Both the position numbers and the translations under genes were made by a program. Below are positions 1 to 64,000 of a DNA stretch of 64,000 nucleotides, piece by piece. The notes under the pieces are model-generated. The model worked only from the letters and a program-made list of their open reading frames with translations. It had not been told where the DNA came from and did no database searches. Each line of letters starts with the position of its first letter. The stretch's first letter is position 1. This DNA comes from Anaerolineales bacterium. Its GTDB lineage: Bacteria > Chloroflexota > Anaerolineae > Aggregatilineales > UBA2796. The stretch spans positions 1 through 64,000 of the forward strand of contig JABTTZ010000005.1 of assembly GCA_015075625.1 (NCBI GenBank), given 5' to 3'.

Positions 1-129
1 CTAGGGGGTGAGGGTCTGTGCCTAAGGTGAGTTATTAATAAGATGTTGCGTGCCATTGTTCTCATCCCTCTCATCCTGCCCCTTTGCAACCACAGGGTAA
101 ACGAAACCACGTGCGTAAGTCTTATTTAG

Positions 130-290
130 AACTTACGCAGTTGAACGTGTTTCCCCCGTATTCATCGAAAGGGGATGTTTGAGGACGAAGCCCACTCAAA
201 CAATGGATTCCCCCTTCTCCCAGTGGGAGAGCAGGTACATACCGAAGGCGGGTCGCAGGGGGATGAGGGCAACTGCGCAACGTCTATTAT
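130..290. repeat. Intergenic repeat B, copy 1 (about 160 bp)
   Basis: This stretch is closely matched by 49664-49824: both begin with TTACGCAGTTGAACGTGTTT and end with a shared GGGCAACTGC..AACGTCTAT segment, with the same order of blocks between. Both copies lie directly upstream of a membrane-protein gene (364 here, 49865 there). A shorter piece of the same family (GGGTACACGCCGAAGGCGGG) occurs near 35470. No convincing coding frame runs through both copies, so I read it as a non-coding dispersed repeat. The preceding 1-129 shows only fragments of similar intergenic sequence (compare 45370-45400) and no gene. Confidence 0.75.
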
Positions 291-363
291 TGTACTCGAC
301 TGGTCGGAAAGACCAGAATAGATCGCACCGCCTTGCTATACACTTACCAGATAGGGGATCACC

Positions 364-1143
364 ATGACCACTGAACGAGATCGCTATGCCGAACGGATGA
401 TGAATCCACCAGCCCCACTGGATCGGAAACGTGTCCTCACCATCGCCTTTATCGCCTTTGTCGTCGTCTTTTTTCTGTGGCAGACGCGAAGTATTATCCT
501 CTACCCGTTTTACCTGCTTGTCACCTACGTTCACGAGATGGGGCATGGCTTGGCGGCAGTTTTTACGGGGGGGCGCTTCGTCAGTTTTCATGTCTACCCC
601 AATGGGGCGGGGGTTGCTTATACGGACGGCGGCAACCAACACCTGATCTTGGTGGCGGGGTATGTGGGAACGGCGCTTTTTGGGGCGATGCTGCTCTACC
701 TCGCCAACCGTGTCCGACGTGTGACGTTGGTGTCCTATGGAATGGCGGCTTTTTTCATCCTCTCTGCGCTCTTTTTTGGCGGTTCGGGCGGCTGGAATAT
801 GATCACCGCAATCACCGCCTTTTTTGCCATTATGATCGGTGTGACGGCAGGGGTAGGGTTCATTGCCCTTGCCCGCTATGGCAACCGCACGGCGAATGTC
901 TTGATTTTGAACACCTTCGCCTTCATCATCGGCTTTAATGTCATCAATGACTTCCTCTACCTGTTTAACAACCAAACCATTGGGATTGACGATATTCCGA
1001 ATGATGCCGCAGCCATGGCAAAACTGACCAGTACTCCTACGGCGTCGTGGATCATTCTTTGGCTGATGATCTCTATTTTGATGATGGGCATCGCCGCGAT
1101 TTACGCTTTTGTAGACCAAAAACAGGCGAGAGTAACTGGTTGA
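364..1143 (+). CDS. M50-type membrane metalloprotease family protein
   Basis: A 259-residue multi-pass membrane protein, hydrophobic almost throughout from residue 24. The zinc-binding motif HEMGH lies at residues 57-61 inside a membrane-proximal segment (TYVHEMGHGLAAVFTGG), the arrangement seen in the M50B group of intramembrane metalloproteases. Around five further hydrophobic segments follow. The family cleaves membrane proteins or is a protease-derived scaffold; which substrate is involved cannot be told. A third zinc ligand (NPDG-type motif) is not obvious, so proteolytic activity is not certain. It stands alone, downstream of intergenic repeat B. The ATG at 364 follows a TAGGGGATCACC context. 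Confidence 0.75.
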   Translation: MTTERDRYAERMMNPPAPLDRKRVLTIAFIAFVVVFFLWQTRSIILYPFYLLVTYVHEMGHGLAAVFTGGRFVSFHVYPNGAGVAYTDGGNQHLILVAGYVGTALFGAMLLYLANRVRRVTLVSYGMAAFFILSALFFGGSGGWNMITAITAFFAIMIGVTAGVGFIALARYGNRTANVLILNTFAFIIGFNVINDFLYLFNNQTIGIDDIPNDAAAMAKLTSTPTASWIILWLMISILMMGIAAIYAFVDQKQARVTG

Positions 1144-1247
1144 GGGGATTTCTCATGGCGTCTTTGTCCTGAGGACAAACCATTTTCCAACCCACTGCCG
1201 ATCATTTTCGCGCTACAATGCAAGGTAGCAAGGTATGAGCGCGTGCG

Positions 1248-3230
1248 ATGACCGTCAAAATTCTGATTGTAGACCCCGATATTTCCTTCAGCGTGCCGAT
1301 CAAGCGGGCGCTAGAGCAGCGCGGTGATTATCGCGTTCATACCTTTGCCAGTGGGCAGCCCGCACTGGAAATGCTTCAACGCGATGCCCACGATGTGGTG
1401 ATCCTTGACGCGGATATTGCCGACATTGCCCTTCCCGCCCTGATCCATGCCATGCGGCGCGTCCAACCCTGGCTGTATGTCATGATCAGCACGACGCCAG
1501 ATCGAGATAAGCCCGCCGTCCGTCCCCTCAATGTGCAAGGGATGATTGCTAAGCCCTACCTTGCCCGCAATCTGATTCATGCCCTAAGTGCGGCGGTGCG
1601 CTGGATCGAAGTGCGCCGCACGGCGACGGGCGGACGCGGGGCAGCCGAGCAACCCCCTAGCGAGCCGCTTCGCACGCTTGCTACCCTAACTATTCCCGAC
1701 GCGCCGCCCTCTCTAGAGGATACGCCGAATCTAGGGAGGAAGCTAACTAGTGGGGCAATCAGCGAGCCGCCCATTCCCGACGACGCCACTGCCCGCGATG
1801 TGTTCCGGCGCACCAGCAAGCCGCTGCCTCCCGAACCGCCCCTTCCCGAAGAGGCGACAACGCCCACCGTGAACGTGGCGGGTCGCACCAGTGATTCCGC
1901 CCCGCCCCCACCAGACAGCCTCCCTGAAATGCCGCCGGAGGAAGCCCAAACGCTGGTGGAGGCGTCCCTTGCAGCGCTGGCATTAGAGATCACCGATGAC
2001 GCCACAATCCCGTTGGAACGTCTGCCAGAGGCATTCGAGAGCAGTTCGGAACACCTTCCGCCGGATGCCCGTCCCACCTTCAACCCCCTAGCGCTTTGGC
2101 AGCACGCCGATGATTTGAATGAGCCAACCCTTGTGGAGGCGCCGCCAACCCTCCCCGCATCCCTTCAGGGTGAGCCTTCCGACGTGCTTGAAGATGACAT
2201 GGCGCGAACCTTCCGCACCCTGATTGGGGAGGAGACTTCCCCCCTACAACCCGTGAGCGATGCCCTGCCCCCAGAGGCTGACATAGCTCATCCGCCGCCA
2301 CCCCCGGCTGATGCGGCAGACGCGCCTGAACCGGTCACTATGTTGGCACGGATGGCGCTTTACCTCACACAGATCACCACCGGCTCAGCAGCGCGGGCAG
2401 CGCTCTTAATTCAGGATGGCAGCCTGATTGCCCAATCGGGCGGGATTTCGGAACGGGACATACGCGGCTGTGTGGCGGATGTTGCAAAGGCGTGGTCAAA
2501 AGGGGCGGCGGGACCATCCCCTGAATCAACTCCGGCAAAACTGAGTTATGTGGAACTGCCAAGCGGTAGCGATTACCTGATGTATTCGGTGCAGACGGTG
2601 GAAGGGATGATCCTTGTCATGCTGTTCCCCGGTGATGTGCCGTTGGGAACGATCCGCAAACAGGCAAGTTCCCTGCGCGGGGCGTTGATCAGCGTCCCTG
2701 ATAGCGCCGAGGCAGTCGAATCTGAGGCAGTCACTGCTGACTCTGAGGCGGCGACGACACTTCCCTCCCGCCCCACAGATATGATTCCGCCCGAAGGGCT
2801 GCGCGAGGCGCTGACCATTGCCTCCCCTCTCGCCAGCACGCCGGAGTCGCCCGCTCTCGCTGCGCCGTCCAGCCCAGAACGCCCCACTGTCCCTTACGCC
2901 GCGTTCACCTTTGTTTGGCTCCCACGCAGCGGCACGCTGAGCGATTATCAGGTGGCAATGCTCCCTACCTGGTTAGAACGGGCGGCGCTGCCGAGGTTTT
3001 GGGATATTGAGAGTGTGCAAGGGCAGCCAACGCACGCGGTGATCCACCTGCGCTTGCCGGAAGGGACATCGCCCTACGAGGCGCGAACGACCCTTCAGCA
3101 AGAAACCGCGCTGAGCGCCGGAGCTGATGATTTTTGGGCAGAGGTCTATTATCTTGTGACGGGGGGGCGGGAGGTGACCCCCCAAGAGGTGGCAAATTTA
3201 TTGGAATTCCACCGCGAGGCGGCGGGGTAA
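1248..3230 (+). CDS. Receiver - roadblock-like - IS200-transposase-fold fusion protein
   Basis: 660 residues in three blocks. Residues 1-120 form a response-regulator receiver domain: acidic pocket at D9/D11, phospho-acceptor D54 in VVILDAD, conserved Lys in the IAKPY segment. Residues 125-360 are a Pro/Glu/Thr-rich low-complexity linker. Residues about 365-480 (LARMALYLTQITTGSAARA..) resemble a roadblock/LC7 fold. The last 110 residues (from YAAFTFVWLPR) resemble the Y1 (IS200/REP-associated) transposase core: the order THAVIH-LRLPEGTSP..FWAEVYYLVTGG matches the HUH strand and the FWxxGY strand, but no Tyr is present where the catalytic one is expected. No output DNA-binding domain of the usual type is present. 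The domain reading of the two C-terminal blocks is by eye and should be tested by profile search. Confidence 0.6.
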   Translation: MTVKILIVDPDISFSVPIKRALEQRGDYRVHTFASGQPALEMLQRDAHDVVILDADIADIALPALIHAMRRVQPWLYVMISTTPDRDKPAVRPLNVQGMIAKPYLARNLIHALSAAVRWIEVRRTATGGRGAAEQPPSEPLRTLATLTIPDAPPSLEDTPNLGRKLTSGAISEPPIPDDATARDVFRRTSKPLPPEPPLPEEATTPTVNVAGRTSDSAPPPPDSLPEMPPEEAQTLVEASLAALALEITDDATIPLERLPEAFESSSEHLPPDARPTFNPLALWQHADDLNEPTLVEAPPTLPASLQGEPSDVLEDDMARTFRTLIGEETSPLQPVSDALPPEADIAHPPPPPADAADAPEPVTMLARMALYLTQITTGSAARAALLIQDGSLIAQSGGISERDIRGCVADVAKAWSKGAAGPSPESTPAKLSYVELPSGSDYLMYSVQTVEGMILVMLFPGDVPLGTIRKQASSLRGALISVPDSAEAVESEAVTADSEAATTLPSRPTDMIPPEGLREALTIASPLASTPESPALAAPSSPERPTVPYAAFTFVWLPRSGTLSDYQVAMLPTWLERAALPRFWDIESVQGQPTHAVIHLRLPEGTSPYEARTTLQQETALSAGADDFWAEVYYLVTGGREVTPQEVANLLEFHREAAG

Positions 3231-3267
3231 CTGTGTTTTAGGGGATTCCGAACCACCTTCTGATCCC

Positions 3268-3624
3268 TCATACCCCCTCATGGGGGATAAGCTCCACCGT
3301 GAGTCCGCTACCCCAACCGTATTTGGCATCCATAAGCGCGGCTATGGCGGAGATCAACGCCGGATCGTCTTCCGGGGGGAGGATGCGCCCCCCCGCCCGT
3401 GTAGGGGGACGATGGGCGGCGTTATCTTCCCGCGTGCCGATGCTGAAGGTGACCAGTGGGTTTGCCATAATATTGCGCACCCAATGCGCTTTATCGCCCG
3501 ACTCGGCAACCATGTAATAACACCCCTCATGTTCGACAAACCAAATTTCGATCTGGCGCGGTTCGCCAGAGGTGCGCCCTGTCGTTGTTAGGTAGAGAAA
3601 AACAGAATTAGCATCGCTTGTCAT
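3268..3624 (-). CDS. Deazaflavin-dependent nitroreductase-family protein
   Basis: A 118-residue protein with the split-barrel look of the DDN/DUF385 family: LTTTGRTSGEPRQIEIWFVEHEGCYYMVAE followed by HWVRNIMANPLVTFSIG. The TTGRxSG..R segment and the NP-V segment are typical of members that bind reduced coenzyme F420 (or another flavin) and reduce diverse substrates. Length matches the family. It is transcribed towards the preceding receiver gene and separated from it by only about 40 bp. The substrate cannot be inferred. F420 use is family knowledge, not shown by this window, which contains no F420 biosynthesis gene. Confidence 0.7.
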   Translation of the reverse strand: MTSDANSVFLYLTTTGRTSGEPRQIEIWFVEHEGCYYMVAESGDKAHWVRNIMANPLVTFSIGTREDNAAHRPPTRAGGRILPPEDDPALISAIAALMDAKYGWGSGLTVELIPHEGV

Positions 3625-3666
3625 GGATCAGCCCTCATCCTATCCGTTTGCCAAACTGTGGCGTAT

Positions 3667-3751
3667 TTAGGGTGTGTTGAATCTGTAATCAGAAAATGCG
3701 CCCATGCCCCATGCCGTGAGTCCCGTGCTAAAGCACGAGGCTGAAAGCAGG
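3667..3751. repeat. REP/MITE-family fragment
   Basis: Begins TTAGGGTGTGTTGAA and ends with a palindrome around CCGTGCTAAAGCACG followed by GGCTGAAAGCAG. The same order (terminal TAGGGTGTGTTGA, then a CTAAAG-centred palindrome, then GGCTgaaAGCAG) occurs at 9811-9882 and 39421-39490. This copy is more diverged and lacks the second terminal repeat. The remainder of the 3625-3826 gap holds no gene I can support. Confidence 0.65.
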
Positions 3752-3826
3752 GGAAGAGAAATCCATACCCTACCGTAGGGACTCCCTCTAGGGCGTCCGC
3801 TTTACCCTGTGTGGTTGACCATTCGG

Positions 3827-4780
3827 TCACAGTTTGCGCACGATGGTCACTTCGCAAGGGGGGAGCGTTTCCCCGCCCTCTAGGGTGACCGTCAAACGTA
3901 AGAGATAGCGCCCTTCAAACAAATTGCTGATCGTTGCTCCCTTTGCCAAAACGCCCTCTGTAATGGGCTTGCGGATGGGCGTTTGCAGCACCCACCGCGG
4001 ACGTGTGATGGAGGCACTATCAAGGTATTCCACCTCGAGAAGATAGCTAAAAAAGTTCTCTGGATCGGCGCTCCCTCGAATATCAAAAGCGTCAAAATTG
4101 AGCGCTGCCCCTTCAACAGGGAAAGTGATTGTTGCGTGAGGGTTGGTACACGTTGGTTTGGGGGCGTTCGCTTCTACGGTTGCCACGCGATAGACAAAGG
4201 CGGCGGTAATGATGGCGGGCGGAACATTGGTGGGGGAGGATGTGGGGATGCGGGCTTGCGCCTCTTGAATACGGGTTATCCCCACAAGCCCAATAAACAC
4301 AAAATTGACGATCAACACAAGGGCAAGAAGATAGACCACATAGCGGTATGGACTGGTCATGATGTTACGGAATGCCGTCCGGTAGACCGCCCCCGTACTG
4401 GTTGTGGTGCGGTTATGCTGACGCCACGATTCAAAAGCAGCCTCGGCGTCAAAGGTGGGGGGTGGGGTTTCGCCGCCCGTTGGGGCATGAGAGCGTGTCC
4501 AATAATCATCGCCCTGATAAGGTTCGTTGGGATACACCCGCCGCCGCTGACGGTCATAGGCGGCACGTTGGAGCGGATCGGTCAGGACATCATAGGCGTC
4601 ATTCAGAAGGCGGAACTGCTCAGTTGCCCACACTTCCCGTCCTGGGTTTAGGTCGGGGTGGACGGCTTTTGCCTGCTGCCGATAGGCGCGATGGATCATC
4701 TCAATGGGCGCATCGGTGGGGATATTCAGCCGAGCGTAGAAATCGTTATAGAGGTCGTAGCGTATGATTTTCCGTGCCAT
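3827..4780 (-). CDS. Membrane-anchored J-domain protein
   Basis: Starting at the Met at 4780 (MARKIIRYDLYNDFYARL) the product has 317 residues. Residues 9-80 are a J domain with the HPD motif at 41-43 and the usual flanking helices (AYRQQAKAVHPDLNP, LLNDAYDVLTDPLQRAAYD), so it should stimulate a DnaK-type ATPase on the cytoplasmic face. A linker is followed by one membrane helix (about 146-168) and an extracytoplasmic C-terminal region with beta-rich character (ITFPVEGAALNFDAFDIRGSAD) resembling Ig/FN3-like modules. This is not a canonical DnaJ: the Gly-rich and zinc-finger regions are absent. An upstream in-frame Met (4816) would add 12 residues before the J domain and is less likely. Confidence 0.8.
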   Translation of the reverse strand: MARKIIRYDLYNDFYARLNIPTDAPIEMIHRAYRQQAKAVHPDLNPGREVWATEQFRLLNDAYDVLTDPLQRAAYDRQRRRVYPNEPYQGDDYWTRSHAPTGGETPPPTFDAEAAFESWRQHNRTTTSTGAVYRTAFRNIMTSPYRYVVYLLALVLIVNFVFIGLVGITRIQEAQARIPTSSPTNVPPAIITAAFVYRVATVEANAPKPTCTNPHATITFPVEGAALNFDAFDIRGSADPENFFSYLLEVEYLDSASITRPRWVLQTPIRKPITEGVLAKGATISNLFEGRYLLRLTVTLEGGETLPPCEVTIVRKL

Positions 4781-4957
4781 AGGGGAGAGTCTGACACAGA
4801 TTATCCCAAGAGGCAATTAAAAAGGAGCGCAAACAGTCCTCATAACAGGCGTATTCTCCCCTACAAGGAGGGGTGTTGTTGGAGAAAATCCGGCGGGAAT
4901 AGGGTTGTACGATAAAATCCCCTTATTCCAGTATTGGCTATCCCATCAAGGCGCACC

Positions 4958-6226
4958 ATGAACCTTCAACCACGCACGTCTTCTCGTCTCTGGATACGTC
5001 TGCTCTTTCTTGCTCTCGGTTACATTGCTTTCATCTTGCTTGGCTCGCCAGAGGGCTTGCGCGGTGTGGCATGGACGCCCATTCAAGCAGAGTTCAAAGT
5101 AACCCCCGACTTTTTGGGGGTTTTGCTGTTTCCGCCAACGGTTGGGTACTTGCTCTCCAGTTTTTTCAGCGGGCGGGTGACTGGGCTGTTGGGGACGGGG
5201 CGGGCGTTGGCATGTGCCGCCGCGCTGATGGGCATGGGGCTGGTTGGCTACGGCGTAGCCCCAACATGGCTTGCTATCGTCAGCATCGGCTTTGCCATCG
5301 GGTTTGGGGGGGGGATCATCGATGCCGGACTGAACACCTTTCTTGCCGCCCACTATCACCCTAGCCTGCTCTATTTGCTCCATGCCTTTTTTGGCGTGGG
5401 GACGACGCTCAGCCCGCTGTTCATCACCGATATTCTACGGCGGGGGGAATCCTGGCGGCTGGCGTATCAACTTGTCGGTGGGGCAGCATTTGTGCTGGCG
5501 GTTATTTTTCTGCTCACCAGCCCCTTGTGGAATCGCTTTGAGCGACAACCAGCAAAAACGAAGGCGGATGCTTCTGCCGTCCCCGTCGCACGTACCGCGC
5601 TTTTCGCAACGCTCCGCCTCCCCATGACGTGGTTGGGGATCGTCCTTTTTTTCATCTATGCCGGTGTGGAAGGGACGGTGGGGGCATGGGCATTTTCGGT
5701 GTTTACCGCACAAGGGGTGAGTGAGGTGAACGCTGGCGCTTGGCTAAGTACCTATTGGGGGACGTTCACACTGGGGCGCGTTTTGTCCATTGGGGTGGCG
5801 CAGGTTCTCTCTACCACAACACTTTTGCGCGGGGCGATGATCAGCGTCATTGGCGGGGCGCTGCTGTTTGTGTGGAGTCCTTCGCCAGAGGTGGGCTTGG
5901 CGGGCGTCGTCCTCATTGGGTTGTTCACCGCCCCCGTCTTTCCGGCACTCATCGCCAACACTGGAGATCGCGTGGGGAACAGCCATGCTCCTAACGCGAT
6001 TGGTTTTCAGGTGGCAGCAGCGGGCTTAGGGTTGGCAGTTATGCCCGGCTTGGCGGGCTGGCTGGCAGTCAACACGCCGGGAAAGTTCACCTCAATTTCC
6101 CTCTCCGTATTGGTTGTTGCTCTCTTGATTTATGCCCTTTACGAATGGACACTCCTTTTGGCGCGGCGAAAAGGAAACGCAGGGGAAGGCGTTGAGGATG
6201 CAACCTCAACCAGCCGGAGTACGTAG
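4958..6226 (+). CDS. Major facilitator superfamily transporter
   Basis: About 422 residues from the ATG at 4958 with roughly twelve hydrophobic segments in two halves separated by a charged cytoplasmic loop (FERQPAKTKADAS). This is the topology of an MFS permease; the SGRVTGLLGTGRAL segment after the second helix fits the family's loop 2-3 motif. Residues such as DAGLNTFLAAHY in helix 5 resemble the sugar/fucose-permease-like and YbjJ-type branches, but the substrate is unknown. A TTG 24 bp further upstream is the alternative start. It precedes the ABC exporter operon with less than 60 bp to the likely ATPase start, so the genes may be co-transcribed. Confidence 0.8.
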   Translation: MNLQPRTSSRLWIRLLFLALGYIAFILLGSPEGLRGVAWTPIQAEFKVTPDFLGVLLFPPTVGYLLSSFFSGRVTGLLGTGRALACAAALMGMGLVGYGVAPTWLAIVSIGFAIGFGGGIIDAGLNTFLAAHYHPSLLYLLHAFFGVGTTLSPLFITDILRRGESWRLAYQLVGGAAFVLAVIFLLTSPLWNRFERQPAKTKADASAVPVARTALFATLRLPMTWLGIVLFFIYAGVEGTVGAWAFSVFTAQGVSEVNAGAWLSTYWGTFTLGRVLSIGVAQVLSTTTLLRGAMISVIGGALLFVWSPSPEVGLAGVVLIGLFTAPVFPALIANTGDRVGNSHAPNAIGFQVAAAGLGLAVMPGLAGWLAVNTPGKFTSISLSVLVVALLIYALYEWTLLLARRKGNAGEGVEDATSTSRST

Positions 6227-6283
6227 ATGAGACAGGGAACAAGAAGCAGCTCAGATAAACAATTACAGGGAGGAATGCGCAGC

Positions 6284-7228
6284 ATGAGCGCAGAAAACGC
6301 GATTGATGTGCGGGGCGTCACGAAACGCTATGGGACGTTCACCGCTGTGGATGGCATTAGCTTTGAAGTGCGGCGGGGCGAGATTTTCTCCATGTTGGGT
6401 CCGAACGGGGCGGGGAAAACAACAACACTGCGCATGATGTTAGATATCATCAAACCCGACAGCGGGACGATTGCCCTTTTGGGGTCGCCCTTTCATGAAT
6501 CGATGAAGGCGCGGATAGGGTATCTTCCCGAAGAACGCGGGCTATACAAAAATGTGCGCGTCCTTGAACTGCTTGGCTACCTTGGATCGTTGAAAGGGAT
6601 GAAACCCGCCGAGGCGATCCGCAAGGCAGATAAGCTGCTCGATGAGGTGGGTTTGGGGGAGAACAAAAAAAGCAAGATCAGCGAGCTAAGCCGGGGGATG
6701 TCCCAAAAGGTGCAGTTCATTGCCACCATCCTCCACGACCCTGACCTGTTGATCATTGACGAACCGTTTTCCGGTTTAGACCCAGTGAACACGGATATGG
6801 TCAAGGGGATGATCTACCGGATGCGCGATGAAGGGCGCACCGTGATCATGAGCATCCACGAAATGCATCAAGTGGAGGAAATGGCAGACCGCTTGATCAT
6901 GATCAACAAAGGGAAGCGCGTTCTCTATGGGAGCGTTGACGAGGTGCGCGGGCAGTACGCCGAAAACGCGGTGATCATCTCTGGAAAAGGCGATTGGGGA
7001 GCGATCCCAGGCGTGGTCAGCATCCATTCCAATGATGGCGGGCGGGCGGTGACGCTCAAACTGGATGCCGGAGTCACCCCCGATCAGGTCATGCGTTATG
7101 TTGCCGACCAGCCCAATTATTCGGTTACGAGCTTTGCCCGTGCCGTCCCACGCCTAAATGATATTTTCATCCGTGTGGCGGGGGGTGTTCCGGCGACGAA
7201 CGGCGCAGTGCGGGGGGCGGTGCAATGA
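6284..7228 (+). CDS. ABC exporter ATP-binding protein (NatA-like)
   Basis: 314 residues from the ATG at 6284, which sits behind a GGGAGGA ribosome-binding site. Walker A is GPNGAGKT, the signature is LSRGMSQK, Walker B is LLIIDEPFSGLD, and the switch His is in MSIHEMHQ. A C-terminal extension of about 90 residues (AVIISGKGDWGAIPG..) is typical of NatA/DUF4162-type ABC-2 exporter subunits. It should hydrolyse ATP to drive the two permeases encoded next, with which it overlaps by four bases (ATGA). An upstream in-frame Met at 6227 would overlap the MFS stop and lacks a better ribosome-binding site. Confidence 0.9.
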   Translation: MSAENAIDVRGVTKRYGTFTAVDGISFEVRRGEIFSMLGPNGAGKTTTLRMMLDIIKPDSGTIALLGSPFHESMKARIGYLPEERGLYKNVRVLELLGYLGSLKGMKPAEAIRKADKLLDEVGLGENKKSKISELSRGMSQKVQFIATILHDPDLLIIDEPFSGLDPVNTDMVKGMIYRMRDEGRTVIMSIHEMHQVEEMADRLIMINKGKRVLYGSVDEVRGQYAENAVIISGKGDWGAIPGVVSIHSNDGGRAVTLKLDAGVTPDQVMRYVADQPNYSVTSFARAVPRLNDIFIRVAGGVPATNGAVRGAVQ

Positions 7229-8487
7229 ATCTGATCAAACTCATCCGCATCGCCCGCCGCGAATATCTCACCAATTTTCGGCGGCGGTCATTTCTCTTTA
7301 CGATGTTTGGCTTGCCGATCTTCCTCGTCGCTATTTTTCTGATCATCGGGGTGGTGACTACCAGCGCGATTGATAGCATTGACGGGTTTAAACGGATTGG
7401 CGTTGTTGACCAAGCCGGCGTATTCCCCGGAAGGGAAATCCCCGCCCCCTTTGCGCTCTACGAATCCCTTTCGGCAGCCGACGCCGCCCAAAAAAGCGGG
7501 GAAGCAGACGCCTATTACGTGATTCCGGCGGATTACCTGAAAACGGGCATGGTTGAAGCCTATTACAGCCAAGCGAAGGCGCTCAACGATGGGGCGCGGG
7601 ATGCCCTTTTCAAAGCGATCAAGGGCGCACTTGCCACCCGTTTTAACAATCCCGACATTGCCGCCCGTCTGGAAAATCCCGTCGAAAACCTGACCTATTT
7701 CCGGCGGGGGGTGAACGATGCCGTCCCCGAAGCGGCGCTGACGGCGATCTTCCTTGTGCCGTCTATCGTTGGGACGCTCATTTTCATGCTGACGATGACC
7801 AGTTCACAGTTCCTCATGTCGGGGTTGGTGGAAGAAAAAGAAAACCGCATGATGGAAGTGTTCATGACCAGCGCCCGCCCCATCGAGATGATGAGCGGCA
7901 AGCTGCTAGGGATGGGCTTGTTGGGGCTGACTCAGCTTGGTGTGTGGGGACTTTTCGGGCTGGCATACTTGCTCGTGAGCGGTCAGCTTGGGGATATTGG
8001 GAAAATTCTCGCTGCACTGCAACTGACCCCGATCTTCATTTTCGTCACCTTGATCATGACGCTCTTGGGGTATCTGTTCTACGGCTCAATCTTGGCGGGG
8101 ATTGGGGCAACCGTCAACGCCGAAAAAGAAGCGCAGCAGTATGCCACCCTGATCGTCCTCGGTGGGGTTGCACCGTTGGCGCTGGTGATCGTCTTTCTGC
8201 TTGACCCCAACGGCGGGGCGGCGCAACTGATGAGCGTGATCCCCCTAACCGCGCCCATTGCCCTGATCATTCGGCTTTCCTTGGCAACTGTCCCCACCGC
8301 TCACATCCTCTTCAGCATGGGGGTGATGGTTGTCTCGGTGATCGTTGCTATCTATTTTTCGGCGCGGGTGTTCCGCATGGGGATGTTGAATTACGGCAAG
8401 GGCGGCGTTTTTCGTATCCTGCGGCAGGCGGTCTTTGGTGCTCGCACGCCGCGTCTGGTGGAAACCCCTTCGGAGGTGCGTTCATGA
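7225..8487 (+). CDS. ABC-2 family permease, first of a pair
   Basis: 420 residues. An N-terminal membrane helix (RRRSFLFTMFGLPIFLVAIFLIIGVV) is followed by a large extracytoplasmic domain (about 60-180). Five or six membrane helices then begin with the cytoplasmic motif GLVEEKENRMMEVFMTSARPIEMMSGK, characteristic of NatB/ABC-2 type exporters. It overlaps the ATPase gene and the next permease gene by ATGA, so the three are translationally coupled and probably form a heterodimeric-permease exporter. Substrate unknown: sodium or drugs for characterised NatAB relatives, which is only a family analogy. Confidence 0.88.
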   Translation: MNLIKLIRIARREYLTNFRRRSFLFTMFGLPIFLVAIFLIIGVVTTSAIDSIDGFKRIGVVDQAGVFPGREIPAPFALYESLSAADAAQKSGEADAYYVIPADYLKTGMVEAYYSQAKALNDGARDALFKAIKGALATRFNNPDIAARLENPVENLTYFRRGVNDAVPEAALTAIFLVPSIVGTLIFMLTMTSSQFLMSGLVEEKENRMMEVFMTSARPIEMMSGKLLGMGLLGLTQLGVWGLFGLAYLLVSGQLGDIGKILAALQLTPIFIFVTLIMTLLGYLFYGSILAGIGATVNAEKEAQQYATLIVLGGVAPLALVIVFLLDPNGGAAQLMSVIPLTAPIALIIRLSLATVPTAHILFSMGVMVVSVIVAIYFSARVFRMGMLNYGKGGVFRILRQAVFGARTPRLVETPSEVRS

Positions 8488-9737
8488 CGGGCAAATGGTT
8501 CGCTGTGTTCCGCTACGAATTTTTGCGGACGTTCAAACGGCGTAGTTTTCAGTTCCTTGCCTTCGCTGTTCCGCTGCTGCTGATCGTAGGATTCTTCACT
8601 ATCCGAGGGATTCAAGAAGCACGGGCGGCACGGGGAGAAGATGCCCCTAGCGCCCCCGCGGAGGACAGTCCCCTTCAGCGGGCGTTCCTCCCCCTTGGTT
8701 TGGTCGATCTCGCCCATTTGCTCGGCGGGAAAACACCCGCTGGCATGATCGCTTATCCCTCGGAGGAAATAGCCACCAGCGCCTTAGAACAGGGAACGAT
8801 CAGCGGCTATTACGTGATCCACGCCGACTACCTGAAAACAGGGCAGCTTGACCTGTTTTTCGACCAATTCAACCTGAATACCCTGAGTGCAACGGGACTG
8901 CGGACAGCGTTAGCAGAGGCGCTGGTGGCAAAGACGGGACAGAATGTTGATCCGCAGGTGATCACCCGCTTGGGGGAGCGCCGTCCCGCCGTTACCAATA
9001 ACATCCTCCGCGATTCGGGGGACACCCAAAATCAACATGAAGGTGCGGCGCTGATCCTCGTCTATGTCTTTGTCTTGTTCCTCATGTTCAGCACCTTTGG
9101 GACAAGCGCCTACTTGATGCAGAGCGTCGTTGAGGAAAAAGAAAACCGCATGGTGGAAATATTGCTTTCCTCGCTGCGCCCGCGTGAGCTTTTGGCGGGG
9201 AAGTTCATCGCGCTCAGCCTGTTGGGGCTAGTTCAGACCGTCGCTTGGGGCGCAGCCATCCTGATCATCCTCACCCAATTGGGGACGGTCATCCCCGGTG
9301 TGACGATTACGATCTCCACCAACCAGTTAATCGTCCTCGGCATCTTCTTCATCCTCGGCTACCTGCTTTTTTCCTCTGCCTATGCCGCAGTGGGGGCGCT
9401 GGTGACGAACATGCGGGAGGGTCCGCAGCTTGCCGTCGTGGTGACGCTGCCAGCCAGTTTCCCCTTGTACTTCATTCCCATTTTTGTCGCTGCGCCGGGG
9501 GGGCCGCTCGCCATTGGCTTAAGCCTCTTTCCGCTGACCGCGCCGGTGACGATGGTTGCCCGCGCCGCGTTGGGGGAAGTGCCAACCGAACAAGTCATCG
9601 TCAGCGCTGTGATCCTCACGCTGACAGTGGCGGGCTTTGTCCTCTTGGCGGCACGGTTGTTCCGCGTGAACAGCCTCCTTTCGGGGCAAATGCCTAAACT
9701 GCGGGATATTCTGAAATTGGTGCGAGAGAGTGCCTAG
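8484..9737 (+). CDS. ABC-2 family permease, second of a pair
   Basis: 417 residues, same layout as its upstream neighbour: N-terminal helix (SFQFLAFAVPLLLIVGFF), extracytoplasmic domain, and the motif SVVEEKENRMVEILLSSLRPRELLAGK before the membrane bundle. The two permeases share the YYVI-ADYLKTG segment in the outer domain, so they are paralogues that most likely assemble as a heterodimer with the ATPase from 6284. The start overlaps the previous stop by four bases. The gene ends about 70 bp before a REP/MITE-type repeat, which marks the left edge of the cassette array. Confidence 0.88.
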   Translation: MTGKWFAVFRYEFLRTFKRRSFQFLAFAVPLLLIVGFFTIRGIQEARAARGEDAPSAPAEDSPLQRAFLPLGLVDLAHLLGGKTPAGMIAYPSEEIATSALEQGTISGYYVIHADYLKTGQLDLFFDQFNLNTLSATGLRTALAEALVAKTGQNVDPQVITRLGERRPAVTNNILRDSGDTQNQHEGAALILVYVFVLFLMFSTFGTSAYLMQSVVEEKENRMVEILLSSLRPRELLAGKFIALSLLGLVQTVAWGAAILIILTQLGTVIPGVTITISTNQLIVLGIFFILGYLLFSSAYAAVGALVTNMREGPQLAVVVTLPASFPLYFIPIFVAAPGGPLAIGLSLFPLTAPVTMVARAALGEVPTEQVIVSAVILTLTVAGFVLLAARLFRVNSLLSGQMPKLRDILKLVRESA

Positions 9738-9810
9738 ATCAAGGTCTGTTGAGGGTGGTGTAGACTACACAAGGGCAACATGAGGGAGTTTCTCCCTTGC
9801 AGCTTGAATT

Positions 9811-9882
9811 CTAGGGTGTGTTGACATTGTAACCCCAGTGCGCCCGCCGCTAAAGCAGCGGGCTAGGAGTAACCACTTACCT
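9811..9882 (+). repeat. MITE-family end fused to the left edge of the cassette array
   Basis: Starts with CTAGGGTGTGTTGACA, identical to a terminal inverted repeat of the intact-looking element at 39421-39644. It continues with TGTAACCCCAGTG and the palindrome CCGCCGCTAAAGCAGCGGG, which are also shared. The match stops abruptly and is followed without a gap by the Thr/Pro codons of an orphan cassette tag, so this is a truncated or joined copy. Between the permease stop (9737) and here there is only a short possible hairpin. Confidence 0.75.
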
Positions 9883-9996
9883 ACCACCACACCCACCCCG
9901 ACGATGACTCCCGTCACCGCTCCTCCCGGTGGTGGCGGCGAGTGGATGTGGGTCGATGGCGAGTTGATCTTCGTCTGCGGGGTGATTTGGGAGTAG
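9880..9996 (+). pseudogene. Orphan C-terminal tag of a lost B-type gene
   Basis: In one frame this encodes a Thr/Pro linker (TTTPTPTMTPVTAPP), then GGGGEWMWVDGELIFVCGVIWE and a TAG stop at 9994-9996. It is the last 35 or so residues of the B-type proteins ending at 12022, 15143, 17201 and 22395. Everything upstream of the linker is missing and is replaced by the MITE-like repeat ending at 9882. An ATG at 9904 would give only 30 residues, so I treat this as the remnant of a cassette deleted at the left edge of the array. Confidence 0.85.
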
Positions 9997-10140
9997 GGCG
10001 GACGGTGGCGGAGCGTCCGCACGGTGATTATCGTCCGTGCCGATGGGTCGGGGCGCGATGCCCATCCGGGGATGGCGTTCCTCGGTGTCCCCCCGACGTG
10101 GTACGTGCCGGCGCAGGCGCAAGCAACGCCCACGCCTGTG
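9925..10140 (+). repeat. Cassette border repeat R1 (tag, stop, spacer, head)
   Basis: First of three near-identical blocks (see 11950-12162 and 15070-15280). It holds the codons for the C-terminal tag, TAG, a 27-base spacer, GTG, and the codons for the A-type head (MAFLGVPPTWYVPAQ within it). In this copy the spacer contains a hairpin, GCGGACG paired with CGTCCGC, between stop and start. Head and tag are in the same frame, separated by TAG. GC content falls sharply right after the repeat, where the protease part begins. Confidence 0.85.
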
Positions 10141-11442
10141 CCGACACTAACACCCCAAGCCCAAAACCTAAATATCCTTGCTCTCTTTTGTCGCTATAAA
10201 GATGATCCTATTTCTCCCCTACCGACGCCAAGATCTCCTTATGAAAACCCTAATTTTATTAGCTCACAACTCCAAAGGGTGGATTTTCCAAGTCTTTCCC
10301 ACTTTTGGTCTGCTCAGTCAGGCGGGCAAGTAAATATTGCCTATGTTTATGCCTACCCGGACTGGGTAGAACTTCAGGGGACATATGAGTATCTAAAGAA
10401 CTTGAGCATGTTAAATTTAGTTTTTGAGTGCGCTCAAGCTGCCTTTTCAAAGGGTGTCACTTTTTCGGGGTTTGAGCGACAAAATAATGGTGTCGTTCTT
10501 ATGTATTTCAACTATTTTTTAATGGGTCAAAATGAAGGTCCTTCTGGCGTGTTTCAACCGAATATACCACCACTTATCATAGGGAACACCACCTACATCA
10601 TTGATCCTGTACTCATTGCCAATATTCAATCGAGGTATGTTCCTCCGCCTATTTTATCCATCACAGCGCATGAAGTCGGGCATGTGTTAGGACTCGATCA
10701 TTCTTATAGCCCTTATTGGCGAGGGGAACCGCAGCCTTATGGATCGTCATGGGACGTGATGAGCGATGCACTGGGCAATTATTCTATTTACCCAACGTTA
10801 TCAGCCACAACTACAGGTACCCCATCGCCTGTCCAAAAAACATGCGGGCAATGGGATACTACTGGTGAGTTGTTCTGTATACCGAATAATGCGATAGCTT
10901 TTCATCGGTACAGATCAGGTTGGTTTCAACCGACACACGTTGAGGAAGTTGGCAGTCCATCGGCACGCATTATCAAGCTTAAGGTGCTAGATAGCGCTCC
11001 TATTAATCAGAGTGCGAACGAAAAATATATGATACGAATTGATATACCCCCACGTTTCGAGCATGATAACCGATCGTTTTATACGATAGAGGCGAGAAAA
11101 CTGGGGAATCTTTATGATAAAGGACTGCCCATACTGATCGATAGACCCGTGATTTTGATACACCGCATTGAGGATGCAAGTGGAGTTGCAGTTGTCGTTG
11201 ATATTGATAAACGGCGTGCAATGGCAGGTTATGAAGTGAGGTATGTCTGCAATTTAGGAAAGGATCAACGGAAAAACCCAAACGATTTAGGAGCAATTTG
11301 GCTTACAAATCAGATGTTTATTGATGAGAAGACAGATATTCAGGTGAAAGTAATTGGATATGACCCAATAACGGAAACGTTCACCATTGATATCCAGGTG
11401 GGACAAAATGCGCCGCCACCACTACCAGACGAATGTCAATGA
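10024..11442 (+). CDS. Cassette gene A1: head module plus M6-like metzincin protease
   Basis: 472 residues from GTG at 10024. Residues 1-40 are the shared head (RADGSGRDAHPGMAFLGVPP..) ending in a short TPTP linker. The rest is a metalloprotease with HEVGHVLGLDH at residues 216-226 followed by SSWDVMS, the zinc ligands plus Met-turn arrangement of metzincins such as M6. A beta-rich C-terminal region ends in a Pro-rich tail (QNAPPPLPDECQ). It is a clear paralogue of the gene at 15171. No classical signal peptide is visible, which is odd for a protease of an extracellular family. The interior is much more AT-rich than the head and than neighbouring genes, suggesting the cargo was acquired separately. 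The next gene starts 25 bp downstream. Confidence 0.75.
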   Translation: MIIVRADGSGRDAHPGMAFLGVPPTWYVPAQAQATPTPVPTLTPQAQNLNILALFCRYKDDPISPLPTPRSPYENPNFISSQLQRVDFPSLSHFWSAQSGGQVNIAYVYAYPDWVELQGTYEYLKNLSMLNLVFECAQAAFSKGVTFSGFERQNNGVVLMYFNYFLMGQNEGPSGVFQPNIPPLIIGNTTYIIDPVLIANIQSRYVPPPILSITAHEVGHVLGLDHSYSPYWRGEPQPYGSSWDVMSDALGNYSIYPTLSATTTGTPSPVQKTCGQWDTTGELFCIPNNAIAFHRYRSGWFQPTHVEEVGSPSARIIKLKVLDSAPINQSANEKYMIRIDIPPRFEHDNRSFYTIEARKLGNLYDKGLPILIDRPVILIHRIEDASGVAVVVDIDKRRAMAGYEVRYVCNLGKDQRKNPNDLGAIWLTNQMFIDEKTDIQVKVIGYDPITETFTIDIQVGQNAPPPLPDECQ

Positions 11443-11467
11443 CAAATAGGGAAAATCTCCAAGTATC

Positions 11468-12022
11468 ATGAAATCAAAATTTGCGACAACCTTCTGGTTT
11501 GCTGTGGTTCTTTTGGTTTGCTTAGGAATATTAATCAGCAATATGGGCATTCCCAAATTGCCTCTGAGAGCGTTTGGTGCGCCAGCGCAAGCTTCTATTG
11601 ATCTTGATGCTACACATTCCCTAATATTACTCACCGTGACGGTTTATTATGCAACGATGGGTACCCCACCTCCCCCTGCACCTCCAACAGAAACCTTCAG
11701 TTTAGGGGATCACCTAACCGCTGATCATTTCCAGAAAACTCGTTATTGGTCTGTTCATCATTCATGGCTCACTAATGACGCTAGGGAAACACAAATTTAT
11801 TTTGAGACAATGACTGCCCTCGCGCCCACAGCCACACCGACGGCAAGCCCATCGAAAACAGCAACGGCCACCCCCACACGGACTCCCACCCCGACGGCGA
11901 CGCCCTTCCCCGCAATTATCCCCTACCCTACTGGCTTTCCTCCCGTCTGCCCCGGTGGTGGCGGCGAGTGGATGTGGGTCGATGGGGAGTTGGTCTTTGT
12001 TTGCGGGGTCAGTTGGGAGTAG
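11468..12022 (+). CDS. Cassette gene B1: anchored linker protein with Trp-rich C-terminal tag
   Basis: 184 residues. An N-terminal hydrophobic segment (FWFAVVLLVCLGILISNMG) is a signal anchor. A 100-residue extracytoplasmic stretch (SLGDHLTADHFQKTRYWSVHHSWLTNDA) follows, then a Thr/Pro/Ala linker and the tag CPGGGGEWMWVDGELVFVCGVSWE. It is a full-length paralogue of the protein at 16656 and, like it, directly follows a metzincin gene, so the two probably act together. No known domain is recognised. The two Cys residues of the tag (before the glycines and in VCGV) could pair. Confidence 0.75.
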   Translation: MKSKFATTFWFAVVLLVCLGILISNMGIPKLPLRAFGAPAQASIDLDATHSLILLTVTVYYATMGTPPPPAPPTETFSLGDHLTADHFQKTRYWSVHHSWLTNDARETQIYFETMTALAPTATPTASPSKTATATPTRTPTPTATPFPAIIPYPTGFPPVCPGGGGEWMWVDGELVFVCGVSWE

Positions 12023-12162
12023 TCCATCCATAGACGACGAACGACGCCCGCACGGTGATCCTCATCCGCGCTGATGGGTCGGGGCGCGATGTCCATCCGG
12101 GGATGGCGTTCCTCGGTGTCCCCCCGACGTGGTACGTGCCGGCGCAGGCGCAAGCAACGCCG
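11950..12162 (+). repeat. Cassette border repeat R2
   Basis: Second copy of the tag-stop-spacer-head block. Tag and head are nearly identical in DNA to R1 and R3, but the spacer differs (TAGTCCATCCATAGACGACG.. instead of TAGGGCGGACGGTGGCGG..), lacks the hairpin, and puts tag and head in different frames (35 bases from TAG to GTG, so not a multiple of three). The head stays open from its GTG, which argues that the GTG is a real start. Confidence 0.85.
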
Positions 12163-13905
12163 ACACCCACACTATCGAACACTCTCATCACCGTGTACAC
12201 GAACTGCCGCGAGGTCAATTTCAGGGCTGCGCCAAGTACCAGCGCCACCCTTCTAGGGACAATCCAACCCGGCACGCCCATCCGCCTTGACCCAACCTCG
12301 AAAACACCCTCGGCAGATGGTTATATCTGGTATCGTGCCGAAGTGATGTTAGCTGGCACGCTCCATGATGGGTGGATCGTCGCTCAACGCTACAGTGATT
12401 ACTTTGTCTTCGATTTTGACCGTTCACCGAACTGCACACCTGCCCCTACAGCGACTTTGCCCCCTTCACCTACGTCCGCAAGTACCTGTCAGTTAATCCT
12501 TCCTAATAGTGCCACTCGTCAAGAGATTCACCTGTTCCGGGCGCCGATACGCGGTAATCCGGCAGAACAGAAAATCACTGTGGCAAATTCAGTTATTATT
12601 GACGCCTATGCCATCGATCCCCTCAATCATCGCTTGTGGTTTCGTAGAACAGAAGGCATTGCCAACGTGCCTGCGGGTGCGGTGCTGCGCTGGATTCAGG
12701 TTATCACACCTCCTGCGGGGTTCATTCTGCAATCGCAAGGGATCATTGTCCCCGGAAAAGATTTTGATGGGGTAAAATCAGCCAGTCTAGAGCGCGATCA
12801 AATCGAAGCCTGCCTCTCCAACCTGTCAAAGGCGAATCTCAGCGGTCATTATGCGCTCCCTCCGCTAGACCAAGTGCCGTGGGAGATGACATCCCCCCTC
12901 ACCTTTACCCATTACCCTGTGAGCATGTACCAGACCTGTGTCGCATTCACCGCAGAGCATCGACATATCCACATGATCTCTGGCTTTGCCGATGCAAAGG
13001 GTGGCTATTGGGATCCTGGGTATCATTTTGGGGTGGATTTCTTCGCTCCACCTGATAGTGTGGTCTATGCCAGTGGGGATCGAGGGCTTGTAGTCGCCTT
13101 GCTGCATACAGATGAGACGACAGGCGCGGCTTGGGGAGATTACAAAGTGAAGGAAATCACTTCTATGTTAACCCCCTTTGCAGTGGTTATCCGTTATGGG
13201 CATCTTTTTGTTATCTATGGGCATTTGCAAACAATTGATCCCAATATTTGGGTGGGAAAACGTGTTGATGCTGGTACGAGGCTGGGTACCATTGGAATAT
13301 ACAAGACCAGTAATCCACATCTGCATATGAGTGTCATGGGTTTTGGACGTGAGACACCCAATGCCTATGTAACATGGGCGCAGGAAATCGATCCTCAAAA
13401 CCCCCAAGCACCAAAGCCTAATCAATGGGGAATTCCCGATTTCCAACGGACAGCACTACGATCAGAGGAATTTGGTTACCCCAAGCGTGCTTATGATTTC
13501 ACCCAATTTTTTGAACCTGATCCTATTCTGGCAGCTACAACAGTTGCCACAGGGGCGCCCAACACGCTGGAGCAACCTATCCTTAGGGGCTCGATCTGGG
13601 CTGAAGACACGAACGGTCTATGGACACTGCTTGTCGTAAACGGGTTGGGAGGAAAGCATCGGACGATGATTCGCTTGGGCTTTCCCTGTGAAATTCCCTA
13701 CTCCCAACGATTCCCAGAACCAACTGGTTGGCGCTATGTAGATCCCATTATCACGCCCACCATCCTGCCCCGCCATCGCAGTTTCATCTACTATCCAGGC
13801 GAGAAAAACAACTGGACACCTGCACCCGCCGATGATCCCCGCCTTGCCATGCCCGCACCTCATTTGCAACCAATACCGACTCTAACGCCTACGACAATCC
13901 CTTGA
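12055..13905 (+). CDS. Cassette gene A2: head, SH3-like domain and M23 peptidase
   Basis: 616 residues from GTG at 12055. The shared head (1-40) is followed by an SH3-type segment (TVYTNCREVNFRAAPS..GTIQPGTPIRL..WYRAEV), a Pro-rich linker, a middle region of unknown fold, and a LytM/M23 domain. In the M23 part the zinc motifs are H324-x3-D328 (YHFGVDFFAP) and the HLH pair at 422/424, with GHLFVIYGHL between them, so it looks catalytically intact. M23 enzymes cut peptide cross-bridges of cell walls, either the cell's own or another cell's. A C-terminal region of about 170 residues ends in a Thr/Pro tail. No signal peptide is visible ahead of the head. Confidence 0.78.
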   Translation: MILIRADGSGRDVHPGMAFLGVPPTWYVPAQAQATPTPTLSNTLITVYTNCREVNFRAAPSTSATLLGTIQPGTPIRLDPTSKTPSADGYIWYRAEVMLAGTLHDGWIVAQRYSDYFVFDFDRSPNCTPAPTATLPPSPTSASTCQLILPNSATRQEIHLFRAPIRGNPAEQKITVANSVIIDAYAIDPLNHRLWFRRTEGIANVPAGAVLRWIQVITPPAGFILQSQGIIVPGKDFDGVKSASLERDQIEACLSNLSKANLSGHYALPPLDQVPWEMTSPLTFTHYPVSMYQTCVAFTAEHRHIHMISGFADAKGGYWDPGYHFGVDFFAPPDSVVYASGDRGLVVALLHTDETTGAAWGDYKVKEITSMLTPFAVVIRYGHLFVIYGHLQTIDPNIWVGKRVDAGTRLGTIGIYKTSNPHLHMSVMGFGRETPNAYVTWAQEIDPQNPQAPKPNQWGIPDFQRTALRSEEFGYPKRAYDFTQFFEPDPILAATTVATGAPNTLEQPILRGSIWAEDTNGLWTLLVVNGLGGKHRTMIRLGFPCEIPYSQRFPEPTGWRYVDPIITPTILPRHRSFIYYPGEKNNWTPAPADDPRLAMPAPHLQPIPTLTPTTIP

Positions 13906-13946
13906 TGAGAATACGCTAGATGGTTGAAACACAAAAGGCTGATACG

Positions 13947-15143
13947 ATGCTCCGATCTTATAGATATAACTGCGTGGCGCGGCTTGGGATCGCTTTATGC
14001 ATTTTATTCTCTTGTGTCGTGGGAAGGGAGCTTCCAATCCAAGGGCAGTCCAACCGCTTGAGAAAAATATCACCCTTCTCTCAAGCAAACTACATCGAAT
14101 GGGCGCGAGATAGTCGCTCGTTTGTGACCTCATCGAGTCAACCTGTTGTGTCTGACAATTGGATTTATTATGCTATGGATAGTGATACTTTTACAGACAG
14201 TTCGATCTACCCTTTTTTGCCCCAACTCACAACGGAAGAAAACGCTTTATTTATCCGCCATCCAGATGCCTTTTCCTACCTCTCGCCTGATGGTCGCTAT
14301 TTGATCTACGCGGGGGATACCTTTGTTTCAGAGGGGTATCCTTGGATGATTGGCGACAGGCAAACCCAAACAACCCGCATGATGGAGCCGCCTCTTCTTG
14401 AGCCTTTCAGTAAGAAAGATGGTTTCGATGTCACATGGGATCACGGCAGCAAGTCATTGATTATGACGGTCTGTGCAAATCCATTTTTCTGCTCACGTGC
14501 TAATGCCTATGTGTATGTTCGTGGCTTTGAAAATGGGCTTTCTAGCATCGTTTTTGACTATGAAGACCTGACCTTCCCCGTCCTTGCTGGGGTCGAGTAT
14601 CGCACGCTGGAATTGCTTGATTTTTCAGGCAATGGGAGGTGGGCGCTCCTATGGGCGGGGATTCTTGAAGATGTACGCAAGATGGACGGATCAGTTCATG
14701 ACCACCTGATAATGTACAATGTAATGAATCCCCAGAGCAGTTTCTTGATCACCGATTCCCTCGGGATAGTGCCTCGGTCATTTCGCTTTGCAACGCCAGA
14801 TGGCTCCCAGATTCTCTACATTGATAATGTGGGCATCTATCGCTACGACTGGGCGAATCACACCAGCACGCTGCTGACCACCGAGGTAAACAACACCAAA
14901 GTAGACTTGGGAGCATTCTCCCCTGATGGACGCTGGCTTGTTTTTCAGTGGAACTATGAATTGTATTTATACGACTTACAAGGTCTCCCTGAAACCCCTC
15001 CCTCCCCCACGCCCCCTTTCCCTACCGCCTACCCTCATCCCACTGGCATTCCCGGCGGACAGCCAGCCTGCCCCGGCGGTGGCGGCGAGTGGATGTGGGT
15101 CGATGGGGAGTTGGTCTTCGTCTGCGGGGTGATTTGGGAGTAG
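13947..15143 (+). CDS. Cassette gene B2: secreted propeller-like protein with Trp-rich tag
   Basis: About 398 residues from the ATG at 13947 (MLRSYRYNCVARLGIALCILFSCVV), which starts a signal peptide; an in-frame ATG at 13920 would add nine residues. The mature part has TolB/PD40-type propeller blades (YLSPDGRYLIYAGD, FSPDGRWLVFQW), then a Pro/Thr linker and the tag CPGGGGEWMWVDGELVFVCGVIWE. It lies 41 bp after the M23 gene. Propellers of this kind usually mediate binding; the partner is unknown. Its interior is unlike B1/B3, while its last 80 bases are almost identical to theirs. Confidence 0.72.
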   Translation: MLRSYRYNCVARLGIALCILFSCVVGRELPIQGQSNRLRKISPFSQANYIEWARDSRSFVTSSSQPVVSDNWIYYAMDSDTFTDSSIYPFLPQLTTEENALFIRHPDAFSYLSPDGRYLIYAGDTFVSEGYPWMIGDRQTQTTRMMEPPLLEPFSKKDGFDVTWDHGSKSLIMTVCANPFFCSRANAYVYVRGFENGLSSIVFDYEDLTFPVLAGVEYRTLELLDFSGNGRWALLWAGILEDVRKMDGSVHDHLIMYNVMNPQSSFLITDSLGIVPRSFRFATPDGSQILYIDNVGIYRYDWANHTSTLLTTEVNNTKVDLGAFSPDGRWLVFQWNYELYLYDLQGLPETPPSPTPPFPTAYPHPTGIPGGQPACPGGGGEWMWVDGELVFVCGVIWE

Positions 15144-15280
15144 GGCGGACGGTGGCGGAGCATCCGCACGGTGATCCTCGTCCGTGCTAATGGGTCGGGG
15201 TGCGATGCCCATCCGGGGATGGCGTTCCTCGGCGTCCCCCCGACGTGGTACGTGCCGGCGCAGGGGCAGTCCACGCCGAC
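15070..15280 (+). repeat. Cassette border repeat R3
   Basis: Third copy of the tag-stop-spacer-head block. It differs from R1 at only a handful of positions, including one base in the spacer hairpin arm (GCATCCGC for GCGTCCGC). TAG at 15141-15143 and GTG at 15171 are 30 bases apart, so tag and head are in one frame as in R1. The similarity ends at the first codons of the Thr/Pro linker on each side. Confidence 0.85.
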
Positions 15281-16631
15281 GCCCGTGCCGACGATAACAC
15301 CTACTTGGCTACCTACCAAAATAGCGACAGCGAAAACGCTGAACATCCTCACCGTATTTTGCCAATACACACCGGACCCTGTCAACCCACTGCCAACGCC
15401 GCCCGTTCCTTACAGCGTCCCCTACCTTGTCAGCCTTGAACTCGCCAAGACGGTGTTTCCTAGTGTTGTCGATTTCTGGTCGGCGCAATCTCAAGGGAAA
15501 ATAACGCTCAACATGGCAACGTTTCATTCCAGTTGGCTGACGATGGACTATACCAGCTATGAAGATTCCTTAGAGTACCCTTTAGTCGCTACAGACTGTC
15601 TGACTCAGGCTATACAAGATGGGGTCGATCTAAATCCATTTGTGCGATCTAACAACGGCATTGTGATCCTCTTTTTTGACTACTTCTTATGGAATAGGGC
15701 AGCCGCGTTTACGCCGCTTTCAGGAGGGATGCCCACAATCTATATCAATGGCTCGTTTTACACGATAGACCCTATCTTTGTGGGGAATGTTCAGTCAGTG
15801 ATAAATATCCCCTCCCTCCAAGCGACAATTGCCCATGAGATAGGACATATTCTTGGGTTACTTCACTCGTATTCGCCCTACTATCTTCCAGGGGATGTGT
15901 ATGGATCGGCATGGGATGTGATGAGCAACGCAGCCGGGACGCATCTTATCTATCCCACGCTGAATCCTGTTCCCCCCTTGGCGACACCAACTGCCGCCTT
16001 CCTTGTCTCCTGTGGGCAGTGGCAGACGGTTGACCAAGTATGTATTCCCATCAATGCCATTCCTATTCATCGCTATTATGCAGGGTGGGTTCAGCCCGCA
16101 GAGGTGGAAACGATTAGCGCACCCACGGCCAAAACGATTCGCCTGAAGGTTCTGGATAGTTCTCCGCTTACCACCAACCAGAACGAACGGTATATGATTC
16201 GCATCGACCTCCCGACGCGAACGGAGGATGCTGACTTTTATACGGTAGAGGCGCGGATGAATCGTCCCGACCAAGCCAGTTACGACAATGGTCTTCCGAT
16301 AGATCGTCCGGTGGTACTTATTCATCGTGTTAAAGAGCCAGATTACGAGAGTCCCATTGCCCAAGTTGGACGCCCTGTCATCCTTGACATTGATAAACGA
16401 ACGGATGGAGCGAATAGTTTTTTCACCCGCTATGCCTGTAACGACAGACAAGATAAGAATCGAAACGCTAATGATTTCGGCTCAGCTTTCTTTACTGGAG
16501 AGGAATTTATTGATGAAAAACAAGCCATTCAAATCACATTAAGAAGTTTTGATCCCTTCACCGACACATTTGATATTGATATCTCCGTCGGGCAACCCGT
16601 GCCGCCGCCCCCGCCGGGCGTATGCCCATAA
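15171..16631 (+). CDS. Cassette gene A3: head module plus M6-like metzincin protease
   Basis: 486 residues from GTG at 15171, paralogous to A1 over its whole length. After the shared head comes the protease region with HEIGHILGLLH at residues 222-232 and SAWDVMS after it. The C-terminal part ends in QPVPPPPPGVCP, matching the Pro/Cys tail of A1. It is clearly less AT-rich than A1, so the two copies have had different histories although their heads are almost identical. It is followed after 24 bp by B3, the counterpart of B1, so the protease/anchor pair is duplicated as a unit with the M23/propeller pair between the copies. Confidence 0.77.
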   Translation: MILVRANGSGCDAHPGMAFLGVPPTWYVPAQGQSTPTPVPTITPTWLPTKIATAKTLNILTVFCQYTPDPVNPLPTPPVPYSVPYLVSLELAKTVFPSVVDFWSAQSQGKITLNMATFHSSWLTMDYTSYEDSLEYPLVATDCLTQAIQDGVDLNPFVRSNNGIVILFFDYFLWNRAAAFTPLSGGMPTIYINGSFYTIDPIFVGNVQSVINIPSLQATIAHEIGHILGLLHSYSPYYLPGDVYGSAWDVMSNAAGTHLIYPTLNPVPPLATPTAAFLVSCGQWQTVDQVCIPINAIPIHRYYAGWVQPAEVETISAPTAKTIRLKVLDSSPLTTNQNERYMIRIDLPTRTEDADFYTVEARMNRPDQASYDNGLPIDRPVVLIHRVKEPDYESPIAQVGRPVILDIDKRTDGANSFFTRYACNDRQDKNRNANDFGSAFFTGEEFIDEKQAIQITLRSFDPFTDTFDIDISVGQPVPPPPPGVCP

Positions 16632-16655
16632 CCAGCGAAGCGAAAGGCGATTCTG

Positions 16656-17201
16656 ATGAAACAACGCTTTGGGACAGCCTTTTGGCTGACCATGATTCTC
16701 CTCACCGTGGCTGGTATAGTCGTCATCTATCTTAATGGACAACGCCTCACTCCTCCGAACTATCTTGCCCCTGCACAACAAGCCACCGATCTATGGGTGG
16801 CTACGTTACGTGCTAATTCACGGCTGACGATGACCATAATTTACGCTACTGTAGGGACGCCCATGCCCACAGCCCGTCCCTCAAACACGTTTTCAGTAGC
16901 AGATAATTTAACGGCGGATCATTTCCGAAAAACGGGTGAATGGGCTTATCGTCGAGCTTGGCTCACAAATGATGCTTGGGCGACACACCTTTCCAGGCAA
17001 ACCCTCACCGCCCTCGCCCCCACAGCAACCCCAACGCCAAGCCCATCGAAAACCCCAACGGCAACTCCCACCTCAACCCCTACACGGACTCCCACGCCAC
17101 CCTTCGGCGGTGGTGGTGATCCCCTTTGCCCCGGCGGTGGCGGCGAGTGGATGTGGGTCGATGGCGAGTTGATCTTCGTCTGCGGGGTGAGTTGGGAGTA
17201 G
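16656..17201 (+). CDS. Cassette gene B3: anchored linker protein with Trp-rich C-terminal tag
   Basis: 181 residues, paralogue of B1 with the same plan: anchor helix (FWLTMILLTVAGIVVIYLNG), conserved middle (VADNLTADHFRKTGEWAYRRAWLTNDAW), Thr/Pro linker, and CPGGGGEWMWVDGELIFVCGVSWE at the C-terminus. The linker end (cggactcccacgccacccttcgg) is shared at DNA level with B4 rather than B1, showing that border sequence and middle sequence have separate relationships. Function unknown; the pairing with a metzincin suggests an anchor, inhibitor or substrate. Confidence 0.75.
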   Translation: MKQRFGTAFWLTMILLTVAGIVVIYLNGQRLTPPNYLAPAQQATDLWVATLRANSRLTMTIIYATVGTPMPTARPSNTFSVADNLTADHFRKTGEWAYRRAWLTNDAWATHLSRQTLTALAPTATPTPSPSKTPTATPTSTPTRTPTPPFGGGGDPLCPGGGGEWMWVDGELIFVCGVSWE

Positions 17202-17393
17202 GGCGGACGGTGGCAACTCGTACACCGCGCCCCTTGACACTGTACGGGGGGGGGTAATATTAGCGGCGGTCTAGGATTACACCCGTGAGATTGCCTTCTT
17301 ATGCGCCGTCGGCTGAGTCTGGTTGTTGTGCTGCTGAGCGGATTCGCCTTGCTCTGTGCGGGCGCCGCGCTGGTGCATCCGGTGAGGTCGCAG
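17090..17393 (+). repeat. Second-type border repeat R4 (tag, promoter-like region, signal peptide)
   Basis: Shared with 22276-22587. It includes the end of the Thr/Pro linker, the C-terminal tag, the stop, a roughly 100-base non-coding part with a poly-G tract, and the codons for the signal peptide MRRRLSLVVVLLSGFALLCAG of the next gene. Up to the stop it resembles R1-R3; after the stop it carries a different continuation, so two kinds of A head can follow the same tag. Confidence 0.8.
17234..17260 (+). promoter_or_regulatory. Promoter-like element with a G9 run in the spacer
   Basis: TTGACA at 17234-17239 and TAATAT at 17255-17260 match the -35 and -10 consensus. The 15-base spacer is CTGTAC plus nine G. 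A 15-base spacer is shorter than the usual 17, so loss or gain of G residues would change promoter strength, as known for poly-G spacers of phase-variable genes such as porA of Neisseria. The sole downstream gene start is at 17301. Whether the tract really varies is not shown here. Confidence 0.5.
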
Positions 17394-20300
17394 CCTTCCG
17401 GTGAGGCGGGGGCAGTCGTCATTCCGGCGGGGGATTCGATGGCGTTGGCGCTGGCGATCCTGAGGGCAAACGAGGCGGCGGCGCTAGATCGCACGGCATC
17501 GACAACAATCTACCTCAGCGGCGGGGTGTATTCCTTTAGCTATCCGGGCAGCCCATCGGCACCGCAGTTCCCCCCCATCACAGGGACGCTTGTCCTTCAG
17601 GGCGGGGACGCCGTGCTGGATTTCTCTGGAGCAGCGGGGATGAGCCTGCCGATAGTCGTCCTTCCCGAAGCGACGGTGACCATTCAGCACACGACCCTTC
17701 GCCTGACTCAAGGCTATGGGCGGACGATCCTCAATCAGGGACACCTCAGCCTCATCGACAGCACACTGGTGAACACCTCTGCGACGACAACAGGAGAGGG
17801 GGGCGGCATTGACAACCGAGGGGCGTTGACCCTGACTCGTGTCCAGATGCGCGATCATGTCTCCCATAGTGCGGCGGCGCCGGGTGGGGCAATCCTGAAC
17901 AGCGGCGTGCTTACCGCCGCCTGCACGCTGTTCAGCGGAAATCACGCCTCGCAAGGGGGAGCGCTGTACAATGCCGAGGGCGGCGAGGCGACGATTACAG
18001 GGGCGACCTTTTCCGGCAACACCGCGAACGGCGGCGGGGCTATGTTTAATGCCGACTCGCGCCCCATCATGGCGACAGAAAGCTATTGGGGTGGTCAGTC
18101 GCCGGTGATCAACGACCTCTATTTCGGGACGGACACCATCAGCCAGCGCGTTGAGGTATTTCCCCTTGCCGAAGGCGATCCCCTGTCCAATGCCGCTTGT
18201 GTGACATCACCCCCTTCACCGCCGCCCATCCCCACCACCCCCGCTGCCAGCGGACAGGCGGTGGTTGTGCCACCGCTGAACTTCAGCCCCTTTCCGCTTG
18301 CCTACCAACCCGGCGGGCAGTCCTTCACTATCTTAAAACCCAACACCACGACGGAAATGCTCGACTTGCCTGCCCCCCTTGGCGCTCCGGTGTGGTCGCC
18401 CGATGGGCGCTTCATCGCCTTCGCCAGCTACGCCAGTGGGAATGCCGATATCTGGGTGCGTGATACACTCACCGGCATGGATACCAACCTGACAACCAGC
18501 CCGACGCTTGGCGAGGGAAGTCCGCAGTGGTCGCCCGATGGGACGCGCTTGGTGGTGGTGCAAACCATCCTGACCCCACCAACCGTCAGCCATAGGCTCG
18601 GTATCCTCGCCGCTGCTGACGGGCAGGTAACAACGCTCAATGTTCCTGTCGGGGTGGAAGTTCGTTCGCCGTCATGGTCGGCGGATGGGACGGAGATTTT
18701 CTATCGCGCTGCCGAGGTTTGGAACGACTTCACCATTGGATCGATTGTTGCTGTGCCTATTTCTGGCACAGGGGCAGAGCGCGTCGTCATTCCGGCGGGC
18801 AACATCCCCGTTGAAGGCGGCTACCTCACCGCCCCGATCTTTGTCTATGCCTCGCCCACACGTCCCGAAATCGTGTTCAGCGCACGGTATTGGTATACGC
18901 ACCCTATCTATGGGTTACGGCAAAACACCCGCCTGTTTGTGGCGAACAACGACGGCTCAACGATTCGCCTTCTCCTCACTGGCACAGCGACGAAAATCGC
19001 CTTCAGTGGGGTCTGGTCACCCGACGGCAATCAGGTCGCCTTCAGCGATTACTTTGCCTCAACGATGCAGGTCATCCGCCGCGACGGGACGGGGGAAATC
19101 CTTCTGGCGGGGGTCTATGTCAGTAATCTGGGGTGGGTCACGCTGTTCGCGCAGCAGGCGACGCCGACACCGACACTCGTCGCACCCCCGCAAGACAGAA
19201 CCGATTGGGTGGTTTATGCCTCTTTTGACAATGACAATAATTACGAACTCTACATGCTGAATGCCCGCACCACCGCAAGCCCCATACGCTTGACCTATCA
19301 TGCTGCCGATGACTATCAACCGTCGTGGTCACCCGATAAGCGCTATATCGCTTTTATCTCGACACGCGATAATTCAGAGGGGGATTTGTACATTTTGGAT
19401 GTCGTCGATCCAAATCATCCTGTTTATCGCCTTACTACCCCGACACAACCAACAGGGGCGGCAACAGCCAAAGCCGAACCTGTTTGGTCGCCCGATGGTT
19501 TGTCAATCGCTTTTCGAGTGTCTACCGCTGAGGTAGACTCTGCCGATCTCTGGCTATATACACAAGTTGCTGGAGAAGCCCATTATCACCCTTTGGTGAC
19601 CACCCCCGGCAATGACTATGCACCAACTTGGTCAGCCTTGAATCAAATTGCCTTTGTCTCTAATCAAGACGAGCGTCCAGCGATATGGGTCATAGATATA
19701 TCTGGCATTGTGCCTCAAAATCGTCGTGTGCTGGTCAACGCACAGCAACCGATTATTGATCCGGCTTGGTCACCAGATGGGACAAAAATCGGTTTTACAG
19801 CCCAACTTCCCAATGATCAGTATCAGATTTTTGTCTACGCGGTGGGGCAAGGCACATCTATCCCTGTAACAAGCACGAATTACAAAGCGGCGAAACCCAC
19901 ATGGTCGCCGGATGGCGTCTCTCTTGTCTTTATGGTCGATAATGGGCAAGTCAAGGATTTATACCTTGCCAAAGTTGATGGCAGTGAAGCAACTAGCCCC
20001 ACCCGGCTGACGAATGGGACGCGCAATATACACCCATTCTGGTCATCAGCACAGCGAATTGAGCTTCCCCCAACACCCTCATCCACCCCCCATCCACCTT
20101 TAAGTTGTCAGATTACCCTCATCAACAAACGTTATGGTTTTGATCAATGGTTTGATGCCGATACACATGGGGCATCTGCCCAAAAACCTACACAGACCAG
20201 CCAATGGGTAGAAATTTCGCCTGCTCTAGGCAATGCAGGACCCTACCTCGTCCTTCAAAAATATGTCACGTCGAATCTTGTCCAAATTGACTATCCTAGT

Positions 20301-21320
20301 CGCCCTTTATGGATTGATTCCTCGGAAGTAAGTCCGGTAGGTGATTGTGCAACAGGGTACCCGACAGCTATTCCCACACTCACACCCATTCCGAGTGGGG
20401 ACATCCCGTTGGGTGTTGCCGCCTGTGAGGGTGTTTTAGGTGGCATTCGTCTTACCAGTGGGCGGATTATGGATTATGCCGATTGTCGAGCAATTAATCC
20501 GACATTGGCAGACATTCCCCTTTATGATGAGCGTCGTGAATTAGGGCGTTTACTCTGGCTGTTGGAATATGGGCGATCCGCCGGCAATAGCGTTGAATTT
20601 GGGATACGTATAGAAGCCTTCTTCTGTGTGGAACTCATCGAGTCCTCTCTTCTTGACTATCAACACCTAAATGACATTTTCCTTGCGCTCTTGCAAACAA
20701 ACTATGCTTTTCTAAAAGCCGAGCCAACGCTTGGGGGGGTACACCAAACATCCTGTGCCATTTTCGGGCAACCGGGCAATGCTCTACGCTTTGAACGTGT
20801 GGACGCATTGGGTGCGTCGGGTGAAGCAGCAAAGGCTGAGGGAAACACAATCTTTCTCTACAATACAGCCAAAAATAGAAATCGCCATACAGCCGCGAAT
20901 ATGATCCACGAAATCGGTCACTACATTAACGCCAAACTCGGTGGGGCAATCCTTGATGGAATTCCCAATCTAAATTCGCCCCTTGGACAGTTGCGAGATG
21001 GCAAATTGAAATTGGCAAATGGCACTGACTTTTCGGGTCAAATTGTTGCTCTGGATAAAGCACGAGATGGTATGCAACCTGACCCATATACGCAAAACGG
21101 AGGTGGCACATGTGGGGGTGACATAAGCTGTGCACGAAATGAGGAGTTCGCTGACATGTTCTTGCATTGGGTGTATGAAAAAGCAACAGGTGGCATTTTC
21201 CTCAATGATAAAGAGGATAAAGGGAATTTACGGCGGCAGTTCATGGATACGAATATGTCACCCGGACGTCCCAAGTGGGTTTGTCAACTTGCTAATTATG
21301 CTGCCAGTGCTTGTCAGTGA
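17301..21320 (+). CDS. Cassette gene A4: giant secreted beta-helix / propeller / metalloprotease
   Basis: 1339 residues. A Sec signal peptide (MRRRLSLVVVLLSGFALLCAG) is followed by a right-handed beta-helix region of about 60-320 (repeats such as LNQGHLSLIDSTLVN, SGVLTAACTLFSGNHA, GGEATITGATFSGNTA). Then come nine or so TolB/PD40 blades between about 360 and 925 (VWSPDGRFIAFAS, SWSPDKRYIAFIS, AWSPDGTKIGFTA and similar), and an SH3-like segment near 935-1010. A C-terminal zinc protease domain has HEIGH at 1203-1207 and a candidate third ligand in EEFADMF (about 1281). The last third is more AT-rich than the first, hinting at a fusion. It shares its head with the broken gene at 22495. Confidence 0.75.
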   Translation: MRRRLSLVVVLLSGFALLCAGAALVHPVRSQPSGEAGAVVIPAGDSMALALAILRANEAAALDRTASTTIYLSGGVYSFSYPGSPSAPQFPPITGTLVLQGGDAVLDFSGAAGMSLPIVVLPEATVTIQHTTLRLTQGYGRTILNQGHLSLIDSTLVNTSATTTGEGGGIDNRGALTLTRVQMRDHVSHSAAAPGGAILNSGVLTAACTLFSGNHASQGGALYNAEGGEATITGATFSGNTANGGGAMFNADSRPIMATESYWGGQSPVINDLYFGTDTISQRVEVFPLAEGDPLSNAACVTSPPSPPPIPTTPAASGQAVVVPPLNFSPFPLAYQPGGQSFTILKPNTTTEMLDLPAPLGAPVWSPDGRFIAFASYASGNADIWVRDTLTGMDTNLTTSPTLGEGSPQWSPDGTRLVVVQTILTPPTVSHRLGILAAADGQVTTLNVPVGVEVRSPSWSADGTEIFYRAAEVWNDFTIGSIVAVPISGTGAERVVIPAGNIPVEGGYLTAPIFVYASPTRPEIVFSARYWYTHPIYGLRQNTRLFVANNDGSTIRLLLTGTATKIAFSGVWSPDGNQVAFSDYFASTMQVIRRDGTGEILLAGVYVSNLGWVTLFAQQATPTPTLVAPPQDRTDWVVYASFDNDNNYELYMLNARTTASPIRLTYHAADDYQPSWSPDKRYIAFISTRDNSEGDLYILDVVDPNHPVYRLTTPTQPTGAATAKAEPVWSPDGLSIAFRVSTAEVDSADLWLYTQVAGEAHYHPLVTTPGNDYAPTWSALNQIAFVSNQDERPAIWVIDISGIVPQNRRVLVNAQQPIIDPAWSPDGTKIGFTAQLPNDQYQIFVYAVGQGTSIPVTSTNYKAAKPTWSPDGVSLVFMVDNGQVKDLYLAKVDGSEATSPTRLTNGTRNIHPFWSSAQRIELPPTPSSTPHPPLSCQITLINKRYGFDQWFDADTHGASAQKPTQTSQWVEISPALGNAGPYLVLQKYVTSNLVQIDYPSRPLWIDSSEVSPVGDCATGYPTAIPTLTPIPSGDIPLGVAACEGVLGGIRLTSGRIMDYADCRAINPTLADIPLYDERRELGRLLWLLEYGRSAGNSVEFGIRIEAFFCVELIESSLLDYQHLNDIFLALLQTNYAFLKAEPTLGGVHQTSCAIFGQPGNALRFERVDALGASGEAAKAEGNTIFLYNTAKNRNRHTAANMIHEIGHYINAKLGGAILDGIPNLNSPLGQLRDGKLKLANGTDFSGQIVALDKARDGMQPDPYTQNGGGTCGGDISCARNEEFADMFLHWVYEKATGGIFLNDKEDKGNLRRQFMDTNMSPGRPKWVCQLANYAASACQ

Positions 21321-21333
21321 AAGGTTAGAACCA

Positions 21334-22395
21334 ATGAAATATCCAATTATCATCCAACGCGTTCTTACCTGTAGCGCCGTGTTCATCTTGTTAGGGACCA
21401 TGACCGTTCTTGCCCAACCTATAAAAGACACCCAGATCTGGCCAGTACATATCCAAGTTACCCTCACACCCGCTGGACAAATCGATTTGCTTGAGTTTTT
21501 GGCAAGCATTGTGCCGGGAACAACTCGTTGGTCGGATATTTACCCGACGATTATCAGTTATGGGCTGCTGCCTTATCCCTCCTTTGGGCAAGATGGCTCT
21601 CAAATTGGCTATGGGATACCTATCAACCGAGACCCCAATACAAACACACCACCTTATACACAGAGAATATCAGCAGGTATTGGCGTCCAAAATGATATTA
21701 TCAATGCTGTAGAGATCGGATTCCATTTTAATAACAACCCAATACTTGCCATGCCCGAAGTTCAATTTGCCAATATTAAATCCGTCTTTCAACGCTTTGG
21801 TGTACCAAGCCATATGCGAATCAGTGTAAGAATTACTGGTACGGGACACACGGTGTCCATGATGGAAACCTATTGGCAAGATTCAGGATGGTTCGCCACC
21901 TACGGGGTTGTCCTTGCCGAGAGAGACCAAAACGGTGGCACATTATCGCTATGTTTTACCGCCGATCAGTTATCTGCTCCTGACCTTGCTCGCTTTGCAC
22001 CCGGTACAAGCCTAGATGTCGCAGATGAGGCGTTGCTTAATCTTGTTGGATTGCGAACACCCCTTGAGCAGAATATGCTGCTCAATGCGCCAGACGCGGC
22101 AGCCGTTCGCCAGCGGATTCTCAATGATGAATGCCTCAAAACGCGGGAAGATTATTGGTTTTTTCCTCTAGAAGGCTACGTTTCACCGACGCCTTGGGCA
22201 ACGGAAACGCCCACTCCCACGATGACACCAACTGCGCTGCATACCGCAACAAATACCCCAACCGCCACTCCCACCCGGACTCCCACGCCACCCTTCGGCG
22301 GCGGCGGCGATCCCGCCTGCCCCGATGGGACGGGCGGCGAATGGATGTGGGTCGATGGCGAGTTGGTCTTCGTCTGCGGCGTCACGTGGGAGTAG
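21334..22395 (+). CDS. Cassette gene B4: secreted protein with Trp-rich C-terminal tag
   Basis: 353 residues from the ATG at 21334, whose product begins with a signal peptide (YPIIIQRVLTCSAVFILLGTMTVLAQ). An upstream in-frame ATG at 21130 lies inside A4 and is unlikely. The 300-residue middle (WSDIYPTIISYGLLPYPSFG, VQNDIINAVEIGFHF) resembles no family I recognise. It ends in a Thr/Pro linker and CPDGTGGEWMWVDGELVFVCGVTWE, a slightly divergent form of the tag. It starts 13 bp after A4, keeping the A-then-B order of the other cassettes. Confidence 0.72.
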   Translation: MKYPIIIQRVLTCSAVFILLGTMTVLAQPIKDTQIWPVHIQVTLTPAGQIDLLEFLASIVPGTTRWSDIYPTIISYGLLPYPSFGQDGSQIGYGIPINRDPNTNTPPYTQRISAGIGVQNDIINAVEIGFHFNNNPILAMPEVQFANIKSVFQRFGVPSHMRISVRITGTGHTVSMMETYWQDSGWFATYGVVLAERDQNGGTLSLCFTADQLSAPDLARFAPGTSLDVADEALLNLVGLRTPLEQNMLLNAPDAAAVRQRILNDECLKTREDYWFFPLEGYVSPTPWATETPTPTMTPTALHTATNTPTATPTRTPTPPFGGGGDPACPDGTGGEWMWVDGELVFVCGVTWE

Positions 22396-22587
22396 CCCAT
22401 CCGTAGGGGACTCGTACCCCCCATCCCTTGATACTGTACAGGGGGGGGTAATATTAGTGGCGGCCTAGGATTACACCCGTGAGATCGCCTTCTTATGCGC
22501 CGTCGGCTGAGTTTGGTTGTTGTGCTGCTGAGTGGATTCGCCTTGCTGTGTGCGGGCGCCGCGCTGGTGCATCCGGTGAGGTCGCAG
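22276..22587 (+). repeat. Second-type border repeat R5
   Basis: Second copy of the R4 block. The order is the same: linker end, tag, stop, promoter-like region, signal-peptide codons. The non-coding part differs by several substitutions from R4, and the first bases after the stop (TAGCCCATCCGTAG) resemble R2, so the borders themselves look recombinant. Confidence 0.8.
22428..22454 (+). promoter_or_regulatory. Promoter-like element with a G8 run in the spacer
   Basis: TTGATA at 22428-22433, spacer CTGTACA plus eight G, TAATAT at 22449-22454. The spacer is again 15 bases although the G run is one shorter than in the copy at 17234. The compensating A may be chance or may reflect selection on spacing. 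It precedes the broken A5 gene. Confidence 0.45.
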
Positions 22588-22945
22588 GATGCGCCGACAC
22601 TCACCCCCGCCGCGCCAATGGAAATCCACCTCCGCGTCCCCGCCGACGATGCGATGAGTTTGGCGCTGGCGATTCACTACGCAAACAGCGCCGCGCCGCG
22701 CCCCGATGCGCTCCCTGTTCATATTTACCTCGATGGCGGGACATACGCCTTCGCCGCTGTCGGTACAGCGCAGACGCCGCAGTTTCCCTTGCTCAGCGGG
22801 CATGTTATCCTTCATGGGGGGGGCGGCGACGCTGGCAGTGGAGGGAACGCCGATCCGCCTCAGTCCGACGGCAAAGGTGACCATGCGCCATGTCCGTATT
22901 GAGGGGCGCGGGGAGGCGGGACGCAGCCTGCTGAACGAGGGAGCA
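22495..22945 (+). pseudogene. Cassette gene A5: truncated, frameshifted homologue of A4
   Basis: Starts with the same signal peptide as A4 and continues with the same region (PADDAMSLALAIHYAN.., IYLDGGTYAFAAVG, HVILHGGG). The frame is lost at a run of eight G at about 22816-22823. The homology resumes in another frame (AATLAVEGTPIRLSPTAKVTMRHVRIEG..SLLNEGAL) and stops at 22945, where a transposase fragment in the opposite orientation begins. So the gene is both frameshifted and cut after about 150 codons. It marks the broken right edge of the array. Confidence 0.85.
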
Positions 22946-23074
22946 TTACAGGATGTAGTTGAAAACCTTGTACAGCGAGATGCTGTATTCGTAGCCTCGT
23001 TTGGCAACGCTCAAACATGGTCGGATGTGCTGCTCGAACTGTTCTTGCGTTAAACTTACCGGGATAGTGCTCAT
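22946..23074 (-). pseudogene. N-terminal fragment of an IS5/IS4-like transposase
   Basis: Read on the minus strand from the ATG at 23074, this gives 42 residues including LTQEQFEQHIRPCLSVAKRG and YSISLYKVFNYIL, then a stop at the junction with A5. It resembles the first residues of short IS5/IS4-group transposases, which carry such a helix ahead of the catalytic domain. The catalytic part is absent, so this is a remnant left at the break of the cassette array. The family name is by eye. Confidence 0.6.
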
Positions 23075-23356
23075 GGTGGATGACCTTTGGTCGGTTTTTT
23101 TTCTTCCATGATGCACTATCACTGTCGCTTTTCAAAAGTTTTAACCAGTTCATTGTCTGACTGCTTGTCAAGATTTATACGTTCAGACATTACATTCTCC
23201 GACGAACCGGGTATTAAAAAATCAAGCCATATGTCTTATATCGTGTTGCGATATAAATCAATGTGTGATTGAATGTATTTTCGGGCGCATTTAGCATAAA
23301 ATGCGGACATCATGTACAGGAAGGCTAAAGACTATACCCGTGAAAAAGAGCATCAT
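23075..23356. other. AT-rich gap without a supportable gene
   Basis: This 280-base stretch between two transposase remnants is visibly more AT-rich than the surrounding genome, includes a T-run at 23094-23101, and has no ORF with convincing content. It is probably decayed insertion-sequence DNA. Confidence 0.5.
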
Positions 23357-23775
23357 ACGTCTGATGTGGAATGAAGTTGACGAAAAGGGGAATGGGTCGC
23401 AAGATTGAAGGTACGCCTACAGTCAATCGGATCCATTCCCATGACAAGGATAGACTTGGAAAGGCTTTTTACTACGATTTATGTGCTGGTGAACGATTGG
23501 TATCAACGGGAAGGACGGGTGTTGTTGAAGGGCAAACCAAGCCCACCAAAATCATCCCCTGCTGGATGCGCTCCTCGCTAGCGCACGCGAGCGTATCGAA
23601 GGTGCCTTTCACCAACTCCAGAACACCGGACGCAACCTTGAGCGCTTACTTGCCAATACTGTGCGTAGCTTGACCGCCCGCCTTACCCTCAAAGTCACTC
23701 ATTTAGTTCTCAAGCATCTGCTCGCCCGTCACTTTGGTTTTGATCTACAAGCCTTTTCCCTTTCACATTAGACGT
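23357..23775 (+). mobile_element. Internally deleted insertion sequence with terminal inverted repeats
   Basis: Left end ACGTCTGATGTGGAA and right end (read inwards) ACGTCTAATGTGAAA match at 13 of 15 positions, giving a 419-bp element. Inside are the first about 45 and last about 65 codons of one transposase (23441-23771) with the centre missing. The same left end, with the same distance to the transposase ATG (83-84 bases), occurs in the decayed copy ending at 41365. No target-site duplication was clear by eye. Confidence 0.8.
23441..23771 (+). pseudogene. Transposase with internal deletion (IS982-like)
   Basis: Starts MTRIDLERLFTTIYVLVNDW and continues to VLLKGKPSPPK. It then jumps to the C-terminal part LDALLASARERIEGAFHQLQ, NTGRNLERLLANTVRS and HLLARHFGFDLQAF before a stop at 23771. 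The two halves are in different places of the usual transposase, so roughly 150-200 codons including the catalytic core are gone. The N-terminal pattern (two-helix LFTTIYVLVxDWY, in the decayed copy followed by RDSELLTVLLA) and the C-terminal ERIEGAFHQLQNTGR pattern are those of IS982-type DDE transposases. Confidence 0.75.
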
Positions 23776-24100
23776 CACGTATAATTCGGTAAAGAAAGTA
23801 TCCACATCTATTGTTCAATTCTTTTGGTGTTGTCTTGGATTGTACATTGGTGATACCTTCTTTTCCTTCCCGGACAAACCTTTTAGCGTTGGGCGTGATG
23901 TCGGTCTGTAACCCCTTAGCCGTTGGGTCGCTCCCGGTTGCGTAATCAGCCGTGTAGGACATGAGAGCATTGGAAGGGGTGATTGTTCCAACTGGCGCAA
24001 TCAATCTCTTTATGCTAAACTCATGGTTTGCTACGTTGTTCTTGCGCTCACTTAGCGAACCATGAAGATTGAAGTTTTTCTTCATCTTAAAATAATACAT
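23768..24100 (-). CDS. Unassigned 110-residue ORF
   Basis: An open frame in the AT-rich gap, ending 8 bp inside the insertion-sequence end. The product (APVGTITPSNALMSY, LQTDITPNAKRFVREG) is mixed in composition and is not an obvious shadow of a gene on the other strand, but I recognise no family. It may be the tail of a gene cut by the insertion sequence, or chance. No ribosome-binding site decides it. Confidence 0.25.
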   Translation of the reverse strand: MYYFKMKKNFNLHGSLSERKNNVANHEFSIKRLIAPVGTITPSNALMSYTADYATGSDPTAKGLQTDITPNAKRFVREGKEGITNVQSKTTPKELNNRCGYFLYRIIRDV

Positions 24101-24143
24101 CTTTTATGGTTCGGTGCAAGAATTTTTATCGGAGAGCTTTTGA

Positions 24144-26342
24144 ATGTCTGCTTACCTTATTGTCGATGTCGATGATTTGCTGACGCGCCTCCAGCAGCGT
24201 GCATTCTCCATAGACCTCCACGAGCTTGCCACTCGTCTGCGCAGTTCGGCGGCATTGGCGGCGGGGTTGCCCAACCCCGATGCTCTGCGTGCCATTGCCG
24301 TTGCCAATTGGTCGTCCGATGCCAATCTTGCCGCCGAGCAAATTTTCTATGCGGTGGGTTTTGAAATCTTCGATGTCAGCGAGTCAACACTGATCGCTGA
24401 TAACCTGATCCTCCAATACTTCAAACTTGACCCTAAAGCCGTTGATGAGTTGATCATTGTCGGCACACACCCCACCTTGCTCAGCCTTCACGAGCGGGTG
24501 AAGATGAGCCGTCACGCCCGTGTGCGGGTCTGGGCAGATTCCGTCCCAGAGAGCGACGATTACATCTTCCAGCCTCTTGAATCCGTTTTAGGGATCAGTT
24601 CCAAGACGGTGGCGCTCTACATCGACTTCGAGAACATCAGCATCAGCCTGCACGAGCAAGGCTATGTGGTCAATCTAGATAAGGTGATCGAGGGCTTTAG
24701 TCAACATGCCCAAGCGCACGGGCAGATCGTCCGCATGGCAGCCTTTGCCCCCTGGGGACAGCGTGGCAGTTTACCGCCGCTCATGGACAACACAATGCGC
24801 GAGATCACTGATGAAGCCCCAAGTCGTTTGGCGATGGCAAACATTGATCCGGTGTTCAACCTCCCCGGCAAAAACAGCGCTGATATGCGCATTGCCAAAG
24901 ATGTGTTGGCGTTTGGCGCACAGGCAGATTCGGCAGATGTGTTCATCATTGCCAGTGGGGATCGGGATTTCAACGAGGTCTTTAGCGCCCTGCGCGGGCG
25001 GAACAAACAGGTTATTGTCTGGGGTGTGCGCGGCAGCACCAGCCGCCAGTTGGAGAACAACCCCGCCCTTCAGATGGAATTTTTGGACGATTTTCTCGGT
25101 TTGCAGCGCTACCCACAAGTGGGGCAGCAGATGATTGCGGCGGCGGCGGGGACAACAACAACGGTGACGCCCTTCACGCCCTCGCAATGGTCAACCCTAA
25201 TCCTCCAATATGACCGCCTTGCTGTGCAAAACAGCACCCCCGATGGTGTGCCACTGACACTGATGCAAGAACACCTCCGCAACGTGAGCGCCGTTGTCAA
25301 TGTTCAGCGTGGGATAGATTTGATCACCCAAGCGGTGGCAATGGGCATTTTCCGCTTGGTTCGGCAGGGCGGTGTGGACTATGTGAAACCGCTTGACGAA
25401 CACACCATTGTGGATCGCACACGCCTGATTCGAGATCGCGTCATGTTGCGCGTGGCAAACACGCTGGACGTGCGCGGGTGGGAGTATGTCAACTACGGCT
25501 TCCTGCTCAAAGGCTTGGCGATGGATCGAGATATTGAAAAGCCCGGCTTAAATACGGATGATGCATGGCGTTCGGAATGGGTCGATTTTCTGGTTCGGGA
25601 GGGGCTGCTTGCTCGCGAACTTGTCCCCCACCGCCACAACCCCGATGATCTTGTCCCTGTTATCCGGCTGACGGATGAAATTCCCGTCCTCACCGATAGC
25701 CTCAAAATGAACAGTGCGGCATTACCGGTCAGCTATGACGACCTTGACGCCGGCACTAGCCTCCATGTGATGCGCGACGCGGAGACGAACGCCATGATGA
25801 AGCGCGTTGTGATCAGCGTCGATCAGTTCACCAGCTACCGCAATTTTTCATGGTGTCCATTGGGCAGCCTTCACCGTCGGCTGCGTCCCTATGACTCAGG
25901 GATCACCTTCCAACGGGCGGTGGAGTGGCTGTTGGAGCTTGGCGCGGTGAAGGTCGATGAATATGACAACCCACAAAGTTCTTACCGGACGAAGGGGATT
26001 TCGCTCAACTACAAATCGCCTATCGTCATAGATGCCCTGCGCGAGCGCGATAACTTCATTCGCACGCTCTTGAAACTCTACGAGATGCGCCAGCCGATCA
26101 GCATTGCCGTTGTCAGCAGCCATGTCACCTTCCCCGACAACGGTTTGGGCTTGTGGATGTCGATCATGGAAGGGGAAAACGTCCTGAACCCTGTGCCGGG
26201 CAAACCGGGCGTGTTCAGTTTGTTCCGCACCCACCACACGGTGAATCTGGTGGCGGAAAATCGCACCCATGAGGGCGGACACACCTTCGCCCCCTTTGAG
26301 TTTGACCCTACCCAAGATAGCCTTGAAGACCTTGAGGAATAG
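24144..26342 (+). CDS. Putative NYN-domain ribonuclease with two NYN-like domains
   Basis: 732 residues, with GGAG ribosome-binding site 9 bases before the ATG. Residues 1-145 look like a degenerate PIN/NYN fold (YLIVDVDDLL, ELIIVGTHPTLLSLHERV). Residues about 155-315 are a second, intact-looking NYN domain with the acidic residues in YIDFENISIS, NSADMRIAKDVL and IIASGDRDFNEV, which would bind metal for RNA cleavage (LabA/DUF88 group). The last 400 residues contain repeated winged-helix-like segments (VPLTLMQEHLRNVS.., LRPYDSGITFQRAVEWLL) resembling OST-HTH/LOTUS or wHTH modules. A weak promoter (TTGAAG, 18 bases, TAATAC) sits at 24069-24098. It stands between the array debris and the glycan genes. 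Confidence 0.75.
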   Translation: MSAYLIVDVDDLLTRLQQRAFSIDLHELATRLRSSAALAAGLPNPDALRAIAVANWSSDANLAAEQIFYAVGFEIFDVSESTLIADNLILQYFKLDPKAVDELIIVGTHPTLLSLHERVKMSRHARVRVWADSVPESDDYIFQPLESVLGISSKTVALYIDFENISISLHEQGYVVNLDKVIEGFSQHAQAHGQIVRMAAFAPWGQRGSLPPLMDNTMREITDEAPSRLAMANIDPVFNLPGKNSADMRIAKDVLAFGAQADSADVFIIASGDRDFNEVFSALRGRNKQVIVWGVRGSTSRQLENNPALQMEFLDDFLGLQRYPQVGQQMIAAAAGTTTTVTPFTPSQWSTLILQYDRLAVQNSTPDGVPLTLMQEHLRNVSAVVNVQRGIDLITQAVAMGIFRLVRQGGVDYVKPLDEHTIVDRTRLIRDRVMLRVANTLDVRGWEYVNYGFLLKGLAMDRDIEKPGLNTDDAWRSEWVDFLVREGLLARELVPHRHNPDDLVPVIRLTDEIPVLTDSLKMNSAALPVSYDDLDAGTSLHVMRDAETNAMMKRVVISVDQFTSYRNFSWCPLGSLHRRLRPYDSGITFQRAVEWLLELGAVKVDEYDNPQSSYRTKGISLNYKSPIVIDALRERDNFIRTLLKLYEMRQPISIAVVSSHVTFPDNGLGLWMSIMEGENVLNPVPGKPGVFSLFRTHHTVNLVAENRTHEGGHTFAPFEFDPTQDSLEDLEE

Positions 26343-26374
26343 CCGGACTCGGTGATGACACACCCTCCCGCGCT

Positions 26375-27106
26375 ATGACACCTTTAAACATCCTCGGTCT
26401 GATCACGGCACGGGGGGGATCGAAAGGGATTCCCCGCAAGAACATCACCCCCCTCGGCGGACGCCCGCTGATCGCCTACACCTGTGAGGCGGCACAGGGC
26501 AGCCGGCATGTTTCCCGTCTGGTGATCTCAACGGACGATGCCGAGATTGCGGCGGTGGCGGCGCAGTGGGGTGCGGAAGCCCCCTTTTTGCGTCCGGCAG
26601 AACTTTCCCGCGACGAAACCCCCAGTTTGCCCGTCGCCCAACACGCCGTGACCTGGCTACAAGAACAACAAGGCTGGCAGACCGATATTCTGCTTTTGCT
26701 GCAACCCACCTCTCCCCTCCGGCGGGCGCAGCACATTGATGAGGGGCTGGATCACCTGCTGGAGTCCGGCGCTGATACCGTCGTCAGCGTGATTCCCGTC
26801 CCGCACCGCTTTCATCCCTACAATGTCATGACGAATGAGGCGGATCGGTTGCAGAATTTCTGGACAGCCCCGCTGCCCTTTGACCCCTTCCGGCGTCAAA
26901 ACTTGCCCACGCTCTACGCCCGCAATGGACCTGCCATCCTTGCCTGTCACAGTCGGGTGTTGTTTGACCAGCAGAGTTTTTATGGGGATACAATCACCCC
27001 CTATATGATGAACGAGCAGGATTCCATCGACATCGACACGCCCTTCGATCTAGCGCTTGCCGAGTGGCTTTTAGGGCGTGCTAATACGACAGCGGGAGAG
27101 GGGTAA
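26375..27106 (+). CDS. CMP-sugar synthetase (acylneuraminate cytidylyltransferase family)
   Basis: 243 residues with the cytidylyltransferase N-terminal signature ITARGGSKGIPRKNITPLGGRPLI, the VISTDDAEIAAVA segment and the QPTSPLRR motif, as in NeuA, PseF and LegF enzymes. It should transfer CMP to a nonulosonic acid-type sugar to activate it for transfer to a surface glycan. The specific sugar is not inferable, since no synthase (NeuB-type) lies in the window. It sits 4 bp before the asparagine synthase gene and probably forms an operon with it. Confidence 0.85.
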   Translation: MTPLNILGLITARGGSKGIPRKNITPLGGRPLIAYTCEAAQGSRHVSRLVISTDDAEIAAVAAQWGAEAPFLRPAELSRDETPSLPVAQHAVTWLQEQQGWQTDILLLLQPTSPLRRAQHIDEGLDHLLESGADTVVSVIPVPHRFHPYNVMTNEADRLQNFWTAPLPFDPFRRQNLPTLYARNGPAILACHSRVLFDQQSFYGDTITPYMMNEQDSIDIDTPFDLALAEWLLGRANTTAGEG

Positions 27107-27110
27107 AACC

Positions 27111-28985
27111 ATGTGCGGGATTGGCGGGATAGTTGGTGAGGGGGCAAACGAACGAACGGTACGCCAGATGATGGACGCGCAGCGCCACCGTGGACCGGAC
27201 GGCGAAGGGTTTTGGTCGGCGGCGGGCGTCAGCCTTGGTCACCGCCGCCTGCGCATCATCGACCTCAGCGAGGCGGGGCGGCAGCCCATGCAAACCCCCG
27301 ACGGGCGCTATACGATGATCTTCAACGGGGAAGTGTTCAACTACATCGAGCTTCGCGCCGAACTGCCCAATGTGGCATGGCGCTCCAGCAGCGATAGCGA
27401 GGTGATCCTCCACGCTTACGCCCGTTGGGGGGTGGACGCCCTGAAGAAGTTCATCGGGATGTATGCCCTTGCTATTTGGGATCACGAACGGAAAGAACTG
27501 TTTTGCGCCCGTGATCGGCTGGGGATCAAGCCCTTTTATTACGCGACAGTGGGCGATTCCTTTGCCTTTGCCTCCGAACTGCGCGGACTTTTTGCAGCGG
27601 GTGTAGAGCGCCAGCTAAACCCCCCCGTGCTGTACGACTTCCTCGCCCGTGATTTCTATGAACACACCGAGGAAACCTTTTTCAGCGGGATTCACAAACT
27701 GCCCCCAGCGGGCTACCTGATCGTCCGCGAGGGGCGCATTGCCCGCGAGGGACTTTATTGGGATTTCCCCGCCGAGGTTGCCGCCCAAGAGGAACTTACC
27801 CGCCGCCAGCGCCGCGAGGAACGCGAGGAACACCTTCTGTCCCTCTGCCGCGATGCCGTTGATCTCCACCTACGCAGCGATGTGCCAGTGGGAATCACGC
27901 TGAGCGGCGGACTCGATTCGGCAACTCTGCTGACGCTGCTCGATCAGGTGCATCCCGATCCCACAAAAGTGGAGGGGTTTTCCTTCACCTTTGACAACCC
28001 CACCTATAGCGAACGCCCCTTTGTGGAGATCATGGCGGCGCAAACCGGACGCCGCGCCCATTTTGCCGAGGTGACGCCCACCGCCTTTACCGAGAGCATC
28101 GAACGTTTCACCGCCAGCCAAGAAGAACCCTTTGCCGGAGCGCCCATCTCTGCTTACGCACTTTGTTTTGAGCTGGCGCAGGCGCATGATTTCATCGTCA
28201 TGATGGATGGCAGCGGCTTGGATGAATGCCTTGCCGGATATGGGCGCTTCCGTCCCGCACGGTGGGCAGATTTATTCACGGCAGGCGATTATATCGGCTT
28301 GGAACGGGAGTTAAGCGCCGCCGGAGTGAACACGAACACCAGCGCCGGACGCGCCCTCGCCCTTGCCCAGATGGGCGCCGCTGCCAGCCCGACGGCGGAT
28401 GTCGGGCGGGGGCAAGACCTCACCAGCAGCGTCCGCCCGGAGTGCCTCTCGCCAGACTTTGTGGCGTCAGCACGGCGAGAAATCCCTCATTTTGACCGCC
28501 CCTTTCCCGATGCGCTGCGCAACCTGATGTACCGTGAACTGCGCTATACGAAGCTCTCGCGGGCGCTCCGCTTTCGGGATCGCTTGAGCATGGCGGTAGG
28601 GACGGAACTGCGTCCGCCCTTTTTGGATCATCGCCTGTTGGCATATGCCTTTGCGCTCCCGCCGGAAGATCACATTGAAGGGGGCGTTTCAAAGGCAATA
28701 TTGCGACGAGCGGCGGGGCGCTTGCTCCCCGATGTCGTCCGCTTGGCGTCGAAGCGTTCCGTGCAAACGCCGCAGCGGGAATGGTTTCGCGGGGTGTTGA
28801 AATCATGGGTGCGCCAGCACATTGATACGCCGTCCTTTTGGGCGCGGGGGTGGGTTGATCCGGTCAAGGGGCGGGCGGCAATGGAAGGGTTTTTCAATGG
28901 GAAGGGCGATAATTCGTTCTTCCTCTGGCAGTGGATCAATCTAGAGGTGTGGGCGAGCCAATCCATAGATACAGTCATGGTCTAA
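27111..28985 (+). CDS. asnB: Asparagine synthase (glutamine-hydrolysing) family protein
   Basis: 624 residues from ATG at 27111. The N-terminal glutaminase domain begins MCGIGGIVG with the nucleophile Cys2 and has RHRGPDGEG; the synthetase domain carries the ATP pyrophosphatase motif SGGLDSAT near 270. Length fits class B enzymes. Because it sits between a CMP-sugar synthetase and a fucosyltransferase-like gene, it may amidate a sugar acid of a surface polysaccharide rather than make free asparagine; that is inference. An upstream in-frame Met (27078) overlaps the preceding gene and would bury the essential Cys2, so it is rejected. Confidence 0.88.
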   Translation: MCGIGGIVGEGANERTVRQMMDAQRHRGPDGEGFWSAAGVSLGHRRLRIIDLSEAGRQPMQTPDGRYTMIFNGEVFNYIELRAELPNVAWRSSSDSEVILHAYARWGVDALKKFIGMYALAIWDHERKELFCARDRLGIKPFYYATVGDSFAFASELRGLFAAGVERQLNPPVLYDFLARDFYEHTEETFFSGIHKLPPAGYLIVREGRIAREGLYWDFPAEVAAQEELTRRQRREEREEHLLSLCRDAVDLHLRSDVPVGITLSGGLDSATLLTLLDQVHPDPTKVEGFSFTFDNPTYSERPFVEIMAAQTGRRAHFAEVTPTAFTESIERFTASQEEPFAGAPISAYALCFELAQAHDFIVMMDGSGLDECLAGYGRFRPARWADLFTAGDYIGLERELSAAGVNTNTSAGRALALAQMGAAASPTADVGRGQDLTSSVRPECLSPDFVASARREIPHFDRPFPDALRNLMYRELRYTKLSRALRFRDRLSMAVGTELRPPFLDHRLLAYAFALPPEDHIEGGVSKAILRRAAGRLLPDVVRLASKRSVQTPQREWFRGVLKSWVRQHIDTPSFWARGWVDPVKGRAAMEGFFNGKGDNSFFLWQWINLEVWASQSIDTVMV

Positions 28986-29002
28986 GTCTAAGTTACAGCG
29001 CC

Positions 29003-29022
29003 GGACGCCCCAGGAGGCGTCC
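29003..29022. terminator. Hairpin after the asparagine synthase gene
   Basis: GGACGCC and GGCGTCC form a 7-bp stem around CCAGGA. No clear U-tract follows, so it may be an intergenic repeat hairpin rather than an intrinsic terminator; a similar GGACGCC/GGCGTCC motif is scattered in other gaps. Confidence 0.35.
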
Positions 29023-29103
29023 CTACGGGGGTGCGCCTTTCCCTCTATCGGTCTATTGATATTCACGTTTCTTGGCGACGAACTCAAAGGATGTACGAAA
29101 CGA

Positions 29104-30192
29104 ATGCGCGTTGTCTACCCCTATGTGACGAACGAGGGGTTTGGGAATAATGTCGTCACGTTGGCAAAAGCGTGGCTGATTAGCCAATCGTGCGGGATGC
29201 GCTATCAGCGCCCTGCTTGGCAGTTTTCCCACCACGTCCAGCCGCCAACCCCCAACGGCTATGGCTACTATTTCCCTACCACACGGGGCGATGCGCTCCG
29301 CCTAAAAACCTATGATCTTCTCTTTCGGGCGCAAGCAAAGCTCAAGCGGCAGGTGATCCCGACGATCTTCTTTGACTACGCCCACTATGCCGAAACAGGG
29401 ATCATTGATGTAGGCGAGGCGTGTCGGGTTATGCTCCAACAACAGGGCTTGGACTCTCCGCGCCAATCGGTCGTCCTCTACACGGCGGGGAATTGGGGGC
29501 AATATGATGGGATTGTGCGGGCGCGGGGATGGGTGCGCGAACTGCTGTTGAGCCATGCCGATACGCGCCGCCGCTTTGAGGCGTTCGAGACAGCCACCGC
29601 CGGACGCCTGCGGGTGGGCGTTCATATCCGCTGTGGGGATTTTGCCCCCCGCACCACAACCGTCGCAATCCCCGCTGGTGAGCGGAATGTTCGCCTTCCC
29701 CTGTCGTGGTACATCACACTCTGTCGGGAGATTCGCGCCGTCGCCGATGTTCAGTTTGTCTTGCAATCGGACGGGACGCCGGACGAACTGCGCGACTTCT
29801 TAGACGAATTTCAGCCGCATCACACGCTTGGCGAACCCTATCAAGACATGCTCGGCGCGTTGATCCTCTCCGCTTGCGATCTCGCGCTCTGCTCGAATTC
29901 AACCTATGCACGGCTGGCAATGTATATGAACGACAAACCTTACATCTGGTCGGCAGAGACGCTTTACCCTGATCAAAGCGGGCGATTCGGCTACCTGTGG
30001 CGGGAGAAAGACCGCCCCCTGCCCACAGCAGATCGCAGCGATCCGCACGCCACGCGCCGCTGTTACGCAGTGAGCATCGAACGCCCTCGTTTGCCGGAAG
30101 GCGCTCGCCGTTACCTGCACGCGGGGGCGGCGCTCCCCACCGAGATTGCCGATGATTTGCTTCTGCGGCAGCCCGTCCATCTCTTTGTCTGA
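29104..30192 (+). CDS. Fucosyltransferase-like glycosyltransferase
   Basis: About 362 residues from ATG at 29104 (MRVVYPYVTNEGFGNNVV); the ATG at 29056 would add 16 residues. The motif GVHIRCGDF resembles the HxRxGDY donor-binding loop of GT11/GT23 fucosyltransferases. LCSNSTYARLAMYMNDKPYIWS resembles the downstream SxFxxxAA segment of these families, so a GDP-sugar-dependent transferase fold is likely. The N-terminal N-x-GFGNN is the usual start of GT11-type enzymes. Context (CMP-sugar synthetase, amidotransferase) suggests a surface glycan. Substrate identity is unknown. Confidence 0.6.
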   Translation: MRVVYPYVTNEGFGNNVVTLAKAWLISQSCGMRYQRPAWQFSHHVQPPTPNGYGYYFPTTRGDALRLKTYDLLFRAQAKLKRQVIPTIFFDYAHYAETGIIDVGEACRVMLQQQGLDSPRQSVVLYTAGNWGQYDGIVRARGWVRELLLSHADTRRRFEAFETATAGRLRVGVHIRCGDFAPRTTTVAIPAGERNVRLPLSWYITLCREIRAVADVQFVLQSDGTPDELRDFLDEFQPHHTLGEPYQDMLGALILSACDLALCSNSTYARLAMYMNDKPYIWSAETLYPDQSGRFGYLWREKDRPLPTADRSDPHATRRCYAVSIERPRLPEGARRYLHAGAALPTEIADDLLLRQPVHLFV

Positions 30193-30240
30193 AGGTGAGA
30201 GTTAAACCAGAATACACGATGCGGCAGGTGATCTTCAAGC

Positions 30241-30300
30241 CCCGTAGGGGTGGTTACTCTCAGCCCGACGCTTTAACGTCGGGCGCATCGCCATTGCCGG
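30241..30300 (-). repeat. REP-family palindrome
   Basis: The core GCCCGACGCTTTAACGTCGGGC is preceded by GGTTACTCTCA. Read on the minus strand this matches the AGCGGGCTaggAGTAACC order of the copy at 9841-9875. It lies between two genes that converge here (29104 forward, 30323 reverse). Confidence 0.7.
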
Positions 30301-30322
30301 GTGTTCCTACGGGGAGGTGATC

Positions 30323-31687
30323 CTAGTTGCCAATCAGCTTGAAGGGCGGGGCAATCGGCTTGCCGTCCGCACCTAGCACTGGCACGTCAGCGCCGGGGAA
30401 TTCATAGACGCCCGCAGTACCCACATCAATGTGCAGCATCGCCAGCATCTCTGGGGTGATCCGTGCCGGATCGACCTTCACCCACACACGGGGGTTGTAG
30501 CCCTTCTGAACAAACTGCGCACCAATGGCGGGGAAGCCCTCGCTGGTGGCATGAATGACCATAAAGCCATTTTGGGCAGCAACCACGCCGCGCACCTCAA
30601 CCATGCCCGACGCCGTAACACGGTCAGCGGGGGCATCCTCGACAACGACACCCGCACCGACCAGCATGGGCGGGGCAATTGGGTTGCCATCCGCACCGTT
30701 CACCGGGACATCGGGACCGGGGAATTCATATTTCCCCTTCTCGCCCGCATCGGTGTGGAGCATCGCCAAGACCGTTGGCGTCAAGCCCGCTGTCTCGACG
30801 GTGACTTCCACATTCCGGTTTAGCCCCGCCTTCAGCGGCGCAATACCAATCACCGGAAAGCCTTCGCTGGTCGCATGGATCGCCATCCAGCCATCTTCTT
30901 TGATCAGCGCCGAAGCTACCCACAGTTTACTATCGCTGCCAGCAAGCTGCCCCATGGTGCGGACATGTTCCGTCGTCCAGAATGGCTCGTTGACAATTGC
31001 CCCGCCAGCGGCAAAGCGGCTCGGACCATCAGCGCCGGGGAATTCATACGTTCCCACCACACCGAGATCGTCGTGAATCATCGCCGTGACGCGCTCTGTC
31101 ATGATCGCCGGATCAACGGTGACGACGACATCCTTGTTCACGCCGGCTTTGATCGCCGCCTGCCCCGCAACGGGGAAGCCGTCACTGGACGCATGGATCA
31201 CGATCCAACCATCGTTCTGGGCAATGACGGTGTTCACCGTGACTGTGTTCTCGGCGCTAACGAACTGATCGGCAGCCCACGCCCCAAGAATCTTAAAGGG
31301 GGGGGCGATCACTTTGTCATATGAATCTTTCACGGGGACATCAGGACCGGGGAATTCGTAAACGCCCGCTTCGCCCGCGTCAATATGGAGCATGGCAAGA
31401 TTTTCGGCGGTTGCCGCGTTCACATCAATGATGACCATTACGTTTGATGTTGTGCCAGCGGGAACATAAGTTTTGCCAATCACGGGAAAGCCTTCGCTGG
31501 TGGCATGAATAACCATCCAACCGGGGGCATCAGCAGTCACTTCAGGGACGTTGACTACCGCCCCGCTAAGCGCTTGATCAACGGCGACCACCGCTGCTGC
31601 CGCCTTTGCGGGGGTGGCGGGTGCAGCCATGACAGCCATAAAGACAAGGGCAAGGATCAGCGAGGAAATAAGGGTTTTCTTGACCAT
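30323..31687 (-). CDS. Secreted protein of four tandem DUF7282-like repeats
   Basis: 454 residues from the Met at 31687, which starts a signal peptide (MVKKTLISSLILALVFMAVMAAPATPAKA). The mature part is four repeats of about 105-115 residues, each with a G-W/F-M-V-I-HATSEGFP core (GWMVIHATSEGFPVIG, WIVIHASSDGFPVAG, GWMAIHATSEGFPVIG, GFMVIHATSEGFPAIG) and a DVGxxGxYEFPGPDVPV tail. This matches the pattern of a domain common in archaeal and bacterial surface proteins. Such repeats look like beta-sandwich surface domains; binding function is a guess. A Met 18 residues upstream (31741) is in frame but lacks a signal peptide. Confidence 0.75.
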   Translation of the reverse strand: MVKKTLISSLILALVFMAVMAAPATPAKAAAAVVAVDQALSGAVVNVPEVTADAPGWMVIHATSEGFPVIGKTYVPAGTTSNVMVIIDVNAATAENLAMLHIDAGEAGVYEFPGPDVPVKDSYDKVIAPPFKILGAWAADQFVSAENTVTVNTVIAQNDGWIVIHASSDGFPVAGQAAIKAGVNKDVVVTVDPAIMTERVTAMIHDDLGVVGTYEFPGADGPSRFAAGGAIVNEPFWTTEHVRTMGQLAGSDSKLWVASALIKEDGWMAIHATSEGFPVIGIAPLKAGLNRNVEVTVETAGLTPTVLAMLHTDAGEKGKYEFPGPDVPVNGADGNPIAPPMLVGAGVVVEDAPADRVTASGMVEVRGVVAAQNGFMVIHATSEGFPAIGAQFVQKGYNPRVWVKVDPARITPEMLAMLHIDVGTAGVYEFPGADVPVLGADGKPIAPPFKLIGN

Positions 31688-31885
31688 TCGTAGACACTCC
31701 TCAACAACGTATAGACCCATTTCATTATACGAGATTTTCAACCCCGCCGGATTTATCGGGATGATCAGAATGATTCATTCATCTTCTCTTGCGGAAATTG
31801 CAAAAGGGTGTTGGAATCACGCCGGAATGGGGAGGACGGGGTTTCTCCTTATTGGGTTTAGATTCAACAGTTTCTAGGATGGCTA

Positions 31886-33205
31886 ATGACACAAAAATTT
31901 CTTTACACCCCTACGGTACATGATCTTCCTAAAACAGCCGATGTGATCGTCATTGGTGGCGGACCCGCTGGTGCTGGCGTGGTGTGGGCATTGGAACGCC
32001 TTGTGCCGGGGATTCATACCGTGCTGATCGAGACGAAAGATCAATTGGCGTCGGGGAGTTCCCTTGCTTCGTTAGAGAATTTTCGCACCTGCTGGAATGC
32101 GCCGTGCCTTGCCACCCAAATGCGCCGCAGTGTCGATATTTTCTTAAATGCTGATGAGTATTTAGGCGAGGGTTCGCAGGAGGCACTCTCCGTGCGGCAG
32201 CGGGGCTACCTTTTTTGCGCCCTCGACGAGAAACAGGCGGATTTCTACCGCCACGAAGTGGCGCACCTTCACAGCATCGGGCTAACCCATATCGAATACC
32301 TTGAGACGGACGCGGTTCAACAGCGCTTTAAGTGGTTGGGCAAGGCGCTCATCGGAGCTAAGTTTGACCCTCTGGCAGGCTGGCTCGATTCCAACGCGCT
32401 TGTCTACCGTCTAGTGAAGGGTGCGCCGTCCTCAACCGTCTTGTTGGGGATGAAGGACGTGGCACTCCGTGTGGAGGGGGGCAAGGTACGGGGAGTTCGC
32501 ACGGCAATCGGCAGCATTGATGCGCCAAAGGTCGTTGTGACGGGCGGGGCAAACGCTTACCTAATCGGGCAAACCGCTGGCATAAACCTTCCTGTTGTCG
32601 TCCGCCCGCGCCAATCGTTCACCTCATCGTTCCGCCATGAGGCATACCCCGAAGATGGTCCGATGGTCATCGCTGGCGCACCCTACCCGCACATTCGCCC
32701 AGAGGCACAGAAGGGGGCAATCTTGGGGTGGGAATATCATTGGAATACGAAGTATGCCCACCCGGGCGAACCGGCCCGCGATCACCTCCGTGAGCCGATC
32801 TACCCCCCCGAACCGCTCAAAGACCCTCGTTTTCCGTCGCTTGTCTTGATGCTTTTTGCCCGCCAATTTCAACATGCAAACGAGACTGGCTTTGCCGATT
32901 CACGCTACCTTCGGGGGCGGCACAACATCGGCTACTACGTCTACCGTGACGAAACCGCTGCCTACCGCCTCGATGCCGATGGAACGCGCCATCCCTATGA
33001 GAGCGAACGTGCCATCCTTGACGCCTATCCGGGGGTGGAGGGCTTATTTTTGAGCATCGCCCATTCGGGGCATGGGATTATGGGCGCACCGTCGTCGGGG
33101 GAGATCGTCGCCGCAAAGGTGATGGGGCAGCCACTCCCTCACCCGCTTTTTGCCGAGTTTGGGATTGATGTCCCCTGGGTGGCACATGATGAGAATGCGC
33201 TGTAG
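31886..33205 (+). CDS. FAD-dependent oxidoreductase (DAO family)
   Basis: 439 residues with the dinucleotide-binding fingerprint VIVIGGGPAGAG at about 24-35, preceded by a short N-terminal extension, and DAO-like segments further on (VVTGGANAYLIGQTAGIN, HSGHGIMGAPSSGEIVA near the C-terminus). Such enzymes oxidise amino acids or N-methyl amines with FAD and usually oxygen or an electron acceptor. The substrate cannot be told. It stands alone and divergent from the repeat protein gene, with GGATGG just before the ATG. Confidence 0.78.
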   Translation: MTQKFLYTPTVHDLPKTADVIVIGGGPAGAGVVWALERLVPGIHTVLIETKDQLASGSSLASLENFRTCWNAPCLATQMRRSVDIFLNADEYLGEGSQEALSVRQRGYLFCALDEKQADFYRHEVAHLHSIGLTHIEYLETDAVQQRFKWLGKALIGAKFDPLAGWLDSNALVYRLVKGAPSSTVLLGMKDVALRVEGGKVRGVRTAIGSIDAPKVVVTGGANAYLIGQTAGINLPVVVRPRQSFTSSFRHEAYPEDGPMVIAGAPYPHIRPEAQKGAILGWEYHWNTKYAHPGEPARDHLREPIYPPEPLKDPRFPSLVLMLFARQFQHANETGFADSRYLRGRHNIGYYVYRDETAAYRLDADGTRHPYESERAILDAYPGVEGLFLSIAHSGHGIMGAPSSGEIVAAKVMGQPLPHPLFAEFGIDVPWVAHDENAL

Positions 33206-33239
33206 GTGGGGGCAACCACACGGAGTACGGTGCGGATAG

Positions 33240-33293
33240 GGCATTGATTCGCCTTCTCCCACAAGGGGAAGGGCGTTAGGGGGTGAGGGCGCA
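33240..33293. repeat. Short intergenic repeat fragment
   Basis: CGCCTTCTCCCACAAGGGGA and the following GTTAGGGGGTGAGGGCGC resemble pieces seen at 1-20 and within repeat B (CTTCTCCCAGTGGGAG). The 113-base gap between 33205 and 33319 holds no gene. Confidence 0.4.
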
Positions 33294-33318
33294 TCCAGCG
33301 GGCGCATATGATGCACTC

Positions 33319-33945
33319 CTACTCATTGCGCCGCCGTGTCTCGCGGTACGGCATATCCTCATCGATACCGATCAACTCGCCGTCCGGTCCCAAGCGCATC
33401 ACCCCGCGCTTGGGCTTTGAGGCGTAATCGTCATTGTCCTCATCAACATCCGCATCGGAGGAATTGTTTGCTAAGCGCCACTCGTTTTTCTGTTTTTCCG
33501 ATTCAGCAGCGGCTGCACCTTTGTCTGACGAGCCTTTGCCCGATTTGAACAGCGTCCCAAAGATCATACTGCCGCCGATCAATAGCAGCCAAAACTGCCA
33601 TTGAAAGCCAATGGTGAACATCGCACCAATGCCGCCCAACCAAATCGCCGCCTGAATACCCTCACGCGGCTTCTCTTTGATTGCCGCATCGACAAGCGCC
33701 ACTGCCGCAAAGACGAACAAAATACCGGGGAAAAAGCTGAATTTCGTCAGGAACAACATTGCCAGCCCAATGAAAAAGACGCCCGCCGAAAGATTGCCAT
33801 ATTCTTCCTCGCGGAGTTTTTCCCATTGTTTTTGAATCTCTTTGGGAGAACGATCCAGCCGGTCAGCAATCTCTGCTACTGGCAAGTGTTCGCGCTTATA
33901 ACGTCGCAAACGTTCTTTGTCCTCGTCCCGCCACCGTTTTCCCAT
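33319..33945 (-). CDS. Membrane protein with SANT/Myb-like N-terminus
   Basis: 208 residues from Met at 33945 (MGKRWRDEDKERLRRYKREHL). The N-terminal 45 residues resemble a SANT/Myb-like helix bundle (WRDEDKERL..AEIADRLDRSPKEIQKQWEKL), normally a DNA- or protein-binding fold. Three or four hydrophobic segments follow (GVFFIGLAMLFLTKFSFFPG.., AIWLGGIGAMFTIGFQWQFWLLLIGG), then a charged C-terminal tail (DADVDEDNDDYASKPKRG). An in-frame extension to 34182 would read through a non-coding repeat and is rejected. Function unknown. Confidence 0.65.
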   Translation of the reverse strand: MGKRWRDEDKERLRRYKREHLPVAEIADRLDRSPKEIQKQWEKLREEEYGNLSAGVFFIGLAMLFLTKFSFFPGILFVFAAVALVDAAIKEKPREGIQAAIWLGGIGAMFTIGFQWQFWLLLIGGSMIFGTLFKSGKGSSDKGAAAAESEKQKNEWRLANNSSDADVDEDNDDYASKPKRGVMRLGPDGELIGIDEDMPYRETRRRNE

Positions 33946-34096
33946 GATCCTTGTCCCGTCCTTTTTGTTCCCTCGTGCGCGATAATTCCTAGAGTATAGT
34001 ACGCGAAAGGGAGCAGGGTGTTTCACCCGCCCCCCAAATACGCCGAGATTACGAAAAACCCCCCTCATTTCTAGGGGAATTTCGGTACACCTTTTT

Positions 34097-34126
34097 GGAG
34101 GGGCGACCCCATGGGGTCGCCCCTCC
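34097..34126. repeat. Perfect 30-bp palindrome
   Basis: GGAGGGGCGACCCC is followed immediately by AT-centred GGGGTCGCCCCTCC, a perfect inverted repeat of 30 bases with no loop beyond two bases. It sits between two co-directional genes of the minus strand. On the minus strand it is followed by AAAAAGG rather than a T-run, so it is not a typical intrinsic terminator for them. Confidence 0.7.
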
Positions 34127-34163
34127 CTTCCCCCGCATCCCTGTAGGGCGTCCGCTCCGCGCC

Positions 34164-35123
34164 TTATTTCAAGAACGACCACGCGATAAAGACGATATAC
34201 ACACCGATGAGGAGCAGCGCCTCCCGCCGCAAAATGACCCGATTCAGCGCCACGAGGAGTACCGTTGCTGAAAAGATCAATAAAAAGGGAAGGTCAAACT
34301 GCAACAACGCCGGCGAGACGGTCATCGGCTGAATTATCGCTGTCACGCCGAGGATTGCCAGAATGTTCATGATGTTTGAACCAATCACATTCCCAACGGC
34401 AATGTCCGTCTCGCCGCGCCGCGCTGCTACCAGAGAGGCGGCAATTTCCGGTAGCGATGTGCCAATGGCAACCACCGACAAGCCGATGATAAACTCGCTA
34501 ATACCCACTTCGCGGGCGATCAGCGAGGCGTTATCAACGGTCAGATTGGCGGCGATGACGAGGAGCGTAACGCCAAAAACGACTCGTCTCGCCTCCATCA
34601 AGCGGTTGATTTGCGCTGGCGGGGGGGCTTCCTCACGGGCGATATTTTCGATGCTGGAGATAATCTTTCGGCGTTCTTGCTGCGCATTGACATATACAAA
34701 CGCTATATAGAAAATGAATCCTCCAAACAAAATCATCCCATCCATGCGCGATAAGCTGCCATCAAGCGAAAGCAGGAAAAACAAGGCGGTGGCGGCGATC
34801 ATAAACGGAATCTCGCGCCGGACAAGCTCCCAACTAAGCCGCACGCGGGTGAGCAGCGCCATAACCCCTAGCACCAAGCCAATGTTAACGACGTTTGAGC
34901 CAATGATATTGCCCAAGGCGATCACATTGACCCCCTGTACCGCCGCGCTTAGATTCACGACCAATTCGGGGGCAGAGGTTGCCCACGCCACCACCGTCAA
35001 GCCAATAATTAAGGAAGGAATCCCAAAGGAGAGCGCCAACCGTGACGCGCCGCGTACCAATGCCACGCTCCCCACATACAGACCAGCCAACCCCGCCACC
35101 AAGAGTACCAGTGCGCCTAGCAT
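34164..35123 (-). CDS. Sodium/calcium exchanger-family antiporter (CaCA)
   Basis: 319 residues from the Met at 35123 (MLGALVLLVAGLAGLYVGS). Two homologous halves each carry the alpha-repeat signature: SAPELVVNLSAAVQG..GNIIGSNVVN in the first and SLPEIAASLVAARRG..GNVIGSNIMN in the second, about ten membrane helices in total. This is the YrbG/CaxA-type antiporter that exchanges calcium (or sodium/potassium) against cations across the inner membrane. The longer start at 35258 reads through a hydrophilic non-conserved leader and is rejected. Confidence 0.88.
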   Translation of the reverse strand: MLGALVLLVAGLAGLYVGSVALVRGASRLALSFGIPSLIIGLTVVAWATSAPELVVNLSAAVQGVNVIALGNIIGSNVVNIGLVLGVMALLTRVRLSWELVRREIPFMIAATALFFLLSLDGSLSRMDGMILFGGFIFYIAFVYVNAQQERRKIISSIENIAREEAPPPAQINRLMEARRVVFGVTLLVIAANLTVDNASLIAREVGISEFIIGLSVVAIGTSLPEIAASLVAARRGETDIAVGNVIGSNIMNILAILGVTAIIQPMTVSPALLQFDLPFLLIFSATVLLVALNRVILRREALLLIGVYIVFIAWSFLK

Positions 35124-35270
35124 GATGTTAACCTCCAGTGTGGTGCTGCGCTGCCAAAGGCACAGCCGAAAAGCATTGTAGCAAAAGTGGGGGAAAAAAC
35201 GGGTTACCCCCCTCATAGTTGGGTGGTGGAATTGGGTGGGAAGTAGATATACCCCCAAAAAGAGGAGGTA

Positions 35271-35500
35271 AACAGGGTGTCAAGGGGTGTCGCCCGCCGC
35301 TTTAAGGCGTGTCGGGAAATAGAAAAGGAACATCTGCCAAGAAGGGGTAGACTCAAAAGTGACCAAACTAGGCTGTGGTGACGTTTTTGGTTCAGAACCC
35401 CTATCCCCCCTGCCCCTTTCCCGTAGACAGGGAAAGGGGGAGAGATGCTCTCTGTCTGTTATGGGGAGCGGGTACACGCCGAAGGCGGGTCGCAGGGGGT
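35271..35500. repeat. Rearranged REP/MITE copies and repeat-B fragment
   Basis: It contains the palindrome CGCCCGCCGCTTTAAGGCG (35291-35310). At 35368 is CTAGGCTGTGGTGACGTTTTTGGTTCAGAACCC, a slightly diverged copy of the right end of the element at 39421-39644 in opposite orientation. Finally GGGTACACGCCGAAGGCGGG, part of repeat B, lies near 35468. The 423-base gap between 35123 and 35547 therefore holds only repeats. Confidence 0.65.
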
Positions 35501-35546
35501 GGGGTTGTTGGGTCAGTCTATCTCTCCTTAGTTGTGTAGTCGGGTG

Positions 35547-37982
35547 CTAGAGCATATCAACGGGATCAATATCGATCAGCCAGCCGGATCGGGCGGTAAA
35601 CCCATCGAGGAGCCGCGCCGGATCGGTGGTGCGGGCGATGATGTGCCACTGGTAGACGCCATCTATCTTGCCGAAAAAGGCGGGGGTGGGTCCGATCAAG
35701 GTGGTTGCCGTGAGGTTGGCACGGGCGATCTGCTCCTGGAGCAATTTCGCCGCAAGGTCTGCCTCACGGGGGGCAACACCCGCCTGCGCTGATTTAAAGA
35801 GGAAGCGTACCAGCCGTTTGTAGGGGGGGTAAATGAGCGCCCCGCGATAGGCAATCTCTTGATCATAGAACATGCTGTAATCATGCCCCGCCGCTGCACG
35901 AATGGCGTAATGATCGGGCTGATAGGTTTGGAAGATGACCCGCCCGCCCGCCGCCCCACGCCCCGCCCGCCCTGCCGCTTGGGTGAGCAATTGAAAGGCA
36001 CGTTCGCCGGCACGGTAATCGGGCAAGCCCAACGAAGTATCCGCCAACATCGCCCCAACCAGCGTCACGCGGGGGAGATCAAGCCCCTTGACGATCATTT
36101 GCGTCCCCACCAAAACGTTCCCTTCCCCAGAGGCGAAGCGCTCAAAAATAGATTCGTGATCGGCGCGGTTGGCGGCGGTATCCCGATCCCAACGAATGAC
36201 ACGGGCGGCGGGAAATTCCTCACCCACCGTCTGGGCGACGTTTGCCGTCCCCGCTCCTAGATAGCGGATGCGCTCACTGCGACACTGCGGGCATGTCTGC
36301 GGCGGGGCGCTGGTGTGTCCACAGTAATGGCAGACAAGGCGATCTTCCCCGCTTTTGTGAGCGGTGTGGTAGGTCAATGGGATGTCGCACTCTGGGCAAC
36401 GGGCGACATATCCGCAATCGCGGCACATAATGAAGGTTGCCTGTCCGCGACGGTTGAGGAATAAAATCGCCTGTTCATCGCGCTCTAGGACGGTGAGTAG
36501 CGCCGCCCGCAGATCGCGGCTGAACATCCCCCGATTGCCCTCGCGCAGTTCGCGGCGCATATCAACGACCTGCACAGCGGGCAAGGGCGCATCCGCCACC
36601 GTGACTCCCCCCTGAACGACAACGCGCTGCGGAAGGGTGAGATAGGTCATATCCCCCCGACGGGCGCGGAAGGTCGTTGTAATATCGGGGGTGGCGCTCC
36701 CCAAAATGAGTACGCCGCCCGTCTCGCGCACAAGCGCCGCCGCCACCTCGCGAGCGTGGTAGTAGGGGGGCGGAAGCGGGGGCGATTGCTTGTAACTATC
36801 GTCGTGTTCCTCGTCCACAATGACGACGCCCACATCGGGCAGCGGCGTAAAGAGCGCCGAACGCGCCCCGATGATGATGCGCACTTCGCCCGCCCGCGCC
36901 CGCCGCCATGTGTCGTACTGCTCGCCTTCGGTCAGGCTGCTATGGACAATGGCAGTCTGCCCCGGAAACCGTCCAGCAAAGCGCCCTACTGTTGGGGCAA
37001 CAAGGGCAATTTCGGGGACGAGGACAATCGCCCCACGCCCTTGTTCCAACGCCCGTTCAATCGCCCGTAGGTAGATTTCTGTCTTGCCCGATCCAGTCAC
37101 CCCATGCAAGAGGAACGTCTGCCCGCTGCGGGCGTCCATCGCCGCCCGAATGACCTCCCAACAAGCGGCTTGTGTCGGTGTGAGGGGGGGATGTACCGTT
37201 TCGGCATAGAATCTGCCCGCTAAGGGGTCGCGCAGGTGTTCTTCCTCACGGATGGTGATCCACCCCTTTGCTGCCAAGCGCCGGATCGAGTCGTAACTCG
37301 CCCCCGTGTGTTCCGCCAGATCGCTTAACCAGAGGGATTCCCCCCGTTCCAGCAGGGCGTTCAAGACAGCGGCTTGCTTGGGGTGTTTTAACAAGCGCCC
37401 CATGATCTCAGCGGCATCCTCGGCGCTCAGGTTTAGGCTGACGGTTTTCACCTTCTGCGCTTTGGCATCGGGCGTGGGGGAGATCGGCACAGCGGTGATC
37501 TGTCCCCTCGCCAAAAGGGGGCGAAGGGCATCACGCCAATTGACACCCGGCAGCGCCTTATCCAACTGTGCCGCCCGTAGTGCGCCGCGTTCCTTCAACA
37601 GCGCCACCACCGCCGCCGCCCCTGCATTAAGCGCTTCGGAGACGCCCACCAGCGTGTAGAGCGTTCCGCCGCGCCGCGCCACCCCCGGCGGGAGCATCAA
37701 CCACAGGCACGCCCCTAAGGGGGCATGGTAATAGTCCGCCATCCAGCGCCCTAGTGCGATCTGCGCCGGAGTCAGCACAGGATCAGAGAGCAGCATCGTG
37801 AGGATCGGTTTTGTGTGTGCAACAGGGCTTTCGCTGCCCGTTGTCAGAACAATTCCTTGCGATAACCCCGTCCGAAAATGAACTTCAACCAAATGTCCCG
37901 GCTGCACAGAGAGTTCATCGGGAATCGCGTAATGAAAGGTCGTCCGCACGGGGGCTTGGTATATGGCGAGTTCAGCGTACAT
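35547..37982 (-). CDS. priA: Primosomal replication protein N' (PriA helicase)
   Basis: 811 residues from the Met at 37982 (MYAELAIYQAPVRTTFHYAIPDEL, the usual PriA N-terminal DNA-binding domain). Walker A is GVTGSGKTEIYLRA, Walker B is VVIVDEEHDDSYKQ, and the zinc cluster is CRDCGYVARCPECDIPLTYH plus CHYCGHTS..CPQC. Helicase motif V/VI residues (QAAGRAGRG) are present. It restarts stalled replication forks by loading DnaB. Length is slightly greater than that of the E. coli protein. A longer frame to 38075 overlaps the upstream divergent gene start and is rejected. Confidence 0.95.
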   Translation of the reverse strand: MYAELAIYQAPVRTTFHYAIPDELSVQPGHLVEVHFRTGLSQGIVLTTGSESPVAHTKPILTMLLSDPVLTPAQIALGRWMADYYHAPLGACLWLMLPPGVARRGGTLYTLVGVSEALNAGAAAVVALLKERGALRAAQLDKALPGVNWRDALRPLLARGQITAVPISPTPDAKAQKVKTVSLNLSAEDAAEIMGRLLKHPKQAAVLNALLERGESLWLSDLAEHTGASYDSIRRLAAKGWITIREEEHLRDPLAGRFYAETVHPPLTPTQAACWEVIRAAMDARSGQTFLLHGVTGSGKTEIYLRAIERALEQGRGAIVLVPEIALVAPTVGRFAGRFPGQTAIVHSSLTEGEQYDTWRRARAGEVRIIIGARSALFTPLPDVGVVIVDEEHDDSYKQSPPLPPPYYHAREVAAALVRETGGVLILGSATPDITTTFRARRGDMTYLTLPQRVVVQGGVTVADAPLPAVQVVDMRRELREGNRGMFSRDLRAALLTVLERDEQAILFLNRRGQATFIMCRDCGYVARCPECDIPLTYHTAHKSGEDRLVCHYCGHTSAPPQTCPQCRSERIRYLGAGTANVAQTVGEEFPAARVIRWDRDTAANRADHESIFERFASGEGNVLVGTQMIVKGLDLPRVTLVGAMLADTSLGLPDYRAGERAFQLLTQAAGRAGRGAAGGRVIFQTYQPDHYAIRAAAGHDYSMFYDQEIAYRGALIYPPYKRLVRFLFKSAQAGVAPREADLAAKLLQEQIARANLTATTLIGPTPAFFGKIDGVYQWHIIARTTDPARLLDGFTARSGWLIDIDPVDML

Positions 37983-38087
37983 CACTATAGCCTCAATCCA
38001 CCGTGATAGCGCTCTTTGTTCGTCAGTGTAGTAGAATTTACAAAATCGGCAACCGTAAGAAGGATTGTCGTTCATGCATCTAGAGAG

Positions 38088-38375
38088 ATGACGCTAAAGG
38101 GATATGTGTGGGCTATGGGTAGCACAACGCCAGATGAACGCGCACTGAGTTTACTAAAAAAGATGCTCACCGCGCACGATACGGATATTGAGTGTTCGGA
38201 CTGTGCCGAGAGTATGGACTGTCTGGCGGAACTGCTCATGAATGGTGGGAAGCCAGACGGGGCATTAGAGGTAGCCGAACACCATATCCAATGTTGCGGC
38301 TGCTGTCGTGCCGAATTTAACGCCTTGCTCGCCATTTTACGGATGGAACAAAACCCAGAGACGACAGAATCCTAA
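38088..38375 (+). CDS. Small Cys-rich protein with zinc-finger-like motif
   Basis: About 95 residues from the ATG at 38088; an internal ATG at 38115 ([18 protein letters not shown]) is also possible. It contains CSDC and MDCLAELL in the middle and HHIQCCGCC near the C-terminus, reminiscent of the HxxxCxxC zinc motif of anti-sigma-type proteins, though no sigma factor is nearby. It diverges from priA, only 100 bp away, and lies 50 bp before trxB, so it may be co-transcribed with the latter and respond to thiol redox state. That link is inference. No family recognised. Confidence 0.55.
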
Positions 38376-38425
38376 CGACACAACTATTATCACAAGAGCG
38401 GTCACGGAAGGTAAACAGAAGCATC

Positions 38426-39358
38426 ATGGAGCGGCAAAAAGTCCTCATCATTGGGTCGGGTCCGGCGGGGTTGACGGCGGCGCTCTATACGGCGCGGGCA
38501 AACCTTAGCCCGGTGGTCATTGCTGGACCCCAAATTGGGGGGCAGGTGGCGCTCACCCATGAAATTGAGAATTATCCGGGCTTTCCCGGCGGTAGCGGCA
38601 CAGAACTGATTGAACTGATGCAGAAGCAAGCCGAAAGTTTTGGGGCGCGGGTGGAGGTTGATGTTGTTTTAGAGGTTGATCTCTCGAAGGGGTCGCCTTT
38701 TTACGTTCGCACAGGAAACAAGGAATACCTTGTCGATGCGCTGATCGCCACCTCTGGCGCATCGCCGCGCCTTTTAGAAGTCCCGGGCGAGCGTGAACTG
38801 ACCGGACGGGGTGTTTCCTACTGCGGCACATGCGATGGGTTTTTCTTCCGCGGGAAGAAGATCGTCGTCATTGGCGGCGGCGATTCCGCAATCAAAGAGG
38901 CGCTCTTTCTGACGCGCTTTGCCACCCATATTGACGTAATTCACCGCCGCGATTCGCTCCGCGCCGAGGCAGCTCTTCAACAGCGGGCGTTCGAGAATCC
39001 CAAAATCAACTTTATTTGGGATACCGTCGTTGAAGAAGTCGTTGGTGAGGACAAGGTGCAGGCGGTGAAACTGCGCAACCTGAAAACAGGGGAATCCACC
39101 GAACATCCCACCGAAGGGGCGTTCATCTTCATTGGGCATGAGCCAAACAACAGCCTCTACCTCGGCGCGTTGGCAATGGATGAGGGCGGCTACCTGATCA
39201 CCGATAAGCGCATGGCAACCAGCATTGAGGGCGTCTTTGCCGCTGGCGAAATTCAAGACCCGGTGTGGAAGCAAGTTGCCACTTCTGTTGGGCAGGGCTG
39301 CGCGGCGGCGATTGCCGCTGAGGAATGGCTTGCCGAACGCGAGCATGTTGAGGCGTAA
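38426..39358 (+). CDS. trxB: Thioredoxin reductase
   Basis: 310 residues. FAD-binding [12 protein letters not shown] is at the N-terminus, the redox-active CGTC pair at C133/C136 lies in [11 protein letters not shown], and the NADPH-binding motif is [16 protein letters not shown]. The C-terminal FAD motif is GVFAAGEI. Low-molecular-weight thioredoxin reductases reduce thioredoxin with NADPH. Length matches the family. It follows the Cys-rich small protein by 50 bp and ends before a MITE-like element, so no downstream partner in the same operon is evident. Confidence 0.93.
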
Positions 39359-39420
39359 GGGAAACTTCCTTCAGCACCCGTCACAACCTATCGCCCCCCG
39401 CGAAAAGGCTTGTCCGGGAA

Positions 39421-39644
39421 CTAGGTTGTGTTGACAGTGTAACCCCAGTGATTCCCCCGCTTTAGCGGCGGGCTGAAAGCAGCCACCTCTTTGGGACTTG
39501 AAAGGCATGTAGTGATTTCGTCCCACTTCCTCGCCGCAAACGGAGAGGGGGAATAAAATTGCCCTCATTTCCCCGTGTATGGGGAGTATAGGGAAGGGGG
39601 CGGGGAGATAAGGGTTCTGAACCAAAAATGTCAACACACCCTAG
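39421..39644. repeat. Intact-looking MITE-like element with 16-bp inverted ends
   Basis: The left end is CTAGGTTGTGTTGACA (39421-39436) and the right end, read inwards, is CTAGGGTGTGTTGACA (39629-39644), matching 15 of 16 positions. Between them (224 bp in all) are a REP palindrome centred on CGCTTTAGCGG and a second inverted segment, but no ORF. Left- or right-end fragments of the same element recur at 3667, 9811 and 35368. CTAG lies at both outer ends, perhaps reflecting a CTAG-type target. Confidence 0.8.
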
Positions 39645-39662
39645 CAAGGAAGGATAACCAGT

Positions 39663-40265
39663 ATGGCAATTCAATTTCCGCTGAACATTCGCTTCAAACT
39701 GATGGCGTTTGCGCCGCGTATGTTTGTGACCGATGTCAACGGAGACGATGTGTGCTATGTCTCCCAAAAGGTGATGCGCCTGAAGGAAGACATTCAGGTC
39801 TTTACCGATGATACACGCAGCAAAGAGATTTACCGCATCAAGGCGGATCGGATCATGGATTTTTCGGCAACCTATCACTTCAGCGAATCGGAGAGCAGGC
39901 GGACGTTTGGGGCGGTGAAATCGAAGGGCTGGCGTTCGATCTGGCGGGCAACCTATGAGGTGCTGGATGCCAACGAGAACGAGACCCACCGGATTCAGGA
40001 AGTGAACCCCTGGGTGAAGGTGGGCGATGCGTTGGTCAGCCAGATTCCGTTTGTGAATATGTTCACCGGATATTTCCTTCATCCGAAGTATGCCGCCTAC
40101 AATAGCAAAACGGAACAACCGGTGATGCAGTTGAACAAGGAAGCCGGTTTTTTCGAGGGGCGCTACAGCGTGGAAAAGCTGGATGCAAACCTAACGACGG
40201 ACGAAGAACGCCGTATTCTGCTCAGCTTTATGCTGATGGTGCAGTTCATGCGGCGGCGGGGGTAG
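39663..40265 (+). CDS. LURP-one/Tubby-like family protein
   Basis: 200 residues, beta-rich (FPLNIRFKLMAFAPRMFVTDVNGDDVCYVSQK, SIWRATYEVLDANENETH, GYFLHPKYAAYNS) and without signal peptide. The order of strands and the FxxxLxV..D..G..xxV pattern near the start resemble LURP-one-related/phospholipid scramblase-like domains, a 12-stranded barrel around a buried helix. Its biochemical role in bacteria is unknown. The ATG follows AAGGAAGGATAACC from the MITE end, so the ribosome-binding site lies at the very edge of that element. Confidence 0.6.
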   Translation: MAIQFPLNIRFKLMAFAPRMFVTDVNGDDVCYVSQKVMRLKEDIQVFTDDTRSKEIYRIKADRIMDFSATYHFSESESRRTFGAVKSKGWRSIWRATYEVLDANENETHRIQEVNPWVKVGDALVSQIPFVNMFTGYFLHPKYAAYNSKTEQPVMQLNKEAGFFEGRYSVEKLDANLTTDEERRILLSFMLMVQFMRRRG

Positions 40266-40276
40266 CCATTAGCGGT

Positions 40277-40302
40277 GGGGGCAGCCGCAAGGGGTTGCCC
40301 CG
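40277..40302. terminator. Hairpin after the LURP-one-like gene
   Basis: GGGGCAGCC and GGTTGCCCC can pair (one G-T mismatch) around GCAAGG. No strong T-run follows, so termination is possible but not clear. Confidence 0.4.
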
Positions 40303-40377
40303 ACAATTCGACCTGAACGCCGATTCATTTATATAATCGCGGGTTAAGCGGCATTTTATAAAGGAACTCACGAGCAT

Positions 40378-40941
40378 ATGGGGAAATTCTACGAGAGCAT
40401 CAGCGAGACGTTGCAGGAATTCATTGAGGCGCAGCACATGTTTTTTGTCGCCAGCGCACCGCTGAGTCCCGATGGGCATGTAAATCTCTCCCCAAAAGGG
40501 ATGGTCAGCTTGCGCGTGCTTTCCCCAAACCGTGTTGCCTATATCGACCTGATTGGGAGCGGGAATGAGACTTCCGCCCATGTGAGCGAGAATGGACGAA
40601 TTACCTTCATGTGGTGCGCCTTTAACGGCAAACCAGACATTGTGCGGTTATATGGGAAAGGGCGTGCCATCCTACCCAGTGATCCTGAATGGGCGGAATT
40701 TCGTCCGTTGTTCCCACCGTACATCAACGCCCGTCAGATTATCACGGCGGATATTCACAAGGTACAAACATCCTGTGGCTATGGAGTCCCCCTGATGGAC
40801 TTTGTAGCGGATCGCGATACCATGACACGGTGGGCAGAGGCAAAGGGCGAGGATGGTTTAGCCGAGTACATCTGCGCGAAAAACGTGAAAAGCATCGATG
40901 GGCTGCCCACGCCCATTGGGGTGCGGGGGACGGTCAGGTAG
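40378..40941 (+). CDS. Pyridoxamine 5'-phosphate oxidase-family protein
   Basis: 187 residues with a split-barrel flavin fold: MFFVASAPLSPDGHVNLSPKG, VAYIDLIGSGNETSAHV and RITFMWCAFNGKPDIVRLYGKGRAI. The family binds FMN or F420 and reduces or oxidises small molecules; the pattern with GNET..AHV is common in stand-alone members of unknown substrate. The ATG is preceded by AAAGGAACTCACGAGC. It ends at 40941, immediately before an insertion-sequence remnant in opposite orientation. Confidence 0.72.
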   Translation: MGKFYESISETLQEFIEAQHMFFVASAPLSPDGHVNLSPKGMVSLRVLSPNRVAYIDLIGSGNETSAHVSENGRITFMWCAFNGKPDIVRLYGKGRAILPSDPEWAEFRPLFPPYINARQIITADIHKVQTSCGYGVPLMDFVADRDTMTRWAEAKGEDGLAEYICAKNVKSIDGLPTPIGVRGTVR

Positions 40942-40947
40942 GGGCGA

Positions 40948-41282
40948 TTAGAGAGGATACCCGTCTAGCACGCTCAACCACGACTCTCGGAATGCTTCTA
41001 CCACCTGTTGCAAGGCGCGTCCCCGTCGGTTGTACTAGCTTTGGTCTACCATGTTTGGAAACAGGTTCAGATGATTGGCACGCCTATACGCTACATACTG
41101 CGTTTCGCCCGGATAGGGTGTATAAAGTCGTGTGCCAGCAGCACTGTCAATAGCTCGCTATCCCTGAACCGTGCTTTTGCGCCTGGTTTGCCCTCCAACA
41201 ACACCCGTCCTTCCCGTTGATACCAATCGTCCACCAGCACATAAATCGTAGTAAAAAGTCTTTCCATGTCTATCCTTGTCAT
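40948..41282 (-). pseudogene. Frameshifted transposase fragment (IS982-like)
   Basis: Starts MTRIDMERLFTTIYVLVDDW. A 2-base insertion after HDF and a stop after MVDQS interrupt the reading, but YNRRGRALQQVVEAFRESWL is recognisable beyond it in the same shifted frame. It shares its first 40 codons with the deleted copy at 23441 and supplies part of the region that copy lost. The C-terminal catalytic part is missing, so the element cannot transpose by itself. Confidence 0.78.
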
Positions 41283-41365
41283 GGGAATAGATCCGATTGA
41301 CTGTAGGAGTACCTTCAATCTTGCGACCCATTTCCCTTTTCGTCAACTTCATTCCACATCAGACG
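40948..41365 (-). mobile_element. Decayed insertion sequence, related to 23357-23775
   Basis: The outer end at 41365 reads inwards ACGTCTGATGTGGAATGAAG, the same left end as in the copy at 23357, with the same 83-base distance to the transposase ATG at 41282. The transposase frame contains LFTTIYVLVDDWYQ and RFRDSELLTVLLAHDF. A 2-base insertion then shifts the frame, after which PYPGETQYVAYRRANHLNLF continues in the other frame, and CAG-to-TAG and other stops follow before the sequence ends at about 40948. The C-terminal third and right end are missing. Confidence 0.8.
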
Positions 41366-41482
41366 TACGTGATAATAGACGACAGGCACACAGGGGAATG
41401 GGAAGCAAAACTGTCGCCAAAGGCAAGGGATACGCGACTCGGTAGAATTTTCAGAGATAATCCCACATTGACTTACCCCGCA

Positions 41483-41512
41483 TTGACTTACCCCACGATC
41501 ATCCTTTATAAT
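41483..41512 (+). promoter_or_regulatory. Promoter of the ribosomal protein operon
   Basis: TTGACT at 41483-41488 and TATAAT at 41507-41512 with an 18-base spacer. A second TTGACT lies 14 bases upstream because CATTGACTTACCCC is directly repeated (about 41467-41494). The predicted leader of about 150 bases before rplU has short hairpins and might serve autoregulation, but no known leader class is recognised. Confidence 0.65.
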
Positions 41513-41670
41513 GCCCCCTCACGCCTGTACAATCGGGCTACCTTGCGGGTAACTTCCGCACGGTTCTATACAAATACGCCAATGTTCCCCGCTGTCGTGC
41601 CTGTTGGCATAACTCGCCCATAGGAGTGGCGTACAGCGGCGACAAGCGAAGATTGGAGAGCAATACCTTT

Positions 41671-41988
41671 ATGTATGCAATCGTCAAAATCGGCGGCGGT
41701 AAGCAGTACCGCGTTGAGCCGGGCAAAACCATTGATGTTGAAAAACTCCCCCACGAGGCGGGGACAGCGCTTGATCTAGGCGAAGTCCTTTTGGTGGTTA
41801 CTGATGGGGGCGAAGTACGCATCGGACAGCCAACAGTTTCCGGGGCGGTGGTCAAGGCAACTGTTGTCGAAGACTATCGCGGCGATAAAGTTCTAATCTG
41901 GAAATATCGCCCAGGGTTGCGTTACCGCCGTCGGCGCGGACACCGCCAAACCTATACCCGCCTCCGTATTGAGAGCGTCACCGTATAA
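41671..41988 (+). CDS. rplU: 50S ribosomal protein L21
   Basis: 105 residues from ATG at 41671 (MYAIVKIGGGKQYRVEPGKTIDVEKL), matching the L21 start; the frame upstream is non-coding leader and has no place in L21. The C-terminal KYRPGLRYRRRRGHRQTYTRLRIES is the usual basic rRNA-binding end. It is a component of the large ribosomal subunit. It is followed by rpmA and rpmE in the same direction, the standard L21-L27 pair plus L31. The GGAGAG ribosome-binding site lies about 12 bases upstream. Confidence 0.95.
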   Translation: MYAIVKIGGGKQYRVEPGKTIDVEKLPHEAGTALDLGEVLLVVTDGGEVRIGQPTVSGAVVKATVVEDYRGDKVLIWKYRPGLRYRRRRGHRQTYTRLRIESVTV

Positions 41989-42035
41989 TTTTCCCATGAA
42001 GACATGTCTAGAAGATAGCAGCGAGGGTTTTCATC

Positions 42036-42317
42036 ATGGCGCATAAGAAGGGCGGCGGTTCAAGCCGCAATGGGCGGGACTCGAACTCACAACGCCTCGG
42101 CGTGAAGAAGTTCGGCGGCGAATTGGTCATCTCCGGCAATATTCTTGTCCGGCAGCGGGGCAACCGCTTTTACCCCGGTGTGGGGACGGCGCAAGGTAAG
42201 GATTTCACCATCTTCGCTGTCACCGAGGGCTATGTTGGGTTTGAATGGGTACGCGGCGGCAAGCGGGTAATCACCGTGCGCCCAGAGCGTGTCACCCCCA
42301 AGACAACAGAGGCGTAA
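42036..42317 (+). CDS. rpmA: 50S ribosomal protein L27
   Basis: 93 residues: [29 protein letters not shown] is the standard L27 N-terminus reaching towards the peptidyl transferase centre, followed by GNILVRQRG and [17 protein letters not shown]. It begins with AHKKGG directly after Met, so no N-terminal extension needing protease removal (as in some Firmicutes) is encoded. It lies 47 bp after rplU. Confidence 0.95.
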
Positions 42318-42441
42318 TCATCTCTCCCCGCACCCTAAGGCGCGGGGTCATTCACCATTGAGAGCCGCAGCGCCACAGCGCCCATCCCGTGAACGGCGGG
42401 CAAAGGTCGCCGCCGCTGCGCGAAAAACAAGGACGAACAAC

Positions 42442-42900
42442 ATGCGTGAAAATATTCACCCCAAATGGTTCCCCGAAGCGAAGATGGTCTGTGCCGCTTG
42501 TGGGACAACATGGACAGTCGGTTCTACCCGTCAATCCCTCAGCGTGGATGTTTGCTCGAACTGTCACCCCTTTTATACTGGCGAACAGCGCATTGTGGAC
42601 ACCGAAGGGCGCGTGGATCGCTTCTACAAGCGCTTGGAAGTGCGGACGAATATTGCCGCTGAGACCGAGGCAAAGCATAATCCGGCAAATCTCCTCCTCA
42701 GCGAATTGGGCGTGGGGATGCAATATACCGATGTGCTGGTGAAAAATGGTATCACCAACGCCGAGGATTTCATCAAGCGCCTTGCCGAAGGCGGCGATGA
42801 AAGTATCTTGGAGATTCGCGGGGTGGGGCGTCGTGTTCTAACCGATATTAAGAAGAAGCTCCGCGCACGGGGGCTTGAACTGCCCAAATCACAAGAATAG
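42442..42900 (+). CDS. rpmE: 50S ribosomal protein L31 with RNA polymerase alpha-CTD-like tail
   Basis: 152 residues from ATG at 42442 (MRENIHPKWF); ordinary L31 is about 65-75 residues. Residues 1-75 are L31 with four Cys (C17, C20, C38, C41) forming the zinc-binding pattern VCAAC..VCSNC. Residues 80-152 (NPANLLLSELGVGMQYTDVLVKNGIT.., LEIRGVGRRVLTDIKKKLRARG) form a tail whose helix-hairpin-helix pattern closely resembles the C-terminal domain of RNA polymerase alpha, which binds DNA and activators. An alternative is a generic HhH. The longer ORF upstream of 42442 is non-coding. Confidence 0.85.
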   Translation: MRENIHPKWFPEAKMVCAACGTTWTVGSTRQSLSVDVCSNCHPFYTGEQRIVDTEGRVDRFYKRLEVRTNIAAETEAKHNPANLLLSELGVGMQYTDVLVKNGITNAEDFIKRLAEGGDESILEIRGVGRRVLTDIKKKLRARGLELPKSQE

Positions 42901-42920
42901 ATCACCTCTGCCGTAAGGGG

Positions 42921-42987
42921 ATGGGCGTGCCTGTTCGTGTTTTCCTACACCATGGTGGGTGACACGACCCTGTACGCCCATTTTTTA
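42921..42987 (+). terminator. Intrinsic terminator after rpmE
   Basis: ATGGGCGT (42921-42928) pairs with ACGCCCAT (42974-42981) and is followed by TTTTTTA. The long loop contains another small hairpin (CACCATGGTG). It closes the ribosomal protein operon before tdk. Confidence 0.7.
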
Positions 42988-43027
42988 TCCTTAAATTCAC
43001 ATTATCAAGCTAATACCAACTAATCCT

Positions 43028-43618
43028 ATGAAACATCATTCTGGACGGATTGAAGTCGTCTGTGGGAGTATGTTCAGCGGCAAGACAGAAGAACTTCTTC
43101 GCCGCGTGCGCCGCGCCCAGATCGCCCAACAACGGGTGCAAGTGTTCAAACCCGCCCTTGATACCCGCTATGGGGAGATGCGCATTACCTCCCACGATGG
43201 GAAAGGCTTCGAGGCATACCCCTGCGAAAGCATCGCGGAGATGGCGGCGAGACTTGATACAACAGCGACGGTGATAGCTATTGACGAGGTGCAGTTCTTC
43301 GAGGCGGGCATTGTTCCTTTTGTGGAAGACCTTGCCCGACGCGGGCGGCGGGTGATCGTCGCCGGATTGGATACCGATTTTCGCGGTGAACCGTTCGGGC
43401 AGATGCCCACCCTTATGGCGGTTGCCGAGGAGGTTACGAAACTCCATGCCATATGCGTAGTCTGTGGGGAGCCTGCCTGCCGAACGCAGCGCCTCTTGAA
43501 TGGCAAACCCGCCCACTACGACGATCCGATCATCCTCATTGGCGCACAAGATAGCTATGAGGCACGCTGCCGCGAGCATCACGTTGTCGTCAGGGAATCC
43601 TCACGGGTGACAGGGTAA
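43028..43618 (+). CDS. tdk: Thymidine kinase
   Basis: 196 residues with P-loop CGSMFSGKT (12-20), the lasso/catalytic IDEVQFF segment and zinc-type Cys residues ([25 protein letters not shown]). Type II thymidine kinases phosphorylate thymidine with ATP for DNA precursor salvage. Length and motifs match the bacterial family. It follows the rpmE terminator and converges with tilS 24 bp away. Confidence 0.93.
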
Positions 43619-43642
43619 GGGCGCATCGTGTGCGCCCGCACT

Positions 43643-45136
43643 TTAATCCCCCTCTGGCAGGACGAACCGCACCACCCACCACAGGGTTCCCATCTCGCTC
43701 TCGGCATCAGCGGCGTAACGCCCCTTTACCCCCGGTGGGACAAACCATAAAATACGATCATCCACGCTGAGGACGGGAATGCGATCCCGATAGGCGCGGC
43801 GAACTTTCAAGTTCGTCAGGGCATCACCCACTTTTTGCGTTCCGCTCATCCCTTTGGGGGTGTAGCTGTCGCCGGGGCGGGGTGTCCGCAAGATCGCCTG
43901 AGCATCGCGCCGCATGGGGAATATCCCCACCAGCGGATCGTCTGTTGGTGGGGGCGGTGTTTCGCTGAGATGGACATGCACTGTCCACCCCTTTTCTGCG
44001 TCGGGGGCGAGCTTATACCGTCCTTTAGAGGGGATTACGATGTGAGTCCCGCTAGGCAGCCAGGGCGAATCAGGCGGATAGATCGTCGGGTCATAGAGGC
44101 TGACAAGGCTTTCCTCGCGTTCGATGGTCACTCCCCCACCCAGATAGCCGATTTCCAAGCGCCCGCGCCCCAATTGATCGGCAACACCGATCAAGCGCGA
44201 AAAGGTCAAATCGATCTCTGGATTCACCAACCGCGCCGCTTCCCGAATCGTGATGCGGCGCAGCGCTGAGGGGAGCGTCCGAAAGGCATCCCAAGAAAAA
44301 GTTGCTTCGCCTGTTCGCTGGCTGATCGGCGGTAATAACGAGCGGATCGCCTCCTCATCATCACGGGCGAGGATCGCCAAGCGCCCCAACGCCGCGCTCA
44401 CCTCTGGGTTGATCGTCTCCAATAGGGGGATTACCTCGTGGCGAATCCGGTTGCGGGTGAAGGTCAGATCATCGTTGGAGGCATCATGGCGCGGGATGAT
44501 CCCCTCGGCAGCAGCATAGGCTTCAATCTCCGCCCGTGTGATCTCCAAAAGCGGGCGGACAACGTGGATCGGCTCTAAATCAAGGGCGGGCGAGATAAGA
44601 TCAGCATCATTCCCTGTGCCAATCATCGTCCGAATGGGCGTCCGGGGGAGCATCCCGCGCAGCCCCGAAAGCCCCGCCCCGCGTATGACATGGAGCAGCA
44701 CTGTCTCTGCCTGATCGTCCCGATGGTGGGCGACGGCGACTTCGGTCACACCCATTTGCGCGGCGACGTTGGCAAGGAAGGCATACCGCGCCCGCCGTCC
44801 GGCGGTTTCCGTCCCCACCCGCCAGCGCGTTGCCATCTCTACCACGTCCCCCGCGCCGCTGACGACAAGGACGCCCCACGCTGCACCAATTTGCTGCACA
44901 TAGGCGACATCCTCAGCGCCGACTGTCCCGCGCAGTTGGTGATCAAAGGTGGCAGCGGTGACATTTACAAACTGCTTTAGGATGTGGAGCAAAACAAGGG
45001 AGTCCACCCCGCCGGAGACGGCAACCAATGCTCGCTCATTGGGGAACAATTTGTGATCGCGGCAGTAGGTGCGCACCTTTTCGATGAGATCATTGGGGGT
45101 GAAGGGCGTGTTTTGATCTGCTGTATGTGTCGTCAT
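43643..45136 (-). CDS. tilS: tRNA(Ile)-lysidine synthase
   Basis: 497 residues. The PP-loop motif SGGVDS at 41-46 and the following VLLHILKQF are typical of TilS, which attaches lysine to C34 of tRNA-Ile2 so that it reads AUA. HHRDDQAETVLLHVIRGAG and GLRGMLPRTP are the next conserved segments, and the C-terminal part (SYTPKGMSGTQKVGDALTNLKV) corresponds to the tRNA-binding domain. The N-terminal domain alone can act in some species; here the full two-domain form is present. Confidence 0.92.
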   Translation of the reverse strand: MTTHTADQNTPFTPNDLIEKVRTYCRDHKLFPNERALVAVSGGVDSLVLLHILKQFVNVTAATFDHQLRGTVGAEDVAYVQQIGAAWGVLVVSGAGDVVEMATRWRVGTETAGRRARYAFLANVAAQMGVTEVAVAHHRDDQAETVLLHVIRGAGLSGLRGMLPRTPIRTMIGTGNDADLISPALDLEPIHVVRPLLEITRAEIEAYAAAEGIIPRHDASNDDLTFTRNRIRHEVIPLLETINPEVSAALGRLAILARDDEEAIRSLLPPISQRTGEATFSWDAFRTLPSALRRITIREAARLVNPEIDLTFSRLIGVADQLGRGRLEIGYLGGGVTIEREESLVSLYDPTIYPPDSPWLPSGTHIVIPSKGRYKLAPDAEKGWTVHVHLSETPPPPTDDPLVGIFPMRRDAQAILRTPRPGDSYTPKGMSGTQKVGDALTNLKVRRAYRDRIPVLSVDDRILWFVPPGVKGRYAADAESEMGTLWWVVRFVLPEGD

Positions 45137-45417
45137 AATGGCTGCTTTCGTCCTTCAACGAGGAATTCGTAGAGTTTTTTTGGAGTTTCGCTTGCAGAAA
45201 AGATTTCATTGTTGTTGCGCTGTCGTTAGCGGGTTTAATTGTCATCAATCAAATCAATAGCAAATTAATATCTGATGTTACACTATTGTCCTTACCCCTC
45301 TTGCCGGAGAGGGGAATCGTTTTTGTAAGGGGAATCCTCCCCTCCCACTGCCCCTTTCGATAAATCCAGGGTAAACAAACCCACATGGGTAAGATGAGTT
45401 ACTATTCACTACAAGAC
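45137..45417. other. Intergenic region with repeat-like sequence, no gene
   Basis: AT-rich near 45170-45290, then a GC-rich, CCCC/GGGG-rich piece (45300-45400) with CCAGGGTAAACAAACCCACA, similar to 95-115 at the start of the window. No ORF with coding character, and the genes on both sides are on the minus strand, so it probably holds the tilS promoter and intergenic repeat debris. Confidence 0.5.
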
Positions 45418-47394
45418 TCATAGCGGCACTAACCCCCATCCTGCCAACCACAGAATCAACCCAAAGCTCGCCAGGGCGATCAGCCCGTAGTATAGCCGCG
45501 TTCCCGCCGACCACACCCGTCCCCGTCTGGCAAACATAATCAGCGCCAACAACCCCACCGCGAGAATTGCCACGACAATAGGTATCAGGAAAATGATCGA
45601 TGCCCACAGCGGAACGCCCGCATAGAGCATTCCATAGTGACCTGTCGCGGTGGTTGTCAAGACGCGGTAAACGCTGATCACTGCCAGCACATCTAAAATC
45701 AGCATCCCGCCCGCCAGCACATGCCCAATTTGTAAGGAACGGGCGGCGGCGCTTACCCTCTGCTGCGGGCGAATCACGCTAATCGCCACAAAGAGAGGCG
45801 ATACCAAAGCGAGGATGCCCACGAAGATCGGCACACTAAAGTTTTTTAGCGTGATGCCCTGTTCTGTCATCACAGCCATGAATTCCGCTGCCCCAGAGAG
45901 CCTGACCACCTGCGGCGGTGTGATGAATGGGATGGGCGGCATTGTTGTCAGGCACTCGGTTGAGGGTGCTTGTGTGGGGGCTGCCAGAAACGCAGTGGCA
46001 ATCCCCTTTGGACACGCCCCTCCCCTATCCCAGACGAAATGTGCCTGTGTAGGGAAGGTGATCAGGTGGGCATTGGTCAGGTGTTTTGCCACGAATTCAG
46101 CATGGACGGGTGGCGCGGCGGGATCAAGCGCACCAGAAAGAATCAGTGTCGGAATATCGGAGACTACCGGGCGGTTGTCCTCCGGGTTGGGAATCATCCC
46201 AAAGGCGGGGCAGAGCCGTTTGAATGCCTCTGGATTCACGTCCCAATGGTAGAAACCGGCAAAGGGATCGCCCTCTTTAGGCGGCGCATAGGCTGTATAA
46301 GGGACAATCTCCCCACAATGAAGTGCCTGATTTAAGCCCATGCTGTAGTATTTCGGTTCGTGGAGCGGCGCTTTCAGTAGTGCGGGCAGCATTGTCTCGT
46401 CACCTCGACTGACCGTCTCAATCAGGCGGGGAAGGATGCCTATCGTCGCTGGATCATAGAGCAGGCGGTAAATCAGCCCCACAAATGCCTCACGAGTCAT
46501 GGTTGCTGTGTAGCTATCATCTTGATCCGGTTCAATCATCATGAAAGTAGCGGGCTGTTCCGCCAAACGTTGGATTGCCCGCTGAAAGGTTGCCTTTAGG
46601 TCAGGATATGCGCTATGACAAGCGGCATCGGCGGCACAGTAGGCAAAAAGAGTCTCAAAAGTGGCGGCGGCATTTGTGGTTAGTTCGCTGTAGTAGTCCA
46701 CCCCCGGCGGGGCATAGATAGAATCGAGGATCACAGCCCGAATCGTCGCTGGGTAATCGCGCATGAGTGTTAAGGCGAGGCGCGTTCCGGCGGAATAAGC
46801 AAATAGATTCACCTGCGAGTAGCCCAACAACCGACGCAGATCGTCTAGATCAGCGGCAACCGTTCGGTTGGTGTAGGCATGGAGGGCGATCCCCTCTGCG
46901 TTTAGGCGAACAGCACACGCTTCAGCCGTCTGCGCATGGATCGCCGCCGCCGCTGCCGGAGTGATTGGTTCCGTCAGAGTCAGAAGGGGGAGATCGTCCA
47001 TTTCTGGGCAAGCCAACGACGGCGACGATTTCCCCGCACCACGTTGATCGACGATGATCACATCGCGCTCAGAGCGAAAGGAAGAGTTCCCCCACCATGA
47101 CGCATAAGACAAAATGCCCTGCCCCGGTCCACCGTGTAGGTAGAAAACCGGATCAGCGCTCGGCGAATCGCTGGTTGCCTTTGCCACCACAAACGCCACA
47201 CGAATCAAGCGACTAGAGGGATTGGCGCGGTCTTCATGAACGATCAAATAGCCGCAGGTAATCCCTTTGGGATCGGGGATTGCCACCGGACAGGGGGCAG
47301 CTTCCAAACGGGGGATGACACCCCCCTCGGCTGGTTTGGGGGTGATCGCCATAAAACCCATGATCAGGATCAATACAACCGGTAGTTTTCTGAA
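45418..47394 (-). CDS. Alpha/beta hydrolase (S33-type) with C-terminal membrane domain
   Basis: About 658 residues from Met at 47394 (MFRKLPVVLILIMGFMAITPK, a signal peptide). The catalytic triad is inferred: nucleophile Ser in AYSAGT, Asp in SGALDPAAP, His in AHFVWD. The oxyanion/HGGPGQG segment precedes VDQRGAGKSSPSL. This is the pattern of tripeptidyl aminopeptidases and proline iminopeptidases (S33), usually secreted. Unusually, the last 130 residues hold about four membrane helices (FSVPIFVGILALVSPLF.., IIFLIPIVVAILAVGLLALIMF), so the enzyme is tethered to the membrane. It diverges from lutB. Confidence 0.78.
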   Translation of the reverse strand, partial: FRKLPVVLILIMGFMAITPKPAEGGVIPRLEAAPCPVAIPDPKGITCGYLIVHEDRANPSSRLIRVAFVVAKATSDSPSADPVFYLHGGPGQGILSYASWWGNSSFRSERDVIIVDQRGAGKSSPSLACPEMDDLPLLTLTEPITPAAAAAIHAQTAEACAVRLNAEGIALHAYTNRTVAADLDDLRRLLGYSQVNLFAYSAGTRLALTLMRDYPATIRAVILDSIYAPPGVDYYSELTTNAAATFETLFAYCAADAACHSAYPDLKATFQRAIQRLAEQPATFMMIEPDQDDSYTATMTREAFVGLIYRLLYDPATIGILPRLIETVSRGDETMLPALLKAPLHEPKYYSMGLNQALHCGEIVPYTAYAPPKEGDPFAGFYHWDVNPEAFKRLCPAFGMIPNPEDNRPVVSDIPTLILSGALDPAAPPVHAEFVAKHLTNAHLITFPTQAHFVWDRGGACPKGIATAFLAAPTQAPSTECLTTMPPIPFITPPQVVRLSGAAEFMAVMTEQGITLKNFSVPIFVGILALVSPLFVAISVIRPQQRVSAAARSLQIGHVLAGGMLILDVLAVISVYRVLTTTATGHYGMLYAGVPLWASIIFLIPIVVAILAVGLLALIMFARRGRVWSAGTRLYYGLIALASFGLILWLAGWGLVPL

Positions 47395-47571
47395 CATGGG
47401 TATCCTAATCTCCATTCAGAGCCATAAACCCTAGCAAATTCATACGCAGCGAACCCGCTAATGTCTCTCTGCCCCAATTGTAGTACCTCTTTGCCGAAAA
47501 TGATTGCCCCACCCCAACGAAGGGGTAGAATCATCCTACTGCCGAGTGAGGATTTTGGAGGCACACGGACG

Positions 47572-48984
47572 ATGAAGCGCCACCCAAACGATTTTCCGCA
47601 CGCTGCCCTTGCCGCACTAGAAGATAGCCAATTGCAAACAGCGCTGACTCGCGCCACTACTAATGGAATCGGCGGACGGCTGCGGGCGATGGGCGAACTG
47701 CCCCATGCCGATGCGCTGCGGGCGCAGGGGCGTGCCGCCAAACAGCGGGCGATGAATGCCCTCCCTGAGCTTCTCGAACAGTTTGAGCAGGCGATCACGG
47801 CACGAGGGGCGATGGTTCTTTGGGCGATGGATGCGGCGGAGGCAAACCAGCATGTTCTAAGCATTGCCCAACAACACGCTGTGAAAAAGATTGTGAAAGG
47901 GAAAAGTATGATCTCCGAGGAGATCGGGCTAAACCCTGTCCTCGAAAACGCGGGCTTGCAGGTAGTGGAAACCGATCTCGGTGAATTTATCGTTCAGTTG
48001 GATGACGACGCACCCAGTCATATCGTCATGCCGATCATCCACAAAACCCGCGAGCAAGTCCGCGATTTGTTCGTTGAACGCCTTGCTATGCCGCCCTCGG
48101 ACGATCCGGCGGTGATGACCGCCCATGCCCACGATCATCTTCGTCGTGAATTCCTCAGCGCCGATATGGGCATTAACGGGGCAAATTTCATCATTGCCGA
48201 AACGGGAACGTTGGTCATCGTCACCAACGAGGGCAACGGGCGGATGTGTAGTTCGCTCCCCCGGGTCCATGTGTTTCTTGTAGGGATTGAAAAGGTCGTC
48301 CCCACCTTAGAGGACTTCGCCACCCTGTTGCAGCTTTTGACCCGCAGTGCAACGGGGCAAAAGCTGAGCGTCTACACGCATCTTGTGGGTGGAGGAGCAA
48401 AAGAGGATGATCCCGATGGCCCCGATCACCTCTATGTGATCCTCATCGATAATGGGCGCAGTCAGATGCACGACACAGAGTATGCCGATGCCCTCTTATG
48501 CTTGCGCTGCGGAGCGTGTCAGCATATTTGTCCGGTCTACCAAAATGTAGGCGGTCATGCCTATGGATCGGTCTATGGCGGACCCATCGGGGCGGTGATC
48601 ACGCCGCTCTTACAGGGCTTGGCGAACGCGGTGACTCTGCCCTATGCCAGCAGCCTATGCGGGGCGTGCAAAGCTGCCTGTCCGGTAGACATCGACCTTC
48701 CCGATATGCTCTTGCGCTTGCGGGGCGATCTTGTCAGCGAACACCACAGTGAGCCACTTATGACCTTAGGAATCAAAGCATGGGCGCGAGCGATGACCTC
48801 TCCCCGCCTTTATGGGCTAGGGGGCATGGCGGCGCGGGCGGGGACACGCGCCTTAGCGCGCGAAACAGGCGTGGTTCAGACGCTCCCCGGTATATTGGGG
48901 AACTGGACACAGTACCGCGATTTTCCGCCCTTTGCCCCCAAATCCTTTCATCAGCTATGGCGCGAACGTGAGAAAGGAAGTTAA
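47572..48984 (+). CDS. lutB: LutB-type lactate utilisation iron-sulfur protein
   Basis: 470 residues from ATG at 47572, behind TTTTGGAGGCAC. Two 4Fe-4S motifs lie near the centre-right: CLRCGACQHICPVY and CGACKAACPVDIDLP. The first part carries the LUD-domain pattern shared with LutB/LldF. In known LutABC systems, LutB together with LutA and LutC oxidises L-lactate to pyruvate. Here lutC follows at once (3 bp) but no lutA-type gene is found next to them within the window. The long frame starting at 47461 lacks a place in the family and is rejected. Confidence 0.88.
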   Translation: MKRHPNDFPHAALAALEDSQLQTALTRATTNGIGGRLRAMGELPHADALRAQGRAAKQRAMNALPELLEQFEQAITARGAMVLWAMDAAEANQHVLSIAQQHAVKKIVKGKSMISEEIGLNPVLENAGLQVVETDLGEFIVQLDDDAPSHIVMPIIHKTREQVRDLFVERLAMPPSDDPAVMTAHAHDHLRREFLSADMGINGANFIIAETGTLVIVTNEGNGRMCSSLPRVHVFLVGIEKVVPTLEDFATLLQLLTRSATGQKLSVYTHLVGGGAKEDDPDGPDHLYVILIDNGRSQMHDTEYADALLCLRCGACQHICPVYQNVGGHAYGSVYGGPIGAVITPLLQGLANAVTLPYASSLCGACKAACPVDIDLPDMLLRLRGDLVSEHHSEPLMTLGIKAWARAMTSPRLYGLGGMAARAGTRALARETGVVQTLPGILGNWTQYRDFPPFAPKSFHQLWREREKGS

Positions 48985-48987
48985 CCC

Positions 48988-49653
48988 ATGACCGACAGCC
49001 GTACTCAGATTCTTGCCCGTTTGCGTCAACATCGAACGCCCTTTCCCGATGCGCCCCCGCCGCCAGAGCGGTATCTGCCCGTCTCCGTGATCGATGTCAC
49101 CAATGAAGAAGCCCTCATTGCCCGCTTCACTACCGAGGTGGATGCGCTTAAAGGGACGGTGACTCTCTGCGCCGATGTGAAAGCGGCACGCAAGGCGATG
49201 CTGACGCATATCGGCACGGCAGAGCGCGTCATGGCATGGGGCGAGATTCCCCTCACTGGGTGGCGGCAGGCGCTGTCAGCAAAAGGGATCAGCGTCGTGA
49301 TCCCCGATGTGCGCGGGGAAGATCGCGTCCCACGCTATGCCGATTTGGAGAGTATTGCGGTGGGCATCACTGGGGCAGCGGCTGCCTTTGCCACAACGGG
49401 GACGATTGTCTTGCCAACAGACGCCGGACAAGGGCGAATTCCCTCCCTTGTCCCGCCCACCCATATCGCCCTACTCCCTCGCGAGCGGCTTTTCCCGCGT
49501 CTGGAAGAATGGCTTACCGCCGAGGGGCGAGAGACGCTTCAGCGTTCGCGGAGCGTTGCTTTCATCTCCGGCGCGAGCAAGACGGGTGATATTGAAATGG
49601 AAATTATCTATGGCGTCCATGGACCAAAACACGTTCATATCGTGCTATATTGA
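48988..49653 (+). CDS. lutC: LutC-type LUD-domain protein
   Basis: 221 residues with the LUD-domain signature near the end (TGTIVLPTDAGQGRIPSLVPPTHIALL) and the GVHGPKHVHIVLY C-terminus typical of LutC/YkgG proteins. It probably forms a complex with LutB. The genes are almost fused (3 bp apart) and thus translationally coupled. The gene for the remaining LutA subunit, a CCG-domain protein, is absent from the flanks. Confidence 0.88.
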   Translation: MTDSRTQILARLRQHRTPFPDAPPPPERYLPVSVIDVTNEEALIARFTTEVDALKGTVTLCADVKAARKAMLTHIGTAERVMAWGEIPLTGWRQALSAKGISVVIPDVRGEDRVPRYADLESIAVGITGAAAAFATTGTIVLPTDAGQGRIPSLVPPTHIALLPRERLFPRLEEWLTAEGRETLQRSRSVAFISGASKTGDIEMEIIYGVHGPKHVHIVLY

Positions 49654-49663
49654 TGTATCCTAG

Positions 49664-49824
49664 GGCTTACGCAGTTGAACGTGTTTACCCTGTATTCATC
49701 GAAAGGGAAAGTTTGCAGGGGCTTCCGCCTCAAACAATGGATTCCCCCTTCTCCCAGTGGGAGAAACGGGTATACGCTGAAGGCGGGTTGCAGGGGGATG
49801 AGGGCAACTGCCTAACGTCTATAT
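49664..49824. repeat. Intergenic repeat B, copy 2
   Basis: Second copy of the 160-bp repeat described at 130-290, in the same orientation and again ending about 40-75 bases before a membrane-protein start. The two copies differ by scattered substitutions and one short indel near the middle (after CATCGAAAGGG). Confidence 0.75.
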
Positions 49825-49864
49825 TCAATTCATGTGTCTGTCCTGATCTGTTCGAGGAAATGCT

Positions 49865-50329
49865 ATGTCGAACCGTCAAATGCCACCACGTCGTGTCAGC
49901 TATTTTGGGGTTGCCGATTTCACCCAAGTCCTTTGTGCGGCTGTCCTTTTAATTGCCTTTTTCGTCATGCCATGGCTGGTTAGCGCCACTGGGTTGCGCG
50001 TTATGCAGGGGACAGAAGATATTCCCACTGTGGCAGTGGGAAGTCGTGATCTGCTCTTTCTCATTCCCATTGTCGGTGTGCTATCGCTTGGTCTGACGAT
50101 GATCGGCGTCGTCACCCCACGTTTTAAACGCCTTGCCGCCTTTTTGGTGGTTTTGTGTGCGGTTGCTGGCATGGTCTATTATGTGAATTTCCTGATCACC
50201 GATACCTCAACGGGGAGAGGGGCGTTGAATTTCATGGCGGGAGGCTTCTGGATCACCTTCATCTGCTTGATTGGCTTGATCAGCCAGGTGATCCTTCCCC
50301 GTCCGCGCTTTCCCCGCCGCGAGAAATAA
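49865..50329 (+). CDS. Four-helix membrane protein, paralogue of the next gene
   Basis: 154 residues with four hydrophobic segments (AAVLLIAFFVMPWLVSATG, LLFLIPIVGVLSLGLTMIGVV, AAFLVVLCAVAGMVYYVNFLI, GFWITFICLIGLISQVILP). The same four-helix pattern, down to FMAGGFWI versus FTGAGFWIA, appears in the first 150 residues of its neighbour. Function unknown. The pair is probably translated together; the intergenic distance is 3 bp. Upstream is repeat B. Confidence 0.7.
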   Translation: MSNRQMPPRRVSYFGVADFTQVLCAAVLLIAFFVMPWLVSATGLRVMQGTEDIPTVAVGSRDLLFLIPIVGVLSLGLTMIGVVTPRFKRLAAFLVVLCAVAGMVYYVNFLITDTSTGRGALNFMAGGFWITFICLIGLISQVILPRPRFPRREK

Positions 50330-50332
50330 GGG

Positions 50333-51460
50333 ATGAGCGATCACGAAAAGCCCAAGCGCGGGCGCTATGCGGCGCTGACTCCGGCAGATGTCTGGACGCT
50401 CATCTGTAGTGCGATGATGATCCTCGCCTTTTTGCTGTTGATCTGGATCGGCGCTGCCTCCGGCGGGGCAATCCTGAGCGGGGCGGCGCTCCCTGAAGGG
50501 GTGAGCAGTCCGGGGGCGCTGATCGCCCTGATTCCGTTGGCGGGAGGCGTCGGGCTGATTCTGACCCTTTTGGGGATTGTCCATCCTGAGCGGAAATCGG
50601 TATTTTCTGCCCTGACGGTGATCATGGGCGTGCTTGGGATCGCCTATTACCTCGCCTTCATGACGGCAAATGGGGCATATCTGATCGGCTCCATTCGCTT
50701 CACCGGTGCGGGCTTTTGGATCGCCCTGATTAGTTCGCTCGGTTTGATTGGGCAGATGTTCGCCCCGCGTGGACGCAAAGCGGCAGCCGAAGACGGGGCG
50801 AAAACCGCCCTCGGCAGCGCCGCAAATGCCGTTGGCACGGCGGGAAAGGTGATCACCGCGCCGGTTCGGGCAGCACTACGCCCCTTTGCCATGGGCTGCA
50901 TGGCGCTGGCGATTGGCTTTGGGGCGTGCGCGGCGTGCGCGATGTTTCTTCCCTCATCGTTTCAGGCAATCCTCGATATTGTGCGCAGCGCCGCCGTGCG
51001 TAGTTATGTGTTCGTCACCGAGGTGAGCGGACGCCCCGTTTTGAAGGTCGTCGTCTACGAGGCGGATGTGAGCGCCATTGCCATTGTCCAGCGCGATATG
51101 GGGGCGCTCAGTGTGCTGTGGGGCGAGGGGGCGGAAATTCGGGGGACGATGCGCGTTTCGATTGGGGCAGACATCGTGACCAAAGAGTTTGGTATCCTCA
51201 ACTGCGCGGTCCAAACGGAGACGATCCAAGAATACATCGGGCGGGCGCCGCTGGCGGGGACAGCCTTTGACGCCAGCGCCATTCGCCAAGAGGCTTACAA
51301 AGCCTTCAATGACGAGGCAACGAAGATCGCCCTTGAGCAGTTCTGGGCAAAGGCGCGGGAGGATATGAAAAATCGCTTTGAACTTTGGGCGGTGGGCTTG
51401 GAAGTCCCCGACGAGCCAACCCTGACTCGCTGCCCAACGACAGAAGAATCGCCCAAGTAG
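50333..51460 (+). CDS. Membrane protein with extracytoplasmic DUF4230-like domain
   Basis: 375 residues. Residues 1-155 repeat the four-helix unit of the preceding gene. A charged loop and another helix (FAMGCMALAIGFGACAACAMF) follow, then a 170-residue outer domain (EVSGRPVLKVVVYEADVSAIAIVQ.., EAYKAFNDEATKIALEQFWAKAREDM), whose pattern resembles DUF4230-type proteins. Function unknown. Its stop lies about 25 bp before the TTG start of the class A penicillin-binding protein, so the three genes may form one unit linked to cell-envelope growth. Confidence 0.6.
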   Translation: MSDHEKPKRGRYAALTPADVWTLICSAMMILAFLLLIWIGAASGGAILSGAALPEGVSSPGALIALIPLAGGVGLILTLLGIVHPERKSVFSALTVIMGVLGIAYYLAFMTANGAYLIGSIRFTGAGFWIALISSLGLIGQMFAPRGRKAAAEDGAKTALGSAANAVGTAGKVITAPVRAALRPFAMGCMALAIGFGACAACAMFLPSSFQAILDIVRSAAVRSYVFVTEVSGRPVLKVVVYEADVSAIAIVQRDMGALSVLWGEGAEIRGTMRVSIGADIVTKEFGILNCAVQTETIQEYIGRAPLAGTAFDASAIRQEAYKAFNDEATKIALEQFWAKAREDMKNRFELWAVGLEVPDEPTLTRCPTTEESPK

Positions 51461-51486
51461 AGCAGGATAAATAGGATCACAGCCTC

Positions 51487-54400
51487 TTGACGACCACCAA
51501 CCCCCGTACCACCGCCACGACGATTCGCCGTCGCCGCCAACATCGCCGCGAAAAACGCCAGACCCGCCAAAAGGGGCTGCTGAGCGTTCTTGCTTTTGGG
51601 ACGCTGGCAGCACTGGTGGTGACTCTTGTTTTGATCGTCGGCGGGGTGGGGGCGTTTGTCGCGCTCTATGTGTCCTATGCCCGCGATCTCCCCCCGCCAG
51701 AGGCAATCACTCGTGTGCGGGAGGAATTCGAGACGACGCTGCTCTATGATCGCAGTGGGCAAACCGTCCTTTACCAAATTGTCGATCCGGCGGGGGATCG
51801 GCAATCGGTTGCGCTTCCCGACATCCCCGCTGATCTCGTCAACGCGACGATTGCCATTGAGGATAAAAGTTTCTACACGAATCCTGGGTTTGATATTCGG
51901 GGGATGCTCAGGGCGCTTTTCATCGCCTTGCAAGAAGGGGCGGTGCAAGGGGCGAGTACGATCACGCAGCAGCTTGTGAAGAACACGCTGATTGCCCCCG
52001 AAGAACGCACCGCCCTCAGCCAAGATCGGAAGATCAAAGAGATCATCCTTGCCACCGAAATTTCCCGCCTCTACAGCAAGAATCAAATCCTTGAGTGGTA
52101 TTTGAACACGAATTTCTATGGCAATCTCGCCTATGGGGTGGGGACGGCGGCACAGGTCTACTTTGGCAAGCGCGTTCAAGACCTCACCCTGGGCGAAGCG
52201 GCAATGCTGGCGGCAATTCCGCAAAACCCGCAGTTGAACCCAATTGATGATTGGATCGCCGCCCGCCAACGGCAGGCGGTTGTCCTTGATAGCATGGTTG
52301 CTCAGGGCTATATCACCGAGGCGACGGCAACAGCGGCGAAGTCAGAGATAATCATCTTACGCCCTACAACGGAACGCTATGGAATCATCGCCCCCCATTT
52401 CTCCCTGTATGCCCGCGAGCAGGCGATCACCATCCTAAATAAGTTAGGGATGGACGGCGCACGGTTAGTTTCTGGCAAGGGCTTGAAAATCTATACGACC
52501 CTTGATGTGGATTTGAACTATCAAGTTGAGTGCGTCCTGCGCGGTCATGTGGAACGGCTTGCCGGCGGAAACCCCGCCGCCGCCCCGAACACAGCCGAAG
52601 GCAAGCCCTGCGCCGCCGCCCAATACCTCACCATACCGCCCAAATTGATGCTAAACACCCGCCGCAATGTGACGAACGCGGCGGCGGTGGTCATCGAGCC
52701 GCGCACCGCCGAGATCAAGGCGATGGTCGGCAGCATCGATTATTACAACACGGGCATGGAAGGAAATTTCAATGCGGCGCTTGGGCTGCGCCAGCCGGGG
52801 TCAGCGTTTAAACCGTTTGTCTACGTCACGGCGTTTGCCTCCCCCGCCCATACCTACACCCCGGCGACGATGCTTCTGGACATACCAACGACCTTCAATC
52901 AGGACGGCGTGAGCTACGCCCCGCGCAACGAAGATGGGCAGTTTCACGGCGTCCTCAGCCTGCGCGATGCGCTGGCGAATTCCTACAACATCCCCACCGT
53001 CAGCGTCCTGCGCGATGTGACCGTTGGGGCAGTCTTGCGCAGCGCACGGCGTTTGGGCTTGAATACCCTGACTCAGCCGTTGGATCGCTATGGTTTGGCG
53101 CTGGCGTTGGGCAGTGGGGAAGTCACCCTGCTTGATCTGACCTATGCCTATACCACCTTTGCCACACTTGGGGTGATGGGCGGGACGCCCGCCGCCAACC
53201 CACGCCCTGGATTCCGCACCCTTGATCCAGTCACCATCTTGCGCATCGAAGACCGTGACGGCAAGATTCTCTGGCAATATGGGCAGCCAGAGGGGACATT
53301 TGTCCGCCAAAATCTGCTCTCCGATTCGCTGGCATACCTGATCACCGATATTTTGGCGGATAACAATGCCCGCTTGCCTGCTTTTGGGCGGGGGAACGCC
53401 CTCGAAATTTCCCGTCCAGCGGCGGTTAAGACAGGAACCACAAATGATGTGCGCGATGCGTGGACGGTGGGCTATACCCCGTACCTTGTCACCGGCGTGT
53501 GGGTGGGGAATAACAACAACACCCCGCTTGGGGATGATTTGAGCGGCTCAACGGCTGCCGCGCCGATATGGGGGGCAATCATGGAGTACCTCAGCGCCCG
53601 CGACAACCTTCCCGCCGAAGGCTGGACACGCCCCAACAGTCTGATCGAAGCAACGGTTTGCCTTGATACAGGGCTGCTTCCCACGCCGGATTGTCCACGC
53701 ACAAAAGAACTTTTCTATGTTGACCCCGTAACAGGAAGCAGCACCCTTCCTACCCAACGCGATATTTACTGGAAGCGCTATAGCATCAACAGCCGGAATG
53801 GACTCCTGGCGACGGCGTTGACCCCGCCCGAACTCGTTACGGAACGCATTTTCTTTGATTACCCCCCCGAAGCGCTGGCATGGGCGCAGTCAAAGGGAAT
53901 GCCCCTCCCCCCAAAAGAATATGATTCCGGTGGGACGCGGGTGGAGACGGGCGCTGGCGAGATTCGCCAACCGGCGGGCTTGGCGCGGGTGCGCGGGGCG
54001 GTGGAGGTACGCGGCTCAGTGGCGGGCGAGGTGACGTCCTACCTGTTGGAATATGGCGAGGGCATCAACCCCAACCGCTGGATTCCCATCCCCGGTGGGG
54101 AACTCAGCGGGCGCGGCGACGATCTGCGCTTGGGACTGTGGGATACACGCGGGCTGAGCGGCTTGTACACACTCCGGCTTGGGTTAACCCTTGCCGATCA
54201 GCGCTTTTTGCCGCGTACCGTCCAAGTGACCGTCGATAACCAACCACCCACCCTAAAGGTGATCACACCGCGAGATAAAGAGGACATTAATCCGGTGGAT
54301 GGCGTCATTGCCATCACCGCGGAGGTGACGGACGATATTGAGTTGGAACGTGTGGAGTTCTATTGGAATGGACAAATTTTGGCGACTCTTGCCGAAGCAC

Positions 54401-54519
54401 CCTTCCGCACCGAATGGCGCATTGTGAAATTGGGCGCCCAACAGTTTCAGGTCATCGCCTATGACACAGCGGGCAATGTCACAAAAAGCGATGTGTTTAC
54501 GGTGACAATCCTGAATTGA
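51487..54519 (+). CDS. Class A penicillin-binding protein (glycosyltransferase/transpeptidase)
   Basis: 1010 residues, starting at TTG (51487), the only start ahead of the membrane anchor; the N-terminus is very basic (RRRRQHRREKRQTRQKG) before one helix (LAALVVTLVLIVGGVGAFVALY). GT51 domain: AIEDKSFYTNPGFDIRG and GASTITQQLVKN. Transpeptidase domain: SxxK in GSAFKP, SYNIPTV, and KTGTTN. It polymerises and cross-links peptidoglycan. The last 120 residues hold Ig-like segments (VDGVIAITAEVTDDIELERV) not found in E. coli PBP1a. Presence implies a peptidoglycan wall, relevant to the M23 gene in the cassette array. Confidence 0.92.
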   Translation: MTTTNPRTTATTIRRRRQHRREKRQTRQKGLLSVLAFGTLAALVVTLVLIVGGVGAFVALYVSYARDLPPPEAITRVREEFETTLLYDRSGQTVLYQIVDPAGDRQSVALPDIPADLVNATIAIEDKSFYTNPGFDIRGMLRALFIALQEGAVQGASTITQQLVKNTLIAPEERTALSQDRKIKEIILATEISRLYSKNQILEWYLNTNFYGNLAYGVGTAAQVYFGKRVQDLTLGEAAMLAAIPQNPQLNPIDDWIAARQRQAVVLDSMVAQGYITEATATAAKSEIIILRPTTERYGIIAPHFSLYAREQAITILNKLGMDGARLVSGKGLKIYTTLDVDLNYQVECVLRGHVERLAGGNPAAAPNTAEGKPCAAAQYLTIPPKLMLNTRRNVTNAAAVVIEPRTAEIKAMVGSIDYYNTGMEGNFNAALGLRQPGSAFKPFVYVTAFASPAHTYTPATMLLDIPTTFNQDGVSYAPRNEDGQFHGVLSLRDALANSYNIPTVSVLRDVTVGAVLRSARRLGLNTLTQPLDRYGLALALGSGEVTLLDLTYAYTTFATLGVMGGTPAANPRPGFRTLDPVTILRIEDRDGKILWQYGQPEGTFVRQNLLSDSLAYLITDILADNNARLPAFGRGNALEISRPAAVKTGTTNDVRDAWTVGYTPYLVTGVWVGNNNNTPLGDDLSGSTAAAPIWGAIMEYLSARDNLPAEGWTRPNSLIEATVCLDTGLLPTPDCPRTKELFYVDPVTGSSTLPTQRDIYWKRYSINSRNGLLATALTPPELVTERIFFDYPPEALAWAQSKGMPLPPKEYDSGGTRVETGAGEIRQPAGLARVRGAVEVRGSVAGEVTSYLLEYGEGINPNRWIPIPGGELSGRGDDLRLGLWDTRGLSGLYTLRLGLTLADQRFLPRTVQVTVDNQPPTLKVITPRDKEDINPVDGVIAITAEVTDDIELERVEFYWNGQILATLAEAPFRTEWRIVKLGAQQFQVIAYDTAGNVTKSDVFTVTILN

Positions 54520-54600
54520 TCCCCACCGAGGATCATCCTCATGGGGCTGTGCTACAATCGGATTTCTTCAAAACAAGCAAATGAGGGTTAGAGATTTTTC
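54520..54600. promoter_or_regulatory. Intergenic hairpin and -10-like element
   Basis: CCCCACCGAGGATCATCCTCATGGGG can fold into a stem after the penicillin-binding protein stop, followed by GTGCTACAATCGG, an extended -10-like sequence. A matching -35 was not clear. Together they suggest termination and a new start before the binding-protein gene. Confidence 0.4.
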
Positions 54601-56112
54601 ATGCCGCGTGTTCGATGGTGGGTTGGTTGTGCCGTAATTCTTTCGCTTTTCGTTGGGTTCTTTCCAGCAGCGGCACAAACACCTGCTGCTCCTATTGTCA
54701 TCGGCGTCCTTGATTCCTTTACCAATTTAGACCCCGCCGATAGTGGTGATTTTCCCACATGGGAACTGCTCTCCCACCTCCATACCGGACTCAGCCGCTA
54801 CAATCCGTTAACGGCGAGTTACGATCTTGCCCTCGCCGCGTCGCACAGCGCTAGCACCGACGGGCTGACCCACACTTTCACCATCCGCCCCGAAGCCGCC
54901 TTCAACGACGGCACGCCGATCACCGCCCAGACCTTTGTTGATTCGATCACTCGTGTTTTGACGCTGCGCGGGCGAGGGGCGGCGATCATTCGCCCCTATG
55001 TGAAGGCTGTCGCCGTCACCGAGGCGGGGGCGCTTGTGTTCACCCTCAGCGCCCCTTGCCCTTATTTTCTAGGGTTGGTTGCCCTGCCGCCCTATGCGCC
55101 ACTGCATCCGGCAAGCTATGCTCCGCAGCGCCTGACCCCCACCCCCGACACAGCGACGCTGATCACAAATGGGCTGTACCGCCTTGTGAAGCGCACTGCC
55201 ACCGAGCTCACGCTTGTCCCCGATCCGGCATGGCGCGGCGACTTAGCCGCACGGCTGCCGGTCACCCTTCGCTATTACGCCCTCCCTGCCGACCTACGCG
55301 AGGCGCTGTTAGCGGGCGAGATTGACCTTGCCCGCCGCGATGTCCCGGGCGGTGCTGATGCGCTAAACTACACGGCTGTCACGGAAGCCGATCCCCTAGC
55401 GCGGGTGTACCTGATCTTCAGCCTGAAAGAAGAACCCTATAACGATCCCGCCGCCCGCACGGGGGTGATGCACCTGATCAAACGGGAGGCACTCACCGAA
55501 GGGGTTATCTCAACGACAACCCTCCTCCCCATACAGATCAGTGCCGGCTTAGAGATGCCCACCTTCCCCCCCTATGATCTGAAAGCGGCTGAGGATGTGC
55601 TGAAGGCGGCGAATTACTCCCGCTATCGGCAGGTGTCGACAGAACTGCAAACCGCGTCACGCTTGTATGGCGAACTCTATCGGCGCAACAGCGATATTCT
55701 GAGTAGCGCCTTGAACGGCGGGCAAATCGTCCGTTTGGGACGTTTTGAGACCGAACCCGCCGTGTTCCTCGATCAGTTGCAGAGGGGGGCGTTCCGCCTG
55801 ATGCTGATTACGTGGCGTCCTCTTGTAGCGCACCCCGATGCCTATCTTCGTCCGCTCTTTGCCGGAGATGTTGCGGTGGCGATGGGTTACACGAACCCCG
55901 CCCTACAAGCGGCATTGAATACCGCCGCACTCAGCACTGAGCCGGATGTAGTAAAGGCAGCCTATGAGGATGTGCTGCGCTTGGCGTTGGCAGATGCCGT
56001 TGTGATTCCTCTCTGGGGGCAGCCAGAGACCGCCCGCCTCCATACGGGGATCACCGTTGAGGGGGCGGCGCTCTTTCCGATGCTTCATTACGAGATGATC
56101 CGCCGTCCATGA
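54601..56112 (+). CDS. Family 5 extracellular solute-binding protein
   Basis: 503 residues. The N-terminal signal peptide (VRWWVGCAVILSLFVGFFPAAAQ) is followed by the SBP_bac_5 pattern: NLDPADSGDFPTWELLSHLHTGLSRYNP, then HTFTIRPEAAFNDGTPITAQTFVDSI, and a C-terminal region of the same family (LADAVVIPLWGQPET). Such proteins deliver peptides, nickel or sugars to ABC permeases. No such permease lies next to it; the following two genes encode membrane proteins of other types, so the partner transporter is elsewhere or the protein has a sensory role. The stop overlaps the next start by ATGA. Confidence 0.82.
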   Translation: MPRVRWWVGCAVILSLFVGFFPAAAQTPAAPIVIGVLDSFTNLDPADSGDFPTWELLSHLHTGLSRYNPLTASYDLALAASHSASTDGLTHTFTIRPEAAFNDGTPITAQTFVDSITRVLTLRGRGAAIIRPYVKAVAVTEAGALVFTLSAPCPYFLGLVALPPYAPLHPASYAPQRLTPTPDTATLITNGLYRLVKRTATELTLVPDPAWRGDLAARLPVTLRYYALPADLREALLAGEIDLARRDVPGGADALNYTAVTEADPLARVYLIFSLKEEPYNDPAARTGVMHLIKREALTEGVISTTTLLPIQISAGLEMPTFPPYDLKAAEDVLKAANYSRYRQVSTELQTASRLYGELYRRNSDILSSALNGGQIVRLGRFETEPAVFLDQLQRGAFRLMLITWRPLVAHPDAYLRPLFAGDVAVAMGYTNPALQAALNTAALSTEPDVVKAAYEDVLRLALADAVVIPLWGQPETARLHTGITVEGAALFPMLHYEMIRRP

Positions 56113-57452
56113 CCGCCGCACTCCCGACAAATCCCGCTCACCAGCGCCCACCCTATAGCGGGGCAGTGATGGTGATGATCGTTGGTGTGGTGATCTACCT
56201 CGGCGTGGCAATCTTCATGGCGCTGCCCATGAGCGCCCTCTATCGGGATGATCCGAACGTCCTCTATGCGCCAAGCCACTTCAACGACGCTCGCCAGTAC
56301 GCCTACATCTGTACCTATGGCTACAACGTCCCCTTTGGCTTAAACCCTGCCCTCGAAGTCAGCCGCATGAATTGGATGCCCGTTTACGCCGCCCTTCAAT
56401 GTGCCTTGAATCGGGTGTTTGGCGTCTCGTTGATCTACGCGGGAAGCATGATCTCCGTCGGGGCAATCGCCTTGTCCCTGTTTTTGGGAACACTCGTCTT
56501 GTTTCGCTTGGGGGTGCAGTCGCCCTCCCTCCATGCCGGAGCGCTGCTCATCCCCCCCATTGGCGCAGCGTGGCTTTACCTCCCCGGTGCAGAGGCGATC
56601 TATCTGGCGGTGGGGATGGTCGTCATGTGGCTGATCACCCTCCCCGACCCGCCCGATACCCCGCGTGGACGCATCGTTGAACTTGCCTCTTGTATAGGGG
56701 GACTTTGTGTCGGGGTGATCTTGATTCTGACAAAACCGAATGGGCTGGCAATGATCGCCCCGCTTGTTTTTGCCTTCGTCTACCTCAGTTGGCGGCGTTC
56801 CCAACGAGGGGGCTATCTGGGCAGCTTCGGCGCATTCGCCGCCGATGTGGTCATTGAGCATCTCCTGTTCCTCCCGGGTTTCCGCCGCCTTGCCCGCCGC
56901 CCAATCGCTTATCACTGGACGCCGCTCGCCATTGCCGTTGGGATTCTTCTGGGATTTGCCCATTGGCTTGCCTTCAGCAGCGTCAAAAGCGGGATTCCGA
57001 ATTACTTTATGCAGCAGCAGTTAAACGTGTGGGGGCGGGTGTGGTATCCGGGCAATGTTGGCGACATGATCCGGTACTTTGGGCAAGGCTTTCGCGGCGA
57101 TCTCTCAAAGGCATGGCGCTACAACGCACTCTGGAATTTGGCGGCAAACCTCAGCACCCTGATTCCCGCCGCCTCGCCCCGCGTCCCGCCGCTGATCCGA
57201 GGAATGTTGCCGCTAATGATGCTCTTGCTCGTCTATTCGGGGGCGGTGCATGGCAGCGAACGGTATATTTTGTCCTCGGCGCTCGCCGCCATAGGGTGGG
57301 GGTGCTGGCTTGCCCCTACCGGCAAAGAGGAGCGTTGGTCGGCGCTGCGCTGGACGCTGTGGATTGTCCTTGCTGCACTCAGTTCATGGCTGCTCGTCGG
57401 CCTTATGATGCCTATTGGTGAGCCGCGCAGTTGGGGGATTATAGATCGATGA
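56109..57452 (+). CDS. Polytopic membrane protein, GT-C glycosyltransferase-like
   Basis: 447 residues with nine or more hydrophobic segments. The layout (long first outer loop after helix 1 with YRDDPNVLYAPSHFNDARQYAYICTYGYN, then repeated helices) resembles GT-C type polyprenyl-linked sugar transferases, but a clear catalytic DxD/ExD was not identified (RDD near residue 45 is a candidate). It overlaps the binding-protein gene and the next gene (ATGA on both sides). Assignment is tentative. Confidence 0.5.
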   Translation: MTAALPTNPAHQRPPYSGAVMVMIVGVVIYLGVAIFMALPMSALYRDDPNVLYAPSHFNDARQYAYICTYGYNVPFGLNPALEVSRMNWMPVYAALQCALNRVFGVSLIYAGSMISVGAIALSLFLGTLVLFRLGVQSPSLHAGALLIPPIGAAWLYLPGAEAIYLAVGMVVMWLITLPDPPDTPRGRIVELASCIGGLCVGVILILTKPNGLAMIAPLVFAFVYLSWRRSQRGGYLGSFGAFAADVVIEHLLFLPGFRRLARRPIAYHWTPLAIAVGILLGFAHWLAFSSVKSGIPNYFMQQQLNVWGRVWYPGNVGDMIRYFGQGFRGDLSKAWRYNALWNLAANLSTLIPAASPRVPPLIRGMLPLMMLLLVYSGAVHGSERYILSSALAAIGWGCWLAPTGKEERWSALRWTLWIVLAALSSWLLVGLMMPIGEPRSWGIIDR

Positions 57453-58255
57453 GTCGTGAGCGCCTGAATTGGATCATTCGTGGGGTGTTAGTGGTGGGGC
57501 TTGGCGGGGCGTTTGCCCTCTCAATCATTGCCGCCCGCCCGGGCTATCGTTTCTTTGGGAATTACCCCGCCGCGCTTGGCACACCACAGCCCATCAAGGG
57601 CGAGTGGAACATCCCCGCCGCCTACGCCACACTTGATCATGTTTCCGTCGTCAGTTTTCCGCAGGGGTGGGCGCTGCCCGATCAAATTTGCGCCACGTTG
57701 CGCCTTGAGCGCGGCGAAGCGCCGACAGCCCTCCCCTTTCCCTTCCGCCCGAATCAACTTCAGTGGGATGATCGCCCTGCCGAGGCGGTCATGTTTGCGC
57801 AAGATGACCTGATTGGACACGATTACGACGGGCAGGGGATATTCTACCTAAGCAACGGGAAAGTCGCGCCCTTTGTGACGACGCGCACACCCTATCGCGT
57901 CAGTTGGTTTGGGACGGAGATCACGACGATCACGCCAGAACGGGGGGCGGGTGGGTTATTCTGTTTTCATTTCGCCATCACCGATCCTGATCGGATTTTT
58001 GTCTCACAGATCATTCCCTTTTCGTTTCACCTCATCGTGCGGGTAAAAAACATTGGGATCACCGAACAGCCCATTTATTACTTTGCCTACAATGTCGCCA
58101 CGACACCCCCCACCGGCGGGTCAATCCTTTTTCGGGAAGATATTGAGTCCTATTTGGCGCGAGTAGCAGAAGAAGCGCCCTTTGCCGTCCAACGCATGAC
58201 TGCCGAACAGCAAAATCAGAGGGCGCAGGAAGCTACCCATGCGGCACCGCCCTAA
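57449..58255 (+). CDS. Membrane-anchored protein of unknown function
   Basis: 268 residues from ATG at 57449, which overlaps the preceding TGA; an in-frame ATG 18 bases upstream is the alternative. One N-terminal helix (IIRGVLVVGLGGAFALSIIAA) anchors a 240-residue extracytoplasmic domain with beta-strand character (AYATLDHVSVVSFPQGW, TPYRVSWFGTEITTITPERG). The C-terminal tail is hydrophilic (EQQNQRAQEATHAAPP). No family recognised. It is the last gene of the 54601-58255 unit and probably works with the two upstream proteins. Confidence 0.6.
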   Translation: MSRERLNWIIRGVLVVGLGGAFALSIIAARPGYRFFGNYPAALGTPQPIKGEWNIPAAYATLDHVSVVSFPQGWALPDQICATLRLERGEAPTALPFPFRPNQLQWDDRPAEAVMFAQDDLIGHDYDGQGIFYLSNGKVAPFVTTRTPYRVSWFGTEITTITPERGAGGLFCFHFAITDPDRIFVSQIIPFSFHLIVRVKNIGITEQPIYYFAYNVATTPPTGGSILFREDIESYLARVAEEAPFAVQRMTAEQQNQRAQEATHAAPP

Positions 58256-58260
58256 TACCA

Positions 58261-58998
58261 CTACCCTTTCGTTCCCCAGTGGACGGCGATTGTGTTCATC
58301 ATGAACTGCTTGTAGCCGACATCGATAAATCCACTCTCACGCATGAGTCCCGCCAATTCGTCGGGCGTTTTGAAGCCTAGCGTCGAATTTGGTAGGTAGG
58401 TATAGGCGTCACGGTGTCCGGTGATCACCATTCCCACAAGGGGGACGATGCGCGTGAGGTAAAAGGTTAGGAAAGGACGTAAGGCATTGCGTGGCGGGGG
58501 GGTTGTATCAAGGCAGACCATCCGTCCACCGGAGCGCAAAACGCGATACTGCTCGGCAAAGGCACGCGGAATATCGATCACATTGCGGACGAGAAAGCCG
58601 TGCGTCACGGCGTCGAAATAGGCGTCGGGGAAGGGTAAATTCAAGGCGTCTGCCGTTAACCAGCAAACCTGTCCCCCTTGCGGGCGACGTTTCCCCACCG
58701 CCATAATCTCTGGGACAAAATCTGCCCCCACAACGAAGGCATCCGGCGTTTGGGCAAGCGCTTCAAAGGCGATGTCGCCTGTGCCAGTCGCAATATCCAG
58801 CAAGCGCCCGCCAGCGGGGAGTGCTGCCATGCGCACGACAAAGCGCCGCCAGGCGCGATCCATCCCCAACGTCATGACGCGATTCATAAGATCATAGCGC
58901 GGCGCGATGCGCGTGAAAATATCTTGAACGGCGCGGGAACGCGCCTCCCCGCTGAGCAAGGCTGTCTCGGTTTTTTGTGCTGGTGGTATGTTGGTCAT
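58261..58998 (-). CDS. menG: Demethylmenaquinone / 2-polyprenyl methoxybenzoquinol methyltransferase
   Basis: 245 residues with the UbiE/MenG signature: FTRIAPRYDLMNRVMTLGMDRAWRR, SAM-binding LLDIATGTGDIAFEA, and TADALNLPFPDAYFDAVTHGFLVRNV. It methylates the quinone head group in the last step of menaquinone (or a step of ubiquinone) biosynthesis. In Chloroflexota menaquinone is the usual quinone, hence menG rather than ubiE; the sequence itself does not separate the two. It converges with the 57449 gene, only 5 bp away. Confidence 0.9.
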   Translation of the reverse strand: MTNIPPAQKTETALLSGEARSRAVQDIFTRIAPRYDLMNRVMTLGMDRAWRRFVVRMAALPAGGRLLDIATGTGDIAFEALAQTPDAFVVGADFVPEIMAVGKRRPQGGQVCWLTADALNLPFPDAYFDAVTHGFLVRNVIDIPRAFAEQYRVLRSGGRMVCLDTTPPPRNALRPFLTFYLTRIVPLVGMVITGHRDAYTYLPNSTLGFKTPDELAGLMRESGFIDVGYKQFMMNTIAVHWGTKG

Positions 58999-59106
58999 GA
59001 GAAAAACTATAGCATGGCTGTATGAAAATAACCCTCGTTGGTGTAGAATGGCAAGGCTTTAACCCAATCTAAACGTCAACCTTTGCTTAAGGAGATAGGC
59101 TAACCT

Positions 59107-61131
59107 ATGAGTTCTCTACGGCGCATCGTCGCGCTGGCGCTGGTGTTTACGGTGGTCGCTACGACGGCGCCCGTTTACGCCCAACCGACTCCCCCCACCC
59201 CAGTGACCTTAGACGGATCGGCGCTCGTCGCAAAAGCACTGGAATCGATCAAGACTGCCTACCTAACCACCACCCCCGACGCGCAAATTGAGATCGGCGT
59301 GTCCGGTACGGCGGGCGGCTTCGAGAAATTTTGCGCCGGTGAACTCGATATTGCCATGGCATATGGGGCGATCACCGATGCCCAAGCCGCTATCTGCCAA
59401 ACAAAAGGTGTTGCCTTCACCGAAGTGCTGCTTGGGTACGATGCCGCCGTCGTTGTGGTCAATACGACCTCTCCGGCAACCTGCCTCAGCCTAGAGCAGT
59501 TGAACGCATTGCTCAGCCCTAGCGCGGCAAATGGGGCAAATTGGAATGTCATTGATCCGGCACTTGGCGATGTGGCGATTAGCGCCGTCTACGCCCCGCC
59601 CACCGATGCCCAATCCCGTTTCTTGTTTGATCGTCTGATCACAGGCGAAGGGCTGCGCAGCGATCTGACTATTGCCGATACTGCGGCTGCTATGATCGAG
59701 AAGATCGGCGCTGAGCCGAACGCCGTTGGGATCATGACCCTTGCCGATTTTGCGAAGGGATCATCGGGTAAGAATGTTCGTCCCCTTCAGGTGCGGGTGG
59801 GGACAACCTGCCTTGAACCGACGGCGATCAATCTTGATGAGGCACGCTATCCAGCGCTAGAGGCGCTCTACCTTTACGTCAATGTGGCACGTTTGGAACG
59901 TCCAGAAGTCAGCCAGTTCGCCCTCTATGCCCTCAGCGCCAGTGGGCAAACGAAAATCCAAGATGCCACCTATACAACGGCTGGATCGCTCCTTTATGAA
60001 CGCGGGCGGAAAAACCTAGAAACTAAAACCGCTGGACGCACCTACAGCCGTATCCAACGCTTGAACATTGCGGCGGATACGGTGGGGACAGTGAATATTG
60101 GCGGCTCTGCGGCGATCTTCACCCTGATGAAAACAGTGAACAACACTTTCACCCCGCGTTTTACGGGAGTTGTCCTAAATTACAAGACGCTTGGCAATGA
60201 TCGCGCCTATAGCGATCTGTGCGCCAGCGCCGTTGATGTTGCGGCGGTGACGCGCACTCCGGGCGAAACAGAAACAAATGCCTGCCAAACGGCTGGTGTT
60301 CAAACGCTCCAGTTGAAGGTTGGCTATGAGGGGATTGTCGTCCTCGTCAACGGCGAGAACACCTTTGCGACGTGCCTCACCCTAGAGGAAGTGGGCAAGC
60401 TGTTTGGGGCAAAGACCGCCCCCAAGCAGTGGTCAGAGGTGCGAGCGGCGTTCCCCACCAGCACAATCCTCCCCATCCTCCCCAAACTAGACGCCCCAGA
60501 GGGCGACTTGCTGATGACCCGTGCGGTGAAGGATCAGGTTGCCCCCGCCATTCGTCAGGATGGCGTGACGAACGCGGATCCGCTCTACCGTGCCACCGGC
60601 ACACAAAATGCCGAAGGCGGTGTCACCTTTATGCGCTACAGCGACTATACAAAAACGGCGAACAAGGTCAACCTTGTTCAGATTGACGGGGGGAACGGCT
60701 GTGTCACGCCGGAGGTGGCAACGCTTGGTGATGGCAGCTACCCGCTCACCTTCACCTATTACCTCGCCGTGAATACGAAGGCATTCAGCCGCCCCGAAGT
60801 CCGCGCCTTCACGTGGTATCTACTCAGCGACGATGCCCTTACGGTGATTGGCAACAGCGGCGTGTTGGGGACGGATACAGCCGCATTTGCTGGCTCGCGG
60901 GAGAGCGTCCTCGCCCTCTTTGAGGCGGCGGAGAAAGCGGCGATTCCCCCGGCGCCAACGGCAGAGGCAACCGCTGCGGCAACGGTAGAGGTGGTCGCTC
61001 CACCGACGCCTGAACCCACCGCTGAAGCCACTGCTGAACCGACAACAGAGGCAGTCACCCCAACGGCTGCGGCAACCACCGAACCAACCCCAGAGCCAAC
61101 CGCCGCACCAACAGCGACGCCGGGGCAGTAA
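59107..61131 (+). CDS. Secreted protein with two PstS-like phosphate-binding-type domains
   Basis: 674 residues, ATG 8 bases after AAGGAGATAGG. A signal peptide (RRIVALALVFTVVATTAPVYA) is followed by two tandem homologous domains of about 270 residues each. They share the pattern CAGELDIAMAYGAITDAQAAICQTKGV..LGYDAAVVVVN and CASAVDVAAVTRTPGETETNACQTAGV..VGYEGIVVLVN, typical of PBP-like/PstS-like proteins. A Pro/Thr/Ala/Glu-rich tail of about 55 residues follows (PTPEPTAEATAEPTTEA). Single-domain PstS is normal; the double form and tail are unusual. A phosphate role is family-based. It diverges from menG. Confidence 0.75.
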   Translation: MSSLRRIVALALVFTVVATTAPVYAQPTPPTPVTLDGSALVAKALESIKTAYLTTTPDAQIEIGVSGTAGGFEKFCAGELDIAMAYGAITDAQAAICQTKGVAFTEVLLGYDAAVVVVNTTSPATCLSLEQLNALLSPSAANGANWNVIDPALGDVAISAVYAPPTDAQSRFLFDRLITGEGLRSDLTIADTAAAMIEKIGAEPNAVGIMTLADFAKGSSGKNVRPLQVRVGTTCLEPTAINLDEARYPALEALYLYVNVARLERPEVSQFALYALSASGQTKIQDATYTTAGSLLYERGRKNLETKTAGRTYSRIQRLNIAADTVGTVNIGGSAAIFTLMKTVNNTFTPRFTGVVLNYKTLGNDRAYSDLCASAVDVAAVTRTPGETETNACQTAGVQTLQLKVGYEGIVVLVNGENTFATCLTLEEVGKLFGAKTAPKQWSEVRAAFPTSTILPILPKLDAPEGDLLMTRAVKDQVAPAIRQDGVTNADPLYRATGTQNAEGGVTFMRYSDYTKTANKVNLVQIDGGNGCVTPEVATLGDGSYPLTFTYYLAVNTKAFSRPEVRAFTWYLLSDDALTVIGNSGVLGTDTAAFAGSRESVLALFEAAEKAAIPPAPTAEATAAATVEVVAPPTPEPTAEATAEPTTEAVTPTAAATTEPTPEPTAAPTATPGQ

Positions 61132-61145
61132 CCTGTTCTTTCGAG

Positions 61146-61166
61146 GGGGCGCACATGCTGCGCCCC
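61146..61166. terminator. Bidirectional hairpin between convergent genes
   Basis: GGGGCGCA and TGCGCCCC pair perfectly around CATGC, between the stops of the double PstS-like gene and the TipAS gene. Trailing T-rich sequence is weak. Confidence 0.55.
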
Positions 61167-61189
61167 TTCGCCTTTACCTCACCAACCAC

Positions 61190-61663
61190 TTATTTGTTGC
61201 TGGCGGCGTCCGCCTCGTCGTCCTCAGAGAGCAAGCGAATGATCGCGGCGTGTTCCAATGCATCGACGTAATGGGTAATCCCCTCACCGAGATAGGCGGG
61301 TAGTTCTGCATGGAGCTTTTGGAAATTGGCAATGAAGTCCGGCTCTGTCTGGTAAAGCTCCCCTAACCCGCGCAAAATCTCCAATGTTGGTTCATAGAAG
61401 TGAGTCAAGTGCTTGTGCCAGCGCTCAAAAATCGCCTGTACTTCGGCGCTCTGGACGGATGTCCCCGCTTCAAGGGCGTCCACCAGATCGCTGTAGACAG
61501 CGCTGCCCTCTGCACCAATTGCTTGCTTCTGCGCCTCGCTGTAGCTTTTCCAGCGTTTCGTTGATTCCCTGACCACCTCTGGATCATATTGCAACCGCGC
61601 CATGCGCTCATAGTGCTGCTGCTTTTCCTCGCTGATCGGCGGGAAGGATCGTTTTTTGCTCAT
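61190..61663 (-). CDS. Stand-alone TipAS-domain protein
   Basis: 157 residues, all-helical, with the TipAS layout: YDPEVVRESTKRWKSYSEAQKQAIGAEGSAVYSDLVDALEAG, then FERWHKHLTHFYEPTLEILRGLGELYQTEPDFIANFQKLH and a final helix. TipAS domains bind thiopeptide or other drugs at the C-terminus of MerR regulators such as TipAL; here the DNA-binding MerR part is absent, as in the short TipAS translation product. Whether it acts as a scavenger or has another ligand is unknown. Confidence 0.72.
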   Translation of the reverse strand: MSKKRSFPPISEEKQQHYERMARLQYDPEVVRESTKRWKSYSEAQKQAIGAEGSAVYSDLVDALEAGTSVQSAEVQAIFERWHKHLTHFYEPTLEILRGLGELYQTEPDFIANFQKLHAELPAYLGEGITHYVDALEHAAIIRLLSEDDEADAASNK

Positions 61664-61830
61664 GGGCGGGTAAGCCTCCGAGGGTAAGAATTTTCCTAAA
61701 CCCTATTATAAGCCCTCTTATAAGCCCTGAAACAAGGGGCAATTTCGGTTATCAGGAGACAAAGCCGAAACGAACAAAAAGGATAGAGTACAATCACCCC
61801 TATGAACGCATTCAGTGGAGTCCGCACACT

Positions 61831-63009
61831 GTGACGAACACCCTCATGATCAGCCTTGATACAACAATTTTCACGGGGAAGATTGGGAACACCCGCGCCC
61901 GACATGAGGGCTACGCACAGTTGGCAAACGGTCACCTTTCGATGGTTGTCCTCAATCGGGCGGCAGGCTACACCCCTCTCGAAACGCCGCGCCTTTCCGT
62001 CCACCCCACCGAATCACGCGGGCTGCCGCTCCTGCGTTATTGGCGTGACGGCGTGCGGACGGGCTTGGTGCTCCAAGCGGCGCATCCGGCGGCGGTGATC
62101 AGCAGCCAAGATCCCTTTCTAAGCGCTCTGATCGCCCTGCGGCTGAAACACCGCACGGGGAAACCTCTCATCATCCAAGATCATTCCGCTATCTTCAGCA
62201 GCCCCTATTTTGTCCGCGAACACCCCCGCAACTATCTTGCCCGCACACTGGGCGTCCTGATGATCCGCCAAGCGGACGCCGTGCGCGTCGTCAGCCGCCG
62301 CGAACGCCTCGCCTGCATCCGCTACGGGATTCGCCCTAGCGCTATTTGTGTCATCCCCGTAGCGACAGAAACCGCCGCCTTTGCCGCCGATCCCGATCCC
62401 GATGCAGTGGCGGCATGGCGGGTACGGTTAGGCATCACGGAGAAGAATCCAACTATCCTCTGGGTAGGGCGTCCCGTCGCCTTCAAAAATCTCAGTCTTC
62501 TTCTCACCGCCTTTCAGCGGATTGTGACTGAACTTCCTGAAGCACGCCTCATCCTTGCTGGCGATATGAACGGGACGAATTACATCGGGCAGGCGGCGGC
62601 ACGCGGGTTGGGCGATGCGGTGAAATTCCCCGGCACTGTTCCCTATGGCGACCTTCCCGCCCTCTTTCACGCGGCGGATGTCTATGCCCTCTCCAGCAAC
62701 TACGAAGGCTTCGGGCGTGTTTTGGTGGAAGCAGGTGCGGCGGGGCTACCCGTCGTAGCGACGGACACAGCGGGCGCAGCAGATGTAGTTGCCGATGGGC
62801 TGACGGGTGCTATTGTCCCTATTGGCAACGCTGAAAAACTTGCCGAGGCGCTACTCTTGCTGCTGCGTCACCCCGTCCGCCGCAAGCAGTTTGCCACCCG
62901 CGCCCGTCAGCATGTGCAGGCAAATTTTGAGGAGGGAACGCTCACCCGGAAATGGGTGGAGATGTGGCATCGTCTTAGTCGGGGGCTGCCGCCATGCGCA
63001 CTCTCTTAA
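61831..63009 (+). CDS. Glycosyltransferase family 4 protein
   Basis: 392 residues from GTG at 61831 (no ATG fits the frame upstream; a -10-like GTACAAT lies about 45 bases before). It has the GT-B layout: N-terminal acceptor domain with QDHSAIFSSPYFV, and a C-terminal nucleotide-sugar domain with ILWVGRPVAFKNLSLLLTAF, FPGTVPYGDLPALFHAADVYALSSNYEGFGRVLVEAGAAGLPVVATDTAGAADVV. The E-x7-E motif (EGFGRVLVE) marks retaining GT4 enzymes. It overlaps the next glycosyltransferase gene by 16 bases, so the two form an operon, probably for a surface glycan. Confidence 0.85.
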   Translation: MTNTLMISLDTTIFTGKIGNTRARHEGYAQLANGHLSMVVLNRAAGYTPLETPRLSVHPTESRGLPLLRYWRDGVRTGLVLQAAHPAAVISSQDPFLSALIALRLKHRTGKPLIIQDHSAIFSSPYFVREHPRNYLARTLGVLMIRQADAVRVVSRRERLACIRYGIRPSAICVIPVATETAAFAADPDPDAVAAWRVRLGITEKNPTILWVGRPVAFKNLSLLLTAFQRIVTELPEARLILAGDMNGTNYIGQAAARGLGDAVKFPGTVPYGDLPALFHAADVYALSSNYEGFGRVLVEAGAAGLPVVATDTAGAADVVADGLTGAIVPIGNAEKLAEALLLLLRHPVRRKQFATRARQHVQANFEEGTLTRKWVEMWHRLSRGLPPCALS

Positions 63010-64000
63010 TCACCCAAACGCTTGACCCCGCCGATCCCCTTTTGGGGTTTACGGTGGGATGGGTGCGGGCGTTGGCGGCGCGGGTGGATCGCTTGGATGT
63101 GCTGACCCTTGCCGCCCCGCCCTCGGGACTCTTGCTCCCCCCCAATGTTCGATCCTTTTCGATGGGGAAAGAAAGCGGCAAGGGGCGGCTGGCAATGCTG
63201 CGCGAATTCGTCGCAGTGGTGCGCCGTCTTGCCCCACACACAGACGTGATCTTTAGCCACATGGTGCCGCGCTACGCCTGGTTAGCGGCGCTTATTGCCC
63301 CCCAAACGCCCGGCATCTTGTGGTATACCCACGAAAAACAGACAGTGGAACTGCGCCTTGCCCTGCGGCTTGTCCATCAGGTAGTGACCGCCGTCCCCGA
63401 AAGTTTCCCGCTGCGTGGGCGAAAGGTCAGGGCGATAGGGCATGGCATTGATCCGACCTTTTTTACGCCCACCGCTCAGCCACCGCAAACTGATCTACCG
63501 CTGATTCTTCAGGTGGGACGGCTCTCCCCGATCAAGGGTCAGCACACGGTGATTAAGGCGCTGCAACAGCCTATATTGGAAGGGCTGGCGTGGCAGATGG
63601 TGTTCATTGGCGGGACGCCGAATGCCGACAGCCAGGCTTATGCAGCGGCGCTGAAGGATCGGGCAGCGCAAGCGGGGCTTTCCGAGCGAATTACCTTTAC
63701 CGGAGCGCTCCCGCCAGAAGCCGTGCGCGATTACTATCAACGGGCATGGGTTGCCCTGAACGTCAGCCCACCGGGACTGTTTGATAAAGCCGCGCTGGAA
63801 GGGCTGCTCATGGGTGTTCCAACGCTTGTGACGAATCCTGCCTTTGCCACCCTTTATGGCGATGATGAGACTGCCAAAGGGTGGATTCTGCCTGAGAAAG
63901 CAGCCGATCAGAGCGCCGCTTTTGCCTTGCGGTTGCGGGACGCCTTGCGGCTGCCTCTTGAACAGCGCCACCCAATTAGTGAGAGGATTCGCGCCAATAC
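62994..64000 (+). CDS. Glycosyltransferase, partial (runs off the window)
   Basis: The frame opens with ATG at 62994, 16 bases before the preceding stop, and stays open to the window edge (335 codons). Product starts MRTLLITQTLDPADPLLGF. The GT-B C-terminal domain has ILQVGRLSPIKGQHTVIKAL and ITFTGALPPEAVRDYYQRAWVALNVSPPGLFDKAALEGLLMGVPTLVTN. This is the GT4-type donor-binding region, and the E-x-E position (DKAALEG) is close to consensus. The C-terminus is missing here. Likely works with the overlapping GT4 gene. Confidence 0.8.
   Translation, partial: MRTLLITQTLDPADPLLGFTVGWVRALAARVDRLDVLTLAAPPSGLLLPPNVRSFSMGKESGKGRLAMLREFVAVVRRLAPHTDVIFSHMVPRYAWLAALIAPQTPGILWYTHEKQTVELRLALRLVHQVVTAVPESFPLRGRKVRAIGHGIDPTFFTPTAQPPQTDLPLILQVGRLSPIKGQHTVIKALQQPILEGLAWQMVFIGGTPNADSQAYAAALKDRAAQAGLSERITFTGALPPEAVRDYYQRAWVALNVSPPGLFDKAALEGLLMGVPTLVTNPAFATLYGDDETAKGWILPEKAADQSAAFALRLRDALRLPLEQRHPISERIRAN

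Follow-up and report, generated by a model that had tools for sequence, protein, structure and literature searches.

A TA-flanked miniature element with IS5-type ends and a REP-like core, often nested in a second miniature element of an Anaerolineales genome

Introduction

Among described bacterial repeats, BrickBuilt of Porphyromonas gingivalis is presented, in the available text, as a MITE with IS5-family ends and an unrelated repeated interior (PMC4596501). RUP of Streptococcus pneumoniae, in the accessible part of its description, is a 107-bp TA-inserting MITE with 108 copies that was linked to an IS by matching ends (PMC2229807). REP/BIME sequences with RAYT or IS200-like genes appear in the portions at hand as high-copy palindromes arrayed around a Y1 gene (PMC3733652, PMC2817692, PMC3116915), REP palindromes carrying a GTAG tag at one end (PMC3733652). 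For the Tn3 family, the excerpts on TIME mosaic elements (PMC4133298) and TIME-COMPs (PMC13367494) report miniature elements that form mosaic or composite units moving together.

Here, we analysed a window of 64,000 nucleotides (C5:1-64000), the whole stretch of DNA under study, from the genome of an Anaerolineales bacterium (G000; 4.68 Mb in 5 contigs), in which a sequence-only reading had pointed out a MITE-like repeat. We found that this repeat, MITE-A, has the tested features of an IS5-family MITE and thus is a known kind of element in an unusual nesting. From the sequence signatures taken as a whole, it is very probable that MITE-A was moved in trans by an IS5-family transposase, became nested, in several copies, in a second miniature element, MITE-B, and is now near-immobile.

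Results

The MITE-A copy in the window

Together with its target bases, the window copy of MITE-A occupies 39421..39644 on the plus strand, the element proper lying at about 39424-39641. It is flanked by TA at 39422-39423 and 39642-39643 in the arrangement C-TA ... TA-G and measures 222 bp from TA to TA. The 16-bp inverted ends that had been read from the letters are borne out: CTAGGTTGTGTTGACA at 39421-39436 and CTAGGGTGTGTTGACA at 39629-39644 (minus strand) are identical in 15 of 16 bases, and paired ends of this kind were recovered genome-wide. Each end is composed of 13 bp plus the TA/CTAG target. The left terminal inverted repeat, GGTTGTGTTGACA (39424..39436, plus strand), matches the IS5-type ISs of loci L025 and L178; the right one, GGGTGTGTTGACA, occupies 39629..39641, its letters read on the minus strand. 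With up to 3 mismatches allowed, the window contains 5 matches to the end pattern where 0.31 would be expected, and none of 100 shuffles gave as many.

No ORF of at least 90 aa lies inside the window copy; a mechanical minus-strand frame of 218 aa enters it and is mostly antisense to the downstream LURP-one-like gene. Short, gene-less, present in many copies and bounded by TA-flanked inverted ends, the element is a non-autonomous MITE, as had been proposed. Its interior holds a REP-like core (39449..39508, plus strand) with two hairpins at about 39454-39472 and 39483-39500, and this core is common to many loci without MITE-A ends.

As single-stranded DNA, the window copy folds at -46.7 kcal/mol (z = -4.65), beating all 200 of 200 shuffles. 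Does this fold represent a conserved RNA? In a 17-copy alignment, 2 pairs out of 34 showed covariation, for which the term amounted to +0.7, and an Rfam search with MITE-A gave no match. Due to this near-absent covariation support and the lack of an Rfam match, we rejected a maintained RNA structure; the folding looks like that of inherited palindromes. A role as promoter or terminator was likewise rejected, since no sigma-70-like site was found and the single weak terminator-like site lies within the downstream gene, outside the element.

The downstream gene (39663..40265, plus strand, 200 aa) can be assigned to the LURP-one type only weakly, as PF04525 scores 16.4 bits, below the cut-off of 24.5. 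MITE-A had been suggested to supply part of its ribosome-binding region, but the Shine-Dalgarno-like AAGGAAGG at 39646..39653 (plus strand), the likely ribosome-binding site, lies just past the element end at 39644 and hence outside MITE-A, which therefore does not supply it. An orthologous empty site at this gene was sought in 10 relatives, none of which yielded the gene.

The MITE-A family in the genome

Genome-wide, 38 ends match CTAGGGTGTGTTGACA with at most 1 mismatch (control 0), and the degenerate end TAGGNTNTGTTGACR, at the same tolerance, gives 142 matches in 4.68 Mb (control 7). We scanned 95 stretches, 91 fetched around ends or BLAST hits and 4 from the window, and scored as a paired copy two inward-facing ends with at most 3 summed mismatches. 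In this way, 24 stretches, the window copy included, proved to be paired copies in the right orientation; in 57 others, an end had no partner within 420 bp, and the remaining 14, with weaker end pairs only, were left out of the paired set. Counting copies with both ends had been suggested as a check on the element, with few copies or a lack of pairs speaking against it, and the 24 copies answer it in favour of the MITE. Most of the 24 are 190-246 bp long, the extremes being 94 and 360 bp. Pairwise identity is 67-98% in an alignment of 17 of the 24 (A2), with a median of 81%, and no other copy exceeds 75% identity to the one in the window, so that the amplification seems not to be a recent one.

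Of the 24 paired copies, 19 have a TA at each end. Among these 19, the base inside TA is G in all on the left and C in 18 on the right. The base outside TA, which was unselected because the search pattern began at the T of TA, is a Y on the left in 18 (12 C and 6 T, with 1 G besides) and an R on the right in 17 (15 G and 2 A, with 2 C besides). This fits insertion with a TA duplication in a YTAR target, mostly CTAG, as read from the flanking bases.

MITE-A was detected in none of 40 relatives, same genus included, with at most 19 candidates scored per genome; this distribution hence gives no dating of its movement or origin. An exact search for a 21-base end pattern in a named genome collection, from which our own or very near genomes were possibly left out, gave 2 contigs, where a rough estimate would lead one to expect about 1.

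IS5-family elements with the same ends

Which transposase would recognise such ends? The sequence-only reading had suggested looking for a transposase gene with matching ends, and IS5-family ISs of this description were found as a deleted copy in the own genome and in relatives: the same ends occur at L025, at L178 and in further relatives. The own IS (L025:824-1516, about 693 bp) has the ends TTAGGTTGTGTTGGCA and CTAGGTTGTGTTGACA, the same as MITE-A. Its DUF4096 and DDE_Tnp_1 domains both score above cut-off, a frameshift separates its two frames, and it is N-terminally deleted, since the initial 41 positions of DUF4096 are absent. At that similarity, the own genome yielded no further IS, nor was an intact one with matching ends found; mobilisation in trans is what the matching ends point to.

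Related transposases are carried by 8 of the 40 relatives, and in a class-wide sample relatives of the transposase at E <= 1e-30 occur in 21 of 396 genomes, our own included. In G030, of the same order, an 822-bp IS has the ends CTAGGTTCTGTTGACA..TGTCAACACAACCTAG, within the variation of MITE-A ends, and its ORF1 scores 114.9 bits against the NCBIfam IS5 model NF033580 (cut-off 110). PF13340 and PF01609 are over cut-off in the transposase of this parent type. We then examined 30 loci, the own IS among them, with 45-75% protein identity to the transposase of the 822-bp IS, for terminal repeats bounded by TA, leaving MITE-A out of consideration. Such repeats were found in 17 loci and in 13 there were none; with the exception of L280, all of the 17 agree with the MITE-A end in 11-15 of 15 bases. 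The own IS is among these 16, in which two ISs are counted by two loci each. Beyond the ends, MITE-A and the ISs share no sequence of note.

An IS630/Tc1-type transposase, which also duplicates TA, would be a rival mover of MITE-A, as the available text on RUP connects TA targets with IS630-linked MITEs too (PMC2229807). We hold it to be extremely improbable, since all ISs found with matching terminal repeats, in searches that covered IS5-type relatives, encode DUF4096/DDE_Tnp_1-type proteins.

Two IS5-like genes elsewhere in the own genome, L064 and L065, are unlikely partners because their ends differ (TAGAGGGTGTTATG and TAGCGGGTGTTATG), and for L063 matching ends were not found. More distant DUF4096-type ISs (L181, L182, L183, L187, L188 and L195; genomes G004, G013 and G029) have ends starting CTAGGGYGTGT, in which the outer part persists and the inner part differs.

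The REP-like core inside and outside MITE-A

Many loci have a match to bases 29-88 of the element and lack the rest of MITE-A. The core string GCAGCCACCCCTTCGGGGCTTG, with up to 3 mismatches, has 178 copies in the genome and none in the control, many of them outside the MITE-A family, which upholds the internal REP palindrome of the sequence-only reading as a REP-like core. When 30 exact core copies were examined, a MITE-A end lay within 260 bp in 18 (2 in shuffled controls) and was absent in 12. Several of these 12 belong to a third, miniature-element-like family, C, in which the core is enclosed by a different end sequence. Members of family C (L199, L201, L217, L218 and L224, centred at about 1430-1590) have ends resembling GTACNNCCACAAA and the core reversed.

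The genome gives four Y1 transposase matches, and one of these genes, L262:1447-1866 with 139 aa, is surrounded by hairpin units that form an array. The array extends over L262:900-3170 (C1 about 1.726 Mb) and contains 15 core matches with 3-5 mismatches and 7 matches to the first hairpin with 0 mismatches, several at 149-bp spacing; over 63 bases, the MITE-A core matches the array units at 82-84%. Together with the high copy number of the core, this arrangement speaks for a primarily REP/BIME-type repeat dispersed by a Y1 (IS200/IS605-like) enzyme, in which the CTAG ends would be incidental flanks. Against such an origin, the ends are paired, inverted, TA-flanked and matched by IS5-type ISs, and in 4 of the 24 paired copies the ends are present but the core is missing, which makes the core dispensable cargo. 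Moreover, the L262 protein is of the IS200/IS605 type (NCBIfam, 63.6 bits against a cut-off of 55) and reaches only 31.2 bits with REP_Tyr_transpos, below the cut-off of 80, so that "REP-like" is a fair name and REP in the RAYT sense does not apply. We thus consider spread of MITE-A by the Y1 enzyme very unlikely and retain the IS5-family transposase as its mover.

Nesting in MITE-B

The flanks of several MITE-A copies are themselves repeated and form the two arms of a second miniature element, MITE-B. Its ends, AGGCKTGTCCGG, have 44 matches with up to 2 mismatches against 10 in the control, a weaker contrast than that of MITE-A. Unnested copies of MITE-B are present at L252, L253 and L223, and in seven composites (L068, L077, L107, L135, L160, L174 and L245) MITE-A stands between both B ends. 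When joined, the composite flanks match unnested B copies over about 20-30 bases only. No parent IS was identified for MITE-B.

Of 61 loosely defined pairs of B ends, 7 have identical 4-base flanks on the outside (shuffled mean 2.0; at least 7 in 7 of 10,000 shuffles). The seven are the composites L068, L135, L174 and L245, the B copies L252 and L253, and L106, a B copy that holds part of an A. Judging from their perfect outer 4-bp duplications, these four composites probably moved as units. Several composites (L068, L077, L107, L160, L174, L237 and L239) have the same change of CTAGG to CTTGG at an A end, as expected if one founder composite had been copied through the ends of B.

In the window, both the 39421..39644 copy and a MITE-A fragment at 35368 adjoin remnants of MITE-B, which the sequence-only reading had missed. 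A B end, AAAAGGCTTGTCCGGGAACTA (39403..39423, plus strand), adjoins the window copy at the same junction as in composites such as L068: AAAAGGCTTGTCCGGGAAC is directly on its left and no B arm is on its right. The intact-looking copy is hence not a clean insertion into unique DNA. The fragment (35368..35480, minus strand, inner limit approximate) is the right-hand part of a MITE-A nested in MITE-B, and the enclosing B starts with the left end TTAAGGCGTGTCGGGA at 35302..35317 (plus strand). Elsewhere in the window, an IS-like gene remnant at 23300-23886 has an end carrying the MITE-B type repeat AAAAGGTTTGTCCGGG and no Pfam match over cut-off.

Fragments in a duplicated segment

Two further end fragments had been noted, and all three, including the one at 35368, are real. 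A degenerate left end of MITE-A lies at 3667..3752 and a left end with the first hairpin at 9811..9877 (both on the plus strand, inner limits approximate). Both are inside window positions 1-10129, a segment of 10.1 kb from the contig end that is 99.3% identical to C1:1455668-1465748 (L296), and were copied along with it. Past the segment end, in the cassette region, the two copies diverge. A fragment had been taken to mark the left edge of the cassette array, so that the element might take part in rearrangement; the 9811 fragment does adjoin the cassette region, but it lies about 320 bp inside the duplication end. As it is present in both copies with homology on either side, it predates the duplication and was copied with it, and a part in rearrangement is not shown.

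Could MITE-A have been copied mainly via repeat recombination or larger duplications, instead of transposition? The two duplicated fragments, the many unpaired ends and the interiors common to families with different ends would agree with such copying. The paired copies, however, mostly have unrelated flanks and a common TA-bounded end, and the composites have matching outer 4-bp duplications. This makes recombination highly improbable as the main route, and we keep to transposition by an IS5-family enzyme.

Discussion

We propose that an IS5-family transposase of the two-ORF frameshift type (DUF4096 plus DDE_Tnp_1) would mobilise MITE-A in trans by binding the 13-bp ends GGKTSTGTTGACA, a reaction read from its signatures in the DNA. 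Insertion at YTAR sites, mostly CTAG, would duplicate TA, as the flanks of the copies suggest. Only the ends of MITE-A would derive from the IS, and the interior would be unrelated cargo, usually with the REP-like hairpin pair, which also exists in other settings. Several copies may then have entered CTAG inside MITE-B, and the outer duplications suggest that a transposase belonging to B subsequently moved the composites. The window copy would be an A beside one B end, the remainder of B having been lost. As the only such IS found in the genome is N-terminally deleted and the copies are 67-98% alike, the family is probably immobile or nearly so by now.

The analysis adds to the earlier reading the nesting of A in B and a REP-like core that reaches beyond MITE-A and is arrayed around an IS200-type gene. 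It puts a name to the transposase family of a large repeat family of this genome, and it offers a clear case of three-layer parasitic DNA, a REP-like hairpin in an IS5-type MITE in another MITE, with signatures of composite movement. The most interesting point is that interiors are common to families with different ends. We speculate, tentatively and with doubt prevailing, that at least three miniature families with unrelated ends (A, B and C) share or exchange interior hairpin modules, the REP-like repeat being cargo of DDE transposases. If this were true, MITEs would evolve by swapping interiors between end sets, the spread of REP sequences would not depend on a Y1 enzyme alone, and a repeat classification based on interiors alone would misassign transposases.

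How does this locus compare with known systems? A narrow open-access search on nested bacterial MITEs, IS5-type TA MITEs and MITEs of the phylum returned no A-in-B case in the text available, and the word 'nested' is absent from the accessible part of the review PMC10969869. The closest case is BrickBuilt, which, in the available description, likewise has IS5-type ends around an unrelated repeated interior; that interior is a 23-bp minisatellite, whereas MITE-A holds hairpins including the REP-like core, and its duplications are inconsistent, whereas those of MITE-A are consistently TA in YTAR (PMC4596501). RUP resembles MITE-A in its TA insertion, its IS with matching ends and its entry into other mobile elements, but its IS is of the IS630 type and not the IS5 type, and the accessible text on RUP mentions no REP core (PMC2229807). 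As in the REP/BIME systems, as far as the available accounts describe them, palindromic units are arrayed around a Y1 gene, and a similar unit forms the core of MITE-A; unlike the REP/BIME of RAYT genes, the Y1 gene here scores as IS200/IS605, and DDE-type MITEs carry the core as well. Finally, the TIME elements, in the excerpts at hand, are like A-in-B in that miniature elements form composites that move together, but those composites have two copies of one element at their borders, while here A lies inside B, an element of a different family (PMC4133298, PMC13367494).
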